Of a stretch of 64,000 bases of DNA, positions 1 to 64,000 are shown in pieces (the stretch's first letter is position 1; each line of letters begins with the position of its first letter). Both the position numbers and the translations under genes were made by a program. The stretch is from Haloterrigena alkaliphila. Its GTDB lineage: Archaea > Halobacteriota > Halobacteria > Halobacteriales > Natrialbaceae. Below the pieces are notes generated by a model that saw nothing but the letters and a program-made list of their open reading frames with translations, ran no database searches and was not told where the DNA came from. The stretch covers positions 1,054,001 to 1,118,000 of the forward strand of contig NZ_CP071462.1 in NCBI RefSeq assembly GCF_017352155.2, read 5' to 3'.

Positions 1-184
1 CGGCGTCCAGACGGTGTTCATCTGGGTCTTCTGGGGCGTTCTGGCCGTCATCCTCGCGTCGGCGGGCGCGGCCCATCCGATCACCGACGATCGGCTCGGC
101 ACCTGGCGGTTCGCCGTCGGCGTCGTCACGTTCGGCCTCGGGCTGCTCTGTTTCATGCCGGTTCCGATCTCGATCGTCCAGTAA
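1..184 (+). CDS. C-terminal end of a membrane protein, probable site-2 (M50) protease
   Basis: An open frame enters from the left edge and stops with TAA at 182-184, giving about 60 residues. Two hydrophobic stretches flank a short polar loop (AAHPITDD), and the protein ends CFMPVPISIVQ. An HP...DD loop followed by a CFxPVP tail is what I associate with the C-terminus of haloarchaeal M50 site-2 proteases, which cleave substrates within the membrane. The HExxH and NPDG catalytic motifs would lie outside the window, so the family call is inference. It converges with thiL. Confidence 0.5.
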   Translation, partial: GVQTVFIWVFWGVLAVILASAGAAHPITDDRLGTWRFAVGVVTFGLGLLCFMPVPISIVQ

Positions 185-238
185 CCCGTCGGTCCGGCCC
201 CGTCGTCGCGTTCGTCGTCGTTCACTGCGGAACCGGGC

Positions 239-1153
239 TCAGTGCGTGTAGCCGCGGTCCGCGAGTCGGTCGCCGTCCACCGTGATCCCCGCCGCGGGTT
301 CGGTCACCGAACCGATCACCGAGAGTTCGACGTCGGTCGCGTCTCGAGTCGCCTCGAGCGCCGCGTCGGGTACCGTCGCGACGAGTTCGAAGTCCTCGCC
401 GAAGGTGAGCGCCCGCTCGAGGACGTCCTCGCCGTCGGCGACGTCGAGCAGCGCGTCGGCGACCGGGATCCGCTCCGCCTCGACGGCGAACCCGCAGTCG
501 CTGGCCTCCGCTAACTGGTGTAACGACCGGGCGAGGCCGTCGCTCGAGTCCATCATCGCCGTCGCGTGGGGTTCGAGTACTCGGCCTGCGGCGACGCGGG
601 GTTCGAACCGGAACAGTTCGTTCGCGCGCTCGAGGGTCTCCTCGTCGATATCGTCGGCTTCGCTTCCGTCCGCTCGAGCGCCGCGCTCGAACAACTCGAG
701 TGCGGCCGCGCTCCGGCCCAGCGTGCCGGTGACGACGACGCGGTCGCCGGGCCGGGCGCCGCTCCGGCGAACGGGGTCGTCGGCGCGGCCGACGGCAGTC
801 GTCGACACGGTGAACTCGTCGTGGTTGTCGAGATCGCCGCCGACGTACTCGGCGTCGACGCGCTCGCAGACGTCTCGGGCGCCGCCGACGAAGGCGAGCA
901 GTTCGTCGGGATCGAACTCGGGGGCCGCGTAGGCCGCCACGGCGGCCGTCGCCTCGGCGCCCATCGCCGCCACGTCCGACAGCGACGCGCCGACGGCCCG
1001 CCAGCCCGCCGTGTAGCGGGTCGTTCCCGGCGGGAAGTCCGTCCGCTCGTGGAGCATGTCCGTCGTGAGCACGAGCCCGTCGACGACGGCGGCGTCGTCG
1101 CCGGCGGCCTCGAGTTCGCCCTCGAGCAGCGTCAGGGCGGCGCGCTCGTCCAT
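239..1153 (-). CDS. thiL: Thiamine-monophosphate kinase
   Basis: ThiL phosphorylates thiamine phosphate to thiamine diphosphate with ATP, the last step of cofactor synthesis. The 304-residue protein matches the family length. It shows the N-terminal GDDAAVVDG metal/ATP-binding segment, TTDMLHERTDFPP, the AMGA helix motif, a GGDL...HDE stretch, MMDSSDGLA and the C-terminal FGEDFEL motif, in the usual order. ATG at 1153 is preferred over an earlier in-frame codon because MDERAAL is the normal family start. The gene converges with the membrane protease and diverges from rps19e, as in other haloarchaea. Confidence 0.95.
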   Translation of the reverse strand: MDERAALTLLEGELEAAGDDAAVVDGLVLTTDMLHERTDFPPGTTRYTAGWRAVGASLSDVAAMGAEATAAVAAYAAPEFDPDELLAFVGGARDVCERVDAEYVGGDLDNHDEFTVSTTAVGRADDPVRRSGARPGDRVVVTGTLGRSAAALELFERGARADGSEADDIDEETLERANELFRFEPRVAAGRVLEPHATAMMDSSDGLARSLHQLAEASDCGFAVEAERIPVADALLDVADGEDVLERALTFGEDFELVATVPDAALEATRDATDVELSVIGSVTEPAAGITVDGDRLADRGYTH

Positions 1154-1291
1154 GCCTCTCCGTTTCGGGCCCAAGACGAAAAACGGACCGGACCGAGGCG
1201 CCTCCGCGTCTCGAGACGGCGCTGTGCTCGCCCGTCGCTGAAACCCCTGCGAACGATCGGCACGCCCCCGCTGCGCGGGACAACGATGGCC

Positions 1292-1297
1292 TTAAAT
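1292..1297 (+). promoter_or_regulatory. TATA-like box of rps19e
   Basis: TTAAAT is centred about 28 nt before the ATG at 1322. This is the spacing expected for a haloarchaeal promoter that makes a leaderless transcript. No Shine-Dalgarno-like sequence precedes the start. Confidence 0.5.
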
Positions 1298-1321
1298 GCC
1301 GCGGACGGAAACCACACGCCA

Positions 1322-1777
1322 ATGGCTACGATGTACGACGTTCCGGCGGACGACCTCATCGAGGCGGTCGCCGACGATCTCGAGGAACGGCTCGACGAAC
1401 CCGACTGGGGCAAGTTCGCAAAGAGCGGCGTCAGCCGCGAACTGCCGCCCGAACAGGAGAAGTTCTGGGCGCGACGCGCCGCGAGCCTCCTGCGGAAGGT
1501 CTCCGACCGCGGACCGATCGGCGTCGAGCGACTGTCGACGGAGTACGGCGGCTCGAAGGGCGGTTCCAACCGCTACCAGGTCGCCCCCGCCAAGCGCGCC
1601 GACGGCTCGAAGAACCTCATTCGAACGATCCTCCAGCAACTCGAGGAGGAAGACCTCGTCGAGACCGCTGAGGGCGAGGGGCGACGCATCACCCCCGAGG
1701 GACAGAGCCTCCTCGACGACACCGCCGGCGCCGTCCTCGAAGACCTCGACCGTCCGGAACTCGAGCGCTACGCGTAA
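1322..1777 (+). CDS. rps19e: 30S ribosomal protein S19e
   Basis: The 151-residue protein is an archaeal/eukaryotic-type small-subunit ribosomal protein with no bacterial counterpart. Recognisable segments include DVPADDLI near the N-terminus, the [14 protein letters not shown] helix, a [14 protein letters not shown] stretch and the C-terminal [12 protein letters not shown] segment. The winged-helix-like fold binds 18S/16S rRNA in the small-subunit head. It is followed after about 100 nt by the PDCD5 gene, a conserved archaeal pairing. The ATG at 1322 sits at leaderless distance from a TATA-like box. Confidence 0.96.
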
Positions 1778-1881
1778 CGCGGGATCGATTCCAGTTTTCC
1801 CGAAACACCCCCTCCAGCGACGGCAGTCTCGACGACCGTCCGAAATCATTTTCCGCTCCGCAACCGAACACGTCGATAGCT

Positions 1882-2232
1882 ATGAGTGGCTCACCCGACG
1901 AGGAGAAACTCGAGGAGCTGCGACAGCAGAAGATGGAACAGCTACAGGAGCAAGCCCAGGGCCAGCAGGGCGACGCCGGACAGGAGGCGGCCCAGCAACA
2001 GGCCGAGGCCCAGAAGAAGGCGGTCCTGCGCCAGCACCTGACCGACGAGGCGCGCAAGCGGCTCAACACGGTCAAGATGAGCAAACCCCAGTTCGGCGAG
2101 CAGGTCGAACGGCAGGTCGTCACCCTCGCTCGGAGCGGTCGCATCCAGGGGAAGATCGACGACGAGAAGATGAAACAGCTCCTCCAGGAGCTGAAGCCCG
2201 ACTCCCAGAGCTTCGACATCAAGCGCCGCTGA
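1882..2232 (+). CDS. DNA-binding protein, PDCD5/TFAR19 family
   Basis: The 116-residue, highly charged protein starts with a Q/E-rich helix (residues 1-50), followed by a three-helix core containing [22 protein letters not shown] and [15 protein letters not shown]. This is the PDCD5 family signature in archaea. Family members bind DNA in vitro, and some have been linked to prefoldin; the role in haloarchaea is not settled. It lies in the S19e neighbourhood, and its TGA overlaps the next start codon, so the two are probably translated together. Confidence 0.93.
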
Positions 2233-2834
2233 TGGAGCTCGGCGTGCTCTACAGCGGCGGCAAAGATTCGACCCTCGCGGCCCTTCTCCTCGAGGAGTTC
2301 TACGACGTCACGCTGGTCACCGGCCACTTCGGGATCAGCGACGACTGGAAACACGCCCGCGAGACCGCCGCGGCAATGGGCTTCGCGTTCGATCGCCTCG
2401 AACTCGACCCCGACGTCGCCCGCGAGGCCGCCGCCCGGATCCGCGAGGACGGCTTCCCGCGAAACGGCATCCAGCAGGTCCACCGGCACGCACTCGAGCG
2501 ACTCGCCGAACGGGAGTACGACGCCATCGCCGACGGCACCCGCCGGGACGACCGCGTCCCCACGGTCTCCCGCGCCCAGGCCCAGAGCTTAGAGGACCGC
2601 CACGAGGTCGACTACATCGCGCCCCTGTCGGGGTTCGGTCGCACCGCCGTCGACCGACTCGTCGACGCCCGACTCGAGGTGACCGTCGGCCCAAGCGAGG
2701 AGATCGATCGGGCCGACTACGAGGCGGAACTCCGGGCGATCATCGCCGACGAGTACGGGCCCGGAGTCGTCGACGAACTCTTCCCGGATCACACGCAGAC
2801 GTACGTGACCGGCGTCCGCCGAGAAAAGGAGTGA
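2232..2834 (+). CDS. PP-loop ATP pyrophosphatase family protein
   Basis: The 200-residue protein begins [17 protein letters not shown], a textbook PP-loop (SGGKDS) that binds ATP and adenylates a substrate. Further conserved-looking segments are GHFGISDDW, GTRRDDRVPT and the C-terminal PDHTQTYVTG. Relatives include diphthine-ammonia ligases, tRNA thiolation enzymes and asparagine synthase-like proteins. This short version lacks added RNA-binding or zinc domains, so its substrate cannot be read from sequence. It overlaps the PDCD5 stop codon (TGATG) and shares its operon. Confidence 0.8.
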   Translation: MELGVLYSGGKDSTLAALLLEEFYDVTLVTGHFGISDDWKHARETAAAMGFAFDRLELDPDVAREAAARIREDGFPRNGIQQVHRHALERLAEREYDAIADGTRRDDRVPTVSRAQAQSLEDRHEVDYIAPLSGFGRTAVDRLVDARLEVTVGPSEEIDRADYEAELRAIIADEYGPGVVDELFPDHTQTYVTGVRREKE

Positions 2835-2872
2835 CTCGACTCGGAGACGTTCTCCCGACGGGCGAAGCCGAA

Positions 2873-2912
2873 ACCGAGTCGGTTACTGTGTGACCGAGTC
2901 GATTACCGAGTG
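2873..2912. repeat. Two 20-nt tandem units duplicating a stop-codon region
   Basis: Units 2873-2892 and 2893-2912 both read accgagtcg(g/a)ttac. Each contains TTA, the complement of TAA, at the same offset. The second TTA (2903-2905) is the actual stop codon of the histidine kinase gene. Confidence 0.7.
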
Positions 2913-3943
2913 AACTCGAATCGAGCGCCGCCGTCCTCGCTTTCAGTAACCGTCACGGACCAGCCGTGGGCGTCCGCGATGGCGCGGACGATAGCGAGCC
3001 CCAGTCCCGACCCCTCCTCGGACGTCGAGTACCCCTGTTCCAGGATCTTGTCCCGTTCGTCCTCGGGAATGCCCGGACCGTCGTCCGCGACGAAGAAGCC
3101 GCCGGGACGGGGACCGACGCGGACGTGGACGTCCTCGCGGCCGTGTTCGATCGCGTTGCGAAAGAGGTTCTCGAAGAGCTGTTTCGCGCGGAGGGGGTCG
3201 ACCTGTAGCGTCCGGTGGTCGACCACCTCGTAACTCGCGTCGCCGGTCGCCGTCGACGACCAGGCGTCACCGGCGAGTTCGGCTAGGGGGACCTCGTAGG
3301 TCTCCTCGACCTGCGTCCCGCTGCGGGCGACCGACAACGACTCCTCGATCAGTTCGTCCATCCGCTCGAGAGCGGCGTCGACCTCCATCAAGTGGTCGGC
3401 GTCGCCGGTCTGAAACGCGGCGTCGAGGCGCCCGCGCGCGACGCCCAGCGGGTTCCGCAGGTCGTGGCTGACGACGCTCGCGAACTCCTCGAGGCGTTCG
3501 CTCTGGCGGCGGGCCTCGCGGGTCGCGGCCCGCTGTTTGATATCGTAGACGCCGGCGACGGTGCCGGCGCCGACGCCCATCGTCCCGCTCATCAACAGCA
3601 GGTACAGCGGCGAGCGGGCGCCGAGCCCGTCGAGGTAGGCGATGTAGAGGTGGAGCGCCGCGACGACGAACGCCGCGAGGAAGCCCCCCAGCCCGTACGC
3701 GAAGACGGTAAGGCGGTCCCGCGCCGCCACGTCCTGGGCGACGAGGAAGCGGTCGACGAGGACGACCGCCGTCGCGGTCGCGAGGGGGAAGATGCTCTCG
3801 AGGAGGGTCTTCGTCGAGAGGGTCTCGCCCGCGATGCGGATGCCGATGGTCGCGGCGAGGACGAGCCCCAGAATCGACAGCGGCGATACCGGTAGCTGAT
3901 CGCTGATGGTGGCGACCCAATCGTCGTCGGCGACGCGTTGCAC
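2903..3943 (-). CDS. Membrane sensor histidine kinase
   Basis: The N-terminal half has about four hydrophobic segments, including ILGLVLAATIGI and YLLLMSGTMGVGAGTVAG. A HisKA segment follows with the phospho-acceptor H-box SVVSHDLRNPLG. A HATPase domain follows with the N-box LFRNAIEHG, the G1 box DDGPGIPEDE and the G2 box GSGLGLAI. No PAS or GAF domain is present, so the signal is probably sensed in the membrane. GTG at 3943 gives 346 residues. The frame stays open to a TTG at 4006, but the added residues look uncharacteristic. No response regulator is adjacent; the nearest is at 18 kb. Confidence 0.9.
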   Translation of the reverse strand: MQRVADDDWVATISDQLPVSPLSILGLVLAATIGIRIAGETLSTKTLLESIFPLATATAVVLVDRFLVAQDVAARDRLTVFAYGLGGFLAAFVVAALHLYIAYLDGLGARSPLYLLLMSGTMGVGAGTVAGVYDIKQRAATREARRQSERLEEFASVVSHDLRNPLGVARGRLDAAFQTGDADHLMEVDAALERMDELIEESLSVARSGTQVEETYEVPLAELAGDAWSSTATGDASYEVVDHRTLQVDPLRAKQLFENLFRNAIEHGREDVHVRVGPRPGGFFVADDGPGIPEDERDKILEQGYSTSEEGSGLGLAIVRAIADAHGWSVTVTESEDGGARFEFTR

Positions 3944-4105
3944 ACGGATACGCTCGACGCAAGAGGGTATCAAGTTACGGGAGAAGCTCAGCCCCGTTTG
4001 AGTCAAAATAACTGAACTGTCCGCCGAACCAAACTATTCGACCGGTGCTGTGGACCCCGTCTCCGAACGGAAGGATAGAAGTTCGCCGTTCTCGAACGAC
4101 TCTCC

Positions 4106-5404
4106 ATGTACGACCGGATCAAGGGCTTTCGCGACTTCTATCCCGGCGAGATGGCCGCGCGGCGGGAGACCATCGACGCGATAGAGGACACCGCTCGCCG
4201 CTACGGCTTCCGCGAGATCGGCACGCCGGCCGTCGAGCGCGCCGAGATGTGGACCGACAAGAGCGGCGACGAGATCGTCGACGAACTCTACTCCTTCGAG
4301 GATCAGGGCGGACGCCACGTGACGCTGACGCCCGAACTGACGCCGACCGTTGCGCGGATGGTCGTCGCCAAGCAACAGGAGCTCTCGAAGCCGATCAAGT
4401 GGTTCTCGACGCGCCCCTTCTGGCGCTACGAGCAGGTCCAGCAGGGCCGTCAGCGGGAGTTCTACCAGACCAACGTCGACATCTTCGGCTCTTCGGAGCC
4501 AGAAGCCGACGCCGAGATCCTCGCGTGGGCCGCCGACGCCCTGACGAACCTCGGGCTGACCGGCGAGCACTTCGAGTTCCGCGTCTCCCACCGCGACATC
4601 CTCGGCGGCGTCCTCGAGAGCTACGACGCCGACGTCGACACCGAGGCGGCCATCCGCGCGGTCGACAAGTCCGAGAAGATCTCGCAGGCCGAGTATCACG
4701 ACCTGCTAATCGGCGCCGGCCTCTCTGCCGACCAGGCCGCCGAGTTCGACGACCTCGTCTCGAGCGGCGACCTCGAGGCGGTCGAGTCCGTTGCCGACAC
4801 CGATCGCGTCACCGCGGCGGTCGAGAACCTCCAGAACGTGCTCGAGGCCGCCGCGGACTTCGGCGCCCGCGAGTACTGCACGATCTCGCTCGAGACGGCC
4901 CGCGGACTCGACTACTACACCGGCGTCGTCTTCGAGTGTTTCGACTCGGCCGGCGAGGTCTCGCGGTCGATCTTCGGCGGCGGTCGGTACGACGACCTGA
5001 TCGAGGGCTTCGGCGGCCAGCCGACGCCCGCGGTCGGCGTCGCACCCGGCCACGCCACGCTGTCGCTGCTCTGTCAGCGCGCGGGCGTCTGGCCCGAGGA
5101 GGCGGTGACCACGGACTACTACGTGCTCCAGATCGGCGATACGCGGCCCGAGGCGGCCCGGATCGCCCGCGACCTCCGCGAGCGCGGCCACGTCGTCGAG
5201 ACCGACGTCGCCGGGCGCTCCTTCGGCGCGCAGTTGAACTACGCCGACTCGGTCAACGCCGAGACGGTCGTCGTCGCCGGTGAGCAGGACCTCGCGAACG
5301 ACGAGGTGACGATCAAGGACATGGAATCGGGCGACCAGACGCAGGTGCCCGTCGACGAGTTCCCCGGCGACCTCGAGCGGCCCACGTACGACGACTTCGA
5401 GTGA
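4106..5404 (+). CDS. hisS: Histidine-tRNA ligase
   Basis: This class II aminoacyl-tRNA synthetase charges tRNA-His. The 432-residue protein begins with the conserved KGFRDFYPGEM segment. It shows class II motif 2 (RPFWRYEQVQQGRQREFYQ), the histidine-specific ARGLDYYTGVVFE motif and motif 3 (FGGGRYDDLIEGFGG). The C-terminal anticodon-binding domain follows (residues about 330-420, ending in the FGAQLNYADS region). A TATA-like GATAGAA lies about 28 nt before the ATG. The gene diverges from the histidine kinase. Confidence 0.97.
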   Translation: MYDRIKGFRDFYPGEMAARRETIDAIEDTARRYGFREIGTPAVERAEMWTDKSGDEIVDELYSFEDQGGRHVTLTPELTPTVARMVVAKQQELSKPIKWFSTRPFWRYEQVQQGRQREFYQTNVDIFGSSEPEADAEILAWAADALTNLGLTGEHFEFRVSHRDILGGVLESYDADVDTEAAIRAVDKSEKISQAEYHDLLIGAGLSADQAAEFDDLVSSGDLEAVESVADTDRVTAAVENLQNVLEAAADFGAREYCTISLETARGLDYYTGVVFECFDSAGEVSRSIFGGGRYDDLIEGFGGQPTPAVGVAPGHATLSLLCQRAGVWPEEAVTTDYYVLQIGDTRPEAARIARDLRERGHVVETDVAGRSFGAQLNYADSVNAETVVVAGEQDLANDEVTIKDMESGDQTQVPVDEFPGDLERPTYDDFE

Positions 5405-5451
5405 GCGGGAAGACGAATCGAGTGGGTGGGTAGACGAGGAGCGCATCGCGG

Positions 5452-5499
5452 AGTCGGTCCTCGCGGGGAGAACGCAGTCGGTCCTGGCGAGGAGAATGT
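5452..5499. repeat. Two 24-nt tandem units in the hisS 3' spacer
   Basis: Units 5452-5475 and 5476-5499 share agtcggtcct(c/g)gcg(g/a)ggagaa. They lie between the hisS stop and the next start codon. Confidence 0.6.
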
Positions 5500-5529
5500 T
5501 GAAGAGCGTGTGCGGGCGATACCGAGACG

Positions 5530-5907
5530 ATGACAGAGGACGACGCGGGATTTTCGGAGCTCATCGGACTCGAGTTCACCGACGCGGGCGACGGCTACAG
5601 CCGCGGCACGCTGACCGTCTCCGACCGGTTGACCAATCCGAACGACGTGTTGCACGGCGGGGTCGCGTACACGATGGCCGACTCCGGGATGGCGGCCGCC
5701 CTGCAGTCCGAGATGACGGCCGACGAGCGCTGTGCGACGATCGAGATCAAGATCAGCTACCTGGAACCGGTGACCGAGGGGACGGTGACCTGCGAGTCCA
5801 CCGTCGTTCGACGGGGCGGTTCCGTCGCTTTCCTCGAGTCCGAGGTCCAGCAGGAGGGCGCGTCGGTCGCTCGCGCGACGGGATCGTTCTCCATCTTCGT
5901 CCCCTGA
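5530..5907 (+). CDS. Hotdog-fold PaaI-family acyl-CoA thioesterase
   Basis: The 125-residue single-domain protein has the PaaI-type hotdog core. It shows the NDVLHGGVAYTMADSGMA segment, in which HGG and the following acidic residue contribute to acyl-CoA binding and catalysis. A second strand region, CATIEIKISYLEPV, follows. It probably hydrolyses small aryl- or acyl-CoA esters in the cytoplasm. Neighbouring genes do not define a pathway, so the substrate is unknown. Confidence 0.85.
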   Translation: MTEDDAGFSELIGLEFTDAGDGYSRGTLTVSDRLTNPNDVLHGGVAYTMADSGMAAALQSEMTADERCATIEIKISYLEPVTEGTVTCESTVVRRGGSVAFLESEVQQEGASVARATGSFSIFVP

Positions 5908-5967
5908 GGGAATCGCGTCCCCGACGCAGGCCCCACCATTAATGGCGACGCCAGCGTACGACGCCCG

Positions 5968-7467
5968 ATGGCCGACAGCCGCCCGAACGTTCTGTTCGTC
6001 CTGACCGACCAGGAGCGCTACGACTGCAGCGCCCCCGACGGGCCGCCGGTCGAGACGCCGGCGATGGATCGGCTCTCGAGCGACGGGATGCGCTTTTCAC
6101 GGGCGTTCACGCCGATCAGCATCTGTACGAGCGCTCGAGCCTCGCTCATGACCGGCCGGTTTCCCCACGGCCACGGGATGCTCAACAACAGCCACGAGGC
6201 CGACGCGATCCGGCCGAATTTGCCGCCGGAGCTGCCGACGTTCTCCGAGGCGCTGGCCGAGAGCGGCTACGAGTGCAGCTACACGGGCAAGTGGCACGTC
6301 GGCCGCGACCAGACGCCCGAGGACTTCGGCTTTGCCTATCTCGGCGGCAGCGACAAACACCACGACGACATCGACGAGGCGTTCCGCGAGTACCGCGCGG
6401 AGCGCGGGGTACCGCTCGGCGAAGTCGACCTCGAGGAGGAACTCTACACCGGGGACGATCCGCGCGATACGAGTTCGGGGACGTTCGTCGCCGCCAAAAC
6501 GCCGGTCGACGTCGAGGAGACCCGCGCGTGGTTCCTCGCCGAGCGGACGATCGACGCGATCGAGGCCCACGCCGGTGACGAGAGCGGCGCGAGCGAGGGG
6601 GCTGACGGCGACGCGCCGTTCTTCCACCGCGCGGACTTCTACGGCCCCCACCACCCCTACGTCGTCCCCGAGCCGTACGCCTCGATGTACGACCCCGACG
6701 AAATCGAGCCGCCCGAAAGCTACGCCGAGACCTACGAGGGGAAGCCGCAGGTCCACGAGAACTACTACCGCTACCGCGGCGCCGACGGCTTCGACTGGGA
6801 GCACTGGGCCGAGGCCACCGCGAAGTACTGGGGGTTCGTCTCGCTGATCGACGACCAGCTCGAGCGGATCCTCGAGGCGCTCGAGAATCACAACGTCGCC
6901 GACGAGACGGCCGTCGTCCACGCCTCGGATCACGGCGACTTCGTCGGGAACCACCGGCAGTTCAACAAGGGACCGCTGATGTACGACGACACCTACCGGA
7001 TCCCGCTGCAGGTGCGCTGGCCTGAGGTCGTCGACCCCGGATCCACCTGCGAGGCGCCCGTCCACCTCCACGATCTGGCCGCGACGTTCCTCGAAATCGG
7101 CGGCGTCGACGTCCCCGAGAGCTTCGACGCTCGGAGTCTCGTGCCGCTTCTCGAGGCCGGCGGGGACGCAGACGCAGTACCCGAGGGGTGGCCCGACTCC
7201 ACCTTCGCCCAGTACCACGGCGACGAGTTCGGCCTCTACACCCAGCGGATGGTCCGCACCGACCGGTACAAGTACGTTTACAACGGCCCCGATATCGACG
7301 AACTGTACGACCTCGAGGCGGACCCCGCCGAGTTGCAGAACCTGATCCACCACCCCGACTACGCCGACGTACGCGAGGAACTGCGAGAGCGGCTGATCGG
7401 GTGGATGCGCGAGACGGACGATCCGAATCAGGGGTGGGTTCCGGACGTGCTCGAGGACGCGTCGTAA
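5968..7467 (+). CDS. Sulfatase (alkaline-phosphatase superfamily)
   Basis: The 499-residue protein starts RPNVLFVLTDQERYD, with the metal-binding aspartates of sulfatases. It carries CTSARASLMTGRFPHGHG, whose Cys53 is the candidate formylglycine residue (C-x-S-x-R variant of C-x-P-x-R). YTGKWHVG and ASDHGDFVGNH supply further metal and sulfate ligands. A C-terminal YKYVYN...ELYDLEADPAELQNL segment is typical of type I sulfatases. There is no signal peptide, so it is probably cytoplasmic. The substrate (sulfated sugar or choline-type ester) cannot be told. A copy of the dispersed repeat follows it. Confidence 0.9.
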   Translation: MADSRPNVLFVLTDQERYDCSAPDGPPVETPAMDRLSSDGMRFSRAFTPISICTSARASLMTGRFPHGHGMLNNSHEADAIRPNLPPELPTFSEALAESGYECSYTGKWHVGRDQTPEDFGFAYLGGSDKHHDDIDEAFREYRAERGVPLGEVDLEEELYTGDDPRDTSSGTFVAAKTPVDVEETRAWFLAERTIDAIEAHAGDESGASEGADGDAPFFHRADFYGPHHPYVVPEPYASMYDPDEIEPPESYAETYEGKPQVHENYYRYRGADGFDWEHWAEATAKYWGFVSLIDDQLERILEALENHNVADETAVVHASDHGDFVGNHRQFNKGPLMYDDTYRIPLQVRWPEVVDPGSTCEAPVHLHDLAATFLEIGGVDVPESFDARSLVPLLEAGGDADAVPEGWPDSTFAQYHGDEFGLYTQRMVRTDRYKYVYNGPDIDELYDLEADPAELQNLIHHPDYADVREELRERLIGWMRETDDPNQGWVPDVLEDAS

Positions 7468-7486
7468 CCGATCCAGCCGAGATACG

Positions 7487-7615
7487 TGCGGTGGCGCGCG
7501 CTGTGCCGTGGTGAGTGACGAACGAACCACGGCACGAAATCGTGCGAGGGACGAACGAGCGGAGCGAGTGAGTCGGCTGGGGAGGGTGTGGCGCTCCCTG
7601 TGGCCACGGTAGCAG
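7487..7615 (+). repeat. Dispersed intergenic repeat, copy A
   Basis: The order of parts is GGTGGCGCGCGCTGT, then a perfect 10-bp hairpin (7503-7512 with 7526-7535) with a 13-nt loop, then GTGCGAGGG, GGAGCGAGTGAGTCGGCT, GGGGAGGGTGTGG and the end GGCCACGGTAGCAG. It lies between two convergent genes. It aligns with five other copies at 13.3, 56.8, 57.6, 62.0 and 62.9 kb. Confidence 0.9.
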
Positions 7616-7639
7616 GAAACCCGTCAGGGCCGTCGGCGT

Positions 7640-8086
7640 TCACTCGAGTACGATCCGCTCGCGCTCGAATCGCTCGTCATCACCGTCCTCCCGCCACCGC
7701 CACGAGCTGACCTCGAGCGGCTCGAGCGAGACGATCAGAGACGACCGATCGGGCCACGTCGCCTGCGCTTCGTCGGTCGCGCTCGGCTGCGCCGGCCCGC
7801 GGGGATGGGAGTGGTAGAAGCCGACGATCTCCTCGCCGCGAGCCTCGAGGCGCTCGAAGATCGCGAGTTGTTCCTCGGGATCGATCCGGTAGCGCGTGCG
7901 GGGCGTCTCGGCGACGTTGGTCGCAGGATACTGCGAGCGGACGCGACTCCGACCTTCGCGCTCGAAGTCACCGCCGAAAACTCCGCAGATCTCCTCGGGA
8001 ACGCCGTCGCGGGCGCGCTCGAGGATTCGATTCCGAATCTCGCTTGGAACGACGAGTTCGGCGTCGGAACTGCGTTCGGACGTCAT
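7640..8086 (-). CDS. JAMM/MPN+ metalloprotease, candidate desampylase
   Basis: The 148-residue protein is a complete JAMM domain. It has Glu31/32 near the start and the zinc site His92-x-His94-x7-Ser102-x2-Asp105 (YHSHPRG...PSATD). Archaeal proteins of this size, such as Haloferax HvJAMM1, remove ubiquitin-like SAMP modifiers from proteins or release them for sulfur chemistry. It follows the cobalamin-binding-type gene by 8 nt on the same strand and is probably co-transcribed. Activity on SAMPs is inference from the family. Confidence 0.87.
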   Translation of the reverse strand: MTSERSSDAELVVPSEIRNRILERARDGVPEEICGVFGGDFEREGRSRVRSQYPATNVAETPRTRYRIDPEEQLAIFERLEARGEEIVGFYHSHPRGPAQPSATDEAQATWPDRSSLIVSLEPLEVSSWRWREDGDDERFERERIVLE

Positions 8087-8094
8087 CGATCGAG

Positions 8095-9102
8095 TCAGGC
8101 GTCCGCCTCGAGCCCCGCTCGCTCGGTCAACCGCTCGAACGGCACCGCGATCTCCTCGAGCGCGACGGGCGGCGTTTCCTCGTCGAACAGGTCGGGCTGG
8201 ACGATCGGGGCCAGCGCCTCGAGCGTGTCCACCAGCCGCGGCCCGGGCCGATTCAGATAGTGGTGGCCGTCCATCGCCCAGACGCGGCCCTCCCGAACCG
8301 CGGTGAGATCCTCCCAACCCGCGCGCTCGGTGAGGTCCGCTGCGTTTGCCGCGGTCTGCTCGAGGTCGAACCCGCAGGGCGCGACGACGACCAGTTCGGG
8401 GTCGTACTCGCGGATCTCGTCCCACTCGCGGGGACTCGAGCGCTGCCCCGCGTCGGCCAGTCCGTACTCGCCGCCGGCCCACTCGACCAGGTCGGCCGTC
8501 CAGTGGCCCGCGACCATGACGGGATCGGTCCAGTCGAAAATGGCGACGCGCGGGCGGTCGTCAGGCTCGAGATTAGCGTCGGCGGTTCGCTCCCGGACGC
8601 CGTCGATGCGGGACTCGAGGCTGGAACGGACCTCGCGAGCGTGCTCCTCGCGGCCCGTCACGCGGCCGATCCGCTCGAGGTCGTCCAGAACGTCCGCGAC
8701 GCTGTGGGGATCGGTAGTGAGGATCTCGGGGTCTGCATCGTCGTCGGACTGCGTCCGACTGCTCGAGGCGCGTCGCGCCTCGTTGATTTCCTCGACCGCC
8801 GCTTCCACGACCGCTTCGTCGACCGCGCAGACGTCGCACATCCCCTGGGTGACGATCAGGTCCGGCTCGAGGTCCTCGAGCAGGTCCGTGTCGACGTCGT
8901 ACACGCCCCCGGCGTCCGCGGTCTCGAGCACCTGCTGGTCGATCTCTCCGCTCGAGGCGTCCGCGTCGATTCTCGAGTCAGTTACCGCGGGCAGCGACTC
9001 GACGCCGGGCGGGTAGTCGCACTCGTGGGAGACGCCGACCGGTTCGATTCCGAGCGCGGCGACGGTTTCGGTCGCCGAGGGGAGCGTCGTGACGATTCGC
9101 AT
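8095..9102 (-). CDS. Cobalamin/siderophore-type substrate-binding protein (BtuF-like)
   Basis: The 335-residue protein begins MRIVTTLPSATETVAALG and has two lobes of the class III helical-backbone binding fold: DLIVTQGMCDVCAV in lobe one, VAIFDWTDPVMVAGHW in the linker/lobe two, and PELVVVAPCGFDLEQT. BtuF-like proteins bind vitamin B12 or corrinoids for an ABC importer. This one has no signal peptide or lipobox and no adjacent permease or ATPase, so it may act in the cytoplasm in corrinoid handling. An acidic, serine-rich insertion is present at about residues 110-130. Confidence 0.8.
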   Translation of the reverse strand: MRIVTTLPSATETVAALGIEPVGVSHECDYPPGVESLPAVTDSRIDADASSGEIDQQVLETADAGGVYDVDTDLLEDLEPDLIVTQGMCDVCAVDEAVVEAAVEEINEARRASSSRTQSDDDADPEILTTDPHSVADVLDDLERIGRVTGREEHAREVRSSLESRIDGVRERTADANLEPDDRPRVAIFDWTDPVMVAGHWTADLVEWAGGEYGLADAGQRSSPREWDEIREYDPELVVVAPCGFDLEQTAANAADLTERAGWEDLTAVREGRVWAMDGHHYLNRPGPRLVDTLEALAPIVQPDLFDEETPPVALEEIAVPFERLTERAGLEADA

Positions 9103-9175
9103 GGCTGAGTGTAGGGCCGGGGGGCAGAAAAACGGGCGCCTCGAGGAACGCTCGGGGAGGAGGGCGGCAGCGGTG

Positions 9176-10684
9176 TTACGAAGACGACGACGTGACCCAC
9201 TCGCGAGTCTCGCCGTCGACGACGACCTCGCGCCCGACGTCGTCGAACGTGACGCCGCCGTAGGCGACGCTGCTGCCGGGGCCCGAGTAGATGCCCGCGC
9301 CGCCGCAATCGGCCGCTCGAGCGGTCGTCAGCGTCGCGTCGACGTTCTCCCGGAACCGGAAGGCCTGATCCTGCGCGCCGTTGGCCGTCACGGCGCTCAG
9401 TTTCAGATCGACCATGTCGTCGAAGAGGATCGCGTTCGTGAACGCGCCGTCGACGATGGTGTTCGAGAGCAGGGCGCCGTCGAATCCACCTGCGTAAATT
9501 CCCGATCCGGCGGCCAGCCCCCGGTTGTCGGTCCTGATCGTGACGTTGCTGATCGTCAGCTCGCGACGGCCGCCCTTGATCTGTCCGAGCGAGATTCCCC
9601 TCGCGTTTTCGATACACGAGACGCCGTCGATCGTCAGGTCCGTGATCTCGTCGCCGGTGTCGCCCCTGATCGCCGAGTGCAGGCAACCGGTGATGTACCC
9701 GTCCCTGATGGTGATCGACTCGTTGCCGTTTCGGTGCATGTGGACGCCGTACTCGGGGCCGTTCGCCGGATCGATCTCGAAGTTCTCGAGGGTGCAGTTC
9801 CGCGTCGGCGTCCCGTCGCTTCCGGCCAGTCGCTCGTCGGTTCCGTCCCAGACGCTGTTCGACGCGATTTCCGAGGTCTGGTTGTCGAACTGGATCGGTG
9901 CGTTCGACCCGGCGTCGCCGCCTCGAGTCGCCCAGTAGCCGTCGATGACGACGTTCTTCGACGAGACGACGTCGATGTGATGGTAGTAGATTCGGTCGCC
10001 GTAGACGTTCTCCAACCGGACGTTGTCCGCGTGTGCGGGCATGATCCCGTTCGAGGCCGGCGAATCGATGCGGACGTTGCGGACGCCCCAGTTCGACGCG
10101 CCGCCGTAGTCGACCGCGTCGTAGCCCCTGTTCGAGATGAGGGCCCGGCCTTCCTCGCCGTCGGCCCGCACCCCCTCGAGGACGGTCGAGCGACCCGCGC
10201 CCAGAACGATCGTGTCGTCGCCGATCAGCGGCGTCCGCTCGAGCAGGTACCGGCCGGGCGGGAAGTAGACGATTCCGCCGCCGGCCCGATGGACCCGCTC
10301 GAGGAGGTCGTAGACGGCCTGACCGACCTCGGTCTCGCCGTCGCCCTCGATGCCGTGGGCCTCGACGTTCCAGACGGGGCTCTCCGCGGTTCGGGCGTGA
10401 ACGAGTTCCGCCGCCTCGAAGTGGCTCGTCCCCGGCACCGGCTGGTCGGCGCTGCCCCCGCCGCTGAAGTACGTCCAGTCGCCGCTCGAGGCGTCCCAGC
10501 GCCAGGTGATCCCCTGGTCCGTCGCGTGGTAGAGTTCGTCGTCGTACTCGCCGTCCGCCGGGCGGTCGGCGATCGGGCCGCGAACGATCGCGTGCTCGTC
10601 GACCGCCTCGACCGTATCGGTGTGGTCCCACTCGTCGCCCTGTTCGAACGTTCCCAGCCCGAGACGCGGGGTGCGATCGGCCAC
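9176..10684 (-). CDS. Right-handed parallel beta-helix protein (pectate-lyase-like fold)
   Basis: The 502-residue protein has an N-terminal ADRTPRLGLGTFEQGDEWDH segment and a small domain ending YHATDQGITWRWD. A beta-helix of about 300 residues follows, with repeated turns such as GIVYFPPGRYLL, IVLGAGRSTVLEGV, NVRLENVYGD and ISNVTIRTDNRG. The GTG at 10684 is chosen because it lies 2 nt after the stop of the upstream lipoprotein gene; an earlier ATG would overlap that gene in another frame. It has no signal peptide. Similar folds occur in polysaccharide lyases and phage tail spikes. I cannot see a convincing catalytic site. Confidence 0.72.
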   Translation of the reverse strand: MADRTPRLGLGTFEQGDEWDHTDTVEAVDEHAIVRGPIADRPADGEYDDELYHATDQGITWRWDASSGDWTYFSGGGSADQPVPGTSHFEAAELVHARTAESPVWNVEAHGIEGDGETEVGQAVYDLLERVHRAGGGIVYFPPGRYLLERTPLIGDDTIVLGAGRSTVLEGVRADGEEGRALISNRGYDAVDYGGASNWGVRNVRIDSPASNGIMPAHADNVRLENVYGDRIYYHHIDVVSSKNVVIDGYWATRGGDAGSNAPIQFDNQTSEIASNSVWDGTDERLAGSDGTPTRNCTLENFEIDPANGPEYGVHMHRNGNESITIRDGYITGCLHSAIRGDTGDEITDLTIDGVSCIENARGISLGQIKGGRRELTISNVTIRTDNRGLAAGSGIYAGGFDGALLSNTIVDGAFTNAILFDDMVDLKLSAVTANGAQDQAFRFRENVDATLTTARAADCGGAGIYSGPGSSVAYGGVTFDDVGREVVVDGETREWVTSSSS

Positions 10685-10686
10685 GG

Positions 10687-10854
10687 TTACTCGGCCCCCC
10701 GTCCGTATCCCTGGCCGTACGCCGTTCCGTACCCGTGCTGGACGGACGATTCCTCGTCGGACAACCATTCGCCCTCCGTACACCCTGCAAGCGAGAGCGA
10801 GCCGGCCGACGCTGCGACGAGGACGTCCCGCCGTCGCAGTTCTGAACTACGCAT
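10687..10854 (-). CDS. 55-residue Tat lipoprotein
   Basis: A short reading frame runs from ATG at 10854 to TAA at 10687-10689. Its N-terminus, LRRRDVLVAASAGSLSLAGC, is a twin-arginine signal with lipobox LAGC, so Cys25 would be lipid-modified outside the cell. Only about 30 residues would remain, ending in a Gly/Tyr-rich GYGTAYGQGYGRG tail. It sits 2 nt upstream of the beta-helix gene and is almost certainly translated with it. Its role is unknown; it may be a small surface anchor or partner for the beta-helix protein. Confidence 0.72.
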   Translation of the reverse strand: MRSSELRRRDVLVAASAGSLSLAGCTEGEWLSDEESSVQHGYGTAYGQGYGRGAE

Positions 10855-10907
10855 ATCACCTGACTCGCCGACTAGAGTACTTAACTATTCTCGTTCAATA
10901 ACCAGTC

Positions 10908-10996
10908 TCGAGAACGACGTCGAGCGGCGAGGTGTCTCTCGAGTGGCGAGGCGCCCCTCGAGCGTCGGGGTGGTTCTCGAGCGGCGACGTGACTCA
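10908..10996. repeat. Degenerate tandem repeat (about 19 nt, four units) next to the npdG stop
   Basis: Units built on ctcgag(c/t)ggcgaggtg recur from about 10908 up to the npdG stop codon. The copies differ at several positions each. Confidence 0.5.
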
Positions 10997-11662
10997 GTGG
11001 AACCGCACGCCCACGTCGTGGAGGTCGTCGTTGTACTTCGCGATGTTGATGACCAGCGGCGTGACGCTCTCGACTTCGGCCGCGTTGGCCAGCGGGCCGA
11101 CGTCGAGCGCGCGCAGGCCCTCGATCTCGCTCGCGAGGTTCCGGACGGTTCGCTTCGCGTCGTCGTCGTCCGCGACGACGAGGGTATCGAGGTCGAGGTC
11201 GTTGTCGAGATCCGAGAGCGCGTCGGCCGCGAGGTTGTGGAAGGCGCCGACCACGGGCACCGCGTCGGGCGCGCGCTCGGCGACGAGTTGGGTGACGCTG
11301 CCGGTTCCAGGCGGGTGATAGTGCAGGCCGTCCTCGTCGCCCTGCATGCCGACCGCGGGGGTGACGAGGATCGTGTCCGAATCGAGGACGTCCTCGATGG
11401 CCTCGACGGTGTCGCCGACGTAGTACGGCGGCACGCTCAGGATCGCGACGTCGGCCCGGTCGGCCGCCATCTCGTTGGCGAAGCCCTTGAGATCCGCGTC
11501 GGCGCCGCGACTCTCGAGTTCGGCCTCGTAGGTCTCGACCGCGGTGCGGGCCTTCTCGGGATCGCGCGAGCCGATGAGGATCTCGTGGTCCGTATCGCGG
11601 GCAAAGCGCAGGGCCAGCCCCTGTCCGATGTCGCCGGTTCCGCCGAGTAGTGCGATTCGCAT
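10994..11662 (-). CDS. npdG: NADPH-dependent F420 reductase
   Basis: The 222-residue protein begins MRIALLGGTGDIGQGLALRFA, a Rossmann dinucleotide-binding loop, followed by ILIGSRDPEKA, whose arginine fits NADP 2'-phosphate binding. Later segments VILSVPPYY-like, VTPAVGM and VPVVGAFHNLAA match the F420H2:NADP oxidoreductase family, which moves hydride between coenzyme F420 and NADP. ATG at 11662 gives the normal N-terminus. An LLM-class oxidoreductase, a family that often uses F420 or FMN, is nearby at 12.2 kb. Confidence 0.9.
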   Translation of the reverse strand: MRIALLGGTGDIGQGLALRFARDTDHEILIGSRDPEKARTAVETYEAELESRGADADLKGFANEMAADRADVAILSVPPYYVGDTVEAIEDVLDSDTILVTPAVGMQGDEDGLHYHPPGTGSVTQLVAERAPDAVPVVGAFHNLAADALSDLDNDLDLDTLVVADDDDAKRTVRNLASEIEGLRALDVGPLANAAEVESVTPLVINIAKYNDDLHDVGVRFH

Positions 11663-11850
11663 ACGCGACTCTCGGGACGGCATCCGAATAAAAGGGGTGG
11701 AGGGCGGCCGTTCTCGCCGGGTTCTCGGACGCCGGCGGAAGCCGACCGGACGAGAGCGGGGGTCCGACCGAACGGGAGCAGCGGCCGACTGGACGGGGCG
11801 ACGACCCGCCGGACGGGGGCTGCGGCCCGCCGGGCCAAACCGCTTCCCGC

Positions 11851-12108
11851 CTAGGGCGCCTCGTCGTCCTCCGGATTCATCGCCGCTCCCAGCCCGCTGT
11901 CGTAGGCGTCGCGCTCTTTGACCTCGCGGATGCGCTGGTCGAGTCGGTCCTCGAGTTCGCGGCGCCGCTGCTCGTCGACGTCCGGGTTACTCCCCAGATC
12001 GGCGACGTCCTGCCGGGCGGTCCGCAGGACGGAGACGGCCTCCTCGGTCTCGAGGTCGGTCGCGCGGTCGAGGCTCCGTTCGACGTCCTCGAGCGTGGTC
12101 TCGGTCAT
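11851..12108 (-). CDS. Small acidic helical protein, function unknown
   Basis: The 85-residue protein is almost wholly alpha-helical by composition (MTETTLEDVERSLDRATDL..., RRRELEDRLDQRIREVKERDAYD), with heptad-like spacing that suggests a coiled-coil hairpin. It has no cysteines, signal peptide or catalytic motif. ATG at 12108 is preferred to a GTG two codons earlier. Similar short helical proteins are widespread in haloarchaea, but I cannot assign a role. Confidence 0.7.
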   Translation of the reverse strand: MTETTLEDVERSLDRATDLETEEAVSVLRTARQDVADLGSNPDVDEQRRRELEDRLDQRIREVKERDAYDSGLGAAMNPEDDEAP

Positions 12109-12242
12109 GGGCACGGCTTCGACGGCGAGCGGGGTGAATGCTGGCCCGTCAATAGTCGGGCGACGGGATCAGCATCCGGACGAGAGTCGGCAAGGGCTCG
12201 CCGAAAGCGTACACACTTGCCGCCCTGCCCCCACCACCCGGT

Positions 12243-13283
12243 ATGGAGCTCTCGATCGTCGACCTCGCGCCGGTTCCGGAGGACGGCACCGCGACGGACG
12301 CGTTCGAACACACCGTCGAGCGCGCCCGGCGGGCCGAGCGACTCGGCTACTCGCGGTTCTGGGTGGCCGAACACCACGACTTCACCGACTCGGTCGCGAG
12401 CACGACGCCCGAAGCGCTGATCCCCCACATCGCCGCGAAGACAGAGGACATCCGGGTCGGCTCCGGGACCGTGCTGCTCAACCACTACAGCCCGTACAAG
12501 GTGGCGGAAACGTTCGGCGTCCTCGACGCGCTCGCGCCCGGCCGTATCGACCTCGGACTGGGGCGGGCGACGGGGAATCCGGCGAGCGACCTCGCCCTGC
12601 AACCGGATCGAAGCCAGCGCCGCCGGACCGGCGACGATCAGGCCGAGAAGATCGACGAGGTCGTCAAACACCTCCACGGCGGGTTCGAGGACGACCACCC
12701 GTTCCGCGGTCTCGACATCGCGCGATCCGGCGACTCCACCCCCGAGATCTGGGTCCACGGCTCGAGTCCACAGAGCGCGAAGATGGCCGGCGAACTCGGC
12801 CTCCCGTACTGTTTCGCCGCGTTCATTCGCCCCGGACCGGCGGTAGAGGCGCTCGAGACCTATCACGACCACTTCGAGCCCTCGCCGCAGGGTGCCGGCC
12901 CCGAGGAACCCTACGGCGCCATCGCGGTGAACGTCACCTGCGCCGAGACCGACGCGGAGGCGGCGCGGCTCCGGGCGACCGCCGAAGCCTCGTCGCGACT
13001 GCTCCGCAGCGGGCAGATCGATCAGCTTCCGGTCCGCTCGGTCGAGCGGGCGATCGACGTCCTCGGCGGAGTTCCCGAGCCGACGCCGACGGACCTCGAG
13101 GCCGGCGACTGGCCCCGACAGGTCTCCGGTAGCCCGGAAACGGCTCGGGAGCTACTGGACCGGATGACGTCGCAGACGGGCGTCGACCACGTCGTGATCC
13201 AGAGCCAGCACGCCGATCCCGAGACCACGCTTCGATCGCACGAACTGCTGGCCGACGCGGTGGGGCTCGAGCCGCGCGAATAG
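12243..13283 (+). CDS. LLM-class flavin-dependent oxidoreductase
   Basis: The 346-residue TIM-barrel protein is of the bacterial-luciferase-like family. It shows FWVAEHHDF near residue 40, the GSGTVLLNHYSPYKVAETFGVLDALAPGRIDLGLGRA segment (cofactor-proximal strands 3-4), EIWVHGSSPQSA and a C-terminal DHVVIQSQHADPE. Members oxidise small molecules with reduced FMN or F420. The closest subgroup appears to be the bacterial MsnO8-like monooxygenases. The substrate is unknown. A dispersed repeat follows the gene. Confidence 0.88.
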   Translation: MELSIVDLAPVPEDGTATDAFEHTVERARRAERLGYSRFWVAEHHDFTDSVASTTPEALIPHIAAKTEDIRVGSGTVLLNHYSPYKVAETFGVLDALAPGRIDLGLGRATGNPASDLALQPDRSQRRRTGDDQAEKIDEVVKHLHGGFEDDHPFRGLDIARSGDSTPEIWVHGSSPQSAKMAGELGLPYCFAAFIRPGPAVEALETYHDHFEPSPQGAGPEEPYGAIAVNVTCAETDAEAARLRATAEASSRLLRSGQIDQLPVRSVERAIDVLGGVPEPTPTDLEAGDWPRQVSGSPETARELLDRMTSQTGVDHVVIQSQHADPETTLRSHELLADAVGLEPRE

Positions 13284-13310
13284 GACGACACTCGAACCGA
13301 CGAACCGGCG

Positions 13311-13448
13311 TGCGGTGGCGCGCGCTGTCGACCGTCCGAGTGAAAACGAGGACGGTCGATAACTGTGCGCGAGGGATGAGCGAGTGACCAACGGGAACGA
13401 GCGAATCGGCTGGGGAGGGTGTGGAAATCACCGTTGCCACGGTAGCAG
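13311..13448 (+). repeat. Dispersed intergenic repeat, copy B
   Basis: This copy matches the consensus well: GCGGTGGCGCGCGCTG, perfect 10-bp arms 13328-13337 and 13350-13359 around loop GAGTGAAAACGA, then GTGCGCGAGGGATGAGCGA, CGAATCGGCTGGGGAGGG and CCGTTGCCACGGTAGCAG. It lies between two co-directional genes. Immediately after it, gcgtgttcaccgct occurs twice 33 nt apart. Confidence 0.92.
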
Positions 13449-13573
13449 CGTGTTCACCGCTATTCCCCGGCAAAAAGCGTGTTCACCGCTGTTCCTCCCA
13501 CCTTCAAAACGAACTCGAGACGGTTATCCGAAGCAAACACAGCCTCCATTACCCCGGCCGTCGTCGCCCGAGT

Positions 13574-14431
13574 ATGACCAGTCCGGCCGTCATCGCCCAC
13601 CGCGGCTACGCCGGCGTCGCACCCGAGAACACCGTCGCAGCCGCTGAAACCGCTGCACGCCACGACGAAACGGCGATGCTCGAGATCGACGTCCAACCAG
13701 CCGCCTGCGGCACCCCGGTCGTGATCCACGACGAGCGCCTCGAGGGCGACCGCGTCCGCGACGGCCGTCCCCTCACCGACGCCTCGGGCTTCGTCCGGGA
13801 AATCCCACTCGAGGACCTCCGGTCGACCCGCGTCCTCGGCACCGACGAGACGGTCCCGACGCTCGCGGAACTGCTCGAGGCGGTCCCCGAAACCGTCGGC
13901 GTCAACGTCGAACTGAAGAGTCCAGGGACGACCGGTTCGGGAACGACGGACCTGCGGTTCTCCGAGTCGCTCCCCACCGAGACGGCCCGAAACGAGCACC
14001 GCGCGGTCTGGAAACCGTTCGTCGAGCGCGTCGTCGCGGCGTGCGACGCCTTCGACGGCGAACTCCTCTTCTCGTCGTTCTACGAGGGCGCGCTGGCGGC
14101 CCTCCGCGCGGTCGCGCCCCGCTACGCCGCCGCGACGCTCGTCTGGGACGACCTCGAGGCGGGCCTCGAGACCGCCCGCCGCTACGACTGCGAGGCGATC
14201 CACCCGCCCAGAAACGCGATCGACGGAACCGCCCTCGCGGACACTGCGTACGCCGGATTCGACGAAACGCCACCCGAAATCGACGTGCTCGAGGAAGCCC
14301 ACGCGGCGGGCCGGACGGTCAACGTCTGGACGGCGACGAACTGGCACCAGTTCGAGGCGCTGGCGAACGCGGGCGTCGACGGGATCATCGCCGACTATCC
14401 GGGCCTGGGAGCGTGCTCGAGCGCTCGATAA
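13574..14431 (+). CDS. Glycerophosphodiester phosphodiesterase
   Basis: The 285-residue protein begins VIAHRGYAGVAPENT, the catalytic and phosphate-binding HRG...PENT signature. EIDVQ (metal-binding Glu/Asp) and VVIHDE (second catalytic His) follow. Later GDPD strands are VGVNVELKSPG, LLFSSFYEG and the C-terminal VNVWTATNWHQFEALANAGVDGIIADYP. It hydrolyses glycerophosphodiesters to glycerol phosphate and an alcohol, probably in lipid turnover. ATG at 13574 excludes an upstream extension that runs through the repeat region. Confidence 0.93.
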   Translation: MTSPAVIAHRGYAGVAPENTVAAAETAARHDETAMLEIDVQPAACGTPVVIHDERLEGDRVRDGRPLTDASGFVREIPLEDLRSTRVLGTDETVPTLAELLEAVPETVGVNVELKSPGTTGSGTTDLRFSESLPTETARNEHRAVWKPFVERVVAACDAFDGELLFSSFYEGALAALRAVAPRYAAATLVWDDLEAGLETARRYDCEAIHPPRNAIDGTALADTAYAGFDETPPEIDVLEEAHAAGRTVNVWTATNWHQFEALANAGVDGIIADYPGLGACSSAR

Positions 14432-14524
14432 CCGCTCCCTCTCGGAGACCCGACGACTCCGAAACCCTCCGTCTCAGAAATCCTCCGACTCCGAAACCTC
14501 CCCTCTCGAAAACCCTACGACTCG
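14430..14524. repeat. Degenerate 16-nt tandem repeat spanning two convergent stop codons
   Basis: Six units of 15-16 nt, of the form aaa(a/c)cct(c/a)cg(a/t)ctc(c/a)g, run exactly from the GDPD stop (TAA 14429-14431) to the HAD gene stop (TAG, complement at 14515-14517). Copies differ at 2-5 positions. Confidence 0.75.
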
Positions 14525-15396
14525 AGCAGGTCGGGTAGGTCGTTGACCGACTCGAGGACCGCCGACGCGTCCTCGGCCTCGTACTTCCGCCGTCCCTCCT
14601 CGCCCGTCAGCCCGCCCGTGAGGACGCCGACGCCGTGATACTCGCGCTCCGAATCCGCTTCGCGCGCGTTGTTCGCCGTTCGGATATCGTCCAGCGTGTC
14701 CCCGACGAAGACGACGGCGTCGGCGTCGAACCGCTCGGCGAGCGTCGTCAGCGCCCGCGGGTGGGGCTTGCCTTCCTCCCAGTCGTCCATCGTGAACCGG
14801 TGCTCGAGGGGGATCGCGCTCTCGAGGCCGACGCGCTCGAGGGCGATTTCGGCCTCGGCTTCTGGTCGGCCCGTGAGCACGCCGACGGCGAGCGCGTCGG
14901 ACTCAACGAGCGCGTCGCGGGTCGATTCCTCGAGCAGGATCGGTTCGTCGTGGATGAACCCGCGGGTCTCGATATCGGGGTCGCCGCCCTCGAGGCCCCG
15001 ATAGAGATCGGCCCCGAGGTACAGTTGTTGGAAGACGTCCCGGAGGCGCTCCCTATCCCACCGTTCGAGCACCCGCTGGGTCGCCCGGGCGCCGAGCGCC
15101 TCGCGGATCGCGTCCTCGGCGGCCTCGAGACCGCCGCCGCGGGCGGCGATCGCGTCCGTGAAGTCGTCGATCGACTCGCCGTACCCCTCGCTCGTCGCGA
15201 GGACGTAGAGCGCGGCCGCGTAGGTCAGTTCCCAGTCGTTGTTGAACCCGCCGGCGTCCTTGAACCGCTGGATGTCGTCCTTGCGGATCGTTCGGTCGTA
15301 GACGCGCTCGACGGACTCGACGATCGCGCGCCGGTAAGAGTCGGCGACGTCGACGAACACTCCGTCGACGTCGAGCACGACGGCGTCTGCGTTCAT
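14515..15396 (-). CDS. HAD-superfamily hydrolase (TIGR01548-like)
   Basis: The 293-residue protein starts [25 protein letters not shown], with the DxDG nucleophile motif. It carries a large helical cap (residues about 20-170, including [18 protein letters not shown]). [16 protein letters not shown] is motif II, and [17 protein letters not shown] is the acidic motif IV. Similar proteins are annotated as the TIGR01548 HAD group, sometimes near histidine-pathway genes. It is a phosphatase of unknown substrate. ATG at 15396 is chosen; the frame stays open far upstream through a tandem repeat that is unlikely to be coding. Confidence 0.85.
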
Positions 15397-15439
15397 ACCC
15401 GTCCGGACGGGCCGACGGGAATAAAGGCGGTCGGATTCG

Positions 15440-15545
15440 CTCGGCGACGACGGACGGTGGCCGGTAACGATTGACGGTGGCGGACGACGATTGAGGGTGG
15501 CGGGCGACGATTGAGGGTGGCGGGCGACGACGATGGAGGGTGGAA
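15440..15545. repeat. 20-nt tandem repeat between divergent genes
   Basis: Units of the form cgacgattgagggtggcggg occur about five times; two are identical and the others diverge. The array sits in the shared 5' spacer of the HAD gene (minus) and the DUF457-type gene (plus), so it may overlap promoters. Confidence 0.75.
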
Positions 15546-15635
15546 TACGGTCCGAACAGTACGAGCGTCCGCACTCCCGTCTATCTTTGGAATGCGGTTC
15601 AAGTACCAGAACGTGGTGGACCTCGGTACAGCCGA

Positions 15636-16148
15636 ATGTTACACCTGATGTTTCCGACGCATCTGGCGGTCGGCTACCTCCTGGGGATCTACAGCAAGTT
15701 GCCGGTCGCCTACCTCGTTCTCGGCTCGATCCTACCCGATATCGCCGATCGACCCCTCTACTGGCTCGGACTGGCGCCGTCGACGCACGCGCTCGGCCAC
15801 TCGATCGCGGTAGCCGTCCCGGCTTGCGCTCTCGCGATCGCCATCCTCGGACGAGGGGGCGTCGCGCTGGCGATCGGCTGGCTCGGCCACCTCCTGGCGG
15901 ACTTCCTGAACGTGGTGACCACGCAAGGGCTCGCACAGACGCCCTACTACGTCCTGTACCTCGCGCCGCCGGAGAACCTGCACCAGACGTTTCCCTCCGT
16001 CACGATCGACGTCCCGCTGATCGACCTCGCTCACACGCTCCATCCGCTCCTCCTCGTCTCCGAAGTTGCCGTCCTCTGCTGGACGGTCGCAGTACTGCTC
16101 CGCGACCGGACCGTTCCGGACCGAATTCGGCAGACGGAATCGGGCTGA
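15636..16148 (+). CDS. Membrane metal-dependent hydrolase family protein (DUF457/YdjM-like)
   Basis: The 170-residue protein is mostly hydrophobic with about four membrane segments. It has His/Asp motifs of the YdjM-like family: [28 protein letters not shown] and [11 protein letters not shown]. In this family the conserved His and Asp residues are thought to bind metal at the membrane face; no substrate is established. ATG at 15636 or 15648 are both possible. Two paralogues lie at 39.1 and 39.7 kb. Confidence 0.78.
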
Positions 16149-16181
16149 GGGCAGCCGATGGCGGCTGTGCCTCGAACCCCC

Positions 16182-16850
16182 TCAGAAACCGACCGCGCCG
16201 ACCGCGTAGAACGCCACCGCGGCCAGCCCCAGCGCGTAGAACACGTCCGCCCACAGCCTCGAGAGCAGGTTCGCGACGTAGATCACGATCACGACCGGAA
16301 TCCCCAGCAGGACGACCGGTGACCGGCGCCACTCCGCTCGAGACCGACTCCAGAGCGAGTTCGCGTCGCCGGTGCTCGGAAACGCCTGCGCGCCGACCGC
16401 GAGGCCGAGCCAGCCGAGAACGCCGAGGGTCGCGAGCTCCGTCCTCGAGGCGGCCCGGAGGTCGGCCACCAGTGCGCTACCCGAGAACCCGGCGTCGCCG
16501 ATCCCAACCGAGGCCGCCAATGCGGCGGCCCCGAGAAAGGCGAGCAGCGAGACGACGGTGTTGACGAGAAACGGCGCGACGCTGATGAGAAACGACTCGC
16601 GGTACCGCTCGGGTTGCTCGTGGCGCACGTAGCCCGGCGGCTCGCCGAACCGAAAGTAGGCAACCGCCGTGACGGGGACGCCCACGAGGTGACAGGCCTG
16701 TTTGTGGGCGAACTCGTGGACGACGACCCCGGGTGCGCTCGCGAGTCGTATCGCGATCCGGGACAGCGAACTGAGGACGGCCAGCACCGCCGCGAGCGCC
16801 ACGATACCGAGCGCGATCGCGACGGCGGGCGGAACGGAGTCGGGAATCAT
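16182..16850 (-). CDS. M50-like membrane zinc metalloprotease homologue
   Basis: The 222-residue protein has an N-terminal membrane segment followed by VVVHEFAHKQACHLVG, an HExxH zinc motif (His-Glu-Phe-Ala-His) set in a hydrophobic helix. The short FRFGEPPGYVRHEQP loop and several more membrane segments (ESFLISVAPFLVNTVVSLLAF) follow. This is the layout of DUF3267/M50-type intramembrane proteases. I do not see a clear downstream Asp motif, so activity is uncertain. Start chosen at ATG 16850. Confidence 0.75.
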   Translation of the reverse strand: MIPDSVPPAVAIALGIVALAAVLAVLSSLSRIAIRLASAPGVVVHEFAHKQACHLVGVPVTAVAYFRFGEPPGYVRHEQPERYRESFLISVAPFLVNTVVSLLAFLGAAALAASVGIGDAGFSGSALVADLRAASRTELATLGVLGWLGLAVGAQAFPSTGDANSLWSRSRAEWRRSPVVLLGIPVVIVIYVANLLSRLWADVFYALGLAAVAFYAVGAVGF

Positions 16851-16977
16851 CGATCGGCGAACTGTTCCGGTTGGTGGTAATTCTGTCGACCGAGAACGAC
16901 TCCCTCGAGTCGCACCGTCTCCCGCGTCATCGCTCCGTCGCTCGAGCAACGTCTCCCGGTCACCACCCTCGCTCGCG

Positions 16978-17382
16978 TCACCGATCCATCGCTCGAGCCA
17001 CGTACAGCGTCCCGCTCTCGATCCTCCGTCGTTCGACCGGCACCGCCGGCTGGTCGCCGCCGAGCGTCGTGAACAGGAAGTCGGCGACGGCGCCGCGGGC
17101 GGCCTCGAGCGCGGGACGGTGGAGTTCGGGCGGCAGGTTCAACGCGTAAATCGCCTCGGCATCGGCGTAGACCGCGGGGTCAGGATCGACGACGTCGTCG
17201 CGGACGAATCGCACCCCCTCTGGAACCGCGCGGTCGTGGACGTCCGTCGCGGTGACGTCGACGCCGCGGTCGGCCAGCGCGGCCGCCACGTCGGTCCGAC
17301 GACCGATGCCGACCTCGACGACGCGGTCGTATTCGGTCAGCGCCTCGAGGAGCGGCTCCGAGTTACGGCGAGAGTGGGACAC
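16978..17382 (-). CDS. UPF0146 family protein
   Basis: The 134-residue protein begins at GTG 17382 (SHSRRNSEPLLEAL). It shows VVEVGIGRRTDVAAALADRGVDVTATDV, a truncated Rossmann/methyltransferase-like core with the GIGR loop in place of GxGxG, and YALNLPPELHRPALE. This is the archaeal UPF0146 family, whose function is unknown. It diverges from archaemetzincin, with starts about 40 nt apart. Confidence 0.88.
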   Translation of the reverse strand: MSHSRRNSEPLLEALTEYDRVVEVGIGRRTDVAAALADRGVDVTATDVHDRAVPEGVRFVRDDVVDPDPAVYADAEAIYALNLPPELHRPALEAARGAVADFLFTTLGGDQPAVPVERRRIESGTLYVARAMDR

Positions 17383-17421
17383 GGCGGGACGTTTATGCCA
17401 CCCGCGGCCATAGCCCTTGCC

Positions 17422-17943
17422 ATGCTCGTCGATATCGTGCCGGTCGGCAACGTCCCCGCAGAGGTCAAGCGGGCGGCCTCCTCCGCGTTGCGATCGGTCT
17501 ACGACTGCGACGTCACGGTCAACGACGCCCAGTCGGTGCCCAACGGTGCGTACGATTCCGACCGGAACCAGTACTCCGCCGAAACGTTCATCCAGCTCGC
17601 CGAGCGGGTCGGCCGCGGGACGAAGAACATCGCGATCACGCCCCACGACCTCTTCTACCGGCGGCGCAACTACGTCTTCGGACTGGCCTACCTCGACGGC
17701 AGCGGTAGCGTCGTCTCGACCTACCGGCTCCAGACCTCGAGCGACGGCGGCTTCTCGAACCAGAGCGCCGCCGAAATCTTCGAGGATCGAGTCCGCAAGG
17801 AGATCGTCCACGAGATCGGCCACACCTACGGGCTGGAACACTGCGACAACAACCGCTGCGTCATGAACTTCTCGCCGACGGTCCGCGAGGTCGACATCAA
17901 AGAAGAGAACCTCTGTGGCAGCTGTCAGCGCCTGTTCGACTGA
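17422..17943 (+). CDS. amzA: Archaemetzincin, zinc metalloprotease
   Basis: The 173-residue protein begins MLVDIVPVGNVP. It contains the extended zinc motif His130-Glu-x2-His134-x5-His140-Cys141 (HEIGHTYGLEHC), the metzincin Met in CVMNF, and a structural CxxC pair (Cys165, Cys168) with Cys146. Archaemetzincins are aminopeptidase-type metzincins with a second, structural zinc. ATG at 17422 matches the usual family start; the longer open frame upstream overlaps UPF0146 and is rejected. Confidence 0.95.
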   Translation: MLVDIVPVGNVPAEVKRAASSALRSVYDCDVTVNDAQSVPNGAYDSDRNQYSAETFIQLAERVGRGTKNIAITPHDLFYRRRNYVFGLAYLDGSGSVVSTYRLQTSSDGGFSNQSAAEIFEDRVRKEIVHEIGHTYGLEHCDNNRCVMNFSPTVREVDIKEENLCGSCQRLFD

Positions 17944-18068
17944 TTCGGTCGTTCTCGAGACGGATTCGATCGTCGCCCGACCTCGGAGCGACGGCGCTGA
18001 TCGACCGGTGGTGGCGCCCCCACCCCCAGTTACGCCCGAAAAATTACCCGCTGGCGGACCCGTCGGCG

Positions 18069-18563
18069 TCACGACTCCGAGATCGCACGCCTGACTCGAG
18101 CGACGAGCGCCGACGGACTGAACGGTTTCATCACGTAGTCGTCCGCGCCCAGATCGAACCCTTTGGCGGCGTCCTCCTCCCGGCTGCGGGCGGTCAGGAC
18201 GATGACCGGAACGTCCGCGAGGCGGTCGTCGTTGCGGATCCGGCCGAGCAGCCGAAACCCGTCCAGCCCCGGCACCATAACGTCCAGCAGGACCAGATCC
18301 GGCGGCGCTTCGTTCGTCAGGAACGACCAGCACTCCCGTCCGTCGGCCAGCGCCGTCGTCTCGTACCCGCTGGACTCGAGTTTGTGCGTCAGCAGTCGCC
18401 GGAGCGAGTCGTCGTCCTCGAGGAGGAGCACGTGCGACGACCCGTCGTCCGTCTCGACCGTTCGCTCCTCGATCGGCTCTCCGTCCGAACCGGTCCGCAC
18501 CGACGGCGGCGGCTCCGTTCGCTCGTCGTCCGCGGGTCCCGAAAAGCCGTTATCCGTCGTCAT
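18069..18563 (-). CDS. Response regulator, single receiver domain
   Basis: The 164-residue protein has a 43-residue disordered acidic N-terminal tail. The receiver domain follows: SHVLLLEDDDSLRRLL (acidic pocket), phospho-acceptor Asp94 in LVLLDVMVP, IVLTARS, and Lys146 in YVMKPFSPSALVARV. There is no output domain, so it would act by protein contact. ATG 18563 is the likely start. No kinase is adjacent. The orphan histidine kinase at 2.9-3.9 kb is the only candidate partner in the window. Confidence 0.88.
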   Translation of the reverse strand: MTTDNGFSGPADDERTEPPPSVRTGSDGEPIEERTVETDDGSSHVLLLEDDDSLRRLLTHKLESSGYETTALADGRECWSFLTNEAPPDLVLLDVMVPGLDGFRLLGRIRNDDRLADVPVIVLTARSREEDAAKGFDLGADDYVMKPFSPSALVARVRRAISES

Positions 18564-18843
18564 ACGCGGCTCGCAAACGTGGCCAGACTGCCGAGTAGCG
18601 ACGGCGACTCGAGGCGGAAACCGTTTCGACGAGACGTGCGGTATCGGTCGCGAGCGGAACCGGCGGCCCGTCTGCGTCACCACACACACCCTGCGGTTCT
18701 CGGCGTCGGTGCCCGCCGTGGGCCGAGCGGGCAGCTATCGACTGTCGGCTGGTGTTCGTCATCCCCCAATCCATTCGGCCGGAATTTTCGTCCGAATCAC
18801 CAAAGAAGTTCCCAAAAATTAGAGCGATCGGGTCGACAATCAG
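18564..18843. other. Intergenic region upstream of the response regulator
   Basis: About 280 nt hold the response-regulator promoter side and the 3' flank of the ABCE1 gene. An AT-rich stretch (ccaaaaattag, 18811-18823) lies next to the ABCE1 stop and could serve in termination. I see no convincing gene or repeat. Confidence 0.4.
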
Positions 18844-20664
18844 TCAGGGGGCGTAGTAGTACTCGCCGTCCTGTTTCTGCTGTTTGTCGAGTTGCGACGC
18901 CGGCTTGTTGATCCGCGGCCGCGAGGTGCGCTCGTCGCGGCGGAAGGTGACCTCGAGGTTCGCGAGGAACTCGTTCATGCCGTCGCGCATCGGCTGGGGC
19001 TGGCCCGCGCGGCCGCGGACGGCGGGTTCGCCGTCGAAGACCATCAGCCGGTCGGCCAGCAGGTCGATCATGTAGATGTCGTGGTCGATGACCATGACCG
19101 TCGCGTCCTGCTGTTCGGCGTAGCGGCGGATCGCGCTGGTCGCCTGCACCCGCTGATCGACGTCGAGGTGGGCGGAGGGTTCGTCCAGCAGGTAGAGGTC
19201 CGCCGAATCGGAGAGGCACGCGGCGATGGCGACCCGCTGGCGCTCCCCGCCCGAGAGGTCCGAAAGGTTCTGCTCCATGATCCGCTCTAACTGGAGGGGC
19301 TGGGCGATCTCGGTGTTCCAGTACGAGGAGCCGAACTGGTCGGTGATCGACGAGAGGAAGGCGTCGACCCGCATGTGCTGGTCGATCGTGACGTACTGGG
19401 GCTTGTAGGAGATGTCCAGATCGAGGTCGGCGTCGCCTTCGTCCGACTCGAGGTTGCCGGTCAACAACTTCGCGAACGTCGACTTCCCGATCCCGTTGGG
19501 ACCGACGATGCCGAGCACCTCGTTTTCCCGGATCTCGCCGCCCTCGACCTCGAGCGTGAACTCGCCGTCGCCGTAGCTCTTGGTGAGATCGGGGTACTCG
19601 ACGAGGGTGTCGCCGCGGGTCGCGCTGCGGGGGGCGTGTTCCTCGAACTCGATGGGATCCGGCCGGATCCGCATGTTCTCGTTGTCGAGGTAGCCCGAGA
19701 GGTACTCGTTGATGCCGTTGCGGACGGATTTGGGCGCCGTGATGACGCCGTAGGCGCCGGGCTCACCGTAGGCGACGTGGAGCGTGTCCGCCAGCAGGTC
19801 CAGGATCGCGAGGTCGTGTTCGACGACCAGCATCGATTTGCCCTCCTCCTCGGCGAGTTCGCGGATCAGTCGCGCCGCGGTCACGCGCTGCCCGATGTCG
19901 AGGTAGGGCGTGATCTCGTCGAGGAAGTAGAAGTCCGTATCGCGGGCCAGCGTCGCCGCGAGGGCGACCCGCTGGAGTTCCCCGCCCGAGAGGTCGTCGA
20001 TCGACTGCTCCATGACGGGACCGATCGAGAGCCGCTCGACCAGGTGGTCCAGCGCGTCTCGCTCGTTCGTGCGCTCGAGCAGTTCGCGCGTGTTGCCGTC
20101 GAAGGTGTTCGGAATCTGGTCGACGTACTGGGGTTTGCGTGCGACGGTCACCTCGCCGTCGCGGACGTCGGCGATGTAGTCCTGTAGTTCCGTGCCCCGG
20201 TAAGCCTCGAGGACTTCGTCCCAGCCGATCTCGTCCGCGTCCGCGTGCCGGCCGAGATTGGGCTCGAGTTCGCCCGCGAGGATGCGGACGGCGGTGGTCT
20301 TCCCGATCCCGTTCGGTCCGAGGATCCCCGTCACCTGTCCCTCCTGTGGCGCCGGTAGACCGTACAGCGAGAAGGCGTTCTCGCCGTAGCGGTGGGCGGG
20401 GTCGTCCTGCAGTTCCTTCGGCAGGTTGATGATCTCGATGGCGTCGAAGGGGCACTTCTCGACGCAGATGCCGCAGGTCTCGCCGAGGCAGATCTCCTCG
20501 GAGATGTGGATCTGGTCGGGCTGGCCCTCGTCGGCCTCCTCGCCCCGGAGGGTGATACACTCCTTGCCGGTGCGGTTGGGCGGGCAGTAGTTCTTGCACT
20601 CGTAGCCACAGCGATCGGGCTGGCAGCGATCGAGGTCGACGACGGCGATACTGTCGTCGGCCAT
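18844..20664 (-). CDS. Ribosome-recycling ATPase ABCE1/Rli1
   Basis: ABCE1 splits post-termination ribosomes in archaea and eukaryotes. The 606-residue protein starts with two Fe-S cluster motifs: CQPDRCGYECKNYCP, then CLGETCGICVEKCPFDAI (residues 12-75). Two ABC domains follow, with Walker A GPNGIGKTT (about residue 115) and GPNGIGKST (about 385), signature motifs LSGGELQR and LSGGERQR, and DEITPYLD/DEPSAHLD Walker B regions. ATG at 20664. It lies 2 nt downstream of a small membrane-protein gene on the same strand. Confidence 0.98.
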   Translation of the reverse strand: MADDSIAVVDLDRCQPDRCGYECKNYCPPNRTGKECITLRGEEADEGQPDQIHISEEICLGETCGICVEKCPFDAIEIINLPKELQDDPAHRYGENAFSLYGLPAPQEGQVTGILGPNGIGKTTAVRILAGELEPNLGRHADADEIGWDEVLEAYRGTELQDYIADVRDGEVTVARKPQYVDQIPNTFDGNTRELLERTNERDALDHLVERLSIGPVMEQSIDDLSGGELQRVALAATLARDTDFYFLDEITPYLDIGQRVTAARLIRELAEEEGKSMLVVEHDLAILDLLADTLHVAYGEPGAYGVITAPKSVRNGINEYLSGYLDNENMRIRPDPIEFEEHAPRSATRGDTLVEYPDLTKSYGDGEFTLEVEGGEIRENEVLGIVGPNGIGKSTFAKLLTGNLESDEGDADLDLDISYKPQYVTIDQHMRVDAFLSSITDQFGSSYWNTEIAQPLQLERIMEQNLSDLSGGERQRVAIAACLSDSADLYLLDEPSAHLDVDQRVQATSAIRRYAEQQDATVMVIDHDIYMIDLLADRLMVFDGEPAVRGRAGQPQPMRDGMNEFLANLEVTFRRDERTSRPRINKPASQLDKQQKQDGEYYYAP

Positions 20665-20666
20665 GG

Positions 20667-20990
20667 TTAGCCGGCCGCCCCCGTGGTGAGCAGGATGCCC
20701 CACGTCACGAACCACAGCGAGAACGTCATGAACACGATAAACAGGTAGTGTTTCGCCCCGACCTCGTCGTCGCTGTAGATGTCCGTGAAGTCGTAGAGGA
20801 CGAACTGCGCGAGGACCGCTCCGGCGACGAGCAACAGCGTCCGGTTGTCGGTCGCCGCCTCGGCCGCCGGGAGACCGCCGGTGATCTCCACTGAGGCGAA
20901 CGCCGCGGCGACGCCGAGCAACGCCGACAACGCCGTCACGCTGACCGAGCGGATGTGCTCGCGTCGGTCACTGATCGATTCGGTCGACAT
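20667..20990 (-). CDS. Small membrane protein, EMC6-like
   Basis: The 107-residue protein has about three hydrophobic segments (SVTALSALLGVAAAFASV, LLLVAGAVLAQFVLYDF, YLFIVFMTFSLWFVTWGILLT), with a conserved-looking DFTDIYSDDEVGAKH loop. The size and topology resemble archaeal EMC6-like proteins, which are related to membrane-protein insertase subunits. That match is from memory and weak. It precedes the ABCE1 gene by 2 nt, so the pair are probably co-translated. This would put a possible insertion factor beside ribosome recycling. Confidence 0.6.
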   Translation of the reverse strand: MSTESISDRREHIRSVSVTALSALLGVAAAFASVEITGGLPAAEAATDNRTLLLVAGAVLAQFVLYDFTDIYSDDEVGAKHYLFIVFMTFSLWFVTWGILLTTGAAG

Positions 20991-21108
20991 AGGAGGAAAT
21001 CCGGGGGCGGGGCTAAAAAGGCGTTCGCATTGGGCATCTGCCGCATCCGATTCGACGTCGCTGCTCGCGGAAAGGGACCGAGAATTGCCCGCTGGGCGCA
21101 TCTCGTCC

Positions 21109-21987
21109 TTACGTGATGTCGAAGAAATCACCGTCGTCGCGGCCCGTCGTGTCCGAATACGACACCGGATACGACTCACCCGGATTGCCGACGACGTCGA
21201 TACCAGAGATTTCGATCGTTATCGTCCCGTCTTCGTTCCCCTGCGGACTGTACGTGAGCCGTGACGTTTCCGAATCGAACGCGACAGTCCCACCGTGACC
21301 CTGGCTCTGAACGGTCAGGTCCCCGTCGGTAACCCCCGAATAGTCGACGCCACCGTTCTGCTGCGGGTTCGAGAAGTCGATCGTCACCTCGTCCTTGTTT
21401 TTCACCGCACCGACGTCGAACGAGACGGTCTGGGTCGTGTCGCCGGTCCCAACGTCGCTCACGTTCAGATCGGCCGAACCGCTGAACTTGCCCTTGCCAC
21501 ACTGAATGTCGACCGTCGCAGTGAACGTCGGCTCTGCGATACTGATGCCGGTCCCGGTCACGCGAGCGACGCGAACGACGATTTCCTGTTCGCCAACGGT
21601 CGTATCGTCGTTACATTCGATCGTAACGGCCGTCGAATCGTTTCGTTCGATAGTCCTGCCCGGATTCGGTGCGGCGATGGTCACGATATCGTCGTTAACA
21701 GTGTCGTCACCGATCGAGTCGACGACGACGCTTCGAACCTCGAGGTCCGCTCCGGCGTTATTATGAAGCGTACCGACCCGCAACGGGTCGCTGTCGCCCC
21801 GAAGCTGGGTCCCGCTGACGTCCCCTTCGCTCTCGATCCCGAGATACGCCTCCGCATCGTCGGCGGTCGTCATATCCACCCCCCTGTCGGCAGCGAACGA
21901 GCTGAATCCGAACGACGGTCCAGCCAGTAGTAGCGACCCCGCGAGCAACGCTACGACCCCGACTTTCGTAATCGCGTTCAGATGCAT
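21109..21987 (-). CDS. Secreted beta-rich protein with ADR...AYLG signature
   Basis: The 292-residue protein has a hydrophobic N-terminal signal (ITKVGVVALLAGSLLLAGPSFG), then FSSFAADRGVDMTTADDAEAYLGI. The same signature occurs in the proteins at 22.3 and 24.2 kb. The rest is Asp/Thr/Val-rich and looks all-beta, with a Cys pair (IECNDD and IQCGKGKF) in the middle. No C-terminal anchor is seen. It reads like an exported envelope or fibre subunit of the DUF1102-like type. Function is inferred only from the neighbourhood, which includes a dedicated signal peptidase at 26 kb. Confidence 0.72.
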   Translation of the reverse strand: MHLNAITKVGVVALLAGSLLLAGPSFGFSSFAADRGVDMTTADDAEAYLGIESEGDVSGTQLRGDSDPLRVGTLHNNAGADLEVRSVVVDSIGDDTVNDDIVTIAAPNPGRTIERNDSTAVTIECNDDTTVGEQEIVVRVARVTGTGISIAEPTFTATVDIQCGKGKFSGSADLNVSDVGTGDTTQTVSFDVGAVKNKDEVTIDFSNPQQNGGVDYSGVTDGDLTVQSQGHGGTVAFDSETSRLTYSPQGNEDGTITIEISGIDVVGNPGESYPVSYSDTTGRDDGDFFDIT

Positions 21988-22268
21988 CGTATTCCCCCAC
22001 CGCGTGCGTCCAATCCGTATCTCGGATTCGGTCTCCGATACCCCTCGTTACGGGTTCAATCGAATTGTTCTGGTAAAAACACAGTCTATCTTCCAAACCG
22101 TTCACTGCGTTTATTACTGTTCAGCGAGCGGAGAAGATGTGGGTATCGAGTCGATCGGTAGGTCAATGGCCACATTCGGGGTGACGTCGGCTGCGAAGAG
22201 GGAAGCGACGATCGTCGTACTGTCACCCGGTGACAGGGGTGGCGGTTTCGTGCACCGTCGGACGGTCG
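21988..22268. other. Intergenic region between two secreted-protein genes
   Basis: About 280 nt, markedly more AT-rich than flanking genes, with tggtaaaaacacag near 22071-22085 and gtttattactg near 22109-22119. It should hold the promoter of the minus-strand gene ending at 21109. I see no convincing coding frame. Confidence 0.4.
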
Positions 22269-23333
22269 TTACAGATCGAGGGGAATTTCGACCGGAATCT
22301 CCTCGGTCGGATGGTTCGGGTCTGCCCCCTCCACGTACAGAACGACAGTTACGGACTCGCCGCTCATATCCACCTGATTGCGAGTGCCTCCGTTCTCTCC
22401 ATCGCGGAACTGCTCGAGACCGAGCAGCAGTCGCTCTCCGCTGCCGGCCGTCGCGGAACTCGATAAATCGTACCGATCGGTGCTGACCGAGAGACTCCCC
22501 TCAAGATTGATTGTCGCGGTCTCGCCGGTCGCATCGTTCGTAATCGTCACTTCGTCGCCGTCAGAGGGCCATATGAATCCATCAATCATATTGACATGGG
22601 TCGCATCGGTGGCATCAGTTACGGTGATCCCGGTTACGGTCATCTCCCCGCTCCCAGCGTTTTCAAGTTCGAACGCGACCCTGCTGTCCCCCTGACTCGA
22701 GTCCAATCCGGTCGGCGCTTCGGCTTCGGGCGTCCCCTCAACCAACTGGAGCGCGATCCGGTCGCTATCGATCGGAACCGGATCATCGGTGAGTTTCCCA
22801 TCACCGGCGCTGTCGTCTTCGTCACAGTCGTACGAGATCCCGTCCACGGTGTGCGTGGCTTCGGCCACGGAAACCTCGGGTCCGGCCGCATTGAGAAGCA
22901 GCGTCACCTCAGTGTCGGTAGCCGTTCCACCCCCCTTCCCGCACTCCAGTTTCACCGACTGTGGTGGATCCTCCGGATCGAGTTCGGTGAGTTCGGCATC
23001 ATTAGCAACTCGTAGAATCGAGTCGTCCGCTCCGGTTACTGAGGCCACTTCGACCGTTACGGTATTGAACGAGACGTCGACGTTGTTCTCGAGGTCGATG
23101 GTTTCGACCTCGTTACTGTCACAGGAGTTCGTGATGAAGTACGTACAGGAACGATTGATTTCGCTCGGATTCCGGTCGCTGATCCCGAGATACGCGGTCG
23201 CCGGAGTGTCGGCTGCACTCACCTGCATGGATCTGTCGGCAGTCAACGACGTGATTCCGAATGCTGGCCCGACCATCGCCACGACGCCGAGCAGTACAAA
23301 CGCGACCCCGAGCTTCGTCAACGTATTCGTCAT
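22269..23333 (-). CDS. Secreted beta-rich protein, paralogue with ADR...AYLG signature
   Basis: The 354-residue protein has an N-terminal signal (LTKLGVAFVLLGVVAMVGPAFG), then ITSLTADRSMQVSAADTPATAYLGI, matching the neighbour at 21.1 kb. Four cysteines (SCTYF, SCDSN, LECGKG, DCDED) suggest disulfides outside the cell. Two segments resemble strands of an Ig-like fold: VAFELENAGSGEMTVTGITV and VTVVLYVEGADP. It has no C-terminal membrane anchor. Its start overlaps the stop of the DUF7344-type regulator gene (ATGA), so the two are translationally coupled. Confidence 0.72.
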   Translation of the reverse strand: MTNTLTKLGVAFVLLGVVAMVGPAFGITSLTADRSMQVSAADTPATAYLGISDRNPSEINRSCTYFITNSCDSNEVETIDLENNVDVSFNTVTVEVASVTGADDSILRVANDAELTELDPEDPPQSVKLECGKGGGTATDTEVTLLLNAAGPEVSVAEATHTVDGISYDCDEDDSAGDGKLTDDPVPIDSDRIALQLVEGTPEAEAPTGLDSSQGDSRVAFELENAGSGEMTVTGITVTDATDATHVNMIDGFIWPSDGDEVTITNDATGETATINLEGSLSVSTDRYDLSSSATAGSGERLLLGLEQFRDGENGGTRNQVDMSGESVTVVLYVEGADPNHPTEEIPVEIPLDL

Positions 23334-23902
23334 GGTGGCCGTTCCATCTCACCAAGTCGCATCCGCCGGCTCTGGACCACGTGCACGACCGCCGATATCG
23401 CAAACAGCGCGAACACCAGCGTTGCCCAGCCCAGTTCCGGAACCGTCTCCGTCGGGACGACCTCGAGCCACAATCCCCCCATTACGACTGCACCGACGAC
23501 GGTCAGCCCGAGATAGTACAACGCCCACGGAATCGAGTCCGACGGGACGACATCGAGATAGACGTCCAGTTCCGCCGCCTCGTCGGTGAGTTCGATCGTT
23601 CGGTCGTCGAACTCGATTATGTCGGCGCGCTCGAGCGTGGGCAGATGCGTCTGCTGAAGCGACGTATAGACGCGCTTGCGCTCGGCGGAAGTGATCTCCT
23701 CGACTTCCTTCTCGAGTTCCCAAGCGGCGACGTGTTCGGCGAGGTCGCCGAGGGTAACGGGTTCGCCCTCGCGCTTGCAGTAGTGGACGGCGTACCGTCG
23801 ACGATGGTTACTCAGCAGATCGAAAATTTCGCCCTGCTTCGATCGGCTGTCCGGATCCGCGTTCCCACCTTGCGTGAGTTGGCTCTCACTAGTTGTCGCC
23901 AT
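23330..23902 (-). CDS. DUF7344-type winged-helix protein with two membrane segments
   Basis: The 190-residue protein starts with a disordered tail. A winged-helix domain follows, with IFDLLSNHRRRYAVHYCKREGEPVTLGDLAEHVA (residues about 25-60) and RKRVYTSLQQTHLPTLERADIIEFD. These are features of haloarchaeal DUF7344 regulators. The C-terminus has two hydrophobic helices (WALYYLGLTVVGAVVMGGLW, WATLVFALFAISAVVHVV). It may be a membrane-tethered regulator of the secreted-protein gene with which it overlaps by 4 nt. The divergent fibre-type gene at 24.2 kb shares its upstream region. Confidence 0.8.
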   Translation of the reverse strand: MATTSESQLTQGGNADPDSRSKQGEIFDLLSNHRRRYAVHYCKREGEPVTLGDLAEHVAAWELEKEVEEITSAERKRVYTSLQQTHLPTLERADIIEFDDRTIELTDEAAELDVYLDVVPSDSIPWALYYLGLTVVGAVVMGGLWLEVVPTETVPELGWATLVFALFAISAVVHVVQSRRMRLGEMERPP

Positions 23903-24192
23903 CCCCGTGTTCAGTAGGAGTAATTTGTCTATTGATACATAACACTTCTTGCCGAGTTGTGATATGCTAGCAAGTAGTTGATCGTCTGGACAGCTAATAG
24001 GGTCATCTCAAGCGTATTTCCAACCATTGATCCCCGTTCAAGATAGTCTTGAATAGATGTATTATCGTGCCTTCAGTCCTTCTGGTTACCTAATACAAAG
24101 TGGGTGGGGTCTCTGGGAGTGAGTAAGGACCGCGTTCAGAATCCGTCGGTGTTGCCGACGGAGATCAGCGCGGTTGTATGGAGATAGTAAAC
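23903..24192. other. AT-rich divergent promoter region
   Basis: About 290 nt separate the DUF7344-type regulator (minus) from the TasA-like gene (plus). It is the most AT-rich stretch of the window, with gtaatttgtctattgatac (23920-23938) and cttgaatagatgtattatc (24049-24067). The plus-strand gene has a good Shine-Dalgarno-like GGAGAT (24180-24185) before ATG 24193, unusual for haloarchaea and consistent with a leadered, regulated transcript. Confidence 0.55.
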
Positions 24193-24726
24193 ATGAGAAT
24201 GAATCGACGCAACGTGTTAGTGGGACTGGGAACAATCGTCGCGGGCGGAGGAGCCGCACTTGGTACGGGTGCATTTAGTAGCGTGCAAGCGGATCGAGAT
24301 ATCACCGTCTCGACGACCAACGACGCGAATGCATATCTCGGTCTCAGCGTGGATAACGACAATATCGCGAGCGGTGCCGGCTCGGGCCAACTCACCCTCA
24401 CTATCGACGCACTCAACGAGAACGCACTGACGAGGTTCGACGGCGTGTTCACCGTCACGAACAACGGAAATGACGGGGTCGGAATCAAAATCGAGGAACT
24501 CGATACGAACGGAAATGTGATCTCCAATAGCGGGATCACCTGGGAAACGAACGCGAACACCCAAGATCTGGAGAGCTATCCGACCGCGAACGGTGACGAT
24601 CACAATCTGGCCATCGACGGAACTTGTCAGGTCGACATCGAAATTGACGGACGGAGCGGCGACGATCCGACCGCCGTCGACTCGATCCGAATCTCGGCAT
24701 CCGCCGATCAGTACAACAACGCCTAA
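24193..24726 (+). CDS. Exported DUF1102-type protein, TasA/AbpA-like fibre subunit candidate
   Basis: The 177-residue protein begins MRMNRRNVLVGLGTIVAGGG, a twin-arginine-like signal. GAFSSVQADRDITVSTTNDANAYLGL follows. The core is a beta-sandwich with LTLTIDALNENALTRFDGVFTVTNNG, the pattern found in TasA/camelysin and SipW-dependent proteins, then GTCQVDIEIDGR. A GGAGAT ribosome-binding site supports the start at 24193. It heads a co-directional set with an anchored paralogue, a signal peptidase I and a DUF5305 protein. Fibre formation is inference from this context, not demonstrated by sequence. Confidence 0.75.
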   Translation: MRMNRRNVLVGLGTIVAGGGAALGTGAFSSVQADRDITVSTTNDANAYLGLSVDNDNIASGAGSGQLTLTIDALNENALTRFDGVFTVTNNGNDGVGIKIEELDTNGNVISNSGITWETNANTQDLESYPTANGDDHNLAIDGTCQVDIEIDGRSGDDPTAVDSIRISASADQYNNA

Positions 24727-24767
24727 TAAACCGGAGACGTCAGGTATACAGCAGCGTTGACTCAGCA

Positions 24768-25931
24768 ATGTCATCTCTCTCGTGGCCGCTAATCGTCGGT
24801 CTCGTCGTTCTCTCGATCGGGCTCGCGATTCCGACCGGCGCAGTGGTGCTCAGCGCGAGTGACCCCGTCGAAGCGGATACTCATGTCGAACTCGCTTCTT
24901 CTACGAGTGCTAATGGCCAGTACGCCTCGATCAAAGGCGACCAACTTCAACTCGACCTTAAAGCACTCAACGATCGCGCGGTCACCACCGCCGATGACGT
25001 TTTCACGATCACAGTTACCGACGATGCAGTCCAACGGGTCTGGATCGAAAACGATGTCACGGGCCTCGAGTTCTACGAATCCGACGACCCATCGGCCCGA
25101 ATAACTGAATCCAACCCCCTCGAATCAAGCGCCGGCGAAACAATCGACATCGGCGTCGTCGTCGATACTCACGTCGACCACGCGGACACGGAGACGTTCA
25201 CGATCCACGTTGCCTACGAGGACGGCAATGACTTCGAGCCGCCAACCCCGAAGGGCGTCTCCCTCGAGTCCCTCTCAGTCACCCCGACCACAGTCGAAAC
25301 GGGCGGCTCCGTAACGGTGAACGCGACCTATCGGAACGACGGCCCAGAGACGAAAGAGCTGACTTCCGATCTGACCATCGACGGCACCGTCGTCGACACC
25401 GAACCGATCGAACTCGAGCCCGGCGAGACGAAATCGGTCGTCTTCGGCCGCGAGATGCAGTGGCCCGGCCGGTACGACGTCAGCGTCGACGGGACAGCGA
25501 GCGAACGGGTGACCGTCACGGGGCCGCCGATCGACGTCCTCGAGGCCTCGGTCACTGACACGGCGCTCACGGCCGGCGAGACGGGAACGATCGAGGCGAC
25601 CGTCAGCAATCCCACGGGGACGGCCGTCACCCGAACTCTCGAGCTGGCCGTCGACGGGGTCGTCGTCGACACCCGAACGGTTCGGCTCGAGCCCAACGGA
25701 ACGACGACGGTGGCGTTCGAGCACACCTTTGGTGAGGCGGGGACGTACGAGGTCTCGGTCAGCGGCGTCGAGGCGGGCACGGTCACTGTCTCCGAACCAG
25801 GTCCGTACCTGCTCCAAGACCGCGAGCTCTCGGCGGCGACGACGGCCGCGCTCGCGCCGCCGCTGGCGACGGGACTGCTGTTCCTGGGCGCCGCGGCGAA
25901 CCGCCGCTGGTCGTTCCTCCCGAGCCGATGA
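24768..25931 (+). CDS. Membrane-anchored surface protein: TasA-like domain plus CARDB-like repeats
   Basis: The 387-residue protein has a signal segment (LIVGLVVLSIGLAIPTGAVVL). A domain similar to the preceding protein follows (DQLQLDLKALNDRAVTTADDVFTITV, residues about 55-150). Two CARDB/Ig-like modules follow, containing VNATYRNDGPETKEL...ELEPGETKSVVF and ATVSNPTGTAVTR...RLEPNGTTTVAFE (about 165-335). A C-terminal membrane helix with a basic tail (AATTAALAPPLATGLLFLGAAANRRW) ends the protein. The gap to the upstream gene is only 41 nt. The layout suggests a cell-bound base or adaptor for the smaller exported paralogue. Confidence 0.75.
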   Translation: MSSLSWPLIVGLVVLSIGLAIPTGAVVLSASDPVEADTHVELASSTSANGQYASIKGDQLQLDLKALNDRAVTTADDVFTITVTDDAVQRVWIENDVTGLEFYESDDPSARITESNPLESSAGETIDIGVVVDTHVDHADTETFTIHVAYEDGNDFEPPTPKGVSLESLSVTPTTVETGGSVTVNATYRNDGPETKELTSDLTIDGTVVDTEPIELEPGETKSVVFGREMQWPGRYDVSVDGTASERVTVTGPPIDVLEASVTDTALTAGETGTIEATVSNPTGTAVTRTLELAVDGVVVDTRTVRLEPNGTTTVAFEHTFGEAGTYEVSVSGVEAGTVTVSEPGPYLLQDRELSAATTAALAPPLATGLLFLGAAANRRWSFLPSR

Positions 25932-26007
25932 CAGGCTCGAAGCGTCGTTCCCGGCTCGCGGGGCCTTTATGGTGATCGAATCCAAACAGGTGTCCGAACC
26001 AATCAGT

Positions 26008-26014
26008 AAATAAA
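26008..26014 (+). promoter_or_regulatory. TATA-like box of the signal peptidase gene
   Basis: AAATAAA is centred about 29 nt before ATG 26040, fitting a leaderless transcript. This suggests the peptidase can be expressed separately from the upstream surface-protein genes. Confidence 0.5.
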
Positions 26015-26039
26015 CCATGAAATTCCTCGAGGCGCAACG

Positions 26040-27209
26040 ATGACGGAGGCGACGCTTCTCAAGCGAGCCCTGGGACTGGGCGTCGCCCTCGTCGTCGTCC
26101 TGTTGCTGGTCGGCCAACTCCTCGGACAGCCGATCCTGCTGGGCTACGTCGCGACCGGGAGCATGGAACCCGCCCTCGAGGCCGGCGACGGCTTCGTCGC
26201 GATTCCGAGCGTCGCGGCCGGGGAGGTCGAGGAGGGTGACGTCGTCGTCTTCGAGGCTCGAGAACTCCACGGCGGCGGGCTGACGACCCACCGCGTGGTC
26301 GGGGAGACCGACGAGGGGTACGTCACCAAGGGCGACGCGAACCCGTTCACGGACCAGGACGGCGGCGAGCCACACGTCACGAAGGGCCAGATCGTCGCGA
26401 CGGCCCTACAGGTGAACGGCGACGTGGTGACGATCCCCGGCCTCGGAACGGCCGTTATGGGAATTCAGAGCGTCGCGAAGTCGGCCTACGGGACGATTGC
26501 GCCGGTCTTCGGCCTCACGACCACCGCGGGTTCGGAGGGGATCGGTGCGTTGCTGGTCGCCCTCGGCGTCGCGCTGCTCGGATTCGGCGCACTGCTCGAG
26601 CGGGTCGGACCTGGGCGACGCGAGACGCATCGCTCGCGCTCCCGCGAAAACGTGATCGCGTTCTGGACCGCGCTGGGGTTGGTCCTGCTCGTGTTCGTGA
26701 CGTTCGCGACTGCAGCGATGGTGATCCCGTCCGGGACGACCGAGTACGGACTCGTGAGTACGAACTCGCCGACCGACGATCCGCAGGTACTCGCGCCCGG
26801 CGAGACGGGCGAACTCGAGCGAACCGTCGACAACACGGGCTATCTCCCGATCGTGACCGTCCACGAGGTCAGGAGCAACAACGTCGCGGTCGAACCCGGG
26901 TCCCAGACCGTCGGCATCCGCTCGAGCGGAACCGCGACGGTCTCGCTCACGGCCCCCGAAGCGACCGGCGAGTACACGCGACACGTCGGCGAGTATCGGT
27001 ATCTCACCGTGCTCCCGCCGTCGGTACTCGTCTCGCTCCACGGGCTCCACCCGCTCGCCGCGATTGCCGCCGTAAACGGTGTCATCGTCGGTCTCGCCGT
27101 CGCGATCGTGCTGCTCGTCTTCGGTCACACCGATCTCCGATTTCGCTCCGCGGGCGATCACGTCCCGCTGTCGACGCGTCTCGAGCGAAAGCTCCGAAAG
27201 TGGCGGTAG
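26040..27209 (+). CDS. Signal peptidase I with an added C-terminal ectodomain
   Basis: The 389-residue protein starts with a membrane helix (LGLGVALVVVLLLVGQLLG). The archaeal/ER-type catalytic core follows: Ser41 in GYVATGSMEPAL, His84 in LTTHRVVG, and Asp99/Asp105 in TKGDANPFTDQD (Ser-His type, no Lys). After about residue 155 it continues with two membrane segments, an Ig-like ectodomain (LAPGETGELERTVDNTGYLPIVTVHEV...GIRSSGTATVSL) and a last membrane helix. Ordinary archaeal signal peptidases stop near residue 200. Position next to the TasA-like genes suggests a dedicated SipW-like processing enzyme. Confidence 0.88.
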   Translation: MTEATLLKRALGLGVALVVVLLLVGQLLGQPILLGYVATGSMEPALEAGDGFVAIPSVAAGEVEEGDVVVFEARELHGGGLTTHRVVGETDEGYVTKGDANPFTDQDGGEPHVTKGQIVATALQVNGDVVTIPGLGTAVMGIQSVAKSAYGTIAPVFGLTTTAGSEGIGALLVALGVALLGFGALLERVGPGRRETHRSRSRENVIAFWTALGLVLLVFVTFATAAMVIPSGTTEYGLVSTNSPTDDPQVLAPGETGELERTVDNTGYLPIVTVHEVRSNNVAVEPGSQTVGIRSSGTATVSLTAPEATGEYTRHVGEYRYLTVLPPSVLVSLHGLHPLAAIAAVNGVIVGLAVAIVLLVFGHTDLRFRSAGDHVPLSTRLERKLRKWR

Positions 27210-27236
27210 TCAAGGAGTCGCAGACGGCCGGTATCG

Positions 27237-27242
27237 TTATAA
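27237..27242 (+). promoter_or_regulatory. TATA-like box before a short leader frame
   Basis: TTATAA is centred 27-28 nt upstream of the ATG at 27267. The transcript would then begin at or next to that ATG, upstream of the DUF5305 gene. Confidence 0.55.
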
Positions 27243-27266
27243 TGGTCGAAAACCCTGAACGTAGAT

Positions 27267-27371
27267 ATGCGTCTCCTGCGACCGATCCGCGGTCCCGGAT
27301 CGGTTCGGGACCACTGGGGGTTCGTGGCCGCGTTGAGTGGCCAGTCGGGGTGTCCTGATCGTGATCGATAA
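27267..27371 (+). CDS. Possible 34-residue leader peptide overlapping the DUF5305 start
   Basis: ATG at 27267 opens a 34-codon frame (MRLLRPIRGPGSVRDHWGF...) ending TAA at 27369-27371. It is basic and Arg-rich, unlike normal haloarchaeal proteins, which weakens the case for a stable product. Two facts support translation. A TATA box lies at leaderless distance from this ATG. Its stop overlaps GTG 27361, the preferred start of the DUF5305 gene. It may only couple or tune translation. Confidence 0.35.
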   Translation: MRLLRPIRGPGSVRDHWGFVAALSGQSGCPDRDR

Positions 27372-28533
27372 TCCGCGTCTCGAGTTGATACTCGCCGAAT
27401 ACGGCCGCCCGGTCGTGATCGCGCTGATCGCGATCGGCGCCGTCGCGTTCCTCGCGTCGGGGTGGGCGGTCGCCAACCCGACGACGTCGACGACGCCACA
27501 GTACGCCGACGAACGCGTCGCCAGCGACGTCGACACGAGCGCGGTCGTCGTGAATAACGGAACGCTGTGGAACGAGGGCGACCGACTCGAGAACAGCGGG
27601 GTCTACATGCTCAACGCCTCGCCGGAACTGACCCTCGAACCGACGACCCGGCTGGTCAACGGGACCGGCGGGACGCCGATCGACGGAACGGTCACCCACG
27701 AGATCGTGCTTCGGTTCGAGGCGACGCGAGACGGCGAGGTGTTCTGGAACGAGACGCACTCCGAAGGCGTCATCTCGCCGACCGTCCGCGACGGCGTCGC
27801 GACGTCGGAAGCGACCATCGACGTCGAATCCTACCGCGAGCGCCAGACGGAACTCGAGAGCGCTATCTCCGGCGTCGGTTCGGTCGACCTCCGAGTCACG
27901 CTTCACGTCGAGTACGAGACGGGGGCGAGTCAGGGGACACAGCAGGCGTCGACGACGCTTCACGTGACCGACGACGCGTACTGGCTGGAGGGGCCGCTGT
28001 CGGCGACGGACGAGAACACCTATCAGACGGGGACGGACCGAACGACCGAATCGCGGAACCTCACGGCTATCGGCGGCCTCTCCCTGCTCGGGACGCTCTC
28101 GCTCGCGGGCGCCGTCGTCGCCCGTCGATCCTCCATCGACGAGGAGGCCGCCAGAAGAGCGGTCCACGAACGGCGGTACGCAGAGTGGATCTCGCGCGGG
28201 TCGATCCCGATGTGGATCGGCGACTACCACGTCTCGCTGGACACCCTCGAGGACGTCGTCGACGTCGCGATCGACACGAACGAGCGCGTCGTCCACGACA
28301 CGCAACGTGGCCTGTTCGCGGTCGTCAACGACGGCGTCGTCTACTACTACAGCGACCGCGGACTCTGGGAGGAGACCGCCTGGCCGGAGATGGATCTGGA
28401 GGGCCAGCCCGCGGCCGTCGACGCCGACCAGCCGCTGTCGACGGACGACCTCGAGCTCGAGGGCAGCGACGAGTTCGCCGACCCCGACGACGAGGGGTTC
28501 GACGACGACGAGGACGTCTGGCAGAAACTGTAG
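27361..28533 (+). CDS. DUF5305 membrane protein
   Basis: From GTG 27361 the 390-residue protein begins MIDNPRLELILAEYGRP, then a membrane helix (VIALIAIGAVAFLASGWAVA). An extracellular beta-rich domain follows (DTSAVVVNNGTLWNEGDRLE...LHVEYET, to about residue 215), then a second helix (GGLSLLGTLSLAGAVVA) and a cytoplasmic domain with EWISRGSIP and an acidic tail (FADPDDEGFDDDEDVW). This is the DUF5305 layout. The family often travels with SipW-like signal peptidases in archaea, matching the neighbour here. A GTG at 27337 is an alternative start. Confidence 0.85.
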   Translation: MIDNPRLELILAEYGRPVVIALIAIGAVAFLASGWAVANPTTSTTPQYADERVASDVDTSAVVVNNGTLWNEGDRLENSGVYMLNASPELTLEPTTRLVNGTGGTPIDGTVTHEIVLRFEATRDGEVFWNETHSEGVISPTVRDGVATSEATIDVESYRERQTELESAISGVGSVDLRVTLHVEYETGASQGTQQASTTLHVTDDAYWLEGPLSATDENTYQTGTDRTTESRNLTAIGGLSLLGTLSLAGAVVARRSSIDEEAARRAVHERRYAEWISRGSIPMWIGDYHVSLDTLEDVVDVAIDTNERVVHDTQRGLFAVVNDGVVYYYSDRGLWEETAWPEMDLEGQPAAVDADQPLSTDDLELEGSDEFADPDDEGFDDDEDVWQKL

Positions 28534-28745
28534 CGTGGGTCGCGAGTGAGTTGCGAGTGCGTCGCGGTCGATCGGGGCCTCGCCGCGGTGAATGCGGTCG
28601 CGTTCGACTCGGTTCCCGCGGATTTCGCGGAAAGCTGACTCTCGAGTCAGATATCGATATCGGAGAGTACGAGCCGTATCACCCCACTTTACTACCGCGA
28701 GTCTATCGTAATATTTGATGACGCGGATCCCTCGTAAGGCTCAAC

Positions 28746-28752
28746 TTTTATA
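28746..28752 (+). promoter_or_regulatory. TATA-like box of the HTH regulator
   Basis: TTTTATA is centred about 29 nt before ATG 28778, fitting a leaderless transcript. It supports that start codon over an in-frame ATG at 28715, which lies upstream of the box. Confidence 0.6.
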
Positions 28753-28777
28753 CTCCTGGGGGTTTTCGATTCGTAGT

Positions 28778-29071
28778 ATGGCAGAGACTGACGGGGAGGA
28801 CATCGAAGATTTGCCACCGAGCGCCAAACTGGTTTTCAAGGTTCTCGAGTACGACGGGCCGCTGACGCAGAAACAGATCGTCGAGGAATCGATGCTGTCT
28901 GCCCGGACCGTCCGCTACGCGCTCGAGCGACTCGAGGAGATCGGCATCGTCGACGAGGACATCTACTTTGCGGACGCTCGCCAGAGCCTCTATCGGCTCG
29001 AGGAGCCGATGGCGGCCGACGGGAACGGCGTCGAGGAGTCGCCGAAAAAGGACGCCTGCTGCGCGGAGTAG
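28778..29071 (+). CDS. Winged-helix transcriptional regulator (MarR/TrmB-like)
   Basis: The 97-residue protein is essentially one winged-helix DNA-binding domain: LPPSAKLVFKVLEYDGPLTQKQIVEESMLSARTVRYALERLEEIGIVDE, then a wing (YFADARQSLYRLEE). The C-terminus ends with a vicinal cysteine pair (DACCAE), which could respond to metal or redox state. ATG at 28778 sits at leaderless distance from a TATA box. Its targets are unknown. It borders the surface-protein island but points away from it. Confidence 0.87.
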   Translation: MAETDGEDIEDLPPSAKLVFKVLEYDGPLTQKQIVEESMLSARTVRYALERLEEIGIVDEDIYFADARQSLYRLEEPMAADGNGVEESPKKDACCAE

Positions 29072-29120
29072 CCGGCCGGAAAGCGGGAGGATTATTTTCA
29101 CGCGGTCACCGTCCTCGAGC

Positions 29121-29534
29121 ATGGACAAGGAGACGTTGCCGCGGTGGGGCTGGCTGCTCGTGGGGCTGTTCGCGATGGGAATCGTCGCGAGCCTGCTCAA
29201 CGCGACCGTGATCGGCCCGGCCGGCGTGCCCGAGCAGTTTCAGGTGATCACCGTGATCACCGCGATGGCCCCGGTGTTGATCTACGTCGGGATCTGGTAC
29301 GACGAGGACCGCCAGCGGTACTGGGAGCACAGCCGCGAGCACGTCGTCGGCGACCTGCTGTTTATCGTCGCCGGCGCGGCGACCGGGTCGGCTATCGCGC
29401 TCGTCGCCATCGTCGGCGTCGGCCTTCCACGGTTCGTCCAGGATATCGCCGCCATGGCCGCCGGATTCATGCTCTCGTGGGGGCTGTTCTGGTGGCGCAA
29501 CACCGACCTCTACCGAGAGATGGGCGAGCGCTGA
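29121..29534 (+). CDS. Four-helix membrane protein, function unknown
   Basis: The 137-residue protein has four predicted membrane segments: WGWLLVGLFAMGIVASLL, VITVITAMAPVLIYVGIW, DLLFIVAGAATGSAIALVAIV and FVQDIAAMAAGFMLSWGLFW. A charged YDEDRQRYWEHSREHV loop lies between segments two and three. It begins 50 nt after the HTH gene and may share its transcript. I recognise no catalytic or transport motif. Confidence 0.8.
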   Translation: MDKETLPRWGWLLVGLFAMGIVASLLNATVIGPAGVPEQFQVITVITAMAPVLIYVGIWYDEDRQRYWEHSREHVVGDLLFIVAGAATGSAIALVAIVGVGLPRFVQDIAAMAAGFMLSWGLFWWRNTDLYREMGER

Positions 29535-29831
29535 CCGTCCGCGTCGAGCGAGTCGGCGTCCCGGATGGAGCGCTCGGCGTCCGGTCACTCGCCGCCGTCG
29601 CGCCCGGCGATCCCCGGCGTCTGCGGCATCGTTCGCTTGTGTTCGGTTTCGGCACACAGCCACGCGAGCGACCGCGCCGTCTCGCGGTCGACGTCCTGTT
29701 CGCGTTCGTCTCCACGGTCCTGTTTCTCGCCACCACCGTCGGTATCGCGCTCCCGTGAGACACCTGAATCTCACTCACGCAAAAATCTCCCAAAAAGAGC
29801 CGCTCACTCACTCCGTTCGTTCGCGGTACGA
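29535..29831. other. Intergenic region with a copy of the PIN-ATPase gene tail
   Basis: About 300 nt between two convergent genes. Positions 29742-29772 repeat, with a few changes, 29892-29922 inside the PIN-ATPase 3' end (minus-strand sense: ATTCAGGTGTCTC...GGGAGCGC). A minus-strand frame at 29585-29772 has acidic, haloarchaeal-like composition (DRGDEREQDVDRETARSLAW) but lacks a start codon. It may be a gene remnant. Confidence 0.45.
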
Positions 29832-31721
29832 CTACGACGGGACGACCGTCACTGGATCCTTCCGGTCGATCGCTTGCTCCAACTCGTCGGCGATTGCGCT
29901 CCCTCGAGACACCTGAATTTCGCCGCCGCGACTCACCGTCGCGGTGAAGAGATACTCGCCGCCGGCCTGGACCTCGACGGTCTCGCCGTGGTTGCCGTCG
30001 ACGGGGATGACGATGTGTCGCGAGGTGATCTCGGGGGTGACCATCTGGCCCGCGGGGCTCTGGCCGCCACCGCCTGCGGCGGCGCCGGCACCGTCCGCGC
30101 TGGCGCTGCCGCCACCGCCCGCGCCGTAGTTGGGGTTCTCGTCGTGGGTCCGGACGTCGATGTCGATCCCTAGGCGATTCTCGACGTCCGTGATCCGGCC
30201 GCCGCCCTTGCCGATGACGCTCGAGATGTCGTCGTCCTCGACGTAGACGACCGCCTTGTCCTGGCTCTTGAGTTCGACGTCGACGTAGCCGCGGGCGATC
30301 GAGCGGATCTCGCGTTCGATCTCCTGCTTGGCGATGCGGTCGACGCCGGACTCGTTGGCGGGGCCGCCGTCCTCGTCCTTCAGGGGAACGGTGACGACCT
30401 GCCTGTTGAAGGTGTAGATCTCGTACTCGGGTTCGCCCGTCTCGAAGTTGGTGACCTGAATGACGGGGCGGGCGAGGTCCTCCTCGGTGAGTCCGGCGGG
30501 GACCTTGACCTCGGTCTTCACGTCGTAGACCGTCTCGACTTCACCGGCCTCGATGTAGACGACGGTGTCGACGACCTGCGGGATCATCCCGAGTTCGACG
30601 CGGCCGACGAGGCGCTGGAGGGCGTCGATCGGTCGGGTCGCGTGGACGACGCCGATCATGCCGACGCCCGCGAGTCGCATGTCCGCGAAGACCTCGAAGT
30701 CGTCGGTCTTGCGGACCTCGTCGTAGATCGTGTAGTCGGGCCGGACCATCAGCAGGGCGTCGGCCGTCTTGGCCATCTGCCCGCCCAGTTCGGTGTACTG
30801 GGTGATGTCGGGGCCGACCTGCAGGTCCCGCGGTTTCTCCATCGTCTTGACCGCGTAGTCGTGATCCGAGATGAACCGGGCGACCGCCTGCGCGAACGTC
30901 GACTTCCCCGCTCCGGGGGCGCCCGATATGAGGACGCCGCGCTGGCGCTCGAGCAGCCGGTCTTTCAACTCGTCGGCGTTCTCATAGTCCTCGATGTCGG
31001 TCTGGGCGATCGGCCGGACGGCGGTGATCTCGATGCCGTCGGAAAACGGCGGCCGACCGACGGCGATCCGGTAGTCGCGGAACTGGACGATCTTCATCCC
31101 CGGCTCCGAGAGCTCGAGGAAGCCCTCGGGCGACTCCTTGGCGGCGTCGACGACCTCGCGGGCGTACTCGTCCATCGTCGCCTCCTCGAGCGGTTCGTCG
31201 GCGATTCGCTCGTAGCGCATCGCGCCGAGTTCGCCGCGTTTGGCCTTCGGGACGGCACCGGTCTTGAGGTGGACGCTCATCGTCCGGTCGTCGAAGTAGT
31301 TCTCGACGGTGAGCGTCTCCACCTCGCGGGTCTCCGGGGAGACGTGCTGGACGTCGAGCCCCTTCGCCCGAGCCACTTCGGCCTGCACGACGTCGCTGGT
31401 CAGGAAGGTGGCGCCGAGATCCTCCGCGATGTCCCGGATGAGGGCGTCGATCTCGCCCTCGGAGGCGTGGCCCCGCTCGATGGCGTTGGGTCGCTCGCCG
31501 ACGTACTCGAGGTCGACGACGCCCTCGTCGGCGAGGTCGGCGAGACGCTGGAGTTCCTCCAGGCCGTCCCACCCGGTATCGATCCCGTCGTTGGCCTGCG
31601 CTTCGAGTTCCGCGACGACGGCTTCCGGCACCGAAATCGTCGCTCCCTCGAACTGCCCGTCGTCTATCGTCGCCGAGACGCGGCCGTCGATGACCACGCT
31701 CGTATCCGGCACGACGTTCAT
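29832..31721 (-). CDS. PIN domain - secretion-type ATPase - KH domain protein
   Basis: The 629-residue protein has three parts. An N-terminal PIN nuclease domain (VPDTSVVIDGRVS, acidic Asp and Glu residues to about 140) comes first. A type II/IV secretion-like ATPase follows, with Walker A ISGAPGAGKSTFAQ (about residue 270) and TIYDEVRKTDDF. A C-terminal KH RNA-binding domain carries VIGKGGGRITDVENR (about 500-530). A glycine-rich linker (NYGAGGGGSASADGAG) precedes a beta-rich tail. This PINc/VapC ATPase family is conserved in archaea. It probably acts in RNA processing; the exact role is unknown. Confidence 0.93.
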   Translation of the reverse strand: MNVVPDTSVVIDGRVSATIDDGQFEGATISVPEAVVAELEAQANDGIDTGWDGLEELQRLADLADEGVVDLEYVGERPNAIERGHASEGEIDALIRDIAEDLGATFLTSDVVQAEVARAKGLDVQHVSPETREVETLTVENYFDDRTMSVHLKTGAVPKAKRGELGAMRYERIADEPLEEATMDEYAREVVDAAKESPEGFLELSEPGMKIVQFRDYRIAVGRPPFSDGIEITAVRPIAQTDIEDYENADELKDRLLERQRGVLISGAPGAGKSTFAQAVARFISDHDYAVKTMEKPRDLQVGPDITQYTELGGQMAKTADALLMVRPDYTIYDEVRKTDDFEVFADMRLAGVGMIGVVHATRPIDALQRLVGRVELGMIPQVVDTVVYIEAGEVETVYDVKTEVKVPAGLTEEDLARPVIQVTNFETGEPEYEIYTFNRQVVTVPLKDEDGGPANESGVDRIAKQEIEREIRSIARGYVDVELKSQDKAVVYVEDDDISSVIGKGGGRITDVENRLGIDIDVRTHDENPNYGAGGGGSASADGAGAAAGGGGQSPAGQMVTPEITSRHIVIPVDGNHGETVEVQAGGEYLFTATVSRGGEIQVSRGSAIADELEQAIDRKDPVTVVPS

Positions 31722-31860
31722 ACGCTATCTGGTCGACGGACGCCTATAAGGGTGTTCCACCGGCGAGCGCACACGTACGGCCTCGAGAGACGGCGGCAGA
31801 GGCACTCGCCACGTAACGGATCACGATGGACACAACACGCCGGACCCCGTAGTCGACTGC

Positions 31861-32949
31861 ATGACCGTCCGCGAGTTGACCCGCGAACTCGTCTCGATCC
31901 CGAGCCACGAAAACGAGACGGCCGCGGGGAACGACATCGAGGAGTGGCTGCGCCGCGAGACCGACGCTGACGTGACGCGAGACGACGCCGGTAACGTGCT
32001 CGCCCGGAAGGGGACCGGCGACGAGACGCTCGCCCTCGTGGGCCACCACGACGTCGTCGACCCGACCGCGTCGCAGGTGCGGCGGGCCGACGACGGCGCG
32101 GTCGAGTACGTCCTCGAGGAGCGCGACGGCCGACTCTACGGCCGCGGGGCGGCCGACATGAAGGGCGCGGTCGCGGCCGCGATGCTGGCTTTCCGCGATG
32201 CGGATCCGGCCGGCGAACTCGTTTTCGCGAGTTTCGTCGGCGAGGAGGTCGGCGGCGTCGGCGCGCGCCACGCCATCGAGCGCGGCTTCGACCCCGACTA
32301 CGCCGTCGTCGGCGAGGGCTCGACGGGGTACTCGAGTCCGGGCGTCACCGACGTCGCGGTCGCCCACAAGGGCCGGCGGGGGAGCACGATCACCGCCCGC
32401 GGGACCGCCGCCCACGCCAGCGAGGTCGACGCCGGCGAGAACGCCATCTACCGCGCGACCGACGCCGTCGACTGCGTGCGAGACCTCGAGCCCCCCTCGG
32501 TGGAGGCGGCGGGCGAACGCCTCGAGGGCAGCCTCGTCGTCACCGAAATCGAGGGCGGGACGGCGATGAACGTCGTCCCCGACCGCTGCGAACTGACCGT
32601 CGACGAGCGGACAGTACCCGGCGAACGGGCCGAACTCGAGCGCGTCGAGAACCTCGAGGGCGTCGAGTGGACCGTCGACCAGGATCTGCCGCCGATGCGC
32701 TGCGACGACGAGGCGTTCGCCGAGACGGTGCTCGAAGCCGCGGCGAGCGCCCAGTCAGGGACGCCGGAACTCGTGACGAAGCCCCACGCGACCGACGCGG
32801 GGTGGCTCGCCGAAGCCGGGACGGAGTGCGTGATCTGTGGCGCCGCCGAACCCGGCGAGGCACACACCGAAGACGAAAGCGTCTCGCTCGAGGTGCTCGA
32901 GCGGTGTCGGGAGACCTACCAGCGGGTAGCGGAGTCGTGGCCGGCGTAG
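31861..32949 (+). CDS. M20-family deacylase (ArgE/LysK-like)
   Basis: The 362-residue metallohydrolase has VGHHDVVDP (zinc His and Asp), GRGAADMKGAVAA (bridging Asp), SFVGEEVGGVGAR (catalytic Glu-Glu), EGSTGYSSPGV and the C-terminal HTEDESV (zinc His). The lid domain contains GTAAHASEVDAGENAIYRA. This matches acetylornithine/LysW-lysine deacetylase relatives. In haloarchaea, LysW-dependent ArgE/LysK acts in arginine or lysine synthesis, but no other such genes lie here, so the substrate is open. Confidence 0.88.
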   Translation: MTVRELTRELVSIPSHENETAAGNDIEEWLRRETDADVTRDDAGNVLARKGTGDETLALVGHHDVVDPTASQVRRADDGAVEYVLEERDGRLYGRGAADMKGAVAAAMLAFRDADPAGELVFASFVGEEVGGVGARHAIERGFDPDYAVVGEGSTGYSSPGVTDVAVAHKGRRGSTITARGTAAHASEVDAGENAIYRATDAVDCVRDLEPPSVEAAGERLEGSLVVTEIEGGTAMNVVPDRCELTVDERTVPGERAELERVENLEGVEWTVDQDLPPMRCDDEAFAETVLEAAASAQSGTPELVTKPHATDAGWLAEAGTECVICGAAEPGEAHTEDESVSLEVLERCRETYQRVAESWPA

Positions 32950-32990
32950 GAGTCGTTCACTTCGCCGCGTTGCTCGCATCAGCGCGTTGC

Positions 32991-34094
32991 TCACTTCGGC
33001 GAGCGGTGGGATTCGTCGGAGAACCAGTCGTCGGTAACCTCCGTCGGGGTGCCGGTCGCCGAGGACCGCACGCTCCGGTAAATGTGCTCGAGGTTGTCCA
33101 TCGTGCGTCGAACGTCGTAGCGCTCGACGGCCGCTCTGGTGTCGCGGTCCGTTCGGAGACAGGTCTCGACCGCCGCGACCATCGCCTCGAGGTCGCCGTA
33201 CGCGAACCGCTCGCCGTTGTCGGGGCCGATGGTCTTGTCGAACGGCGCCGCGTCCGTCGCGACGACCGGCGTCCCGCAGGCGTTGGCCTCGAGCGTCGAG
33301 AGACCGAGGGTGTCGGCGGTCGAGGCGGTGACGAAGACGTCGATCGAGGAGTAGAAGATCGGGAGCTCCTCGCGGGGGAGAAAGCCGCGGATCTCGACGT
33401 TGTCCGGCGCGTTTCGCTCGAGGGAGTCGCGATAGGGGCCGTCGCCGACGACGACGAAGTCGTACTCCGGGAGGTCCTCGGCGAGGCGGAGGATCTCGTG
33501 GACGTTCTTCTCCATGCTGAGTCGACCGCTGTAGCCGATCACCGTCCGGTCGGGGTACCAGTCCTCGGCGGCCGGCTGGAAGAAGTCCATGTCGATGCCG
33601 ACCGGGAGCTGGACGTGTTCCACGTCGCGCTCGATTCGGCTCGTGGAGGCGGTCACGACGTCGAAACTCCGGAGGAACGCGTTCTCCATCGGCACGTACA
33701 GTTTCGAGAGCGCGGCGGCGACCGACTCGAACTTGACGTTCTGGTGGAAGTACTCCTCGAGGGGCGTGTGGTGGGTGTAGACCGCGGGCAGGTCGTGTTT
33801 GCGGGCGTAGTAGCGGCCGAGAATGCCGACCGGCGCCGGCCCGTGGCAGTGGACGACGTCCAGGTCGGGGAGCGTCGACGGCCGCCTGAGGAGGGGGATC
33901 CGATACCCCGGGTAGAACGGGTTCGACACCGATTTGACCGGGAGCTCGCGCTCGCCGGGTTCGTAGTCGCCGTCCGGGTAGACGACGTACACCTCGTGGC
34001 CGTCGCGTTCCAACTCCTCGCGCCAGAGCTTGATCGTATACGTCACGCCGTCGATCTCGGGGAAGTAACTGTCCGTAAAGAAGCCGATTTTCAT
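32991..34094 (-). CDS. GT4 glycosyltransferase (glycolipid-synthase-like)
   Basis: The 367-residue GT-B enzyme starts MKIGFFTDSYFPEIDGVTY. It has HCHGPAPVGILGRYYA and VYTHHTPLEEYFHQ in the acceptor-side domain. The nucleotide-sugar domain contains IGYSGRLSMEKNV and STLEANACGTPVVATD, the E-x7-E motif. The N-terminal pattern resembles diacylglycerol glucosyltransferases and SQD2-like enzymes, so a lipid acceptor is plausible. Its ATG directly follows the TGA of a second GT4 gene, forming an operon with it. Confidence 0.9.
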   Translation of the reverse strand: MKIGFFTDSYFPEIDGVTYTIKLWREELERDGHEVYVVYPDGDYEPGERELPVKSVSNPFYPGYRIPLLRRPSTLPDLDVVHCHGPAPVGILGRYYARKHDLPAVYTHHTPLEEYFHQNVKFESVAAALSKLYVPMENAFLRSFDVVTASTSRIERDVEHVQLPVGIDMDFFQPAAEDWYPDRTVIGYSGRLSMEKNVHEILRLAEDLPEYDFVVVGDGPYRDSLERNAPDNVEIRGFLPREELPIFYSSIDVFVTASTADTLGLSTLEANACGTPVVATDAAPFDKTIGPDNGERFAYGDLEAMVAAVETCLRTDRDTRAAVERYDVRRTMDNLEHIYRSVRSSATGTPTEVTDDWFSDESHRSPK

Positions 34095-35075
34095 TCAGGC
34101 CACCTCGCTGTAGAGCGTCCGGTACTGGTTCGCGACCGAATCGAGCGAGAACGCCTCGCTCCGCTCGGCCGCGTTCGATCCGAGGCGACGGCGTCGCTCG
34201 GGGTCCTCGAGTCGGTCGAGCGCGTCGACGAACGCGTCGACGCCGCCCGCGACCTTCAGGCAGTCCTCGCCGTCCTCGAGCCACGAGAACGTCTCGATGT
34301 CGCGGACGAGGACCGGCTTGCCGGCGGTCATCGCCTCGAGCAGCGCGATCCCCTCGTTCTCCTCGTGGGTGGGGAAACAGAAGATATCGCCCGCCGCGTA
34401 CGCGCCGCGGATGTCGTCGACGTACCCGGTGAACGTGCAGTTGTCGGGCGAGTCGTCGATCAGCCGGGTCGTCTCCCGGCCCTTCAGCCGGCGGTCGATC
34501 GGCCCGAACCACGCGAAGTCCAGATCGGGGAGCCGTCGAGCCAGTTCGACGAACGTCTCGAGTCCCTTGCGCTTGATGACGTGCCCGACGAGGAAGACGG
34601 TCGGCGCCTCGAGGTCGTAGCGCTCGCGGTACTCGGCCTCGAGGGACTCGAACCCCTCGAGTTTCTCGCGGTCGACGCCGTTCGAGACGACGGTCGTCGG
34701 CGCGTCGGCGTACGTCTCGATCAGTTTGCGATTGTACTCCGACGGACAGATCAGCGCGTCGGCCAGCCCGTAGGCCCACTCGAGGTACGGTTTCAGGGGT
34801 TTCGCGAGGGTATTTGTGAAGCGAAAGCTGTCCCCGAAGTCCTCGGCGGTGACGTGCGTGTGGGCGACGACGGGGACGCCCCGCGAGCGCGCCCGCCTCG
34901 CGTACCAGACCGAGCGCGGGCCCATGAGGTTACAGTGGAGGACGTCGGCCGACAGCGTCGGCTTAGTCGTGTACCGCAGATCCAGCCGGTCCAGCATCTT
35001 TCGCTGGTGGGCGACGGATTCGCGGATGCCGCCGGTGACGTGGTCCTCGAGCTCGAAGTAGTGGCTGATCTTCAT
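34095..35075 (-). CDS. GT4 glycosyltransferase
   Basis: The 326-residue GT-B enzyme begins MKISHYFELEDHVTGGIRES. It has ADVLHCNLMGPRSVWYARRA, AHTHVTAEDFGD and SEYNRKLIETYA in the N-terminal half. VFLVGHVIKRKGLETFVELA and FPTHEENEGIALLEAMTAGKPVLVRD (E-x7-E) form the donor site. ATG 35075 gives a normal start; the frame upstream is open but belongs to a shadow of the neighbouring gene. The two GT4 enzymes probably add successive sugars to one lipid or glycan. Confidence 0.9.
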   Translation of the reverse strand: MKISHYFELEDHVTGGIRESVAHQRKMLDRLDLRYTTKPTLSADVLHCNLMGPRSVWYARRARSRGVPVVAHTHVTAEDFGDSFRFTNTLAKPLKPYLEWAYGLADALICPSEYNRKLIETYADAPTTVVSNGVDREKLEGFESLEAEYRERYDLEAPTVFLVGHVIKRKGLETFVELARRLPDLDFAWFGPIDRRLKGRETTRLIDDSPDNCTFTGYVDDIRGAYAAGDIFCFPTHEENEGIALLEAMTAGKPVLVRDIETFSWLEDGEDCLKVAGGVDAFVDALDRLEDPERRRRLGSNAAERSEAFSLDSVANQYRTLYSEVA

Positions 35076-35164
35076 TCCGGACGCCTCGTGGCTGTGGTGG
35101 CGGTGATCGCGGTGGCGGATTCGACGGTCGTGATGACCGTGTGTCGGTGGCTGCTGGCGAGACC

Positions 35165-36025
35165 CTACTCGACCTCGAGCCACGGGACCTCCACGAGCGG
35201 CGGGATGTGCGTCTCGATGTGGTGTTCCCAGACGCCCTCCTCGCCGAAGGCTTCGCCGTGGTCGGCGGTCACGACGACCTTCCCGTCCAGTTCCGGAATC
35301 AGGTCCGCGACGGCTTCGAGCGCGATCCGCAGGTTCTCCTCGTACAACTCCAGCGCGGCCTCCCGGGTCCCGTTTCTGACGAGGTCCGCGGGGTCGAGTT
35401 CGAGCCACAGCCCCGCCTTCTGGGCGAGTTCGCTGCCCTCGAGTCGTTGCTCGACTTTCGGCCGGATCGTATCGCCAAGCGACGAGAGCGCGCCGCCCCC
35501 GCCGTCGGCCGCCTTCTCCGATTCCTCCTGTCGCCGGATCCCCTTCTGGATCTGCTTGAGCTTCTGCCCCTTCCCGCGGGAGAGGTAGGGGGCGTGTGGC
35601 TGCATGTAGTGGAGCACCGTCCGGTCGGCCCGCTCGACGGTCGCCGACTGCTCGCGGAACGCCTCGGCCAGGCTCTCCGGCGGGACCGTTCCGAGGTCGT
35701 CGTCCCAGCCGGTCTTCCAGACGTCGAAGACGTCGCTGATGTGGTCCGACGCCGTCCACTCGTAGTCGCAACTGGCGCCCCACTTGAGTTCGTTCAACGG
35801 GATCCCGAGGTCGTTGATGAAGGGGTTCCCGGAGAAGTACGCGATGTCGTGGTCGCCGGTGAACGTTCGGTAGGCCCACTCCGGCGTAGACGAACCGATA
35901 CTCCGCCGTTTCTCCAGAGAGCCGTCGAGGTACTCGTCGTAGACGTCGCGAAAGACGTCGTACCGGCACGCGTCCAGCACCAGACAGTAGTCCCACTCTG
36001 ACTCCAGGAACTGTTGGTCCTCCAT
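35165..36025 (-). CDS. Small alkaline-phosphatase-fold (sulfatase-like) hydrolase
   Basis: The 286-residue protein starts WDYCLVLDACRYDVF, where Asp18 fits the first metal ligand. GSSTPEWAYRTFTG places Thr47 where the nucleophile of this superfamily lies. TVLHYMQPHAPYL and VVVTADHGEAFGE (second metal site) follow. There is no C/S-x-P-x-R formylglycine motif, so sulfatase activity is doubtful. The family is common in haloarchaeal glycan clusters. A basic, Gly-rich insertion lies near residues 165-185. It lies 90 nt upstream of the GT4 pair. Confidence 0.8.
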   Translation of the reverse strand: MEDQQFLESEWDYCLVLDACRYDVFRDVYDEYLDGSLEKRRSIGSSTPEWAYRTFTGDHDIAYFSGNPFINDLGIPLNELKWGASCDYEWTASDHISDVFDVWKTGWDDDLGTVPPESLAEAFREQSATVERADRTVLHYMQPHAPYLSRGKGQKLKQIQKGIRRQEESEKAADGGGGALSSLGDTIRPKVEQRLEGSELAQKAGLWLELDPADLVRNGTREAALELYEENLRIALEAVADLIPELDGKVVVTADHGEAFGEEGVWEHHIETHIPPLVEVPWLEVE

Positions 36026-36152
36026 CGGTTACCTCCGACTTTCGAGTCTACCCACCTATGCTTACTGGTGTGCAGACAGTCACTGTCGATTCGCTATCGT
36101 TTCTTCCCGTGAGAGACGTTGGCTACTCGGGTTCAGCGGTCGGCCCACCGCG

Positions 36153-37793
36153 TCACTCGAGGTAGCCGAGTTCGCGCAGTCGGTCGCGGGTCTCCTCGTC
36201 GGCCTCGGCCAGCGCGTCAGCCTGGTCGGCGTCCGTCTCGGTCGGATCGTCCCACGCGCCGCCAGCGGCCGCCTCGAAGCGAGCGAGCGCGCGTTCGGCC
36301 GCGGCGACGACGTCGTCGTCCGCCGGATCGAGCGCCGTCGACTCCGCGGGATCCTCGTCGAGCCGGTACCCCTCGTCTGGGATGCGATCCGCGCGGACGT
36401 ACTTCGCGTCGGTGCTGCGGGCCGCGCGCAGCCGCGAGTAGGCCCGGTGGTCGTCGGGCAGGTCGATTCCGGCCTCGCTTGCCTTCTCCTCCAAGTGATG
36501 GAGTTCGATCACCGGCTGGGCGTACTCGACGAACGCGTAGTCGCCTTCGCCGTCGTCATCGGATTGCGTCCGATCGCTCGAGGGACTACGTTCCTCGCCG
36601 TCGTCCGACACCTCGCTACTCCCGAGCACCGCTCGCTGGCCGAGATCCGGCGTTTCGGCGCCCTCGAAGTCGCGGTACTCGCTCGAGAGCAGCGAGCGCG
36701 TCGGGTCGAGCGCGACCGCGTCGCCGTCCCCCGGCGTCTCGACTGCGGTCGCCGGGTCTGTCTCGAGCGCGTCCAGCACGGTGTGATAGCAGTCGAGCAA
36801 CTCGACGAGGTCCTCGCGCCGATCGGCCTCGAGCGCGGGGTGTTTGACCAGCAGCGGGACGTTGATCAGCTGGTCGTAGAGGGCGAACTCGTGGCCGTAG
36901 AGGTCGTGTTCGCCGTGGAGTTCGCCGTGGTCGGCACAGACCACGACGGTCGTCTCCTCCCACTGGCCGGTCTCGCGCAGCCAGTCGAACAGGCGGCCGA
37001 GTTCGGCGTCCATGTGGGCGATCTCGGCGTCGTAGAGGCCGCGGATGGCCTCCCACTCCTCGTCGTCGATGTCGCGCGCGCCGGAGTTGTACTCCTTGGA
37101 GTTCTGGCAGACGTCGTCGGGGTTCACGCCGGGCGCGAACTCCTCGCGGTACGCCTCGGGCGGATAGTAGGGCAGGTGAGCGTCCATCAGGTTAATGAAG
37201 GCGAACCAGCCCTCGTCGCTGTCGCTGTCGTCGATGAACGACTTCGTCCGGTCGATCACCGAGGGCGTCTTCGAGTCCGCTCCCTCGCCGCTGGCGAGCT
37301 TGGAGTGGGCCATCGCGCCGAGGTGGACCAGCTTCGACGCCAGCTCGCGGAGGTAGTCGTTGTCGTTGACGGCCTGCCACGCGCTGGCCAGCGGCCCCGA
37401 GAGGACGTCGCCGGGGAGCACCTCGAAGAACGAGTCCTGCTCCTCGAAGCCGTCGGTGAGGCCGGTGTAGGGGGTGATCCAGGCGTTCGAGGAGTAACAC
37501 GCCGTGTCGTAGCCGGCCGCCGAGAGGACCGACGCGAGGGTCGTCTCGTCGTCGAGGTACGGACTCCCCTGATCGGCCCCGTGCTGACTCGGATACCGGC
37601 CGGTGAACAGCGAGGCGTGAACCGGGAGCGTCCACGGCGCGGGCGCGACCGCCGACTCGAAGACGGTCGCCTCCTCGGCGAACCGGGAGAGTTCGGGCGT
37701 CGTCCCCCGATCGTAGCCGTACGGCTCGAGGCGGTCCTTTCGGACCGTATCCAGCACGACGAAGAGCACGTTCGACTGCTGCGTCTCGTCCAT
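36153..37793 (-). CDS. Sulfatase-like alkaline-phosphatase-superfamily enzyme
   Basis: The 546-residue protein starts NVLFVVLDTVRKDRLEPYGY, with Asp15 as metal ligand. APAPWTLPVHASLFTGRYPSQHG puts Thr55 at the nucleophile position. FAFINLMDAHLPYYPP, VVVCADHGELHGEHDLYGH and LLVKHP are later superfamily motifs. It lacks the Cys/Ser of true formylglycine sulfatases, so phosphotransfer or phosphodiester cleavage on glycans is as likely as sulfate removal. An acidic linker is near residue 410. There is no signal peptide. ATG 37793 is the start. Confidence 0.85.
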   Translation of the reverse strand: MDETQQSNVLFVVLDTVRKDRLEPYGYDRGTTPELSRFAEEATVFESAVAPAPWTLPVHASLFTGRYPSQHGADQGSPYLDDETTLASVLSAAGYDTACYSSNAWITPYTGLTDGFEEQDSFFEVLPGDVLSGPLASAWQAVNDNDYLRELASKLVHLGAMAHSKLASGEGADSKTPSVIDRTKSFIDDSDSDEGWFAFINLMDAHLPYYPPEAYREEFAPGVNPDDVCQNSKEYNSGARDIDDEEWEAIRGLYDAEIAHMDAELGRLFDWLRETGQWEETTVVVCADHGELHGEHDLYGHEFALYDQLINVPLLVKHPALEADRREDLVELLDCYHTVLDALETDPATAVETPGDGDAVALDPTRSLLSSEYRDFEGAETPDLGQRAVLGSSEVSDDGEERSPSSDRTQSDDDGEGDYAFVEYAQPVIELHHLEEKASEAGIDLPDDHRAYSRLRAARSTDAKYVRADRIPDEGYRLDEDPAESTALDPADDDVVAAAERALARFEAAAGGAWDDPTETDADQADALAEADEETRDRLRELGYLE

Positions 37794-37830
37794 TAGGTGG
37801 AACAACTGAGTCCATCCCAATAAAACGAAT

Positions 37831-37874
37831 CAACTGTCTCGCGCTATCAGACCAACTGTCTCGCACTATCGAAC
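37831..37874. repeat. Two 22-nt tandem units upstream of the sulfatase-like gene
   Basis: Units 37831-37852 and 37853-37874 share caactgtctcgc(g/a)ctatc. They lie about 40-80 nt upstream of the minus-strand start at 37793, within the likely promoter region. Confidence 0.7.
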
Positions 37875-38008
37875 GGTCGGTCGATTGCCCGTGCGCCGTC
37901 GGGCGGGCGATCGTTACGCGTTCATCGGCGCCGGCCGCGAACCCGAGGGCTGGCGAGTAGGCCGGACGTAATCAGACGTTTCAAGTTCGCTGATGATCCA
38001 CACCTGCT

Positions 38009-39028
38009 ATGGACGAGCGAAACCGGCGGGCACTCCTCATCGGCGGCTTCGGCACGATCGCCGTCTTCGCCGTGCTGTTTTTCCTCGTCGGCGCGCGCGA
38101 CATCGTCGACTCGCTGCTCTCGGCGACGCCCTCGCTGGTCGTCGCGACCTTCGCTCTCGCGCTGTGCTGGCTGGCCGCGTGGAGTCTCATGCTCCGGACC
38201 GTCCTCGGCTCCCTCGGCGTCCACGTACCGGCCGGAAAGGCGTTCTTCGTCTACGCCGGCGCCGTCTTCGCCAACAACGTCACCCCGTTCGGTCAGGCCG
38301 GCGGGGAACCGGTCGCGGCGCTGCTCATCTCGAAGGTCTCCGACGCGCGCTACGAGACCGGGCTGGCCGGCATCGCGAGCGTCGACGTGCTCAACGTCGT
38401 CCCCTCGATCTCGCTCATTCTCGCCGGGGTCGGCTACTACGCCACCACCGCCGCCGTCGGCGAGCGCCTCGAGACCGCCGTCGGCTCGGCCATCGCGCTG
38501 ATCGCGGCGATCGTCCTCGCGATGGCGTTCGTCTGGCGGCATCGGCACGCGATCGTCGAGCGCCTTCCGGCCGTCATCGCCCCCCGGATCGGGCGGTTCG
38601 GGTTCATCGGATCCGATCCCGAGACGTTCGAGGCAAATCTGGCGGATCGGATGGGGCGGTTCTTCGAGAACATCGAGCGCGTCGCGACGGATCGGGGACG
38701 ACTCTCCGCCGTGGTCGGCCTCTCGCTGGCCGGCTGGCTCCTTCAGGTGGCCGCGCTCACGGCCGCGTTCGCCGCAGTAGGCTACAGCGTTCCGCCGTAC
38801 GTGCTGTTGTTCGTGATCCCGCTGGCGAACCTCGCCGGCGCGGCGCCCCTGCCCGGCGGCCTCGGCGGGATCGAGGCGGCGTTCGTCACGCTGCTCGTGC
38901 CGACGACCGGCATCCCGGCGTCGGCAGTCACGGCGGCCGTCCTCATCTTCCGCGGTGCGATCTACTGGATGCCCGTCCTGATCGGCGGCGTGTCGGTGTC
39001 GGCGTTCGGCGTGCAGACGCTCGAGTGA
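38009..39028 (+). CDS. UPF0104/lysylphosphatidylglycerol-synthase-type membrane protein (flippase-like)
   Basis: The 339-residue protein has about eight membrane segments and the family hallmarks NNVTPFGQAGGEPVAALLIS, SVDVLNVVPS and LANLAGAAPLPGGLGGIEAA. The family includes the membrane half of MprF, which flips lipids, and the Haloferax glycosylation protein AglD region. It may move a glycolipid across the membrane. A TATA-like TTTCAA lies about 28 nt before ATG 38009. A second copy at 47.1 kb bounds the same glycan region. Confidence 0.86.
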   Translation: MDERNRRALLIGGFGTIAVFAVLFFLVGARDIVDSLLSATPSLVVATFALALCWLAAWSLMLRTVLGSLGVHVPAGKAFFVYAGAVFANNVTPFGQAGGEPVAALLISKVSDARYETGLAGIASVDVLNVVPSISLILAGVGYYATTAAVGERLETAVGSAIALIAAIVLAMAFVWRHRHAIVERLPAVIAPRIGRFGFIGSDPETFEANLADRMGRFFENIERVATDRGRLSAVVGLSLAGWLLQVAALTAAFAAVGYSVPPYVLLFVIPLANLAGAAPLPGGLGGIEAAFVTLLVPTTGIPASAVTAAVLIFRGAIYWMPVLIGGVSVSAFGVQTLE

Positions 39029-39095
39029 CCGCGAATCCCGGATCGACCGAGCGATTGATCCCCGTCCGGCGCGGACGGTCGGACGACCACCCGCC

Positions 39096-39596
39096 ATGTA
39101 CCGCGAGGGTCACGTCGGATTCAACGCGCTGCTGTACGCCCCCTTCGTCCCCCTGGTGAGCCGGTACTGGTCGCTCGAGCTGGCGGTCCTTGGAGCGGTG
39201 CTGGCCGTCGGACTGGCCAACCTCCCCGATATCGATCAGCCGCTCCCGCGGATTCGCCACCGCGGCCCGACGCACACGCTCTGGTTCGCCGTCTTCGTCG
39301 GACTCGCGGCCGGCGTCGGGACGACGCTGGTCGTCCCCTCGACGCCCGTCGCCTTCCGGTTCGGATTCGTCGTCGGGACCGCCAGCGTTCTCACCCACCT
39401 CGCGGGCGACGTCGTCACCCCGATGGGGATCAGCCCGCTGGCCCCGCTCTCGCGGACCCACGTGACGCTCGACTGGTTCAAATCCAAGAACGGCCGGATC
39501 AACAAGAGCGTCCTGTTCGTCGGAACGGTCGTGTTACTCGGGTCGTTGCTCCTGACGATCGAGGGGAGAGCGGGGCTCGGCGTGCCGGCCCTCTAA
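39096..39596 (+). CDS. Membrane metal-dependent hydrolase family protein (DUF457/YdjM-like)
   Basis: The 166-residue protein starts MYREGHVGFNALLYAP. It has GLANLPDIDQPLPRIRHRGPTHTLWF and LTHLAGDVVTPMGISPLAP, the clustered His/Asp motifs of the YdjM-like family, across about four membrane segments. It resembles the convergent gene at 39.7 kb in motif layout. Its function is not established. A role on membrane lipids or phosphorylated lipids would suit the surrounding glycan genes but is not shown. Confidence 0.85.
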   Translation: MYREGHVGFNALLYAPFVPLVSRYWSLELAVLGAVLAVGLANLPDIDQPLPRIRHRGPTHTLWFAVFVGLAAGVGTTLVVPSTPVAFRFGFVVGTASVLTHLAGDVVTPMGISPLAPLSRTHVTLDWFKSKNGRINKSVLFVGTVVLLGSLLLTIEGRAGLGVPAL

Positions 39597-39652
39597 CCGG
39601 CCGAATCGACGTTTCGACGACGCGTCTCGCTCGAGGCGGCCGACACCGGATG

Positions 39653-40132
39653 TCAGGACCGGCTCGAGGACGCCACTCGCCGTCGAAGCGACCGCAGGGC
39701 GTCCGTTCGCCACGCGAGGATGGCGATCGACGCCGCCCAGAGCGCCCCCGTCATCGCCGGCCCGTGAACGGGAACGCCCGGACCGGCGGTCGCCGCGACG
39801 GGGAACAGCCAGTCGATTCCCAAGGGAGAGAGCGAGTCGATCGCGAGGTGGGAACCGATCGCCAACCCGACGGCGAGAGTGAGGTCTCGGTTCCGACGGA
39901 TCGCGTAGGTTCCGACGACGACCGCAGCAGCGAACAGCGGCGTGTGGGTGAGTCCGCGGTGAACAAGCGGCCAGCCCCACGCCGCGGGGAACAGGAAGTC
40001 CGCGTCCGGCAGGAGTCCGAAGACGAGCCCGACCCGCGGGTCGGCGTCGGTGAACCCGCGGGCGAGGGCGTAGCCGACGACGGCGTGGGTGGCGAACGCG
40101 CCGGCGAGAAAGGCGACCCGTCCCAGCTCCAT
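39653..40132 (-). CDS. Membrane metal-dependent hydrolase family protein (DUF457/YdjM-like)
   Basis: The 159-residue protein contains ATHAVVGYALARG, GLLPDADFLFP, VHRGLTHTPLF and GSHLAIDSLSPLGIDWLFPV. These carry the same His/Asp pattern as the convergent paralogue 57 nt away and the one at 15.6 kb. About four membrane segments are present. A basic, serine-rich C-terminus (RSLRRRVASSSRS) probably faces the cytoplasm. Substrate unknown. Confidence 0.85.
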   Translation of the reverse strand: MELGRVAFLAGAFATHAVVGYALARGFTDADPRVGLVFGLLPDADFLFPAAWGWPLVHRGLTHTPLFAAAVVVGTYAIRRNRDLTLAVGLAIGSHLAIDSLSPLGIDWLFPVAATAGPGVPVHGPAMTGALWAASIAILAWRTDALRSLRRRVASSSRS

Positions 40133-40280
40133 TAGCGGCTCCTTCGGACGACACCCACACGTAGTTTGTGATTCGGTCGCACACGGAGGCGTCGGATTTC
40201 GATCGCGGACAGCGACGCGACACGCCGGCAGCCACCGGAAACCAACAACGCTTACGTTCGGGACGGACTATCCGCGAGTG

Positions 40281-40805
40281 ATGGAACCGCTTCAACTCGA
40301 GGGACTGCCGTCCTGGCTCGAGTCGCTGTTCGCGTCGGAGTTCGCGTTCGCGGTGTTGCTCGGGATCTGCATCCTCGAGGGCGCGATGATGTTGCGGTTC
40401 ATGCCGAGCGAACTGGTCGTACCGGCCGCGCTGGCGCTGATGGGGTCCTCGATTCCGAAGGTCTCCGCGATCGTCGCCGTCGCTGTCATCGGGACGACGA
40501 TCGGCCAGTTCTTCCTGTTCTGTCTCGTCCGGCGCGCCGGCCGGGAGTACGTCGTCCAGAAGCGGTGGTTTCCGCTCACCGAGTCGCGCCTCGAGCGCTT
40601 CGACGGCTGGTTCGACCGCTGGGGCGGGATCGCCGTCGCCGTGAGCAATACGATGCTGGTCGTCAGAGGGCTGCTCACCGTTCCCGCCGGGCTCTCGGAG
40701 ATGGACGGTCGGACGTTCGTCGCCCTGTCGGCGATTGGGTCGCTGTCCTTCCAGTCGATCCTCGCCGCCCTCTACCTGTTCGGCGGCTACCTGCTGGCGC
40801 TGTGA
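40281..40805 (+). CDS. DedA-family membrane protein
   Basis: The 174-residue protein has about five hydrophobic segments and the DedA features EGAMMLRFMPSELVVPAALALMG, a GTTIGQFFLFCLVRRAGREYV stretch with the G-x3-G pattern and basic residues, and FDGWFDRWGGIAVAVSNTMLVVRGLLTVPAGLSEM. DedA/VTT proteins include lipid scramblases and undecaprenyl-phosphate recyclers. That role would fit next to polyprenyl-linked glycan genes. Confidence 0.88.
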   Translation: MEPLQLEGLPSWLESLFASEFAFAVLLGICILEGAMMLRFMPSELVVPAALALMGSSIPKVSAIVAVAVIGTTIGQFFLFCLVRRAGREYVVQKRWFPLTESRLERFDGWFDRWGGIAVAVSNTMLVVRGLLTVPAGLSEMDGRTFVALSAIGSLSFQSILAALYLFGGYLLAL

Positions 40806-40932
40806 GTCGCCCGACGGACGGCGTGGTCGTCTCATCTCGTCTCGGGCACGCCACGTCCGTAGAGCCGTACGGTCGGCCAAATCACCCCGTTAGTCGGTCA
40901 ACATTCATGCCACACGTCGTTGCAGTCGGCTC

Positions 40933-42525
40933 ATGGCGCCGGCTCCGCCGACCGAGACCGACGGGGAGAGAGTCCGGGATCGGTCCCCGGCGGGAGTCCC
41001 GATCGAACTGTATCCGATCGCGGTCGTCGCGGCCGCGCTTCGGCTCTTCCGGCTCGAGTCCGAGAGTTACTGGGTCGACGAAGTCGTCTCGGTGACCACC
41101 GCCACGTCGAACACGCCGATCGAACTCCTGATCAGCGTGCCGGGGAACGATCCCCACCCGCCGTTCTACTATCTCCTCCTGTCCGGCTGGACGGCCCTCT
41201 TCGGTACGAGCGAACTAGCCACGCGACTGCTGTCTGCCCTCGCCGGCATCGCCACCGTGGTCGTCCTCTACGGGATCGGGCGGCGACTCTTCGACAGGGA
41301 GGTCGGAGCGATCGCCGCGGTGCTCGTCGCCGTCTCGCCGTTCCACGTGTGGTACGCACAGGAGGTCCGAATGTACAACCCGCTCGCGCTGCTGACCGCG
41401 CTCTCTTTTTACTACTTCGTGCGGATACAGACGGACCGATCGACCGACGAGTCCGGGTTTCGAAACGAGATCGGGTACGTCGTCTCCACGGTCCTGCTCG
41501 GCTACACCCACGTCTTCGGGCTGTTCGCGATACTCGCCCAGAACGCCTACGTCTTCTCCCGACCGCTCGTCCGGATCGTCCCCCGGTCGCGACTGACGCT
41601 CCGCCGCTGGTTCGAACTCGAGGCGATCACCGCCCTGCTACTCGCGCCGTGGCTGGTGAAACTGGTTCGTCGAATGCTGGCGGCGCGCGCAGGTGAGACG
41701 ACCAACGTCTCGTGGATCCCCCTGCCGACGGCCGAGACCGTCGGGGAGACGTTCGCGGCGTATCTCGGCGCCTACCTGTTCGAGGAGTCGTTCCCGATTC
41801 TCGTCTCGCTCGTCGTCGTGGGCTGTCTGGTGCTCGCGCTCTCGAGCGGCCGAAACGCGTGGGCGGGTGTCGACCGCGATACGGCGAGGGAGACTGAGCG
41901 CGGGACAGCGACGGAGGACGACCGCGAGAACCCACCGGTAAACGCCGTCTACCTGGTCGTCCTCTGGTTCGTCGTGCCGATACTCGTTCCGATCGTCCTC
42001 TCGCACGTCGTCACGCCCATCTTCGTGGATCGGTACTCGATCGGCGCGTCGCTGGCGTTTTTCCTCCTGATCGCGGTCGGGATCCGGACGCTCTCCCGGC
42101 CGTCGCTCCGGTACGTCGTCGTCGGGGTGCTCCTCGTGGGTCTCGTAGCGCCGCTCCCGACGTACTACCAGGACGACCAGAAGGAGCAGTGGCGTGGGGC
42201 CGCCGCCGACGTCGAGTCGACCGTCGACGGCGACGACGTCGTCCTCGTGAGCAGACCGTTCACGGAGCGGACGTTCGGTTTCTACTTCGACCGGCCGGAC
42301 GTGCCCACGGTCCGGGTCCCGCCCGACGCGTCGGGCGACGAGATACGGGCGGCCGTCGACGGGCACGACGACGTCTGGATCGTCCTCTCGTACACCAGTT
42401 CGTCGACCAACCAGCGGATCGTCGACGCCGTGGAGAGCCGCGACGACTACCGCGGGCCCGTTGAAGTGAACCAATACAACGGCATCGCCGTGGTCCGACT
42501 CGAGCGGACGTCGGACGGCGGCTAG
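40933..42525 (+). CDS. GT39-like (PMT/ArnT) membrane glycosyltransferase
   Basis: The 530-residue GT-C protein has about ten or more membrane segments. The first extracellular loop holds SYWVDEVVSVTTATSNTPIELL, with the acidic Asp-Glu of GT39 enzymes, and DPHPPFYYLLLSGWTALFG. FSRPLVRIVPRSR is an internal loop, and the C-terminal 100 residues form an exterior domain (DDVVLVSRPFTERTFGFYFD). Such enzymes use a polyprenyl-phosphate sugar on the outer face. It faces a second GT-C gene at its 3' end. Confidence 0.87.
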   Translation: MAPAPPTETDGERVRDRSPAGVPIELYPIAVVAAALRLFRLESESYWVDEVVSVTTATSNTPIELLISVPGNDPHPPFYYLLLSGWTALFGTSELATRLLSALAGIATVVVLYGIGRRLFDREVGAIAAVLVAVSPFHVWYAQEVRMYNPLALLTALSFYYFVRIQTDRSTDESGFRNEIGYVVSTVLLGYTHVFGLFAILAQNAYVFSRPLVRIVPRSRLTLRRWFELEAITALLLAPWLVKLVRRMLAARAGETTNVSWIPLPTAETVGETFAAYLGAYLFEESFPILVSLVVVGCLVLALSSGRNAWAGVDRDTARETERGTATEDDRENPPVNAVYLVVLWFVVPILVPIVLSHVVTPIFVDRYSIGASLAFFLLIAVGIRTLSRPSLRYVVVGVLLVGLVAPLPTYYQDDQKEQWRGAAADVESTVDGDDVVLVSRPFTERTFGFYFDRPDVPTVRVPPDASGDEIRAAVDGHDDVWIVLSYTSSSTNQRIVDAVESRDDYRGPVEVNQYNGIAVVRLERTSDGG

Positions 42526-42584
42526 ACTCGCCGGCGACGGCCCGCTCGTCGGTCACGCTCGCTCGAGTCCGAACGCGCCGCTCC

Positions 42585-43943
42585 TTAGCCGCGATCGGTT
42601 CGGCTCGGCCACCCGTCGCACTGCCGCCTGTCCAGTCGGTCGTCGGTCATCGCGACCCACCGCACCTCGTTCCAGCTCAGCCGGTAGTGGCAGGTCTCCG
42701 GTTTCGCCTGTTCCCAGTAGATCGTCTGCATCGACGGCACGTCCGCGTCGCTCGGCGAGATCGGCAGGGACTCCCCCTCCGGCTCGGCCCCCTCCTGCAG
42801 CGTCCGGAGCGTCGACTGCTGGGGCGACGACCCGAAGTGCCAGACCAGTCCCGAGAGAACGAGCGCGGCAAGGAGAACGACGACCGCGACGGCAGTCACC
42901 CAGTGTCGGGTCGTCCGGGACGCGTCGCCACTGAGACGATCCGTCGGTACCGACTGCCGCGTGGTGACGCGTTCGACGGCGACGGCGACGCCGAGCGCGA
43001 CGAAGGCGAGCCAGAGGAGCGCGTCCGTCGAGCCGTCCAGGTCGACGAACACCACCTGCGCGGCGAGGAGCAGGCCGCCCGCCGGAATCCACCACCGCTC
43101 CCGGATATCGCGGACGGCGGCGCGCGCCCAGCCATAGAGCGCGACTGGGAGGAGCACCGCCCCGTAGCCGAACACCAGCAGTATCGTGTAGCCGCGCTCG
43201 GCCAGCGTGTACGACGATCCGGCGGTCAGCGTCGCGACGACCGTCTGGACGAACATGGGAACGAGCGCGCCCGCGGCTGCGAACGCGAGGACGACGACGC
43301 CGGTCACGACGCCGCCGCCCGCGACGGCCGAGAGCGCGCCCCGCCGCCCGGATCGCTGGAACGCCATCCCGACGATCAGCAGCGCGAAGACGCCCCCCGA
43401 TTGCCACGAGCCGGCGCTCAGCGCCGCGATAGCCCCCGCGAGGAACGGCCGATCGCGGAGAACCAGCGCGAGCGCGAGGACGCCGAAGAACAGCGCGTAG
43501 AACTGCGCCCGGACGCCCTCCGGCGAGAGGAGGAAGAGCTCAGGCACGACGAGCATCGTCAGGCCGGCGGCGACCGCTGCGGCGTCCGTTTCAGTCACGA
43601 GGTACGCCACCCACCCGACGAGCAGGACGCTCGCGGCCGCGACGAGCACCGTGAGCGTCGTTCCGAGCGCGTGCAAAACGAGCATGTCCCCGCCGGAGAG
43701 GGCGGCGAGCACGGCCGTGATTCCGAACGGAACCGGCGGGTTCACGTCCCAGACGTCGACGTACGGAACGCCGCCCTCGAGGACGTACCAGCCCGTGTGC
43801 TGGAAGAACGCCGGGTCAGTCGCGAGCGCCGGCCAGGCGACGAGCAGGTGTCTGCCGAGGCCGGCGGCGAAGAGGACGGCGACGATCGGCCCGAGGACGA
43901 CGAGCCAGTCGATGCGACCCCGGATACGTGACCGTGAGACCAT
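42585..43943 (-). CDS. Dolichol-phosphate-sugar-dependent mannosyltransferase-like membrane protein
   Basis: The 452-residue protein has about ten membrane segments. It starts IDWLVVLGPIVAVLFAAGLG. The first loop contains GGVPYVDVWDVNPPVPFGITAV, with the Asp residues expected in GT-C active sites. The later part includes ATLTAGSSYTLAERGYTILLVFGYGAV and an exterior C-terminal domain (YWEQAKPETCHYRLSWNEV). It matches the group annotated as DolP-mannose mannosyltransferase in haloarchaea (compare AglS). It starts directly after the epimerase gene stop on the same strand and shares its operon. Confidence 0.85.
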   Translation of the reverse strand: MVSRSRIRGRIDWLVVLGPIVAVLFAAGLGRHLLVAWPALATDPAFFQHTGWYVLEGGVPYVDVWDVNPPVPFGITAVLAALSGGDMLVLHALGTTLTVLVAAASVLLVGWVAYLVTETDAAAVAAGLTMLVVPELFLLSPEGVRAQFYALFFGVLALALVLRDRPFLAGAIAALSAGSWQSGGVFALLIVGMAFQRSGRRGALSAVAGGGVVTGVVVLAFAAAGALVPMFVQTVVATLTAGSSYTLAERGYTILLVFGYGAVLLPVALYGWARAAVRDIRERWWIPAGGLLLAAQVVFVDLDGSTDALLWLAFVALGVAVAVERVTTRQSVPTDRLSGDASRTTRHWVTAVAVVVLLAALVLSGLVWHFGSSPQQSTLRTLQEGAEPEGESLPISPSDADVPSMQTIYWEQAKPETCHYRLSWNEVRWVAMTDDRLDRRQCDGWPSRTDRG

Positions 43944-43944
43944 C

Positions 43945-45036
43945 TCAGATCCGCTGCGATACCTTCTTCGCGATGGCGAGGGCGCCCTGGTCCCACGCGA
44001 CGCGGTGGTCGAGACCGGTCTCGTCGGTCGACTCGTCGGCGTCGTAGTTCTCGAGGTACCACTCGTACGTCTCCACGAGCGCCTCCCGATTGGAGTACTC
44101 GGGCTCCCAGCCGAGGGATTTCAGTTTCTCGACGGAGACGTAGGAGTCCTCGGAGGCCGTCTCGTAGACCCACGGATACAGCGGCGAGAGGTTCAGCCTG
44201 TCGAGAACGCGGAGGACCGCGACCGTGAGGAAGGCGGGCGTTCCGATGGTGCGTTTCCCCGTCCCCGCGTAGTCGATGGGAGCCTGGAAGTCCGCCTTCA
44301 TCGTGCCGTACTCGTCGGCGCCGACGTTGAACGTGTCGTCGACCGCCTCCTCGTCGCCGGTGAGCACCAGTTCGATGGCGGTGACGAGGTCGTGAACGTG
44401 CAGCAGTTGATAGCGGTTGTTCCCCCAGCCGACGAGCGGGACGTTCGCGCCGTCCTCGATCCAGTCGAACAGCACTTGAAACACGCCGAGTCGCTGCGGA
44501 CCGATGAACGTCTTCGGGCGGAGGATGGGGACGCACATCCCCATCCGGCGGAAGTCCCGACAGACCTTCTCGGCCTCGATCTTGGCCTCGCCGTAGGGAC
44601 CGACCCCGTCGAGGGGCGATTCCTCGGTGATGGGGTGAGTCTCGTGGGTCCCGTAGACCGCGGTCGAGGAGATGTAACAGACCCGGTCGACGTCGCGTTC
44701 CTTCGCCGCCCAGAGCACGTTTCGCGTGCCGTCGATGGTCGTCTCGCGGATGCGATCGGCGTCCCACAGCGGGAGCGCGGCCGCAGTGTGCACCACCGCG
44801 GTGGCGTCGCTCTCCTCGAGCGCGTCGGCCACCGACTCCTCGCTCCGAACGTCTCCTTCGACGAAGTCGATACCGTCCGTGTCGTCTTCCGGCTCGAAGG
44901 GTTTGAGATCCAACGCGGTGACGTCCCATCCCTGATCGCGGAAGTACTGACACGTGTGCAGACCGAGGAATCCGGTGCCTCCGGTGACGAGCAGCGTTCC
45001 GTTCGAATCGTCGCCGGCGCGCTCACTATCGCTCAT
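43945..45036 (-). CDS. NAD-dependent epimerase/dehydratase
   Basis: The 363-residue extended SDR protein has LLVTGGTGFLGLHTCQYFRDQG (NAD loop), VVHTAAALPLWDADRIRETTIDGTRNVL, SSTAVYGTHETHPI, and the catalytic YGEAKIEAEK (Tyr-x3-Lys). ILRPKTFIGPQRLGVFQVLF and NNRYQLLHVHDLVTAIELVL follow. It resembles nucleotide-sugar epimerases and 3-beta-HSD-like lipid-sugar enzymes. ATG 45036 is preferred; the frame stays open another 1.7 kb upstream, but that is a shadow. It could modify the lipid-linked sugar used by the adjacent GT-C enzyme. Confidence 0.88.
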   Translation of the reverse strand: MSDSERAGDDSNGTLLVTGGTGFLGLHTCQYFRDQGWDVTALDLKPFEPEDDTDGIDFVEGDVRSEESVADALEESDATAVVHTAAALPLWDADRIRETTIDGTRNVLWAAKERDVDRVCYISSTAVYGTHETHPITEESPLDGVGPYGEAKIEAEKVCRDFRRMGMCVPILRPKTFIGPQRLGVFQVLFDWIEDGANVPLVGWGNNRYQLLHVHDLVTAIELVLTGDEEAVDDTFNVGADEYGTMKADFQAPIDYAGTGKRTIGTPAFLTVAVLRVLDRLNLSPLYPWVYETASEDSYVSVEKLKSLGWEPEYSNREALVETYEWYLENYDADESTDETGLDHRVAWDQGALAIAKKVSQRI

Positions 45037-45480
45037 CGTGATATCAAGCGAGACGTCCACACCGCGCTTCAATAGTGTGTCGGCGTTTCGCGGCCCGTAA
45101 TCGGCTGATCGCCCTCGGTGAACGGGGAAGTACGGGACAGTGACGCGTTGTACCGAGCGGCACGTCCTCGGCGAGTGATCGCGCCGGCGGACCCGAGGCG
45201 ATCGATGGGATGGTTCGCTGAAACCGAGCCGTTCGGTCGCTACGGTGGCGGTAATCCGCCTTCTAACGATGCGTTGTGATACTCGCTCGCTCACGACCGA
45301 CTGTTGCGCGATCGGATGGCTCCCGTTACCAATCCACAGTGAGCGCTTGTATTCCGATCTCGATGAGGGCGATCGCGCACTCAGTCGCCCAGCACCGGTT
45401 AGCGTCCCCGTAGCTCCCCTGAACCGGCTACAAGCAAGCCGGATCTTTTTGTCGGCCTGTGTGGGAAGGTGGACAGACAG
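45037..45480. other. Long divergent intergenic region in the glycan cluster
   Basis: The 444-nt gap separates the epimerase (minus) from the UbiA-type gene (plus), so promoters of both operons must lie here. A TATA-like gatctttttgtc (about 45446-45457) lies about 30 nt before ATG 45481. Overall composition is less GC-rich than the genes. Short frames exist, but none has convincing haloarchaeal composition. Confidence 0.45.
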
Positions 45481-46395
45481 ATGGCCCGCGCCTACGCCGA
45501 TCGGAGCCGGTTCGTGGGGACCGTCTCGGGTCTGGTGAAGGAGATGCGCCCCTGGCAGTGGTACAAGCAGGGCATCCTGCTGCTGGGGCTCGTCTTCTCC
45601 AGGAGCCTGTTCGATCCGGTCGCCGTCACGAACGTCGCCGTCGGGATCGTCGCCTTCTGTGCCGTCGCGGGCGCGACGTACATCGGCAACGACATCGCCG
45701 ATCTCGAGGAGGACCGCAACCATCCGCGGAAGAAACACCGGCCCATCGCCAGCGGCCAGGTCCCGGTCTCCGTGGCAGTCGCGTTCGCCGTCCTGCTCTT
45801 CGTCGGCGGGCTCGGCCTCTCCTGGTTCCTCGGTCCGCTGTTCCTCCTCGTCGTCTGTACGTACCTCGCCCAGAACGCGCTCTACTCCGCGTTGCTGAAG
45901 GATATCGTCATCGTCGACGTGATGGTCATCGCCATCGGGTTCGTCCTGCGGGCCGTCGCCGGCGTCGTCGCCATCGACGTCTACCTGAGTCCCTGGCTCG
46001 TCGTCTGTACGTTCCTCGGGGCGCTGATGCTCGCGCTCGGCAAGCGCCGCCACGAGATGACCGTCAGCGACGATCCGGCCGCGTCGCGCGCGACCCTCGC
46101 GGAGTACACCGAGGAGACGCTCGACCAGTTGCTCGTCGTCGTCCTCGCGGCGTTGCTCGTCTCCTACTCGCTCTACACGTTCTTCCGCGGCGGACTGTGG
46201 ATGATGTCCACGCTCCCGTTCGCGTTCTTCGCGGCCTTCCGCTACCACTTCCTGGCCCACACGCGGAACCTGGGCGGCGACCCGAAGTTCCTCTTCGGCG
46301 ACCCCCCGTTCTTCGTCAACCTCGTCCTTTGGGGACTCCTCGTCGTCGCCGTCCTTTACGGGGTTCCGGCCCGTCTCGTCGAGGTGATCGCGTGA
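45481..46395 (+). CDS. UbiA-family prenyltransferase, decaprenyl-phosphate phosphoribosyltransferase type
   Basis: The 304-residue protein has about eight membrane segments. The first Asp motif is N70-D71-x-x-D74, followed by EEDRNHPRKKHRPIASGQ. This NDxxDxExDRxHPxKxxRPIA pattern is diagnostic of DPPR synthases (mycobacterial Rv3806c type), which join phosphoribosyl diphosphate to a polyprenyl phosphate. The second motif, YSALLKDIVIVDVMVIAIGF, is also of that type. ATG 45481 is chosen over a GTG 12 nt earlier. PHP and UPF0104 genes follow in the same operon. Confidence 0.87.
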   Translation: MARAYADRSRFVGTVSGLVKEMRPWQWYKQGILLLGLVFSRSLFDPVAVTNVAVGIVAFCAVAGATYIGNDIADLEEDRNHPRKKHRPIASGQVPVSVAVAFAVLLFVGGLGLSWFLGPLFLLVVCTYLAQNALYSALLKDIVIVDVMVIAIGFVLRAVAGVVAIDVYLSPWLVVCTFLGALMLALGKRRHEMTVSDDPAASRATLAEYTEETLDQLLVVVLAALLVSYSLYTFFRGGLWMMSTLPFAFFAAFRYHFLAHTRNLGGDPKFLFGDPPFFVNLVLWGLLVVAVLYGVPARLVEVIA

Positions 46396-46449
46396 CCGTC
46401 TCACCCCACACCGCACCGAGATGACCGTCTCACCGCGCTCCGCACCGAG
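46392..46449. repeat. Two 29-nt tandem units beginning at the UbiA-type gene stop codon
   Basis: Units 46392-46420 and 46421-46449 both read (g/a)TGACCGTCTCACC...CCGCACCGAG. The TGA in the first unit is the real stop codon; the second unit repeats it 29 nt downstream. The PHP gene starts 7 nt later. Confidence 0.8.
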
Positions 46450-46455
46450 CCAACC

Positions 46456-47136
46456 ATGACACGACGATACGATCTCCAGATCCACACGAACGCCTCGCCC
46501 TGCTCGAGTACGCCCCCCGAACGCGTGGCCGAAGCGGCGGCCGACGCCGGACTCGACGGCGTCGCCGTCACCGACCACGACACGCTCGCCAACGTCGACG
46601 CCGTTCGGGACGCCGCGCCGGACGGTCTCGCAGTGATTCCCGGGGTCGAGGTGACGACGACCGAGGGACACCTCCTGGCCCTCGACGTGGCGGAGCCACC
46701 GCCCAAAACGGATCCGCTGACGGTGATCGACCGCGTCCACGAGCAAGGCGGCGTCGCCATCCTCTCACACCCCTTCGACACGCTGCGGCAGTTCTACGAG
46801 ACGGACCTCGAGGCCCTCGCCGAGGCCGTCGACGGGGTCGAAGCGGTGAACTCCCGCTGCGTCCGCCGCCGGTTCAACGACCGCGCGGCGTCGTTCGCGG
46901 CCGCCCGCGACCTGCCGGCGACCGGCGGGAGCGACGCCCACTTCCCGATGGAGGTCGGCCGCGCCTACACGATCGTCGAGGGCGACGGGTCGCTCGCGGA
47001 CGCCGTCCGCGAGGGACGCGTGCGGCCGGGCGGTCGCGGACGCTACCTCTCGGGGCACGTCGCGACGAAACTCCACCAGTTCCGCACCGCCTCCGGTCGC
47101 GCCGTCGGGACCCTCACGTCGGGGCGGTTTCCGTGA
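46456..47136 (+). CDS. PHP-domain phosphatase-like protein
   Basis: The 226-residue protein starts YDLQIHTNASPCS, has AVTDHDTLANVDAV, VIPGVEVTTTEGHLLAL, AILSHPF and GGSDAHFPMEVG, the ordered motifs of the PHP phosphoesterase fold. The first metal-binding His of the usual HxH is Gln here (Gln8-x-His10), though the other ligands are present. Between a DPPR-synthase-type gene and a flippase-like gene, it is a candidate for removing the 5-phosphate from polyprenyl-phospho-ribose. This is inference. Its stop overlaps the next start (GTGA). Confidence 0.85.
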   Translation: MTRRYDLQIHTNASPCSSTPPERVAEAAADAGLDGVAVTDHDTLANVDAVRDAAPDGLAVIPGVEVTTTEGHLLALDVAEPPPKTDPLTVIDRVHEQGGVAILSHPFDTLRQFYETDLEALAEAVDGVEAVNSRCVRRRFNDRAASFAAARDLPATGGSDAHFPMEVGRAYTIVEGDGSLADAVREGRVRPGGRGRYLSGHVATKLHQFRTASGRAVGTLTSGRFP

Positions 47137-48116
47137 CGGCGAGCGGCGAGGCCGGCGGAGTCGGGGGGACGGTCGTCGATCGGTGCCGGCGGGTCGTCCG
47201 CGACCACGGCGTCTGGCTGACGGCGCTGCTCTCGGTCGCCGTCTTCCTCGGCCTCGCCGCCTACGCCGACGTCGGCGACGTGACGAGCGCCCTCGCCACG
47301 CTGCGCTGGCGGACGTTCGGGGCCGTCATCGGCCTGACGACCGTCGGCTACGGCTTCCGCTTCGCCAAGTGGCACTACTACCTCCGGCGTCTCGAAGCGG
47401 ACGTTCCGCTCGACGCGAGCGCGATCACCTTCTTCAGCGGGCTGATGATGGTCGTCACGCCGGGGAAAGCCGGCGAGGTCTGGAAGGCGTGGTTCCTCCG
47501 GGACAAGCGCGGCGTGCCGGCCAGCGAGACCACCTCCGTCGTCGGCGCCGAGCGAATCACGGACCTCGTCGCGCTGGGCGCGATGGCCGCGCTCGGCCTG
47601 CTGGTCTACAGCCGGTCGTCGCTTCCCATCGTCGCCGTCCTCGGCGCCATCGCGGTCGGCATCGGGCTGCTCCAGTGGCGGCGGGCCTGTCTGGCGATCC
47701 TCGGACGACTCGAGTCGCTCCCGGTCCTCGGCGAGTACGCGACCGAACTGGAGCGGTTCTACGAGAGCGCGTACCGGCTGTTCCAGCTCCGACCGCTGGT
47801 CGTCGCGACGCTGCTCAGCCTCGCGGCGTGGGGGTTAGAGGGTATCGCGCTCTGGCTGGTCCTCGAGGGGTTCGGCGTCGAAGCCACCGTCGTCATCGGC
47901 CTGTTCGTCTTCGGTCTCGGGTCGGTCGTCGGCGCGGTGTCGATGCTGCCCGGCGGCCTCGCCGCCGCGGAGGCGTCGATGGTCGGCGTGCTGCTCACGT
48001 TCGGTTACCCCGAAGCCATCGCGGCGGCCGCGACGGTCGTGATCCGCGTGGGGACGCTCTGGTACGCCGCGGCGCTCGGGACGGCGGTGTTCCTCGCGTA
48101 CAAGGCGACCCGCTGA
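47133..48116 (+). CDS. UPF0104/lysylphosphatidylglycerol-synthase-type membrane protein (flippase-like)
   Basis: The 327-residue protein has about eight membrane segments. LKWHYYLRRL-like FAKWHYYLRRLEADV, FFSGLMMVVTPGKAGEVWKAWFL, ERITDLVALGAMAALG and GLGSVVGAVSMLPGGLAAAEASM mark the UPF0104 family. It begins at GTG 47133, overlapping the PHP stop, so it is translated with that gene. It is a likely carrier of a polyprenyl-linked sugar across the membrane in this operon. Confidence 0.86.
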   Translation: MTASGEAGGVGGTVVDRCRRVVRDHGVWLTALLSVAVFLGLAAYADVGDVTSALATLRWRTFGAVIGLTTVGYGFRFAKWHYYLRRLEADVPLDASAITFFSGLMMVVTPGKAGEVWKAWFLRDKRGVPASETTSVVGAERITDLVALGAMAALGLLVYSRSSLPIVAVLGAIAVGIGLLQWRRACLAILGRLESLPVLGEYATELERFYESAYRLFQLRPLVVATLLSLAAWGLEGIALWLVLEGFGVEATVVIGLFVFGLGSVVGAVSMLPGGLAAAEASMVGVLLTFGYPEAIAAAATVVIRVGTLWYAAALGTAVFLAYKATR

Positions 48117-48251
48117 ACGGGCCGCGTGCGAAGCGACTCGGACGCTCGGTCGGGAGACCGGTGGGCGCGTAGCCGAGACGCGCCGCAGTTCCCCATTGAT
48201 TCGACGCAGTGCCGGACGAACGTTTTTCCACGGCATTGTGGACGTGCGACC

Positions 48252-49568
48252 ATGCGCCTCGTGGAGATCCTGATCCCGAAAGAGAAGCGGCAAATCGTCG
48301 AAGAGACGCTCGAGGAGGAAGGGCTCGATTACACGCTCATTACGGAGGAGAGTCGCGAGGAGCCCTCGGTCGTCATCACGTTCCCGCTGCCGGCACCCGC
48401 CGTCGAGTCCGTCCTCGACGACCTCCGGAACGCGGGACTCGAAGAGAACTCCTACACCGTGGTCGTCGAGGCCGAAACCGTCGTCTCCGAACAGTACGAC
48501 GAACTCGAGCAGCGATACGCGCAGAACACCGCGCGGATCTCCCGCGAGGAGATGCGGGCTCGGGCGAAGGATCTCACGCCTCGATTCAGCACGTACGTCG
48601 TCATGATGGTGTTGAGCATGTTCGTCGCGACCGCCGGTCTGTTACTCGATTCGCCGGCGGTCGTCGTCGGGTCGATGGTGATCGCGCCCCTGATCGGACC
48701 CGCGCTCGGCGCGAGCGTCGGGACGGTGATCGACGACGACGCGCTGTTTCGCCGCGCGATCAAGCAGCAGGCGGTCGGGCTCGCCGTCGGTGTCGTCACC
48801 GCGTCGGCCTTCGCGTTCGTCGTCCGGACGACGGCGCTCGTTCCGCCGACGATCGATCTCTTCGCGATTTCGGAGATCGAGGGCCGGTTGACCCCGGACT
48901 TGCTCTCGCTGGTCATCGCGATCGGTGCCGGCGTGGCGGGCGCGTGGACGCTGACAGCGGGCACGGCGACCGCTCTCGTCGGCGTCATGATGGCCGTCGC
49001 CGTCGTTCCGCCACTGGGCGTCGTCGGCATCGGCATCGCGTGGGGTCTTCCGGGGGTCGCCATCGCCGCGAGCGTCCTCGTGCTCGTGAACATGGTTACG
49101 ATCAACATCACCAGCCTCGGCGTCCTCTGGTACAAGGGGTATCGGCCGGACAACTGGTTCCAACAGGACGAGGCCCGCGTCGCGACGGAAAAACGCGCCG
49201 TCGCCCTCGCCGTCACGATCGTCGTCCTCTCGGCGTTTCTCGGGGTCGTGACCTACGACACCTACCGAACCGGGATGTACGAGGAGGAGGTAAACGGGGA
49301 CGTGACCGACATCGTCGAGTCGCCCCAGCACGACGAGCTCTCGCTCATCGACGTCACGGTCGAGTACGACGATCCGGTCCCGATCCGCCAGCCGGAACGA
49401 GTCATCGTTCGCGTCTCGCATCCGGTCGGCACCGACCCGCCGCGAATCGGCGACGAGATTCGATCCCGCGAGAGCGTCCGCGCCGAGTCCGCGATTCGGT
49501 TGCCCTCCGGCCCGCTCGTCGAGTCCCAGCGCGCCGAGGTGGTCGTCTACTACGTCGAACGGGGATGA
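48252..49568 (+). CDS. TIGR00341/DUF389 membrane protein
   Basis: The 438-residue protein has a soluble N-terminal domain (MRLVEILIPKEKRQIVEETLEE..., residues 1-110). About seven membrane segments follow, including STYVVMMVLSMFVATAGLLLDSPAVVVGSMVIAPLIGPALG, the DUF389 hallmark, and LTAGTATALVGVMMAVAVVPPLG. A C-terminal exterior domain of about 90 residues follows (HDELSLIDVTVEYDD). The family is widespread but has no proven function. Confidence 0.9.
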   Translation: MRLVEILIPKEKRQIVEETLEEEGLDYTLITEESREEPSVVITFPLPAPAVESVLDDLRNAGLEENSYTVVVEAETVVSEQYDELEQRYAQNTARISREEMRARAKDLTPRFSTYVVMMVLSMFVATAGLLLDSPAVVVGSMVIAPLIGPALGASVGTVIDDDALFRRAIKQQAVGLAVGVVTASAFAFVVRTTALVPPTIDLFAISEIEGRLTPDLLSLVIAIGAGVAGAWTLTAGTATALVGVMMAVAVVPPLGVVGIGIAWGLPGVAIAASVLVLVNMVTINITSLGVLWYKGYRPDNWFQQDEARVATEKRAVALAVTIVVLSAFLGVVTYDTYRTGMYEEEVNGDVTDIVESPQHDELSLIDVTVEYDDPVPIRQPERVIVRVSHPVGTDPPRIGDEIRSRESVRAESAIRLPSGPLVESQRAEVVVYYVERG

Positions 49569-49678
49569 TCGCTGCGACACCGCTCAGCGAACGGTATCCT
49601 CGAGCGATCGAGACCGTCGGACGGGCGGACGGTCAGACGATCGAACGAACGGAGATCCGACGGCGCTATCGGACGGTA

Positions 49679-51127
49679 TCAGTCGCCCTGCCGGTAGAAC
49701 GGCAGTCGGAACCGGACGCCGGCGTCGCGAAGTTGCCAGGTGATCTCGAGGCCGAGCCACGCCAGGCCGGCCAGGAGCGCGATACCGATGGCGGCGAACT
49801 CGTTCGCCCCCATCCAGATCGGCGTCGCGAACAGGAGGCCGTTGTGGACCCGGTGCGGGAGGATGTTCTCGAGGACGTCGCCGGCCCAGCCGAGCGGGTC
49901 GAAGCCGAAGAGGCCGTCGTCACCGCCCCCGCCTCCGCCGCCGCTATCGTCGTCCGTCCGGGACTCGAGGCCGAGTGCCTGGGCGCTCTGGCCGCCCTCG
50001 CTCTCGGCGCCGGTCTCGAGGCGTTCGGCCTCGTAGGGCAGCGTCGAGCCGACTTCCCAGACGATCTCGCCGGACTCGTCGACCTCGATCACGCGGTTGC
50101 CGTGGGAGTCGGCGATGAGCGTGTGCCCGTTGGGGAGGCGATCGACGTCGCGGGGCCACTGGATCACGTCGTCCTGCCACTCCCAGGTGCGCGTCCACTC
50201 GCCGTCCTCGCGCTGGAACTCCTGGACGCGGCCGTTCTCGGAGTCGGCGACGACGACGGCCGGCCCGCCCTGCGATTCGGGGATGTAGTCGGGGTTGTGC
50301 TGTTCGTACTGGACGTCGTACTCGTTCTCGCTCCCGAGCGTCCAGTCCTCGACCAGCCCCTCCTCTCGATCGAGGAAGACGACCTGATCCTGGTTGCGGA
50401 GACTGGCCATGATCCGTCCGTCGTTCGGATCGCCCTCCTCGTCGATGTACTCGACGTCGTTGATGTGGGCCCAATCCTCGGGGTACGGCCCGGCTTCCTC
50501 GACGGGGAAGTCGCTCTGGGCGTCCCAGAGCCAGTCGACGACCTCCGTCTCGGTGTTCACGACGAACACCTGGTCGGCGACGATGTCGGCGACGACGACG
50601 TGCGTCTCGTTGATGCGGTCCGCGTCGTGCCACTCGCCGGCGGTCTCCTTGTAGTCGTAGCGCTCGTAGACGACCTCGGGTTCGGGATTCTCCGCCTCGA
50701 GGTCGACGCGTTCGATCACGTTGAGCGCACACGGCGGGTCGGTACACGTCGGCCCCTCTGAGTGGATCGTGTCCGTCGCCGTGTACTCGATGGTCATCGG
50801 ATCGCCCTCGACGGGATCGGCGTCGAAGTACTTCGTGCGGCTGTTATCGTAGTATCGCACCTCGCCGTCGGGCGAGTAGACGGTGATCGTCCCGGCACGC
50901 CCCGACTCGGTGACGACCGTGTGGTTCTCCGTCGCCGGCGCCTCGGGGACCTCCTCCTGGGACGCGGTCGAGAGCTCGTTGCCCATCGACGCGCTGACCA
51001 CGGCGGCGGCCGAGAGGAGGATGATCACGAGAAAGACGATTCGGAGGCTATTCCGCGAGAGTGCCGATCGAAACCGGGACAGCCCCGATCGAGCGCCCGC
51101 GAGCGCGTCGGACGAACGCTCACTCAC
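49679..51127 (-). CDS. Arylsulfotransferase-like (ASST) membrane-anchored protein
   Basis: The 482-residue protein starts at GTG 51127, with an N-terminal membrane helix (LRIVFLVIILLSAAAVVSA). A six-bladed beta-propeller-like region follows, including GTITVYSPDGEVRYYD, EWHDADRINETHVVVADI, DWAHINDVEYIDEEGDPNDGRIMASLRNQDQVVFLD and PRDVDRLPNGHTLIADSHGNRVIEVD. A C-terminal helix comes near residues 440-465. This is the ASST family pattern (H at the propeller centre transfers sulfate). A pair of cysteines (CTDPPCAL) may form a disulfide. It would act outside the cell, perhaps on surface glycans. Confidence 0.82.
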   Translation of the reverse strand: MSERSSDALAGARSGLSRFRSALSRNSLRIVFLVIILLSAAAVVSASMGNELSTASQEEVPEAPATENHTVVTESGRAGTITVYSPDGEVRYYDNSRTKYFDADPVEGDPMTIEYTATDTIHSEGPTCTDPPCALNVIERVDLEAENPEPEVVYERYDYKETAGEWHDADRINETHVVVADIVADQVFVVNTETEVVDWLWDAQSDFPVEEAGPYPEDWAHINDVEYIDEEGDPNDGRIMASLRNQDQVVFLDREEGLVEDWTLGSENEYDVQYEQHNPDYIPESQGGPAVVVADSENGRVQEFQREDGEWTRTWEWQDDVIQWPRDVDRLPNGHTLIADSHGNRVIEVDESGEIVWEVGSTLPYEAERLETGAESEGGQSAQALGLESRTDDDSGGGGGGGDDGLFGFDPLGWAGDVLENILPHRVHNGLLFATPIWMGANEFAAIGIALLAGLAWLGLEITWQLRDAGVRFRLPFYRQGD

Positions 51128-51270
51128 GATCGATCACCCTCGAGTGCCAACACGGCAACTGGGAACCCATTACCTGTGCTTTCCCAAGCGACGTATTAGT
51201 TTTTTGTGACCTGTTTCGACGACCACCGATCAGGGTCCCCGACCGATCGACTCCGCCGACCAAAAAGCGT

Positions 51271-51603
51271 ATGCAATGGCTCTGGTATGTCTCGGCAACC
51301 GTGACCGAAACGAAAACGACGCACTCGAGGACGGATCGCGACGCCGCCACGACGGTGGGCGACGATCGCCCGGTCCTCGAGTCCCGACGGCGGCGGTTGA
51401 CCGCGTACCTCCGGCACAACGGGGAACGGATCTGTCGCGACGCGGCCGTGTTGACGACCTGGGCGCTGCTGATGACGATCTGGGTGCAGGGGTACGGACT
51501 CCCGCGCTGGCTGTGTTACGTCGTCACCTTCGTGGGCGTGGTCGGCTACACGCACGTGACGTCGCCCTGGTCGCGGCCGTACGTGAGTCCCGAGGAGCGC
51601 TAA
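51271..51603 (+). CDS. Small membrane protein, function unknown
   Basis: The 110-residue protein has a polar, basic N-terminal half (TKTTHSRTDRDAATTVGDD, ESRRRRLTAYLRHNGERI) and two C-terminal hydrophobic segments (DAAVLTTWALLMTIWVQGYGL, WLCYVVTFVGVVGYTHV). It diverges from the ASST-like gene. An AT-rich tattagttttttgtg near 51193-51207 may hold promoter elements. No motif is recognised. Confidence 0.62.
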   Translation: MQWLWYVSATVTETKTTHSRTDRDAATTVGDDRPVLESRRRRLTAYLRHNGERICRDAAVLTTWALLMTIWVQGYGLPRWLCYVVTFVGVVGYTHVTSPWSRPYVSPEER

Positions 51604-51742
51604 CACGGACCGTAACGGACGTCTCACACGAACCCCGACCCCGTCTCCCGCGTTTCTCGCCGACCGCGAGGACGACCATCCACGCGTCTTCCACGAGCCA
51701 CTATATTTCTCCCTCGAGGCGCTGGCGCGGACGGACAACAGC

Positions 51743-51877
51743 GACAGGAATCCGAGCAAGGAACCGAGCGATAGGGATCGCAGCGAGGAACGAGTTACAG
51801 GAATTCGAACGAAGGAACGGGTTTCAGGAATCCGAGTGAGGAGATGAGCTACAGGAATCGCAGCAGGGGAACGAGCA
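51743..51877. repeat. Five 27-nt tandem units extending from a gene's stop codon
   Basis: Units begin at 51743, 51770, 51797, 51824 and 51851, each of the form (a/t)cagga(a)tcc(g)ag(c)gaggaacgag. The last unit encodes the C-terminal residues of the minus-strand membrane protein; its stop (TAG) lies at the 51851 boundary. In the gene's frame, the next units read as decayed copies of the tail with another in-frame stop (TAA) at 51795-51797. Confidence 0.85.
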
Positions 51878-53057
51878 ACGTCACCATCCAGAGGAGCGCA
51901 CCGAGTCGGACGAAATCGTGGTCTTCCGGGTCGACCCGCACGGTGTGTGAGGCACCGACGGCGATGAATCCGAGCGCGATCGCCGTCGAGAACCGGTGGA
52001 CGAAGACGTTGACCGGGAGTCGCGTCACGCCCAGCACGGTGTAATCGAGGAGGATCGCGGTCGCGAAGCCGATCGACCCGGCGGCGAAGGCGGTCGGCCG
52101 ATCGAGCGACCGCGCGAAGTAGTACGTACAGACCGGCAGACCGACGGCGAGGAACGGATAGAACGCCCCCGCGATGAACCGCGGGTCCACGCCGTGAAGC
52201 CGCGTCTCGACGGCGATCGCGCCGAACCGGACGAAGAAGTAGAGCGCGATCAGCGACCCCGCCAACAGCAGCGCGCGCGGGACTCGAGCGGCGACCAGCG
52301 CGTCGAGCGGGTTCCGTGAGGAGACCCGGGTCGCCAGCATCGCGCCCGGAAGGAGACCGAGGAACGCGAGGTGGAACGGGGGATCGCCGCCGTCGAGGTC
52401 GACGATCGTCACCCAGCCGTCGGCGTCGGAGCCGCGGTCGTTCCCCAGGTGGACGCGCGTGACGTCCGTCACGTAGTGGCGGCCCATGAACTCGCGTTCG
52501 ACGTACTGCTGTGAGCGCTCGACGCTGTCGACCGTGTGGCTGAGTCGGAACCAGTCCCAGTGTTCGCCGTGGGCCTGAATCGCGGTCCACTCGTCGTCGG
52601 GATCGGGCGATTCGTAGGCCCGGATGTGGTGTCGCGAGCCGAGGTAGTCGCCGTCGTGGAGCTGGTAGCTCTCGTCGATCCAGCGCCCGCCGGACGGGTC
52701 GCCGTCGGTGGTGGCGTAGAGGTACCGCGTCGAGCCGTCGGCGGTCCCCCAGGCCGTCGACGTGCCGACGCGTTCGTCGGTCCCCGCGTCGCTCACGTCT
52801 TCCTCTTCGGGGGCGGTTTCGTTCCACTCGCCGTCGCTTCGCTCCTCCAGGTGCCGGCGCGTCTCCGCCGGATCGCCGCTGACCAACACGTTGATCGCGA
52901 GCGTCCGGTCCTCGAACGCCGTCGTCGGGCTCGTGTACGGCCACAGCGACGAATCGTCGCCGGCCGACACCATCGGTTGCCGTCGATCGCTCGCGCCGTC
53001 GCCCGGCGACGTGGCGGCGACCGATCCGAGGGCCAGGACGACGAACACGGCGGCCAC
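51849..53057 (-). CDS. Membrane protein with an N-terminal exterior domain, function unknown
   Basis: The 402-residue protein from GTG 53057 has a hydrophobic start (VFVVLALGSVAA). A large polar domain follows (DDSSLWPYTSPTTAFEDRTLAINVLVSGDPAETRRHLE to RVHLGNDRGSDADGWVTIV). About six membrane segments complete it (FHLAFLGLLPGAMLATR, ALLLAGSLIALYFFVRFG, GAFYPFLAVGLPVCTYYFA). The true N-terminus is probably longer: sequence upstream continues in frame but is cut by TGA at 53097-53099, and an ATG-led frame from 53128 would join it after a one-base shift. It may be a frameshifted gene. Confidence 0.7.
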   Translation of the reverse strand: MAAVFVVLALGSVAATSPGDGASDRRQPMVSAGDDSSLWPYTSPTTAFEDRTLAINVLVSGDPAETRRHLEERSDGEWNETAPEEEDVSDAGTDERVGTSTAWGTADGSTRYLYATTDGDPSGGRWIDESYQLHDGDYLGSRHHIRAYESPDPDDEWTAIQAHGEHWDWFRLSHTVDSVERSQQYVEREFMGRHYVTDVTRVHLGNDRGSDADGWVTIVDLDGGDPPFHLAFLGLLPGAMLATRVSSRNPLDALVAARVPRALLLAGSLIALYFFVRFGAIAVETRLHGVDPRFIAGAFYPFLAVGLPVCTYYFARSLDRPTAFAAGSIGFATAILLDYTVLGVTRLPVNVFVHRFSTAIALGFIAVGASHTVRVDPEDHDFVRLGALLWMVTLLVPLLRFL

Positions 53058-53281
53058 CGCCCCGAGCGCGATCAGCGTCTGTCGCTCGATAGCCGCTCAC
53101 CTCCGTTCGCATTCGTTCGCGTGGTCATCGGTAGAACGACGGGGTATCCCCGCCCGTAAGTTACGAATGTCGCTGTCCGGTCCGCTTATAGGTCTTCTCG
53201 TCCACTCTGTCGGACCTGATGTAGAAGAATATCCAATTTTCCGACCTGTTCAGCGGGCGAACCGATTTTCGACGAGCGGCC

Positions 53282-54253
53282 TCAGTCCATCTCCTCGGCC
53301 CGACGCGTCGTGAGGACGGGAACCGGCGACGTGCGGATCACTCGCTCCGTGAAGCTTCCGAGCAGGTGGCGATCGATCCCCGTTCGGCCGTGCGTTCCCA
53401 TGGCGATGAGGTCGATCCCCTTCGCGTCGGCGTAGGAGAGGACCTCACGGGGCACCGACCCGGTCGCGATCGCCGTCGTGACGTCGGTAGCCCCCGCTCG
53501 CTCGGCGGTCGCCGCGTCCTCGTCGAGGGTCGCCTGCAGGTCCTCCCGGACCTCTTCGGGGAGTTCGGAATCCTCCGCCTCGAGCACTTCGGGCAGTTCG
53601 TCCACGACGGACAGCAAATGTAGCGTCGCGTCGTGTCTGGCGGCCACCGACGCGCCCAGTTCCACCGCCGCCGTCGCGTGGACGCTCCCGTCCGTCGGAA
53701 CCAGCACGTCTGTGTACGGCAACGGTCGGGTCGCATCGTCGGCCGAACGAACCGTCAGGACCGGAATCTCGCTCCGGTTGACGACGTAGTCCGTGATACT
53801 ACCGAGAACGTACTCGCTCAGGCCGCGCCGACCGTGGGCGCCCATGACGATCAGGTCGAACGCGACGCTCGTCTCGTCCTCGTCGTTTGACTGTCCATCG
53901 GAAACACCGGAAGACACACCGCCGTCTTCCGAGCCATCCGACCGTGGCTCGGAGACCCCGGTCGTCGCGAACTCGACGATCACCTCGCGCGGCTCGCCCT
54001 GCACGACGTGCGTGCTGACGGCCACGCCGCGGTCGGCGGCCAGTTCGGCGGCCTCGGAGACGATCTCCTGGCCCTCCTGCTCTAACGTGTCGACGACGTC
54101 GGTGCCGAGTCGGGTGAGGCTCGGCTCGTTCGTATCCGCCACGTTGAGGACGTAGACGGTCGCGTCTCGATCGGCGGCGACGTCCAGCGCGTGCTCGAGG
54201 GCCGCCGTCGCGGAATCGCTCCCGTCGGTGGGAACGAGAATGCGAGTGGTCAT
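53282..54253 (-). CDS. Tandem universal stress protein
   Basis: The 323-residue protein has two UspA domains. The first (residues 1-165) begins ILVPTDGSDSATAALEHAL and ends with GAHGRRGLSEYVLGSITDYVVNRSEIPVLTVR. The second (about 170-320) begins VLVPTDGSVHATAAVELG and ends with GTHGRTGIDRHLLGSFTERVIRTSPVPVLTTR. Both hold the G-x2-G-x9-G-S/T ATP-binding motif. An acidic, serine-rich insertion lies in domain one (residues about 108-135). A role in stress or energy sensing is presumed for the family. Confidence 0.92.
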   Translation of the reverse strand: MTTRILVPTDGSDSATAALEHALDVAADRDATVYVLNVADTNEPSLTRLGTDVVDTLEQEGQEIVSEAAELAADRGVAVSTHVVQGEPREVIVEFATTGVSEPRSDGSEDGGVSSGVSDGQSNDEDETSVAFDLIVMGAHGRRGLSEYVLGSITDYVVNRSEIPVLTVRSADDATRPLPYTDVLVPTDGSVHATAAVELGASVAARHDATLHLLSVVDELPEVLEAEDSELPEEVREDLQATLDEDAATAERAGATDVTTAIATGSVPREVLSYADAKGIDLIAMGTHGRTGIDRHLLGSFTERVIRTSPVPVLTTRRAEEMD

Positions 54254-54475
54254 GTGGTGGGTTTGGTTGTGGATCCGCTTACAAGTATGGGGACGCGGAC
54301 GTGAACGAAATTCGCGACCGACGGAGCGGCGTCGGTCCCACGGACGCCCGTTTCACGGGGTTCGATCGCTCGAGTCGTCGCTCCCGCCCGATCAGCACGG
54401 GACTGTCCGTTCGTCGCTCGCGGGACGATCGAGCACGGAACCGCGCGGAGTCACGGAACCGCACGGAGACCCCGG

Positions 54476-54844
54476 TTAGACGCCCGGAACGCCGACCGCT
54501 TCGAAGCCGGTAACCCCGAGGACGGCGAGGGCGTACAGCACGGCCAGGACGGTCACCCAGGCGACGAGACCGATCATCGCCGCGGCGGTCCAGTCGCCGG
54601 GATACTGGAAGTTGATCACCGCGATGTACGCCAACAGCGCCAGCAGCGGCCCCAGTAAGGGGATCCATCCGACGACGAAGCCGACGACCGCCCAGACGAT
54701 CGCCCCGATCACCGCGGTGACGATCGCGTGGTCGTAGTCGTTGGCGCCGACGATGATACGCGCGCCGACGTAGATGCCTAGCGCGCCGATCAGCAGGCTC
54801 ACGATGAACACGATCGCGGATGCGATTGGACTGGATACAACCAT
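54476..54844 (-). CDS. Four-helix membrane protein, function unknown
   Basis: From ATG 54844 the 122-residue protein has four membrane segments: SAIVFIVSLLIGALGIYVGARII, AIVTAVIGAIVWAVVGFVVG, LLGPLLALLAYIAVINF and AAMIGLVAWVTVLAVLYALAVLG. A conserved-looking loop, WIPLLGPLL, lies between the second and third. It ends GVTGFEAVGVPGV. The reading frame stays open for 90 codons upstream, with protein-like, less GC-rich sequence. No function can be assigned. Confidence 0.75.
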   Translation of the reverse strand: MVVSSPIASAIVFIVSLLIGALGIYVGARIIVGANDYDHAIVTAVIGAIVWAVVGFVVGWIPLLGPLLALLAYIAVINFQYPGDWTAAAMIGLVAWVTVLAVLYALAVLGVTGFEAVGVPGV

Positions 54845-55142
54845 CGTATCGGAATACACGTCAGAAAGCCCGAACAGTCCACTGCTTGCGAGTTCTGTAC
54901 CGCTATCACCGGAACGGTAGATCTGTCGATAGAGACCGTCAGCCGGCACGATTCCGACCGTATCACAGTCATTGATCTCGACATGCGTTCCACGGTGCCC
55001 GACGGTCGACCGTCGACGCGACGGAGAGAATCGACCTGAGCCCGTTCGGTTGACCCGAGTCCGTTCGGTCGACCCGCGAACGCCGCCGACCACCCTCGAG
55101 ACCGCCGGAACCACGACGTTGATACGGGAGCCCGCCTAGGGT
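54845..55142. other. Intergenic region containing an orphan open frame
   Basis: About 300 nt between divergent genes. The minus-strand frame leading into the membrane protein reads VEINDCDTVGIVPADGLYRQ and so on from about 54995 down to 54845, with sensible acidic composition but no start codon nearby. Near 55036-55085 a short direct repeat (gagyccgttcggttgaccc) occurs twice. The M32 gene promoter should lie near the right end. Confidence 0.4.
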
Positions 55143-56720
55143 ATGGCCATGTCGACCGATCAGGCCCAGAGCGAGGCGGCCGACGACACCTACGAGCAGT
55201 TCGAAGAGCGCGTCCGGCGGATCGCGAACGTCTCGAACGCGTCCGGGATCCTCCAGTGGGATCAGGAGGTCGTGATGCCCGACGAGGGGACCCCCGCTCG
55301 AGCGCAGCAGCTCTCGACGCTGTCCTCGATCGCGCACGAACTCCTGACGGCCGACGAGACCGGCGAGCTGCTCGCGGAACTGGAGGGAGGCGAGACGACG
55401 AAGTCGTCTCGAGAAACGAGCGGTGAAACCGCGAGTAGCGACCTCGACGAGGAGCGGGCCGCGGTCGTCCGCGAGGTCCGGCGGCGCTACGACCGCGAGA
55501 CCAGCGTCCCGCAGGAACTCGTCGAGGAGATCTCGGAGACGACCGCCAACGCCCACCCGAAGTGGAAACAGGCCAAGGAGAACGACGACTTCGAGACGTT
55601 CGCGCCGACGCTCGAGAAACTCGTCGAACTCAAGCGGGAGTACGCGAACCACATCGATCCCGACGCCGACCCCTACGAGGTGCTGTTCTCGGACTACGAG
55701 CCGTACATCGACCTCGAGACGGCCGAGCGCGTGCTCGAGCGCCTGCGCGACGAACTGGTGCCGCTGATCGACGCGATCGACGATAGCGACGCCGAGATCG
55801 AAACGAACGCCTTCGCGGGCACGTTCGAGGACGACGATCAGGAGGCCCTCGCGCGGGACGTCCTCGATTCGCTGGGCTACGACTGGGGCCGCGGCCGCCT
55901 GGACACCGCGCCCCACCCCTTCTCCTCCGGGACGCAGTTCGACGCCCGCGTGACCACGCGCTTCGAGGAGGACGACCTGCTGGGCTCGATCACGTCGACG
56001 ATCCACGAGTTCGGCCACGCCAACTACACGCAGGGCCTCCCCGACGAGGGGTACGGCACCCCGCTGGGCGAGGCGCGGGACCTCTCGGTTCACGAATCCC
56101 AGTCGCGGCTCTGGGAGAACCACGTCGGGCGCTCCCGTCCCTTCTGGGCGCACTTCCTCCCGATCGCCCGCGAGCGCTTCCCCGAACTCGAGGACGTCTC
56201 GCCCGAAGCGGCCTACGAGGCCGCCAATCAGGTCCACGACGACAACCTGATCCGGGTCGAGGCGGACGAACTCACCTACCACCTCCACATCGCGATCCGG
56301 TTCGAGATCGAACGCGACCTGATCTCGGGGGACCTCGAGGTCGAGGACGTCCCCGACGTCTGGAACGACAAGTACGAGGAGTACCTGGGCGTCCGCCCCG
56401 AGACCGACGCGGAGGGCTGCCTGCAGGACATCCACTGGTCCCACGGCTCCTTCGGCTACTTCTCGACGTACTCGCTGGGGTCCGTGCTCGCGGCGCAGTT
56501 GTACGCCGCTGCGGAAGACGAACTCGGCGACCTCGACGACGACATCCGCGAGGGCAACTTCGACGAACTCAACGGCTGGCTCCGCGAGAACGTCCACCAG
56601 CACGGGAAACGGTACACGACGCAGGAACTGATCGAGCGCGCCACCGGCGAGGAACTGACGGCCGATCCCTTCCTCGAGTACGTGCAGTCGAAGTACGGCG
56701 AGCTGTACGGGCTCAACTAA
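55143..56720 (+). CDS. M32 (Taq-type) metallocarboxypeptidase
   Basis: The 525-residue cytoplasmic enzyme removes C-terminal amino acids. It shows ASGILQWDQEVVMPDEG near the start, the GYDWGRGRLDTAPHPFSSG substrate region, the zinc motif HEFGH (from about residue 288) in STIHEFGHANYTQGL, ESQSRLWENHVGRS (third zinc ligand Glu), VEADELTYHLHIAIRFE and DIHWSHGSFGYFSTYSLGS. Family length is about 500. A Glu/Ser-rich insertion of about 25 residues near 80-105 looks like a local expansion. Confidence 0.95.
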   Translation: MAMSTDQAQSEAADDTYEQFEERVRRIANVSNASGILQWDQEVVMPDEGTPARAQQLSTLSSIAHELLTADETGELLAELEGGETTKSSRETSGETASSDLDEERAAVVREVRRRYDRETSVPQELVEEISETTANAHPKWKQAKENDDFETFAPTLEKLVELKREYANHIDPDADPYEVLFSDYEPYIDLETAERVLERLRDELVPLIDAIDDSDAEIETNAFAGTFEDDDQEALARDVLDSLGYDWGRGRLDTAPHPFSSGTQFDARVTTRFEEDDLLGSITSTIHEFGHANYTQGLPDEGYGTPLGEARDLSVHESQSRLWENHVGRSRPFWAHFLPIARERFPELEDVSPEAAYEAANQVHDDNLIRVEADELTYHLHIAIRFEIERDLISGDLEVEDVPDVWNDKYEEYLGVRPETDAEGCLQDIHWSHGSFGYFSTYSLGSVLAAQLYAAAEDELGDLDDDIREGNFDELNGWLRENVHQHGKRYTTQELIERATGEELTADPFLEYVQSKYGELYGLN

Positions 56721-56777
56721 TACTGACTCGTCGAGGCGACGTTCGGGCGCGTTTTTCGCTCGGGTCAGCTTTTCTCG

Positions 56778-56907
56778 TGGGCGCGCGGATCCGCGGCGAA
56801 CGCACAGTGAGCCGCGGATCGATGACCGCGAGGGATGAGCGAGGGAGCGGAGCGAGTGAGCGAATCGGTTGGGGAGGGTGTGGAAATCACCGTTGCCACG
56901 ATAGCAG
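56778..56907 (+). repeat. Dispersed intergenic repeat, copy C
   Basis: Perfect 10-bp arms are at 56788-56797 and 56811-56820 around a 13-nt loop. GCGAGGGATGAGCGAGG, CGAATCGGTTGGGGAGGG and CCGTTGCCACGATAGCAG follow. The GGTGGCGCGCG start is degenerate here. It lies between two convergent genes and faces copy D, 0.7 kb away in the opposite orientation. Confidence 0.88.
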
Positions 56908-56994
56908 CACGCTCGAGACCGTTCCTCGAGCTATCGTTCTCAGACAGTCGTTCCTCGAGCAAACGATTGCGACGCGGAAGCACGTCTTTCGCGA

Positions 56995-57411
56995 TCAGAA
57001 CAGCCCCTGACCGAAAACGATCACCGTCATGTTGTTCGCGAACGCGAACAGGCCGACGGCGACGAGCGTTCCCAGAAAGCCCTCGATCCCCACCTGCACG
57101 GCCCACTGAAACCGCCGCGGGACGGCCTGTGCGCGAGCGAAGAGCACGGCGAACAGCCCGGCGACCGCTACGGCGATCGCCAGATGGGCCGCGACGACGA
57201 CCGCGAGGTGGCGGGCCAGCAGCCACGCCATCAGCGGATTCAGTTCGGCCTCGAGGCCGACCGTCGCCGCCGCCGACAGGGAGGTCAGCAGGTCGACGGC
57301 CAGCCACAGGAACAAGGCGACCGCGACCCAGTCCCAGTACTCCTCGAGGAGCGGGTCCTCGAGTCGCGGCGTTCGGCCCGTAGAATGGTCGCCGCTCATT
57401 GATTGCGCCAT
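56995..57411 (-). CDS. Membrane protein, DUF5658-like
   Basis: The 138-residue protein has a polar N-terminal 25 residues and then four membrane segments (WVAVALFLWLAVDLLTSLSAAATVG, LMAWLLARHLAVVVAAHLAIAV, AVAGLFAVLFARA, GIEGFLGTLVAVGLFAFANNMTV). An EAELNPLMAWLL motif resembles the (E)xNPLM pattern of DUF5658 proteins. ATG at 57411 or 57399 are both possible. It is bracketed by inverted copies C and D of the dispersed repeat. Function unknown. Confidence 0.72.
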   Translation of the reverse strand: MAQSMSGDHSTGRTPRLEDPLLEEYWDWVAVALFLWLAVDLLTSLSAAATVGLEAELNPLMAWLLARHLAVVVAAHLAIAVAVAGLFAVLFARAQAVPRRFQWAVQVGIEGFLGTLVAVGLFAFANNMTVIVFGQGLF

Positions 57412-57492
57412 CGTTTCGAGAGCGCGGCGATCAAGGTTGTGGCTAGAGTGCGCAGATCGAACCGGAGGGGTGTGGTATGTCGATGGCTGGCG

Positions 57493-57558
57493 CTCGAGTC
57501 CCGTAGTGGCGGAGCGAGTGACGGCCTCGAGTCTCGTAGTAGCGGGATGAGTAACGGC
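57493..57558. repeat. Two 33-nt tandem units beside repeat copy D
   Basis: Units 57493-57525 and 57526-57558 both read ctcgagt(c)cgtagtgg(c)gg...gagt(g/a)acggc, with about six differences. The array abuts the conserved end of copy D (57566). Confidence 0.75.
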
Positions 57559-57565
57559 GAGCGTG

Positions 57566-57713
57566 CTGCTATCGTGGCATCAGGGAATTGCCACGCCCTC
57601 CCCAGCCGATTCGCTCACTCGCTGCGCTCCTTCGCTCATCCCTCGCGCAGTTTCGTCTCTCGGTTCGCTATTCGCTCACCGAGACACAGCGCGCGCCACC
57701 GCACTCTGGTCTG
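57566..57713 (-). repeat. Dispersed intergenic repeat, copy D (reverse)
   Basis: On the minus strand it reads GCGGTGGCGCGCGCTGT, arms 57678-57687 with 57655-57664 (nine of ten pairs), loop GAGCGAATAGCGA, then GCGCGAGGGATGAGCGA, CGAATCGGCTGGGGAGGG and a variant end ...CCACGATAGCAG. It follows the 3' end of the minus-strand gene at 57.8 kb. Confidence 0.9.
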
Positions 57714-57790
57714 CCGGTCCGAAGCGAAGCCACAGGTACGCACGCGGCTCGAGCCACCGAAAACAAAATACCGCGGACCCAGTCGCGCGA

Positions 57791-58444
57791 TCAGGTGTGC
57801 GGAATCCGGCGCAGCACCGACGCACAGACCCGACGGCGGGTCAGCAGGACCGTGATCGTCAGGACGCTCGCGAGAACGGTAACTGTCCCAACGGCACGCG
57901 CGTACCCCTCGAGCGCGGCCACCGCCGACCCGCCCGTTCCGAACAGCCCCAGCGACGCCGCGAGCAGCGCGACGATGCCGACGGCCGGCACCGCCAGCTC
58001 CGCGAGCGTCCGGACGACGCTCGGACCGTCCCCCTCGCTCGAGTCGCGCCGGTGGGCGAACCGGACTCGCGCCCCGCCCGTGCGTCCGCGGTTGCGGTGC
58101 TTGAACTCGCGCCACTCGTTCGGCGTCGACGCGTGACAGGTCGTCGAGAAGACCACGACGTCGTCGAAGCGATCGGCGAGCGTGTAGAAGTCCCGCCGGA
58201 ACGCCGAATCCAGCCGGGAGACGATGAGCACGCGGACGTCGTCGACGACCGCGTCGTGGGCCCTCGAGCCGTCGCCCCGGCGCACGTCGGCCTCCGGAAA
58301 CGCGGCCGAGAGCCGCCGCGCGACGGCGTCCCGGTCGGACGGACTGGTCGAGTAGGTCCAGTTCTCGAGCGCGTCGGCGACCGGCGACGCGCGAACGGTA
58401 CTGCGGCTGCTGGCGCTGCTGCTCGTCCCCCAATGGCCCCCCAT
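57791..58444 (-). CDS. Protein with two C-terminal membrane segments, function unknown
   Basis: The 217-residue protein has a Ser-rich N-terminal tail. A soluble alpha/beta-looking domain follows (ALENWTYSTSPSDRDAVARRL, DDVRVLIVSRLDSAFRRDFYTL, DRFDDVVVFSTTCH, residues about 25-110). A basic stretch (WREFKHRNRGRTGGARVRFAHRR) and two membrane helices (LAVPAVGIVALLAASLGLFG, AVGTVTVLASVLTITVLL) come next. A TATATA box 28 nt before ATG 58444 supports this start. No family is recognised. Confidence 0.7.
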   Translation of the reverse strand: MGGHWGTSSSASSRSTVRASPVADALENWTYSTSPSDRDAVARRLSAAFPEADVRRGDGSRAHDAVVDDVRVLIVSRLDSAFRRDFYTLADRFDDVVVFSTTCHASTPNEWREFKHRNRGRTGGARVRFAHRRDSSEGDGPSVVRTLAELAVPAVGIVALLAASLGLFGTGGSAVAALEGYARAVGTVTVLASVLTITVLLTRRRVCASVLRRIPHT

Positions 58445-58469
58445 TGTACGAGACAGTTCGGATTTCTTC

Positions 58470-58475
58470 TATATA
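58470..58475 (-). promoter_or_regulatory. TATA box of the gene at 57791-58444
   Basis: TATATA is centred 28 nt upstream of the minus-strand ATG at 58444. This is the best-matching leaderless promoter in the window. Confidence 0.65.
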
Positions 58476-58581
58476 CGTCTACTGGAACAACTATCGCGAG
58501 CCGAGCGTTGAAGCAGCCCTGAACGGCCAGAATGTCGGCACGATACCACCACGCGCCGACGAGCGTCCCGGAACCCGCGCG

Positions 58582-58587
58582 TTTTAG
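58582..58587 (+). promoter_or_regulatory. TATA-like box of the SDR gene
   Basis: TTTTAG is centred about 28 nt before ATG 58613, fitting a leaderless transcript. Confidence 0.45.
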
Positions 58588-58612
58588 GGGTCGGCGGACG
58601 TGATTTCCGGGT

Positions 58613-59356
58613 ATGACCGACGACGCACTCACGGGGAAAACGGCGATCGTTACGGGCGCGAGTTCGGGAATCGGCGCGGCGACCTGTCGGACCCTCGCGG
58701 CAGAAGGAGCAAACGTCGTCCTCGCCGCCCGCAGCGAGGACCGGCTGTCCGACCTCGCCGACGACCTCGAGGCTGACCACGGCGTCGAGACGCTGGTGGT
58801 GCCGACGAACGTCCGCGAGGAGGGCGACGTCGACGCGCTGATCGAGGAGACGGTCGAGACGTTCGGCGGAATCGACGTGCTGGTGAACAACGCCGGCCTC
58901 TCGCGGGGGAGCGACGTCGCATCGATGAGCACCGAGGAGTACGAGACGATGCAGGAGACCAACGTCGACGGCGTCTTCTACGCGACGCGGGCGGCCATCC
59001 CCCACGTCCGCGAGCGCGACGGCCACCTGATCTTCGTCGGGAGCTTCGCGGGCCAGTACCCGCGGTCGTTCAACCCCGTCTACGCCGCCTCGAAGTGGTG
59101 GGTCCGCGGGTTCGCCAAGAGCGTGGCGGCGCAGTTGGGTGACGACGACGTCGGCGTCACCGTCGTCAACCCCGCCGAAGTCCGCTCGGAGTTCGAGACG
59201 AGCGACGGATCGACCTTCGCTGAGACGTTCGAGGAAGGCGAGGTCAGCGAACCCGAGGAGGTCGCCGAGGTCATCACCTTCGCCGCGAGTCGGGAGCGCT
59301 CGAGTCTGAGCGAGATCGACGTCAACCGCCGGGACAAGTTCGCCGACAGCTTCTGA
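58613..59356 (+). CDS. Short-chain dehydrogenase/reductase
   Basis: The 247-residue classical SDR has TAIVTGASSGIGAATCRTLA (cofactor loop), VLVNNAGLSRGSD (NNAG), LIFVGSFAGQYPRSFNPVYAASKWW (Ser and the Tyr-x3-Lys catalytic residues) and VTVVNPAEVRSEFET. VVLAARSEDR after strand two favours NADP. The C-terminal SSLSEIDVNRRD is a usual family end. It oxidises or reduces an alcohol/ketone of unknown identity. Confidence 0.93.
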   Translation: MTDDALTGKTAIVTGASSGIGAATCRTLAAEGANVVLAARSEDRLSDLADDLEADHGVETLVVPTNVREEGDVDALIEETVETFGGIDVLVNNAGLSRGSDVASMSTEEYETMQETNVDGVFYATRAAIPHVRERDGHLIFVGSFAGQYPRSFNPVYAASKWWVRGFAKSVAAQLGDDDVGVTVVNPAEVRSEFETSDGSTFAETFEEGEVSEPEEVAEVITFAASRERSSLSEIDVNRRDKFADSF

Positions 59357-59481
59357 GGGGGAATCGACGGCGGTCGGCCGAGGGCCTACGGTAGTCGGCG
59401 ATCGTCCGCCCCTCTCCCCCTAAAACGCGGGTAGCAGGTGCCGGGTGCAGACTCACCAGTGGCTGGCACCTCACCTCGCGT

Positions 59482-60201
59482 ATGCGCGTTTCAGTTCCGG
59501 GCCTCGAGGGCGTCTACTACGACACCGATACGGGAACGACCGCCCTCGGCGTGGCCCTGACGGCCGCCGGGCGCAAAGCGCCGAAACCGAAGGGGTACGC
59601 CGTCCAGTTGCTCCCCTACCTCTGGTCGTTCGACGTCGACCTCCGCGAGGTGCCGAACAACCACCCAATCCAGTACCTCCACCCCGAAGGGGCCCAGAGC
59701 ATCGGCGAACTCTCGCCCCAACGGGGGGTTCGACAGGCCGGCACCGAACTCGAGTCGGTCCTGCGCTTTATCTGGTCGGTCAATCAGGAGGTCGAGTCGG
59801 CGGCGACCGGGCTGTTCGCCACCGACGCGCCCCCGGACGGCGACGAGGTCGTCATCGAGATTCAGGAGGGCAGCGTCAGCGTCGGCGGCGACGAACTCGC
59901 GACCGACGAGTTCGACCTCGAGGAGTCGGCGACGGCGGAGACGGATACCGTCACGACCGTCGAGATAGACGACGAGCCGGATACCGGCGACGAGACAAAC
60001 GCTGGCGGCGAGCCGGACGCTATCGACGAGCCGGACGCTATCGACGAGCCGGACGCTATCGACGAGCCGGACGCTATCGACGAGACGGACGACGACGTCT
60101 TCGGTGCCACCGAGGAGCCGCCAGCCGACGACGAGGTCGATGCCGACGACGAGTTCGGGTTCGACGAGGACTCCGACGACGTCGACCCCGACGAACCGTA
60201 G
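59482..60201 (+). CDS. Acidic protein with a hexapeptide repeat tail, function unknown
   Basis: The 239-residue protein has a folded-looking N-terminal half: VPGLEGVYYDTDTGTTALG, YAVQLLPYLWSFDVDLREVP, NNHPIQYLHPEGAQSIGEL, and LESVLRFIWSVNQEVESAATGLF. The C-terminal half is a disordered, extremely acidic tail with four exact EPDAID units and an ending FGFDEDSDDVDPDEP. I do not recognise the N-terminal domain. The repeat length probably varies between strains. Confidence 0.75.
   Translation: MRVSVPGLEGVYYDTDTGTTALGVALTAAGRKAPKPKGYAVQLLPYLWSFDVDLREVPNNHPIQYLHPEGAQSIGELSPQRGVRQAGTELESVLRFIWSVNQEVESAATGLFATDAPPDGDEVVIEIQEGSVSVGGDELATDEFDLEESATAETDTVTTVEIDDEPDTGDETNAGGEPDAIDEPDAIDEPDAIDEPDAIDETDDDVFGATEEPPADDEVDADDEFGFDEDSDDVDPDEP
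60010..60081 (+). repeat. Four perfect 18-nt in-frame tandem repeats
   Basis: The unit gagccggacgctatcgac occurs four times without a mismatch. It encodes Glu-Pro-Asp-Ala-Ile-Asp in the acidic tail of the 59.5-kb gene. Because 18 is a multiple of three, copy-number change would keep the frame. Confidence 0.95.
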
Positions 60202-60346
60202 AGGCCGCCGTCGCTGTCGCTCACCACCCGCGCTGCCGTTTCACCACTAAGGCGGCCACTCACTATCAGCGCTGCTGTTCACCATCGGTGCCGCCGCTGG
60301 GCGTTCACTGATTCGCTGAAAACGATCGCCTCGAGCGAACCGGCGC
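60202..60346. repeat. Spacer with degenerate repeats between convergent genes
   Basis: Fragments built on cgctgctgttcacca recur about four times between 60215 and 60320, between the stop codons of the acidic-tail protein and thioredoxin genes. Copies are short and imperfect. Confidence 0.4.
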
Positions 60347-60616
60347 TTACGCTCCGGCCGACTCGAGCGCGTCTTCGATGTCGTCGCGCTGCGTGACGCC
60401 GACGAAGCGTTCGACGATGCCGTCGTCGTTCTCGATGATCAGGGTCGGCAGCGAGCGCACCTGGTACTCGTTGGCAATATCCTGTTGTTCGTCGACGTTT
60501 ACTTTCTCGACCTCGAATCGGCCCTCCCAGTCGTCCTCGAGTTCCTCGAGGATCGGATCCTGGGTCTTGCAGGGGCCACACCAGTCCGCGTAGAAATCCT
60601 TGAGTGTGACAGTCAT
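60347..60616 (-). CDS. Thioredoxin
   Basis: The 89-residue protein is a compact thioredoxin with YADWCGPCKTQDPILEEL, active-site Cys13 and Cys16, VNVDEQQDIANEYQVRSLPTLIIE with the cis-Pro loop, and GVTQRDDIEDALE. It lacks the extra N-terminal strand and helix of typical 105-residue thioredoxins. ATG 60616 is the normal start. A general cytoplasmic disulfide reductant is the likely role. Confidence 0.93.
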   Translation of the reverse strand: MTVTLKDFYADWCGPCKTQDPILEELEDDWEGRFEVEKVNVDEQQDIANEYQVRSLPTLIIENDDGIVERFVGVTQRDDIEDALESAGA

Positions 60617-60808
60617 CGGTTCACCGCTAGTTCCGACGCGTCGCGCATAAGGGTTTCCCACCGGGGTAGGCTTGCCGTGATCGTCGACGCGTCAGTGAAC
60701 CGCTCACGTGCGTCGGCGCCGACGCGCCAGCATCGATGCGTCGGCGTGCTGGCACTGCGGTACCGTGCGGGACGAAAGATTTAGTTCCCCACGTCCGTAG
60801 TGGCGGGT

Positions 60809-60970
60809 ATGGACCGAGGACAGAACAGCGGCGGGCTGATGTCGAGTGCCGGACTCGTCCGATATTTCGACTCCGAAGACTCGAACGCGATCAAGATCGA
60901 CCCCAAGACGGTCATCGCGACCGGGGTCATGGTCGGCGTCATCGTCCAGCTCCTGACGTTCGTCGCGTAG
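60809..60970 (+). CDS. Preprotein translocase subunit Sec61beta
   Basis: The 53-residue protein reads [23 protein letters not shown] at its start, then [15 protein letters not shown] and a single C-terminal membrane helix ([14 protein letters not shown]). This is the small beta (SecG-equivalent) subunit of the archaeal SecYEG/Sec61 channel. The [17 protein letters not shown] segment is strongly conserved in haloarchaea. An ATTTA box at 60779-60783 is 28 nt before the ATG. The gene is short and easily missed. Confidence 0.94.
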
Positions 60971-61084
60971 ACCGGCACCGCTATCGCTTTTCAGACCCAG
61001 TTTCGCGGCCAGCGGCGGCGTCGACCCGTTCTCCCCCGACGACTCGGGCAGTTCGCCTATATGCTGGCAGTGCCTATCGTCCGT

Positions 61085-61939
61085 ATGAACGAGTCTCCCG
61101 GGCTGTTGCCGGCCGCGACGCGTCTCGGCCGGGCCGCGCTGGTCGTCGCCGATCTGACGGCGACCGTCGAGTTCTACCGCGACGTCGTCGGCCTCGCCGT
61201 GCTGAACCGCGAGTCGGCGACGACGACGCTCGGCGCCGGTGGCACGCCGCTGCTCGAGGTGCGCCACGACCCCGACGCGTCCCCGCGACCCGACGACGCG
61301 GCCGGGCTCTTTCACACCGCGTTCGAGGTCACCAGCCGCGAGGCGTTGGGCGACGCGCTGGAGCGAATCCGGGACCGCTGGGAACTCACGGGCGCCTCCG
61401 ACCACGGCGTCAGCGAGGCGCTCTACCTGCGCGATCCCGAAGGGAACGGGGTCGAGATCTACCGCGACCGGCCGCGGGCGGAGTGGCCCCGCGACGAGGC
61501 GGGCGACCCGCGAATCGGTACGTGGCCGCTGGACCTCGAGGCCGTCGCGGCGGCCGCCGGCGGTGACTCGAGCGACGCAGTGCCGTCGGGGACCACGGTC
61601 GGTCACGTCCACCTCGAGGTCGCCTCGCTCGAGGCCGCGCGCTCGTTCTACGTCGAGACGCTCGGCTTCGACGTGAAGACGAGCGTTCCGCAGGCGGTGT
61701 TTCTGGCCGCGGGCGACTACCACCACCACCTCGGGGTGAACACCTGGAACGGGCGCTCGAGTCCCGTCGCGGAGGGCCATCGGGGACTCGAGTGGTTCGA
61801 ACTCGTCGTGCCCTCGAACGACGCACTCGAGTCGATTCGGACCCGGCTGGAGGGCGAGGGCGTCTCGGGTACGGACCTCGAGGACGGCCTCGAGATCACC
61901 GATTCGGACGGGATCCGGATTCGGCTTCGAGCGGACTAG
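61085..61939 (+). CDS. VOC-family protein (CatE-like extradiol dioxygenase/glyoxalase fold)
   Basis: The 284-residue protein has two pairs of VOC modules. The first half contains LGRAALVVADLTATVEFYRDVVGL, LFHTAFEV and EALYLRDPEGNGVEIYRDRP. The second half contains GHVHLEVASLEAARSFYVETLGFD, AGDYHHHLGVNTW and ITDSDGIRIRLRAD. His in GHVHLEV and in YHHHLGVN, with Glu in GLEWFELVV, could form the metal site. This arrangement matches CatE (catechol 2,3-dioxygenase-like) annotations. The substrate is unknown. ATG 61085 is chosen. Confidence 0.87.
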   Translation: MNESPGLLPAATRLGRAALVVADLTATVEFYRDVVGLAVLNRESATTTLGAGGTPLLEVRHDPDASPRPDDAAGLFHTAFEVTSREALGDALERIRDRWELTGASDHGVSEALYLRDPEGNGVEIYRDRPRAEWPRDEAGDPRIGTWPLDLEAVAAAAGGDSSDAVPSGTTVGHVHLEVASLEAARSFYVETLGFDVKTSVPQAVFLAAGDYHHHLGVNTWNGRSSPVAEGHRGLEWFELVVPSNDALESIRTRLEGEGVSGTDLEDGLEITDSDGIRIRLRAD

Positions 61940-61979
61940 GACTCGAGAGGGAGTGTTGCTGAACGCGGAACGAAGCGTT

Positions 61980-62107
61980 CTGCTATCGTGGCAACAAGGA
62001 ATCGCCACGCCCTCCCCAGCCGATTCGCTCACTCCGTTCGCTCATCCCTCGCACGGCTTCGTGTCGCGCTTCGCTTCTACTCAGCGCGACACAGCGCGCG
62101 CCACCGC
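61980..62107 (-). repeat. Dispersed intergenic repeat, copy E (reverse)
   Basis: On the minus strand it shows GGTGGCGCGCGCTGT, perfect 10-bp arms (62083-62092 with 62061-62070), loop GAGTAGAAGCGA, then GTGCGAGGGATGAGCGA, CGAATCGGCTGGGGAGGG and CCACGATAGCAG at its end. It precedes pdxT in reverse orientation; copy F follows pdxT in forward orientation. Confidence 0.92.
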
Positions 62108-62180
62108 GCGTTGTCGGATCGGTCCGTATCGGTCGTCGGGGGACGCGACCTTTTTGGGAGAGCCATCCCTACCGGCGGCC

Positions 62181-62801
62181 ATGTCACTGACCGCCGGCGT
62201 CGTCGCCGTCCAGGGCGACGTCGAGGAACACGCCGCCGCCATCGAACGCGCCGCGGAGGCCCGCGGCCGCGACGTGACGGTCCGCGAGATTCGCGACGCG
62301 GGGCACGTCCCCGACTGCGACCTGCTGGCGATGCCCGGCGGGGAGTCGACGACCATCTCCCGACTGGTTCACAGCGAGGGCATCGCCCCCGAAATCCGGG
62401 ACCACGTCGCGGCCGGGAAACCGCTGCTCGCGACCTGCGCCGGCCTGATCGTCGCCTCGAGCGACGCGAACGACGACCGGGTCGACGAACTCGGCCTGCT
62501 CGACGTGAGCGTCGAGCGCAACGCCTTCGGCCGCCAGAAGGACAGCTTCGAGGCGCCGCTCGCAGTCGACGGCCTCGAGGACCCCTATCCGGCGGTGTTC
62601 ATCCGCGCGCCGGCCATCGACGACGTCGGGGGCGGGGACGCCCGGGTGCTCGCCTCGTGGGACGGCCGCCCGGTCGCCGTGAAACAGGGCCCGGTCGTCG
62701 GCACCGCCTTCCACCCCGAACTGACCCCCGACAGCCGCATCCACGGGCTGGCCTTCTTCGAGAACGACGACGCGGCGGTGCCCCCGCTCGAGGACGCGTA
62801 G
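62181..62801 (+). CDS. pdxT: Pyridoxal 5'-phosphate synthase glutaminase subunit
   Basis: PdxT releases ammonia from glutamine for the PdxS synthase. The 206-residue class I amidotransferase has AGVVAVQGDVEEHAAAIERA, MPGGESTTISRL, the nucleophile Cys86 in LLATCAGLIV, FGRQKDSFEAPL, FIRAPAI and the catalytic His-Glu in GTAFHPELT. The partner pdxS is not in the window. The gene is bracketed by copies E and F of the dispersed repeat in opposite orientations. Confidence 0.97.
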   Translation: MSLTAGVVAVQGDVEEHAAAIERAAEARGRDVTVREIRDAGHVPDCDLLAMPGGESTTISRLVHSEGIAPEIRDHVAAGKPLLATCAGLIVASSDANDDRVDELGLLDVSVERNAFGRQKDSFEAPLAVDGLEDPYPAVFIRAPAIDDVGGGDARVLASWDGRPVAVKQGPVVGTAFHPELTPDSRIHGLAFFENDDAAVPPLEDA

Positions 62802-62840
62802 GAGGCTCGGGGGCAGGTCGATCGGACCGGAGAACCGTAT

Positions 62841-62970
62841 GCGGAGGCGCGCGCTGTCGGCCGACTGAGCGAAAGCGAAGTCGGGCGACGACAGTGCGCG
62901 AGGGATGAGCGAGCGGAGCGAGCGAATCGGCTGGGGAGGGTGTGGAAATCCCCGTTGCCAGTGTGAGCAG
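62841..62970 (+). repeat. Dispersed intergenic repeat, copy F
   Basis: It shows GCGGAGGCGCGCGCTGT, arms 62857-62866 and 62879-62888 (nine of ten pairs), loop GAGCGAAAGCGA, GTGCGCGAGGGATGAGCGA, CGAATCGGCTGGGGAGGG and a diverged end CCCGTTGCCAGTGTGAGCAG. It lies just after the pdxT stop. Confidence 0.9.
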
Positions 62971-63152
62971 CGTACTCGATTCGCACCCTCGAGTGGCGAG
63001 TACCGGCGACGTAGTGGGAGTACTGGCACGTCGTTCGGCTTCGAGGTCATCCGCGAAACTCGAGGACTGCACGAATCGCACATCGGAACGTCATCGTCGT
63101 GCATGCATTCGCGACCGGACATGTTTTCTCCCTCGCAGGCGAGGGTTACGAT

Positions 63153-63620
63153 ATGCAGGCTTCTATCGACGCCGTCCGCGTCGCGGGCACTCCGCAGGGA
63201 CCGGTTCCAGTGGTGGTCCTCGCCGTCGACGGCGAGGACGACGTGGTCCCGATCTTCATCGGATTCAACGAGGCGACGAGCATCGCCCGCGGCCTCGAGG
63301 CCGAGGACATCGGTCGCCCGCTGACCCACGACCTCCTGCTGGACGTCATGGAGGAGCTGGGAAGCCGGATCGAGCGCGTCGTCATCAACGAGATCGAACA
63401 ACGCAACGACGGGCAGGGCGGGACCTACATCGCCGACCTCCACGTCGAGACGCCCCGCGGCGAGACCGTCATCGACGCCCGACCGAGCGACTCGCTGGCG
63501 CTGGCGGCCCGGACGAACGCCGCGATCGAAGTCACCGAGGACGTCTTCGCCGACGGGCGAGACGACAGCAAGAAGTTTTCGGAACTGCAAGATATCCGCG
63601 ACGTCTCCGGTGAGATGTAA
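63153..63620 (+). CDS. Bifunctional nuclease (BFN, DUF151) family protein
   Basis: The 155-residue protein has VPVVVLAVDGEDDVVPIFIGFNEATSIARGLEAEDIGRPLTHDLLLDVMEELG and YIADLHVETPRGETVIDARPSDSLALAARTNAAIEV, the core BFN signature. Family members include a plant protein reported to have nuclease activity and a Thermotoga structure; the archaeal role is unknown. ATG 63153 is chosen over one 54 nt upstream. hisE follows with no gap, so they are co-transcribed. Confidence 0.93.
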   Translation: MQASIDAVRVAGTPQGPVPVVVLAVDGEDDVVPIFIGFNEATSIARGLEAEDIGRPLTHDLLLDVMEELGSRIERVVINEIEQRNDGQGGTYIADLHVETPRGETVIDARPSDSLALAARTNAAIEVTEDVFADGRDDSKKFSELQDIRDVSGEM

Positions 63621-63905
63621 ATGGACGACACGCTCGAGGAGCTGTTCGCCGTAATCGAGGATCGCAAGGAAACGCTGCCCGAGGACTCCTACACCGCCTC
63701 GCTCTTCACCCACGAGAAGGGCGAGAATGCGGTGCTCGAGAAACTCGGCGAGGAGACGACGGAACTCGTGCTCGCGGCCAAGGACGACGACGAAGACGAG
63801 ATCGCCTACGAGGCCGCCGACATCGTCTACCACCTGCTGGTCCTGCTCTCGATGAAGGACATGGACCTCGCGGACCTCGAGACGGAACTCGAGGCGCGGC
63901 GCTGA
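63621..63905 (+). CDS. hisE: Phosphoribosyl-ATP diphosphatase
   Basis: HisE hydrolyses phosphoribosyl-ATP to phosphoribosyl-AMP, the second step of histidine synthesis. The 94-residue protein is a MazG-like helical NTP pyrophosphohydrolase with SYTASLFTHEKGENAVLEKLGEETTELVLAAKDDD (metal-binding Glu-x2-Glu) and EIAYEAADIVYHLLVLLSMK (Glu...Asp). It begins directly after the DUF151 stop codon. Confidence 0.96.
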   Translation: MDDTLEELFAVIEDRKETLPEDSYTASLFTHEKGENAVLEKLGEETTELVLAAKDDDEDEIAYEAADIVYHLLVLLSMKDMDLADLETELEARR

Positions 63906-63914
63906 TCGTTCGCG

Positions 63915-64000
63915 TCAGGGCACCGATTGCTCGCGGAGCGGACTCCGACCGCCGAACGAGTCGGGATCGTCGGGTCCGACGGCGTCGAGGACCACCGTCT
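63915..64000 (-). CDS. C-terminal end of an unidentified gene
   Basis: A minus-strand frame enters from the right edge and ends TGA at 63915-63917, encoding about 27 residues (TVVLDAVGPDDPDSFGG...REQSVP). The acidic composition is typical of haloarchaeal proteins, but too little is visible to name it. Confidence 0.4.
   Translation of the reverse strand, partial: TVVLDAVGPDDPDSFGGRSPLREQSVP

Follow-up and report, generated by a model that had tools for sequence, protein, structure and literature searches.

What does a haloarchaeon build with four exported proteins that are encoded beside a signal peptidase I of their own? The window analysed here is a 64,000-nucleotide stretch of the Haloterrigena alkaliphila genome, in which the original prediction, made from the letters alone, had placed a surface-fibre island with a subunit of the TasA/AbpA type, a dedicated peptidase and paralogues acting as minor subunits. 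The genes it called were all confirmed, and the reading as a whole is supported by structural similarity to AbpA, tafi and thread proteins and by the co-loss of the genes from related genomes. We consider it very likely that the island is a haloarchaeal tafi (Tat-fimbriae) gene cluster of the Natrialbaceae, with P24 as its peptidase-processed shaft pilin, a membrane base and adhesin-type minor subunits. This type of fibre system is already known, and the cluster is a further example of it rather than a new kind. The features discussed below are the following.

21109 to 21987, minus strand: P21, a TafC-like putative minor subunit of 292 aa, with a Sec-type signal, an ADR donor-strand segment, a conserved Ig-like N-domain and an Ig-like C-domain.
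22269 to 23333, minus strand: P22, a second TafC-like paralogue of 354 aa with 4 Cys, matched to TafC and P21 by hhalign.
23330 to 23902, minus strand: DUF7344 winged-helix protein (Pfam E 6.6e-30) with two C-terminal hydrophobic segments (residues 123-142 and 154-179).
24180 to 24185, plus strand: ribosome-binding site GGAGAT, read from the sequence, 7 nt before ATG 24193.
24193 to 24726, plus strand: P24, the tafi pilin of 177 aa, with the twin-arginine signal MNRRNVLVG and matches to 9p0a and TafE; its reading frame is open from 24178.
24274 to 24327, plus strand: stretch predicted to form the N-terminus of mature P24 and its donor strand (FSSVQADRDITVSTTNDA), proposed from conservation.
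24768 to 25931, plus strand: TafF-like probable base protein (hhalign, Pfam), with a pilin-type core, two CARDB modules and a C-terminal hydrophobic segment.
26040 to 27209, plus strand: signal peptidase I of the Ser/His/Asp type (TIGR02228, above cut-off), whose ectodomain is CARDB-like; it has four hydrophobic segments.
27361 to 28533, plus strand: DUF5305 membrane protein (Pfam E 7.4e-47) with two hydrophobic segments; its reading frame is open from 27337.

A homologous pilin-type domain is common to the four exported proteins, whose genes adjoin those for the signal peptidase and the DUF5305 protein and the divergent DUF7344 gene, which, as predicted, encodes a winged-helix protein with membrane segments. 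An ADR...AYLG segment had been noticed in the proteins at 21.1, 22.3 and 24.2 kb, and it occurs in exactly these 3 of the window's 317 open reading frames with 60 aa or more, as compared to a mean of 0.005 matches per set when the residues of the frames were shuffled. By hhalign, each subunit was matched to its counterpart among the Taf proteins. The same component set (TafA/TafE, TafC, TafF, signal peptidase, DUF7344 and DUF5305) is found in the haloarchaeal loci L218 to L222 and in the window, minus a separate TafA gene, which was not found in the window genome; in L218, TafA, TafC, TafE and TafF all score above their NCBIfam cut-offs and lie beside orthologues of the signal peptidase, DUF7344 and DUF5305. 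Within the Natrialbaceae, P24, the CARDB protein, the signal peptidase and DUF5305 co-occur in 40/40 loci, which were chosen by a match to the CARDB protein, with identities of 31-72% for P24 and 58-82% for the peptidase, and the DUF7344 gene is found in 37 of these. A small winged-helix gene 3' of the operon (28715-29071) is highly conserved in Natrialbaceae; it was not counted as a cluster gene, because a counterpart was found in 0/40 other loci examined.

The tafi of the Haloarcula type, described by Galeva et al. 2025 (doi 10.1016/j.isci.2025.111793), to the extent that they are represented in a citing paper (PMC12687288), likewise combine a twin-arginine pilin with TafC, TafF, a signal peptidase, DUF7344 and DUF5305. 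The window differs from them in gene order, in having one gene of TafE/TafA type, and in a TafF counterpart with CARDB modules in place of the Gly-rich linker; its TafC counterparts have neither a twin-arginine signal nor a LamG (lectin) domain.

These TafC counterparts are P21 and P22. Their N-domains match that of TafC (hhalign 98.55, E 1.5e-15 for P21; 98.9, E 1.3e-17 for P22), and the two proteins match each other in both the N-domain (99.9) and the C-domain (99.8). P24 in turn matches both N-domains (97.8 for P21 and 97.7 for P22), as compared to scores of 0.3-1.5 for unrelated C-domains used as negative controls. Against the NCBIfam TafC model NF052521, P21 reaches 33.7 bits (E 2e-8) over the N-domain alone, below the cut-off of 410, and a Pfam scan gave no LamG match in it. 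The AF2 model of P21 has a pLDDT of 86, with residues 29-42 under 50; the protein has 2 Cys. Genes of 800-1100 aa that occupy the same place in many relatives were considered as long forms of TafC and rejected, as those tested begin with DUF7289 and so have a different N-terminus.

We read P21 and P22 as probable minor subunits, either adhesin-type or capping, whose C-terminal domains can be exchanged, because the donor segment and the N-terminal connector are constant while the C-domains vary among relatives (Ig-like, bactofilin-like or LamG). Alternatively, the two might build separate fibres of their own, since they carry their own donor segments and genes of their type sometimes occur in several copies per locus. 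We regard this as unlikely: their N-domain is that of TafC, a fimbrial component with a lectin-like domain, the swapping of C-domains is typical of adhesins, and the signal peptidase of the cluster type, DUF5305 and the TafE-type gene are each present just once in the genome.

The case for P24 as the pilin is more direct. The predicted GGAGAT site is indeed present, and because it sits 7 nt upstream of ATG 24193 the protein probably starts there (MRMNRR...) and not at 24178. A dibasic motif (RR, RK or KR) is found in 39/42 Natrialbaceae and 32/32 other P24-type proteins, and given its twin-arginine signal we predict from sequence that P24 is probably exported folded by Tat. P24 matches the filament protein of PDB 9p0a, entitled 'Structure of Natrinema sp. 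J7-2 Tafi pilus', with E 1.1e-19 as a single sequence (phmmer) and E 2.3e-44 as a profile. Natrinema gari JCM 14663 encodes, at the syntenic position, a protein that agrees with the 9p0a pilin in 186/186 compared residues, and its gene is followed by those for the CARDB protein, signal peptidase and DUF5305 in the same order as in the window. The two systems thus have in common an orthologous pilin, gene order, signal and donor segment, and fold; they belong to different species, and the mature body has diverged strongly (21% identity over the structural alignment with P24).

An alternative assignment comes from NCBIfam, which names TafE an adapter. P24 is nearer to TafE (hhalign 99.7, E 2.7e-26) than to TafA (97, E 1e-10), so that it might be an adapter only, with P21, P22 or a gene elsewhere providing the shaft. 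The family models themselves are not reached: P24 scores 87 bits against TafE NF052522 (cut-off 155, E 1e-24) in a full-length alignment, the cut-off being likewise missed in all 125 family genomes, and 51 bits against TafA NF052520 (cut-off 190) over the N-terminal 43 positions only. As the NCBIfam label denotes an adapter and not a shaft, the shaft role of P24 rests on 9p0a, a pilus made up of its orthologue, which is the only gene of P24 type in the Natrinema gari locus; with no separate TafA in the window genome either, we find the adapter assignment improbable. That the cluster products are instead membrane-bound or secreted monomeric surface proteins, processed by the peptidase and forming no polymer, is more improbable still, since, even though the cluster is known in this organism from its genes alone and the Ig-type fold is common, with Z of 8-9 being middling, the 9p0a pilus consists of the syntenic orthologue from a sister genus and the donor segment of P24 is conserved at 0.71 as compared to 0.34 for the body, as expected for a subunit interface. 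We therefore retain P24 as the shaft pilin of a tafi fibre.

For the P24 model (pLDDT 73, moderate), the first structural match is AbpA of the Pyrobaculum calidifontis bundling pili (7ueg), with Z 8.7 and an rmsd of 3.2 across 116 residues; next come 9p0a at Z 8.4 and 7pnb, the Sulfolobus thread, at Z 7.5. The alignments to 9p0a and AbpA start at model residue 43 or 45, and the conserved N-terminal segment lies outside them. An N-terminal donor strand is expected in AbpA as well, but sequence similarity to P24 is not significant (10% identity over the structural alignment). The thread protein Saci_0406 forms a donor-strand fibre with a Sec signal, isopeptide bonds and signal peptidase I processing (PMC9715654); P24 may share the donor-strand assembly and the processing, but not the Sec signal or the isopeptide bonds, and has no significant sequence similarity to it. 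The proposed parallel to the bacillus tapA-sipW-tasA operon and to bundling pili holds for the AbpA fold, whereas the closest system is the described haloarchaeal tafi, neither the Bacillus operon nor AbpA. The Bacillus subtilis TasA fibre is also assembled by donor strands (PMC9674648), and its operon likewise joins a pilin-like subunit to a dedicated signal peptidase I and accessory subunits. In the window, however, no match to the TasA/camelysin Pfam family was obtained at E up to 1, the accessory subunits are not TapA, and the SipW model gives the peptidase 32 bits, far below its cut-off of 190. TasA does not appear on the list of structural neighbours obtained for P24, though the two may still be related; we treat the Bacillus parallel as an analogy.

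The CARDB protein repeats the core of P24, as predicted (hhalign probability 97.9, E 3.5e-13), and its N-core also matches that of TafF (95.3, E 2.2e-8). Both CARDB modules are recovered by Pfam (E 2.4e-13); its C-terminal anchor is plausible, although its hydrophobicity is no more than moderate (1.53 across 19 residues). We take the protein as the TafF counterpart and as the likely base of the fibre, into which the first donor strand would insert. No twin-arginine motif was found in this protein, P21 or P22, and therefore the fibre would not be purely Tat-exported.

The catalytic motifs of the signal peptidase (GSM, THR and GD/TDQD) vary little or not at all among 41 orthologues, and its ectodomain matches a CARDB module (89.6, E 1.9e-6). 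DUF5305 was correctly named; it probably starts at GTG 27361, as its relatives do. A hidden pilin domain was looked for in the ectodomains of both proteins and gave no match. Among 125 Natrialbaceae genomes, all 10 that lack DUF5305 (spanning 7 genera) also lack TafE-type genes and the cluster signal peptidase; for TafE and DUF5305 the chance probability of this co-loss is 5.6e-12 if genomes are taken as independent and shared ancestry is ignored. Since the three are absent from the same genomes they behave as one module, and since genomes without the pilin also lack the peptidase and yet live, it is dedicated, as had been proposed, and not a housekeeping enzyme. DUF5305 would be an obligate accessory, perhaps part of an assembly platform.

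Homologies, gene order, co-loss, fold match and the solved pilus of a syntenic orthologue are directly established, and from these we infer how such a fibre could be made in H. alkaliphila. After probable folded export via Tat, P24 would be cleaved by the neighbouring signal peptidase I before the FSSV..ADR segment, freeing an N-terminal donor strand that would insert into the next subunit and so extend the polymer by donor-strand exchange. The initial donor strand would likely be accepted by the CARDB protein, with its pilin core and its C-terminus in the membrane; P21 and P22 may adhere or cap, and DUF7344 is probably a membrane-tethered regulator of the cluster. This leads us to speculate, at somewhat less than even confidence, that export is mixed: the shaft pilin would travel folded via Tat, and the base and adhesins via Sec, the two routes meeting only at cleavage by the peptidase with its CARDB-like ectodomain, while the adhesins would form a modular set in which a conserved donor-strand connector carries interchangeable C-domains diversified between species.

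Seven genes, including the uncharacterised families DUF5305 and DUF7344, can now be assigned to a fimbrial system that is present in most Natrialbaceae and also in Haloferax, Halobellus, Haloarcula and relatives, and in which the NCBIfam label of 'TafE adapter' may misname the Natrialbaceae shaft pilin. The co-loss pattern makes the roles of DUF5305 and of the dedicated peptidase directly testable through gene deletion.

The island in the window (G000:C1:1054001-1118000 of a 4.27 Mb haloarchaeal genome of the Natrialbaceae, probably a Haloterrigena) contains every gene listed by the original prediction, and its reading as a dedicated fibre island stands, with small corrections to start codons. 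CARDB, DUF5305, DUF7344 and signal peptidase were named from Pfam and NCBIfam.

21.1 kb and 22.3 kb, P21 and P22, TafC-like exported proteins
23330-23902, minus strand, DUF7344 winged-helix gene
24193-24726, plus strand, P24, the pilin gene (24193-24273, signal), with GGAGAT 7 nt upstream of ATG 24193
24.8 kb, CARDB protein, TafF-like, a pilin-type core with two CARDB modules
26040-27209, plus strand, signal peptidase I
27361-28533, plus strand, DUF5305 protein

The ADR...AYLG segment was likewise borne out: within the window it is confined to three ORFs, P21, P22 and P24, beyond chance expectation. Profile comparison (hhalign) of P24 with the N-domains of P21 and P22 and with the CARDB protein's N-terminal core gave probabilities of 97.7-97.9, which at the profile level confirms common descent of these domains. 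The P21 and P22 C-domains, used as negative controls, gave 0.3-1.5, and because the comparisons are pairwise without a database background these controls weigh more than E-values.

The window system adds one more example to the haloarchaeal Tat-fimbriae (tafi). PMC12687288, citing Galeva et al. 2025, describes tafi as thin filaments that are exported through Tat and have TafA as core component. P24 matches in sequence the chain of PDB entry 9p0a ('Structure of Natrinema sp. J7-2 Tafi pilus'), and over the 186 residues compared the 9p0a pilin is identical to the product of Natrinema gari L158:7935-8612. The N. gari order is ABCE1, EMC6, a P21/P22-type (P2x) gene, DUF7344, a large gene, P24, CARDB protein, signal peptidase and DUF5305; the window keeps this order but has an extra P22 copy and no large gene. 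Such genes (about 800-1250 aa, DUF7289 type; L079:5738-8389, L080:12691-15786, L158:4818-7523) lie between DUF7344 and the pilin gene in many Natrialbaceae, and one has a VWA domain.

In 40 Natrialbaceae loci chosen through CARDB protein matches the P24-CARDB-peptidase-DUF5305 block was whole in all 40, with DUF7344 and a P2x gene each in 37; identity was 58-82% for the peptidase and 31-72% for P24. The peptidase led to 40 further loci, in Haloferax, Halobellus, Halorussus, Haloarcula, Halomicrobium and other genera as well as in second clusters of Natrialbaceae; P24-type pilin, DUF5305 and DUF7344 stood together in 29, and contig ends truncate several of these loci. Directly downstream of DUF5305, a 118-aa winged-helix protein (28715-29071) is 78-97% identical across Natrialbaceae, far above the fimbrial genes; it lies outside the fimbrial cassette in other loci. 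A glycosyltransferase, a sulfatase-family protein and LPG-synthase-type and YdjM-type membrane proteins cluster at 32991-39596, near the fimbrial genes, possibly a surface polysaccharide or glycan locus.

Of 391 Halobacteria genomes, 24 carry a TafA above the NCBIfam cut-off, and most of these belong to two families other than Natrialbaceae. At locus L218, TafE (225 bits), TafA (251), TafC (568) and TafF (582) all score above cut-off and adjoin orthologues of the window peptidase, DUF7344 and DUF5305. Profile matches link P24 to TafE (99.7), the CARDB protein core to TafF (95.3) and the P21 and P22 N-domains to TafC (98.6 and 98.9). A few Natrialbaceae have TafA at the same locus, G068 holding TafA, a TafE-type gene, CARDB protein and DUF5305 inside about 6 kb; in most, the TafA-type gene was lost or never present there. 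Given these profile links and the shared locus, we regard the window locus as a tafi cluster with a single shaft gene. The TafA-type gene is kept next to the P24-type gene in G068, G069, G084, G108 and G061.

Ten family genomes lack DUF5305, and all ten also lack the TafE-type gene and this peptidase; that they span 7 genera implies several independent joint losses or absences, and since they live without the peptidase it is not the housekeeping enzyme. Across 41 orthologues the peptidase's Ser, His and Asp motifs vary hardly or not at all, and its ectodomain is related to CARDB modules (89.6, E 1.9e-6). The peptidase gene in the same-genus Haloterrigena salina JCM 13891 (G025) lies at C24:37438-38601 (record L141).

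The P24 model (71 sequences, pLDDT 73, pTM 0.62) has as nearest neighbours AbpA (Z 8.7), 9p0a (8.4) and the Sulfolobus thread (7.5), followed by FimA (6.3) and generic Ig-like folds; a Z of 8 is by itself middling, and the weight rests on the first three ranks all being archaeal donor-strand pili, one of them also backed by independent sequence similarity. These three alignments begin at residue 43 or 45, and the preceding stretch, FSSVQADRDITVSTT, outside them, would on this model be expected to be the donor strand. Mean conservation across 42 Natrialbaceae sequences is 0.92 for the signal, 0.71 for the donor segment and 0.34 for the body: the parts that serve export, cleavage and joining stay constant, and it is the exposed body that drifts. 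In the P24-type alignment a near-invariant signal peptide precedes a variable mature body, the reverse of the usual pattern. The 9p0a chain has 215 residues and the Foldseek count is 188, ending at 215; mature 9p0a would then start at Phe28, between GTGA and FSSVEADR, provided the missing residues are all N-terminal.

In the P21 model (pLDDT 86) there are two Ig-like domains, and the donor segment, residues 29-42, is of low confidence. Structural matches of the N-domain are to pilus-chaperone Ig domains and those of the C-domain to adhesin-type domains, at Z 8-9.5; they are too general to assign function. In relatives the N-domain is fused to LamG, bactofilin-like or other C-domains. A 1458-aa TafC-like protein (L229:12543-16916), with LamG and carboxypeptidase-regulatory-like domains, appears from its domains to be an extreme form of modular adhesin.

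Homology, synteny, co-loss, fold and the solved pilus of a syntenic orthologue were observed. In the mechanism we propose, folded P24 would be exported through Tat, cut by the local peptidase to free its donor strand, and polymerised through donor-strand exchange; the CARDB protein would form the membrane base, P21 and P22 adhesins or caps, DUF7344 a membrane-tethered regulator and DUF5305 an assembly accessory.

Haloarcula-type TafC has the N-terminus KKWTRR, whereas P21, P22 and most Natrialbaceae P2x proteins have Sec-type signals (a dibasic motif occurs in 6 of 40), so the name Tat-fimbriae suits the shaft pilin and not every subunit. The analysis also brings out a naming problem, the TafE label against the role of shaft pilin. 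A useful outcome is the assignment of DUF5305 and DUF7344 to a fimbrial cluster, and Tat and Sec export may be mixed within one fimbrial system.
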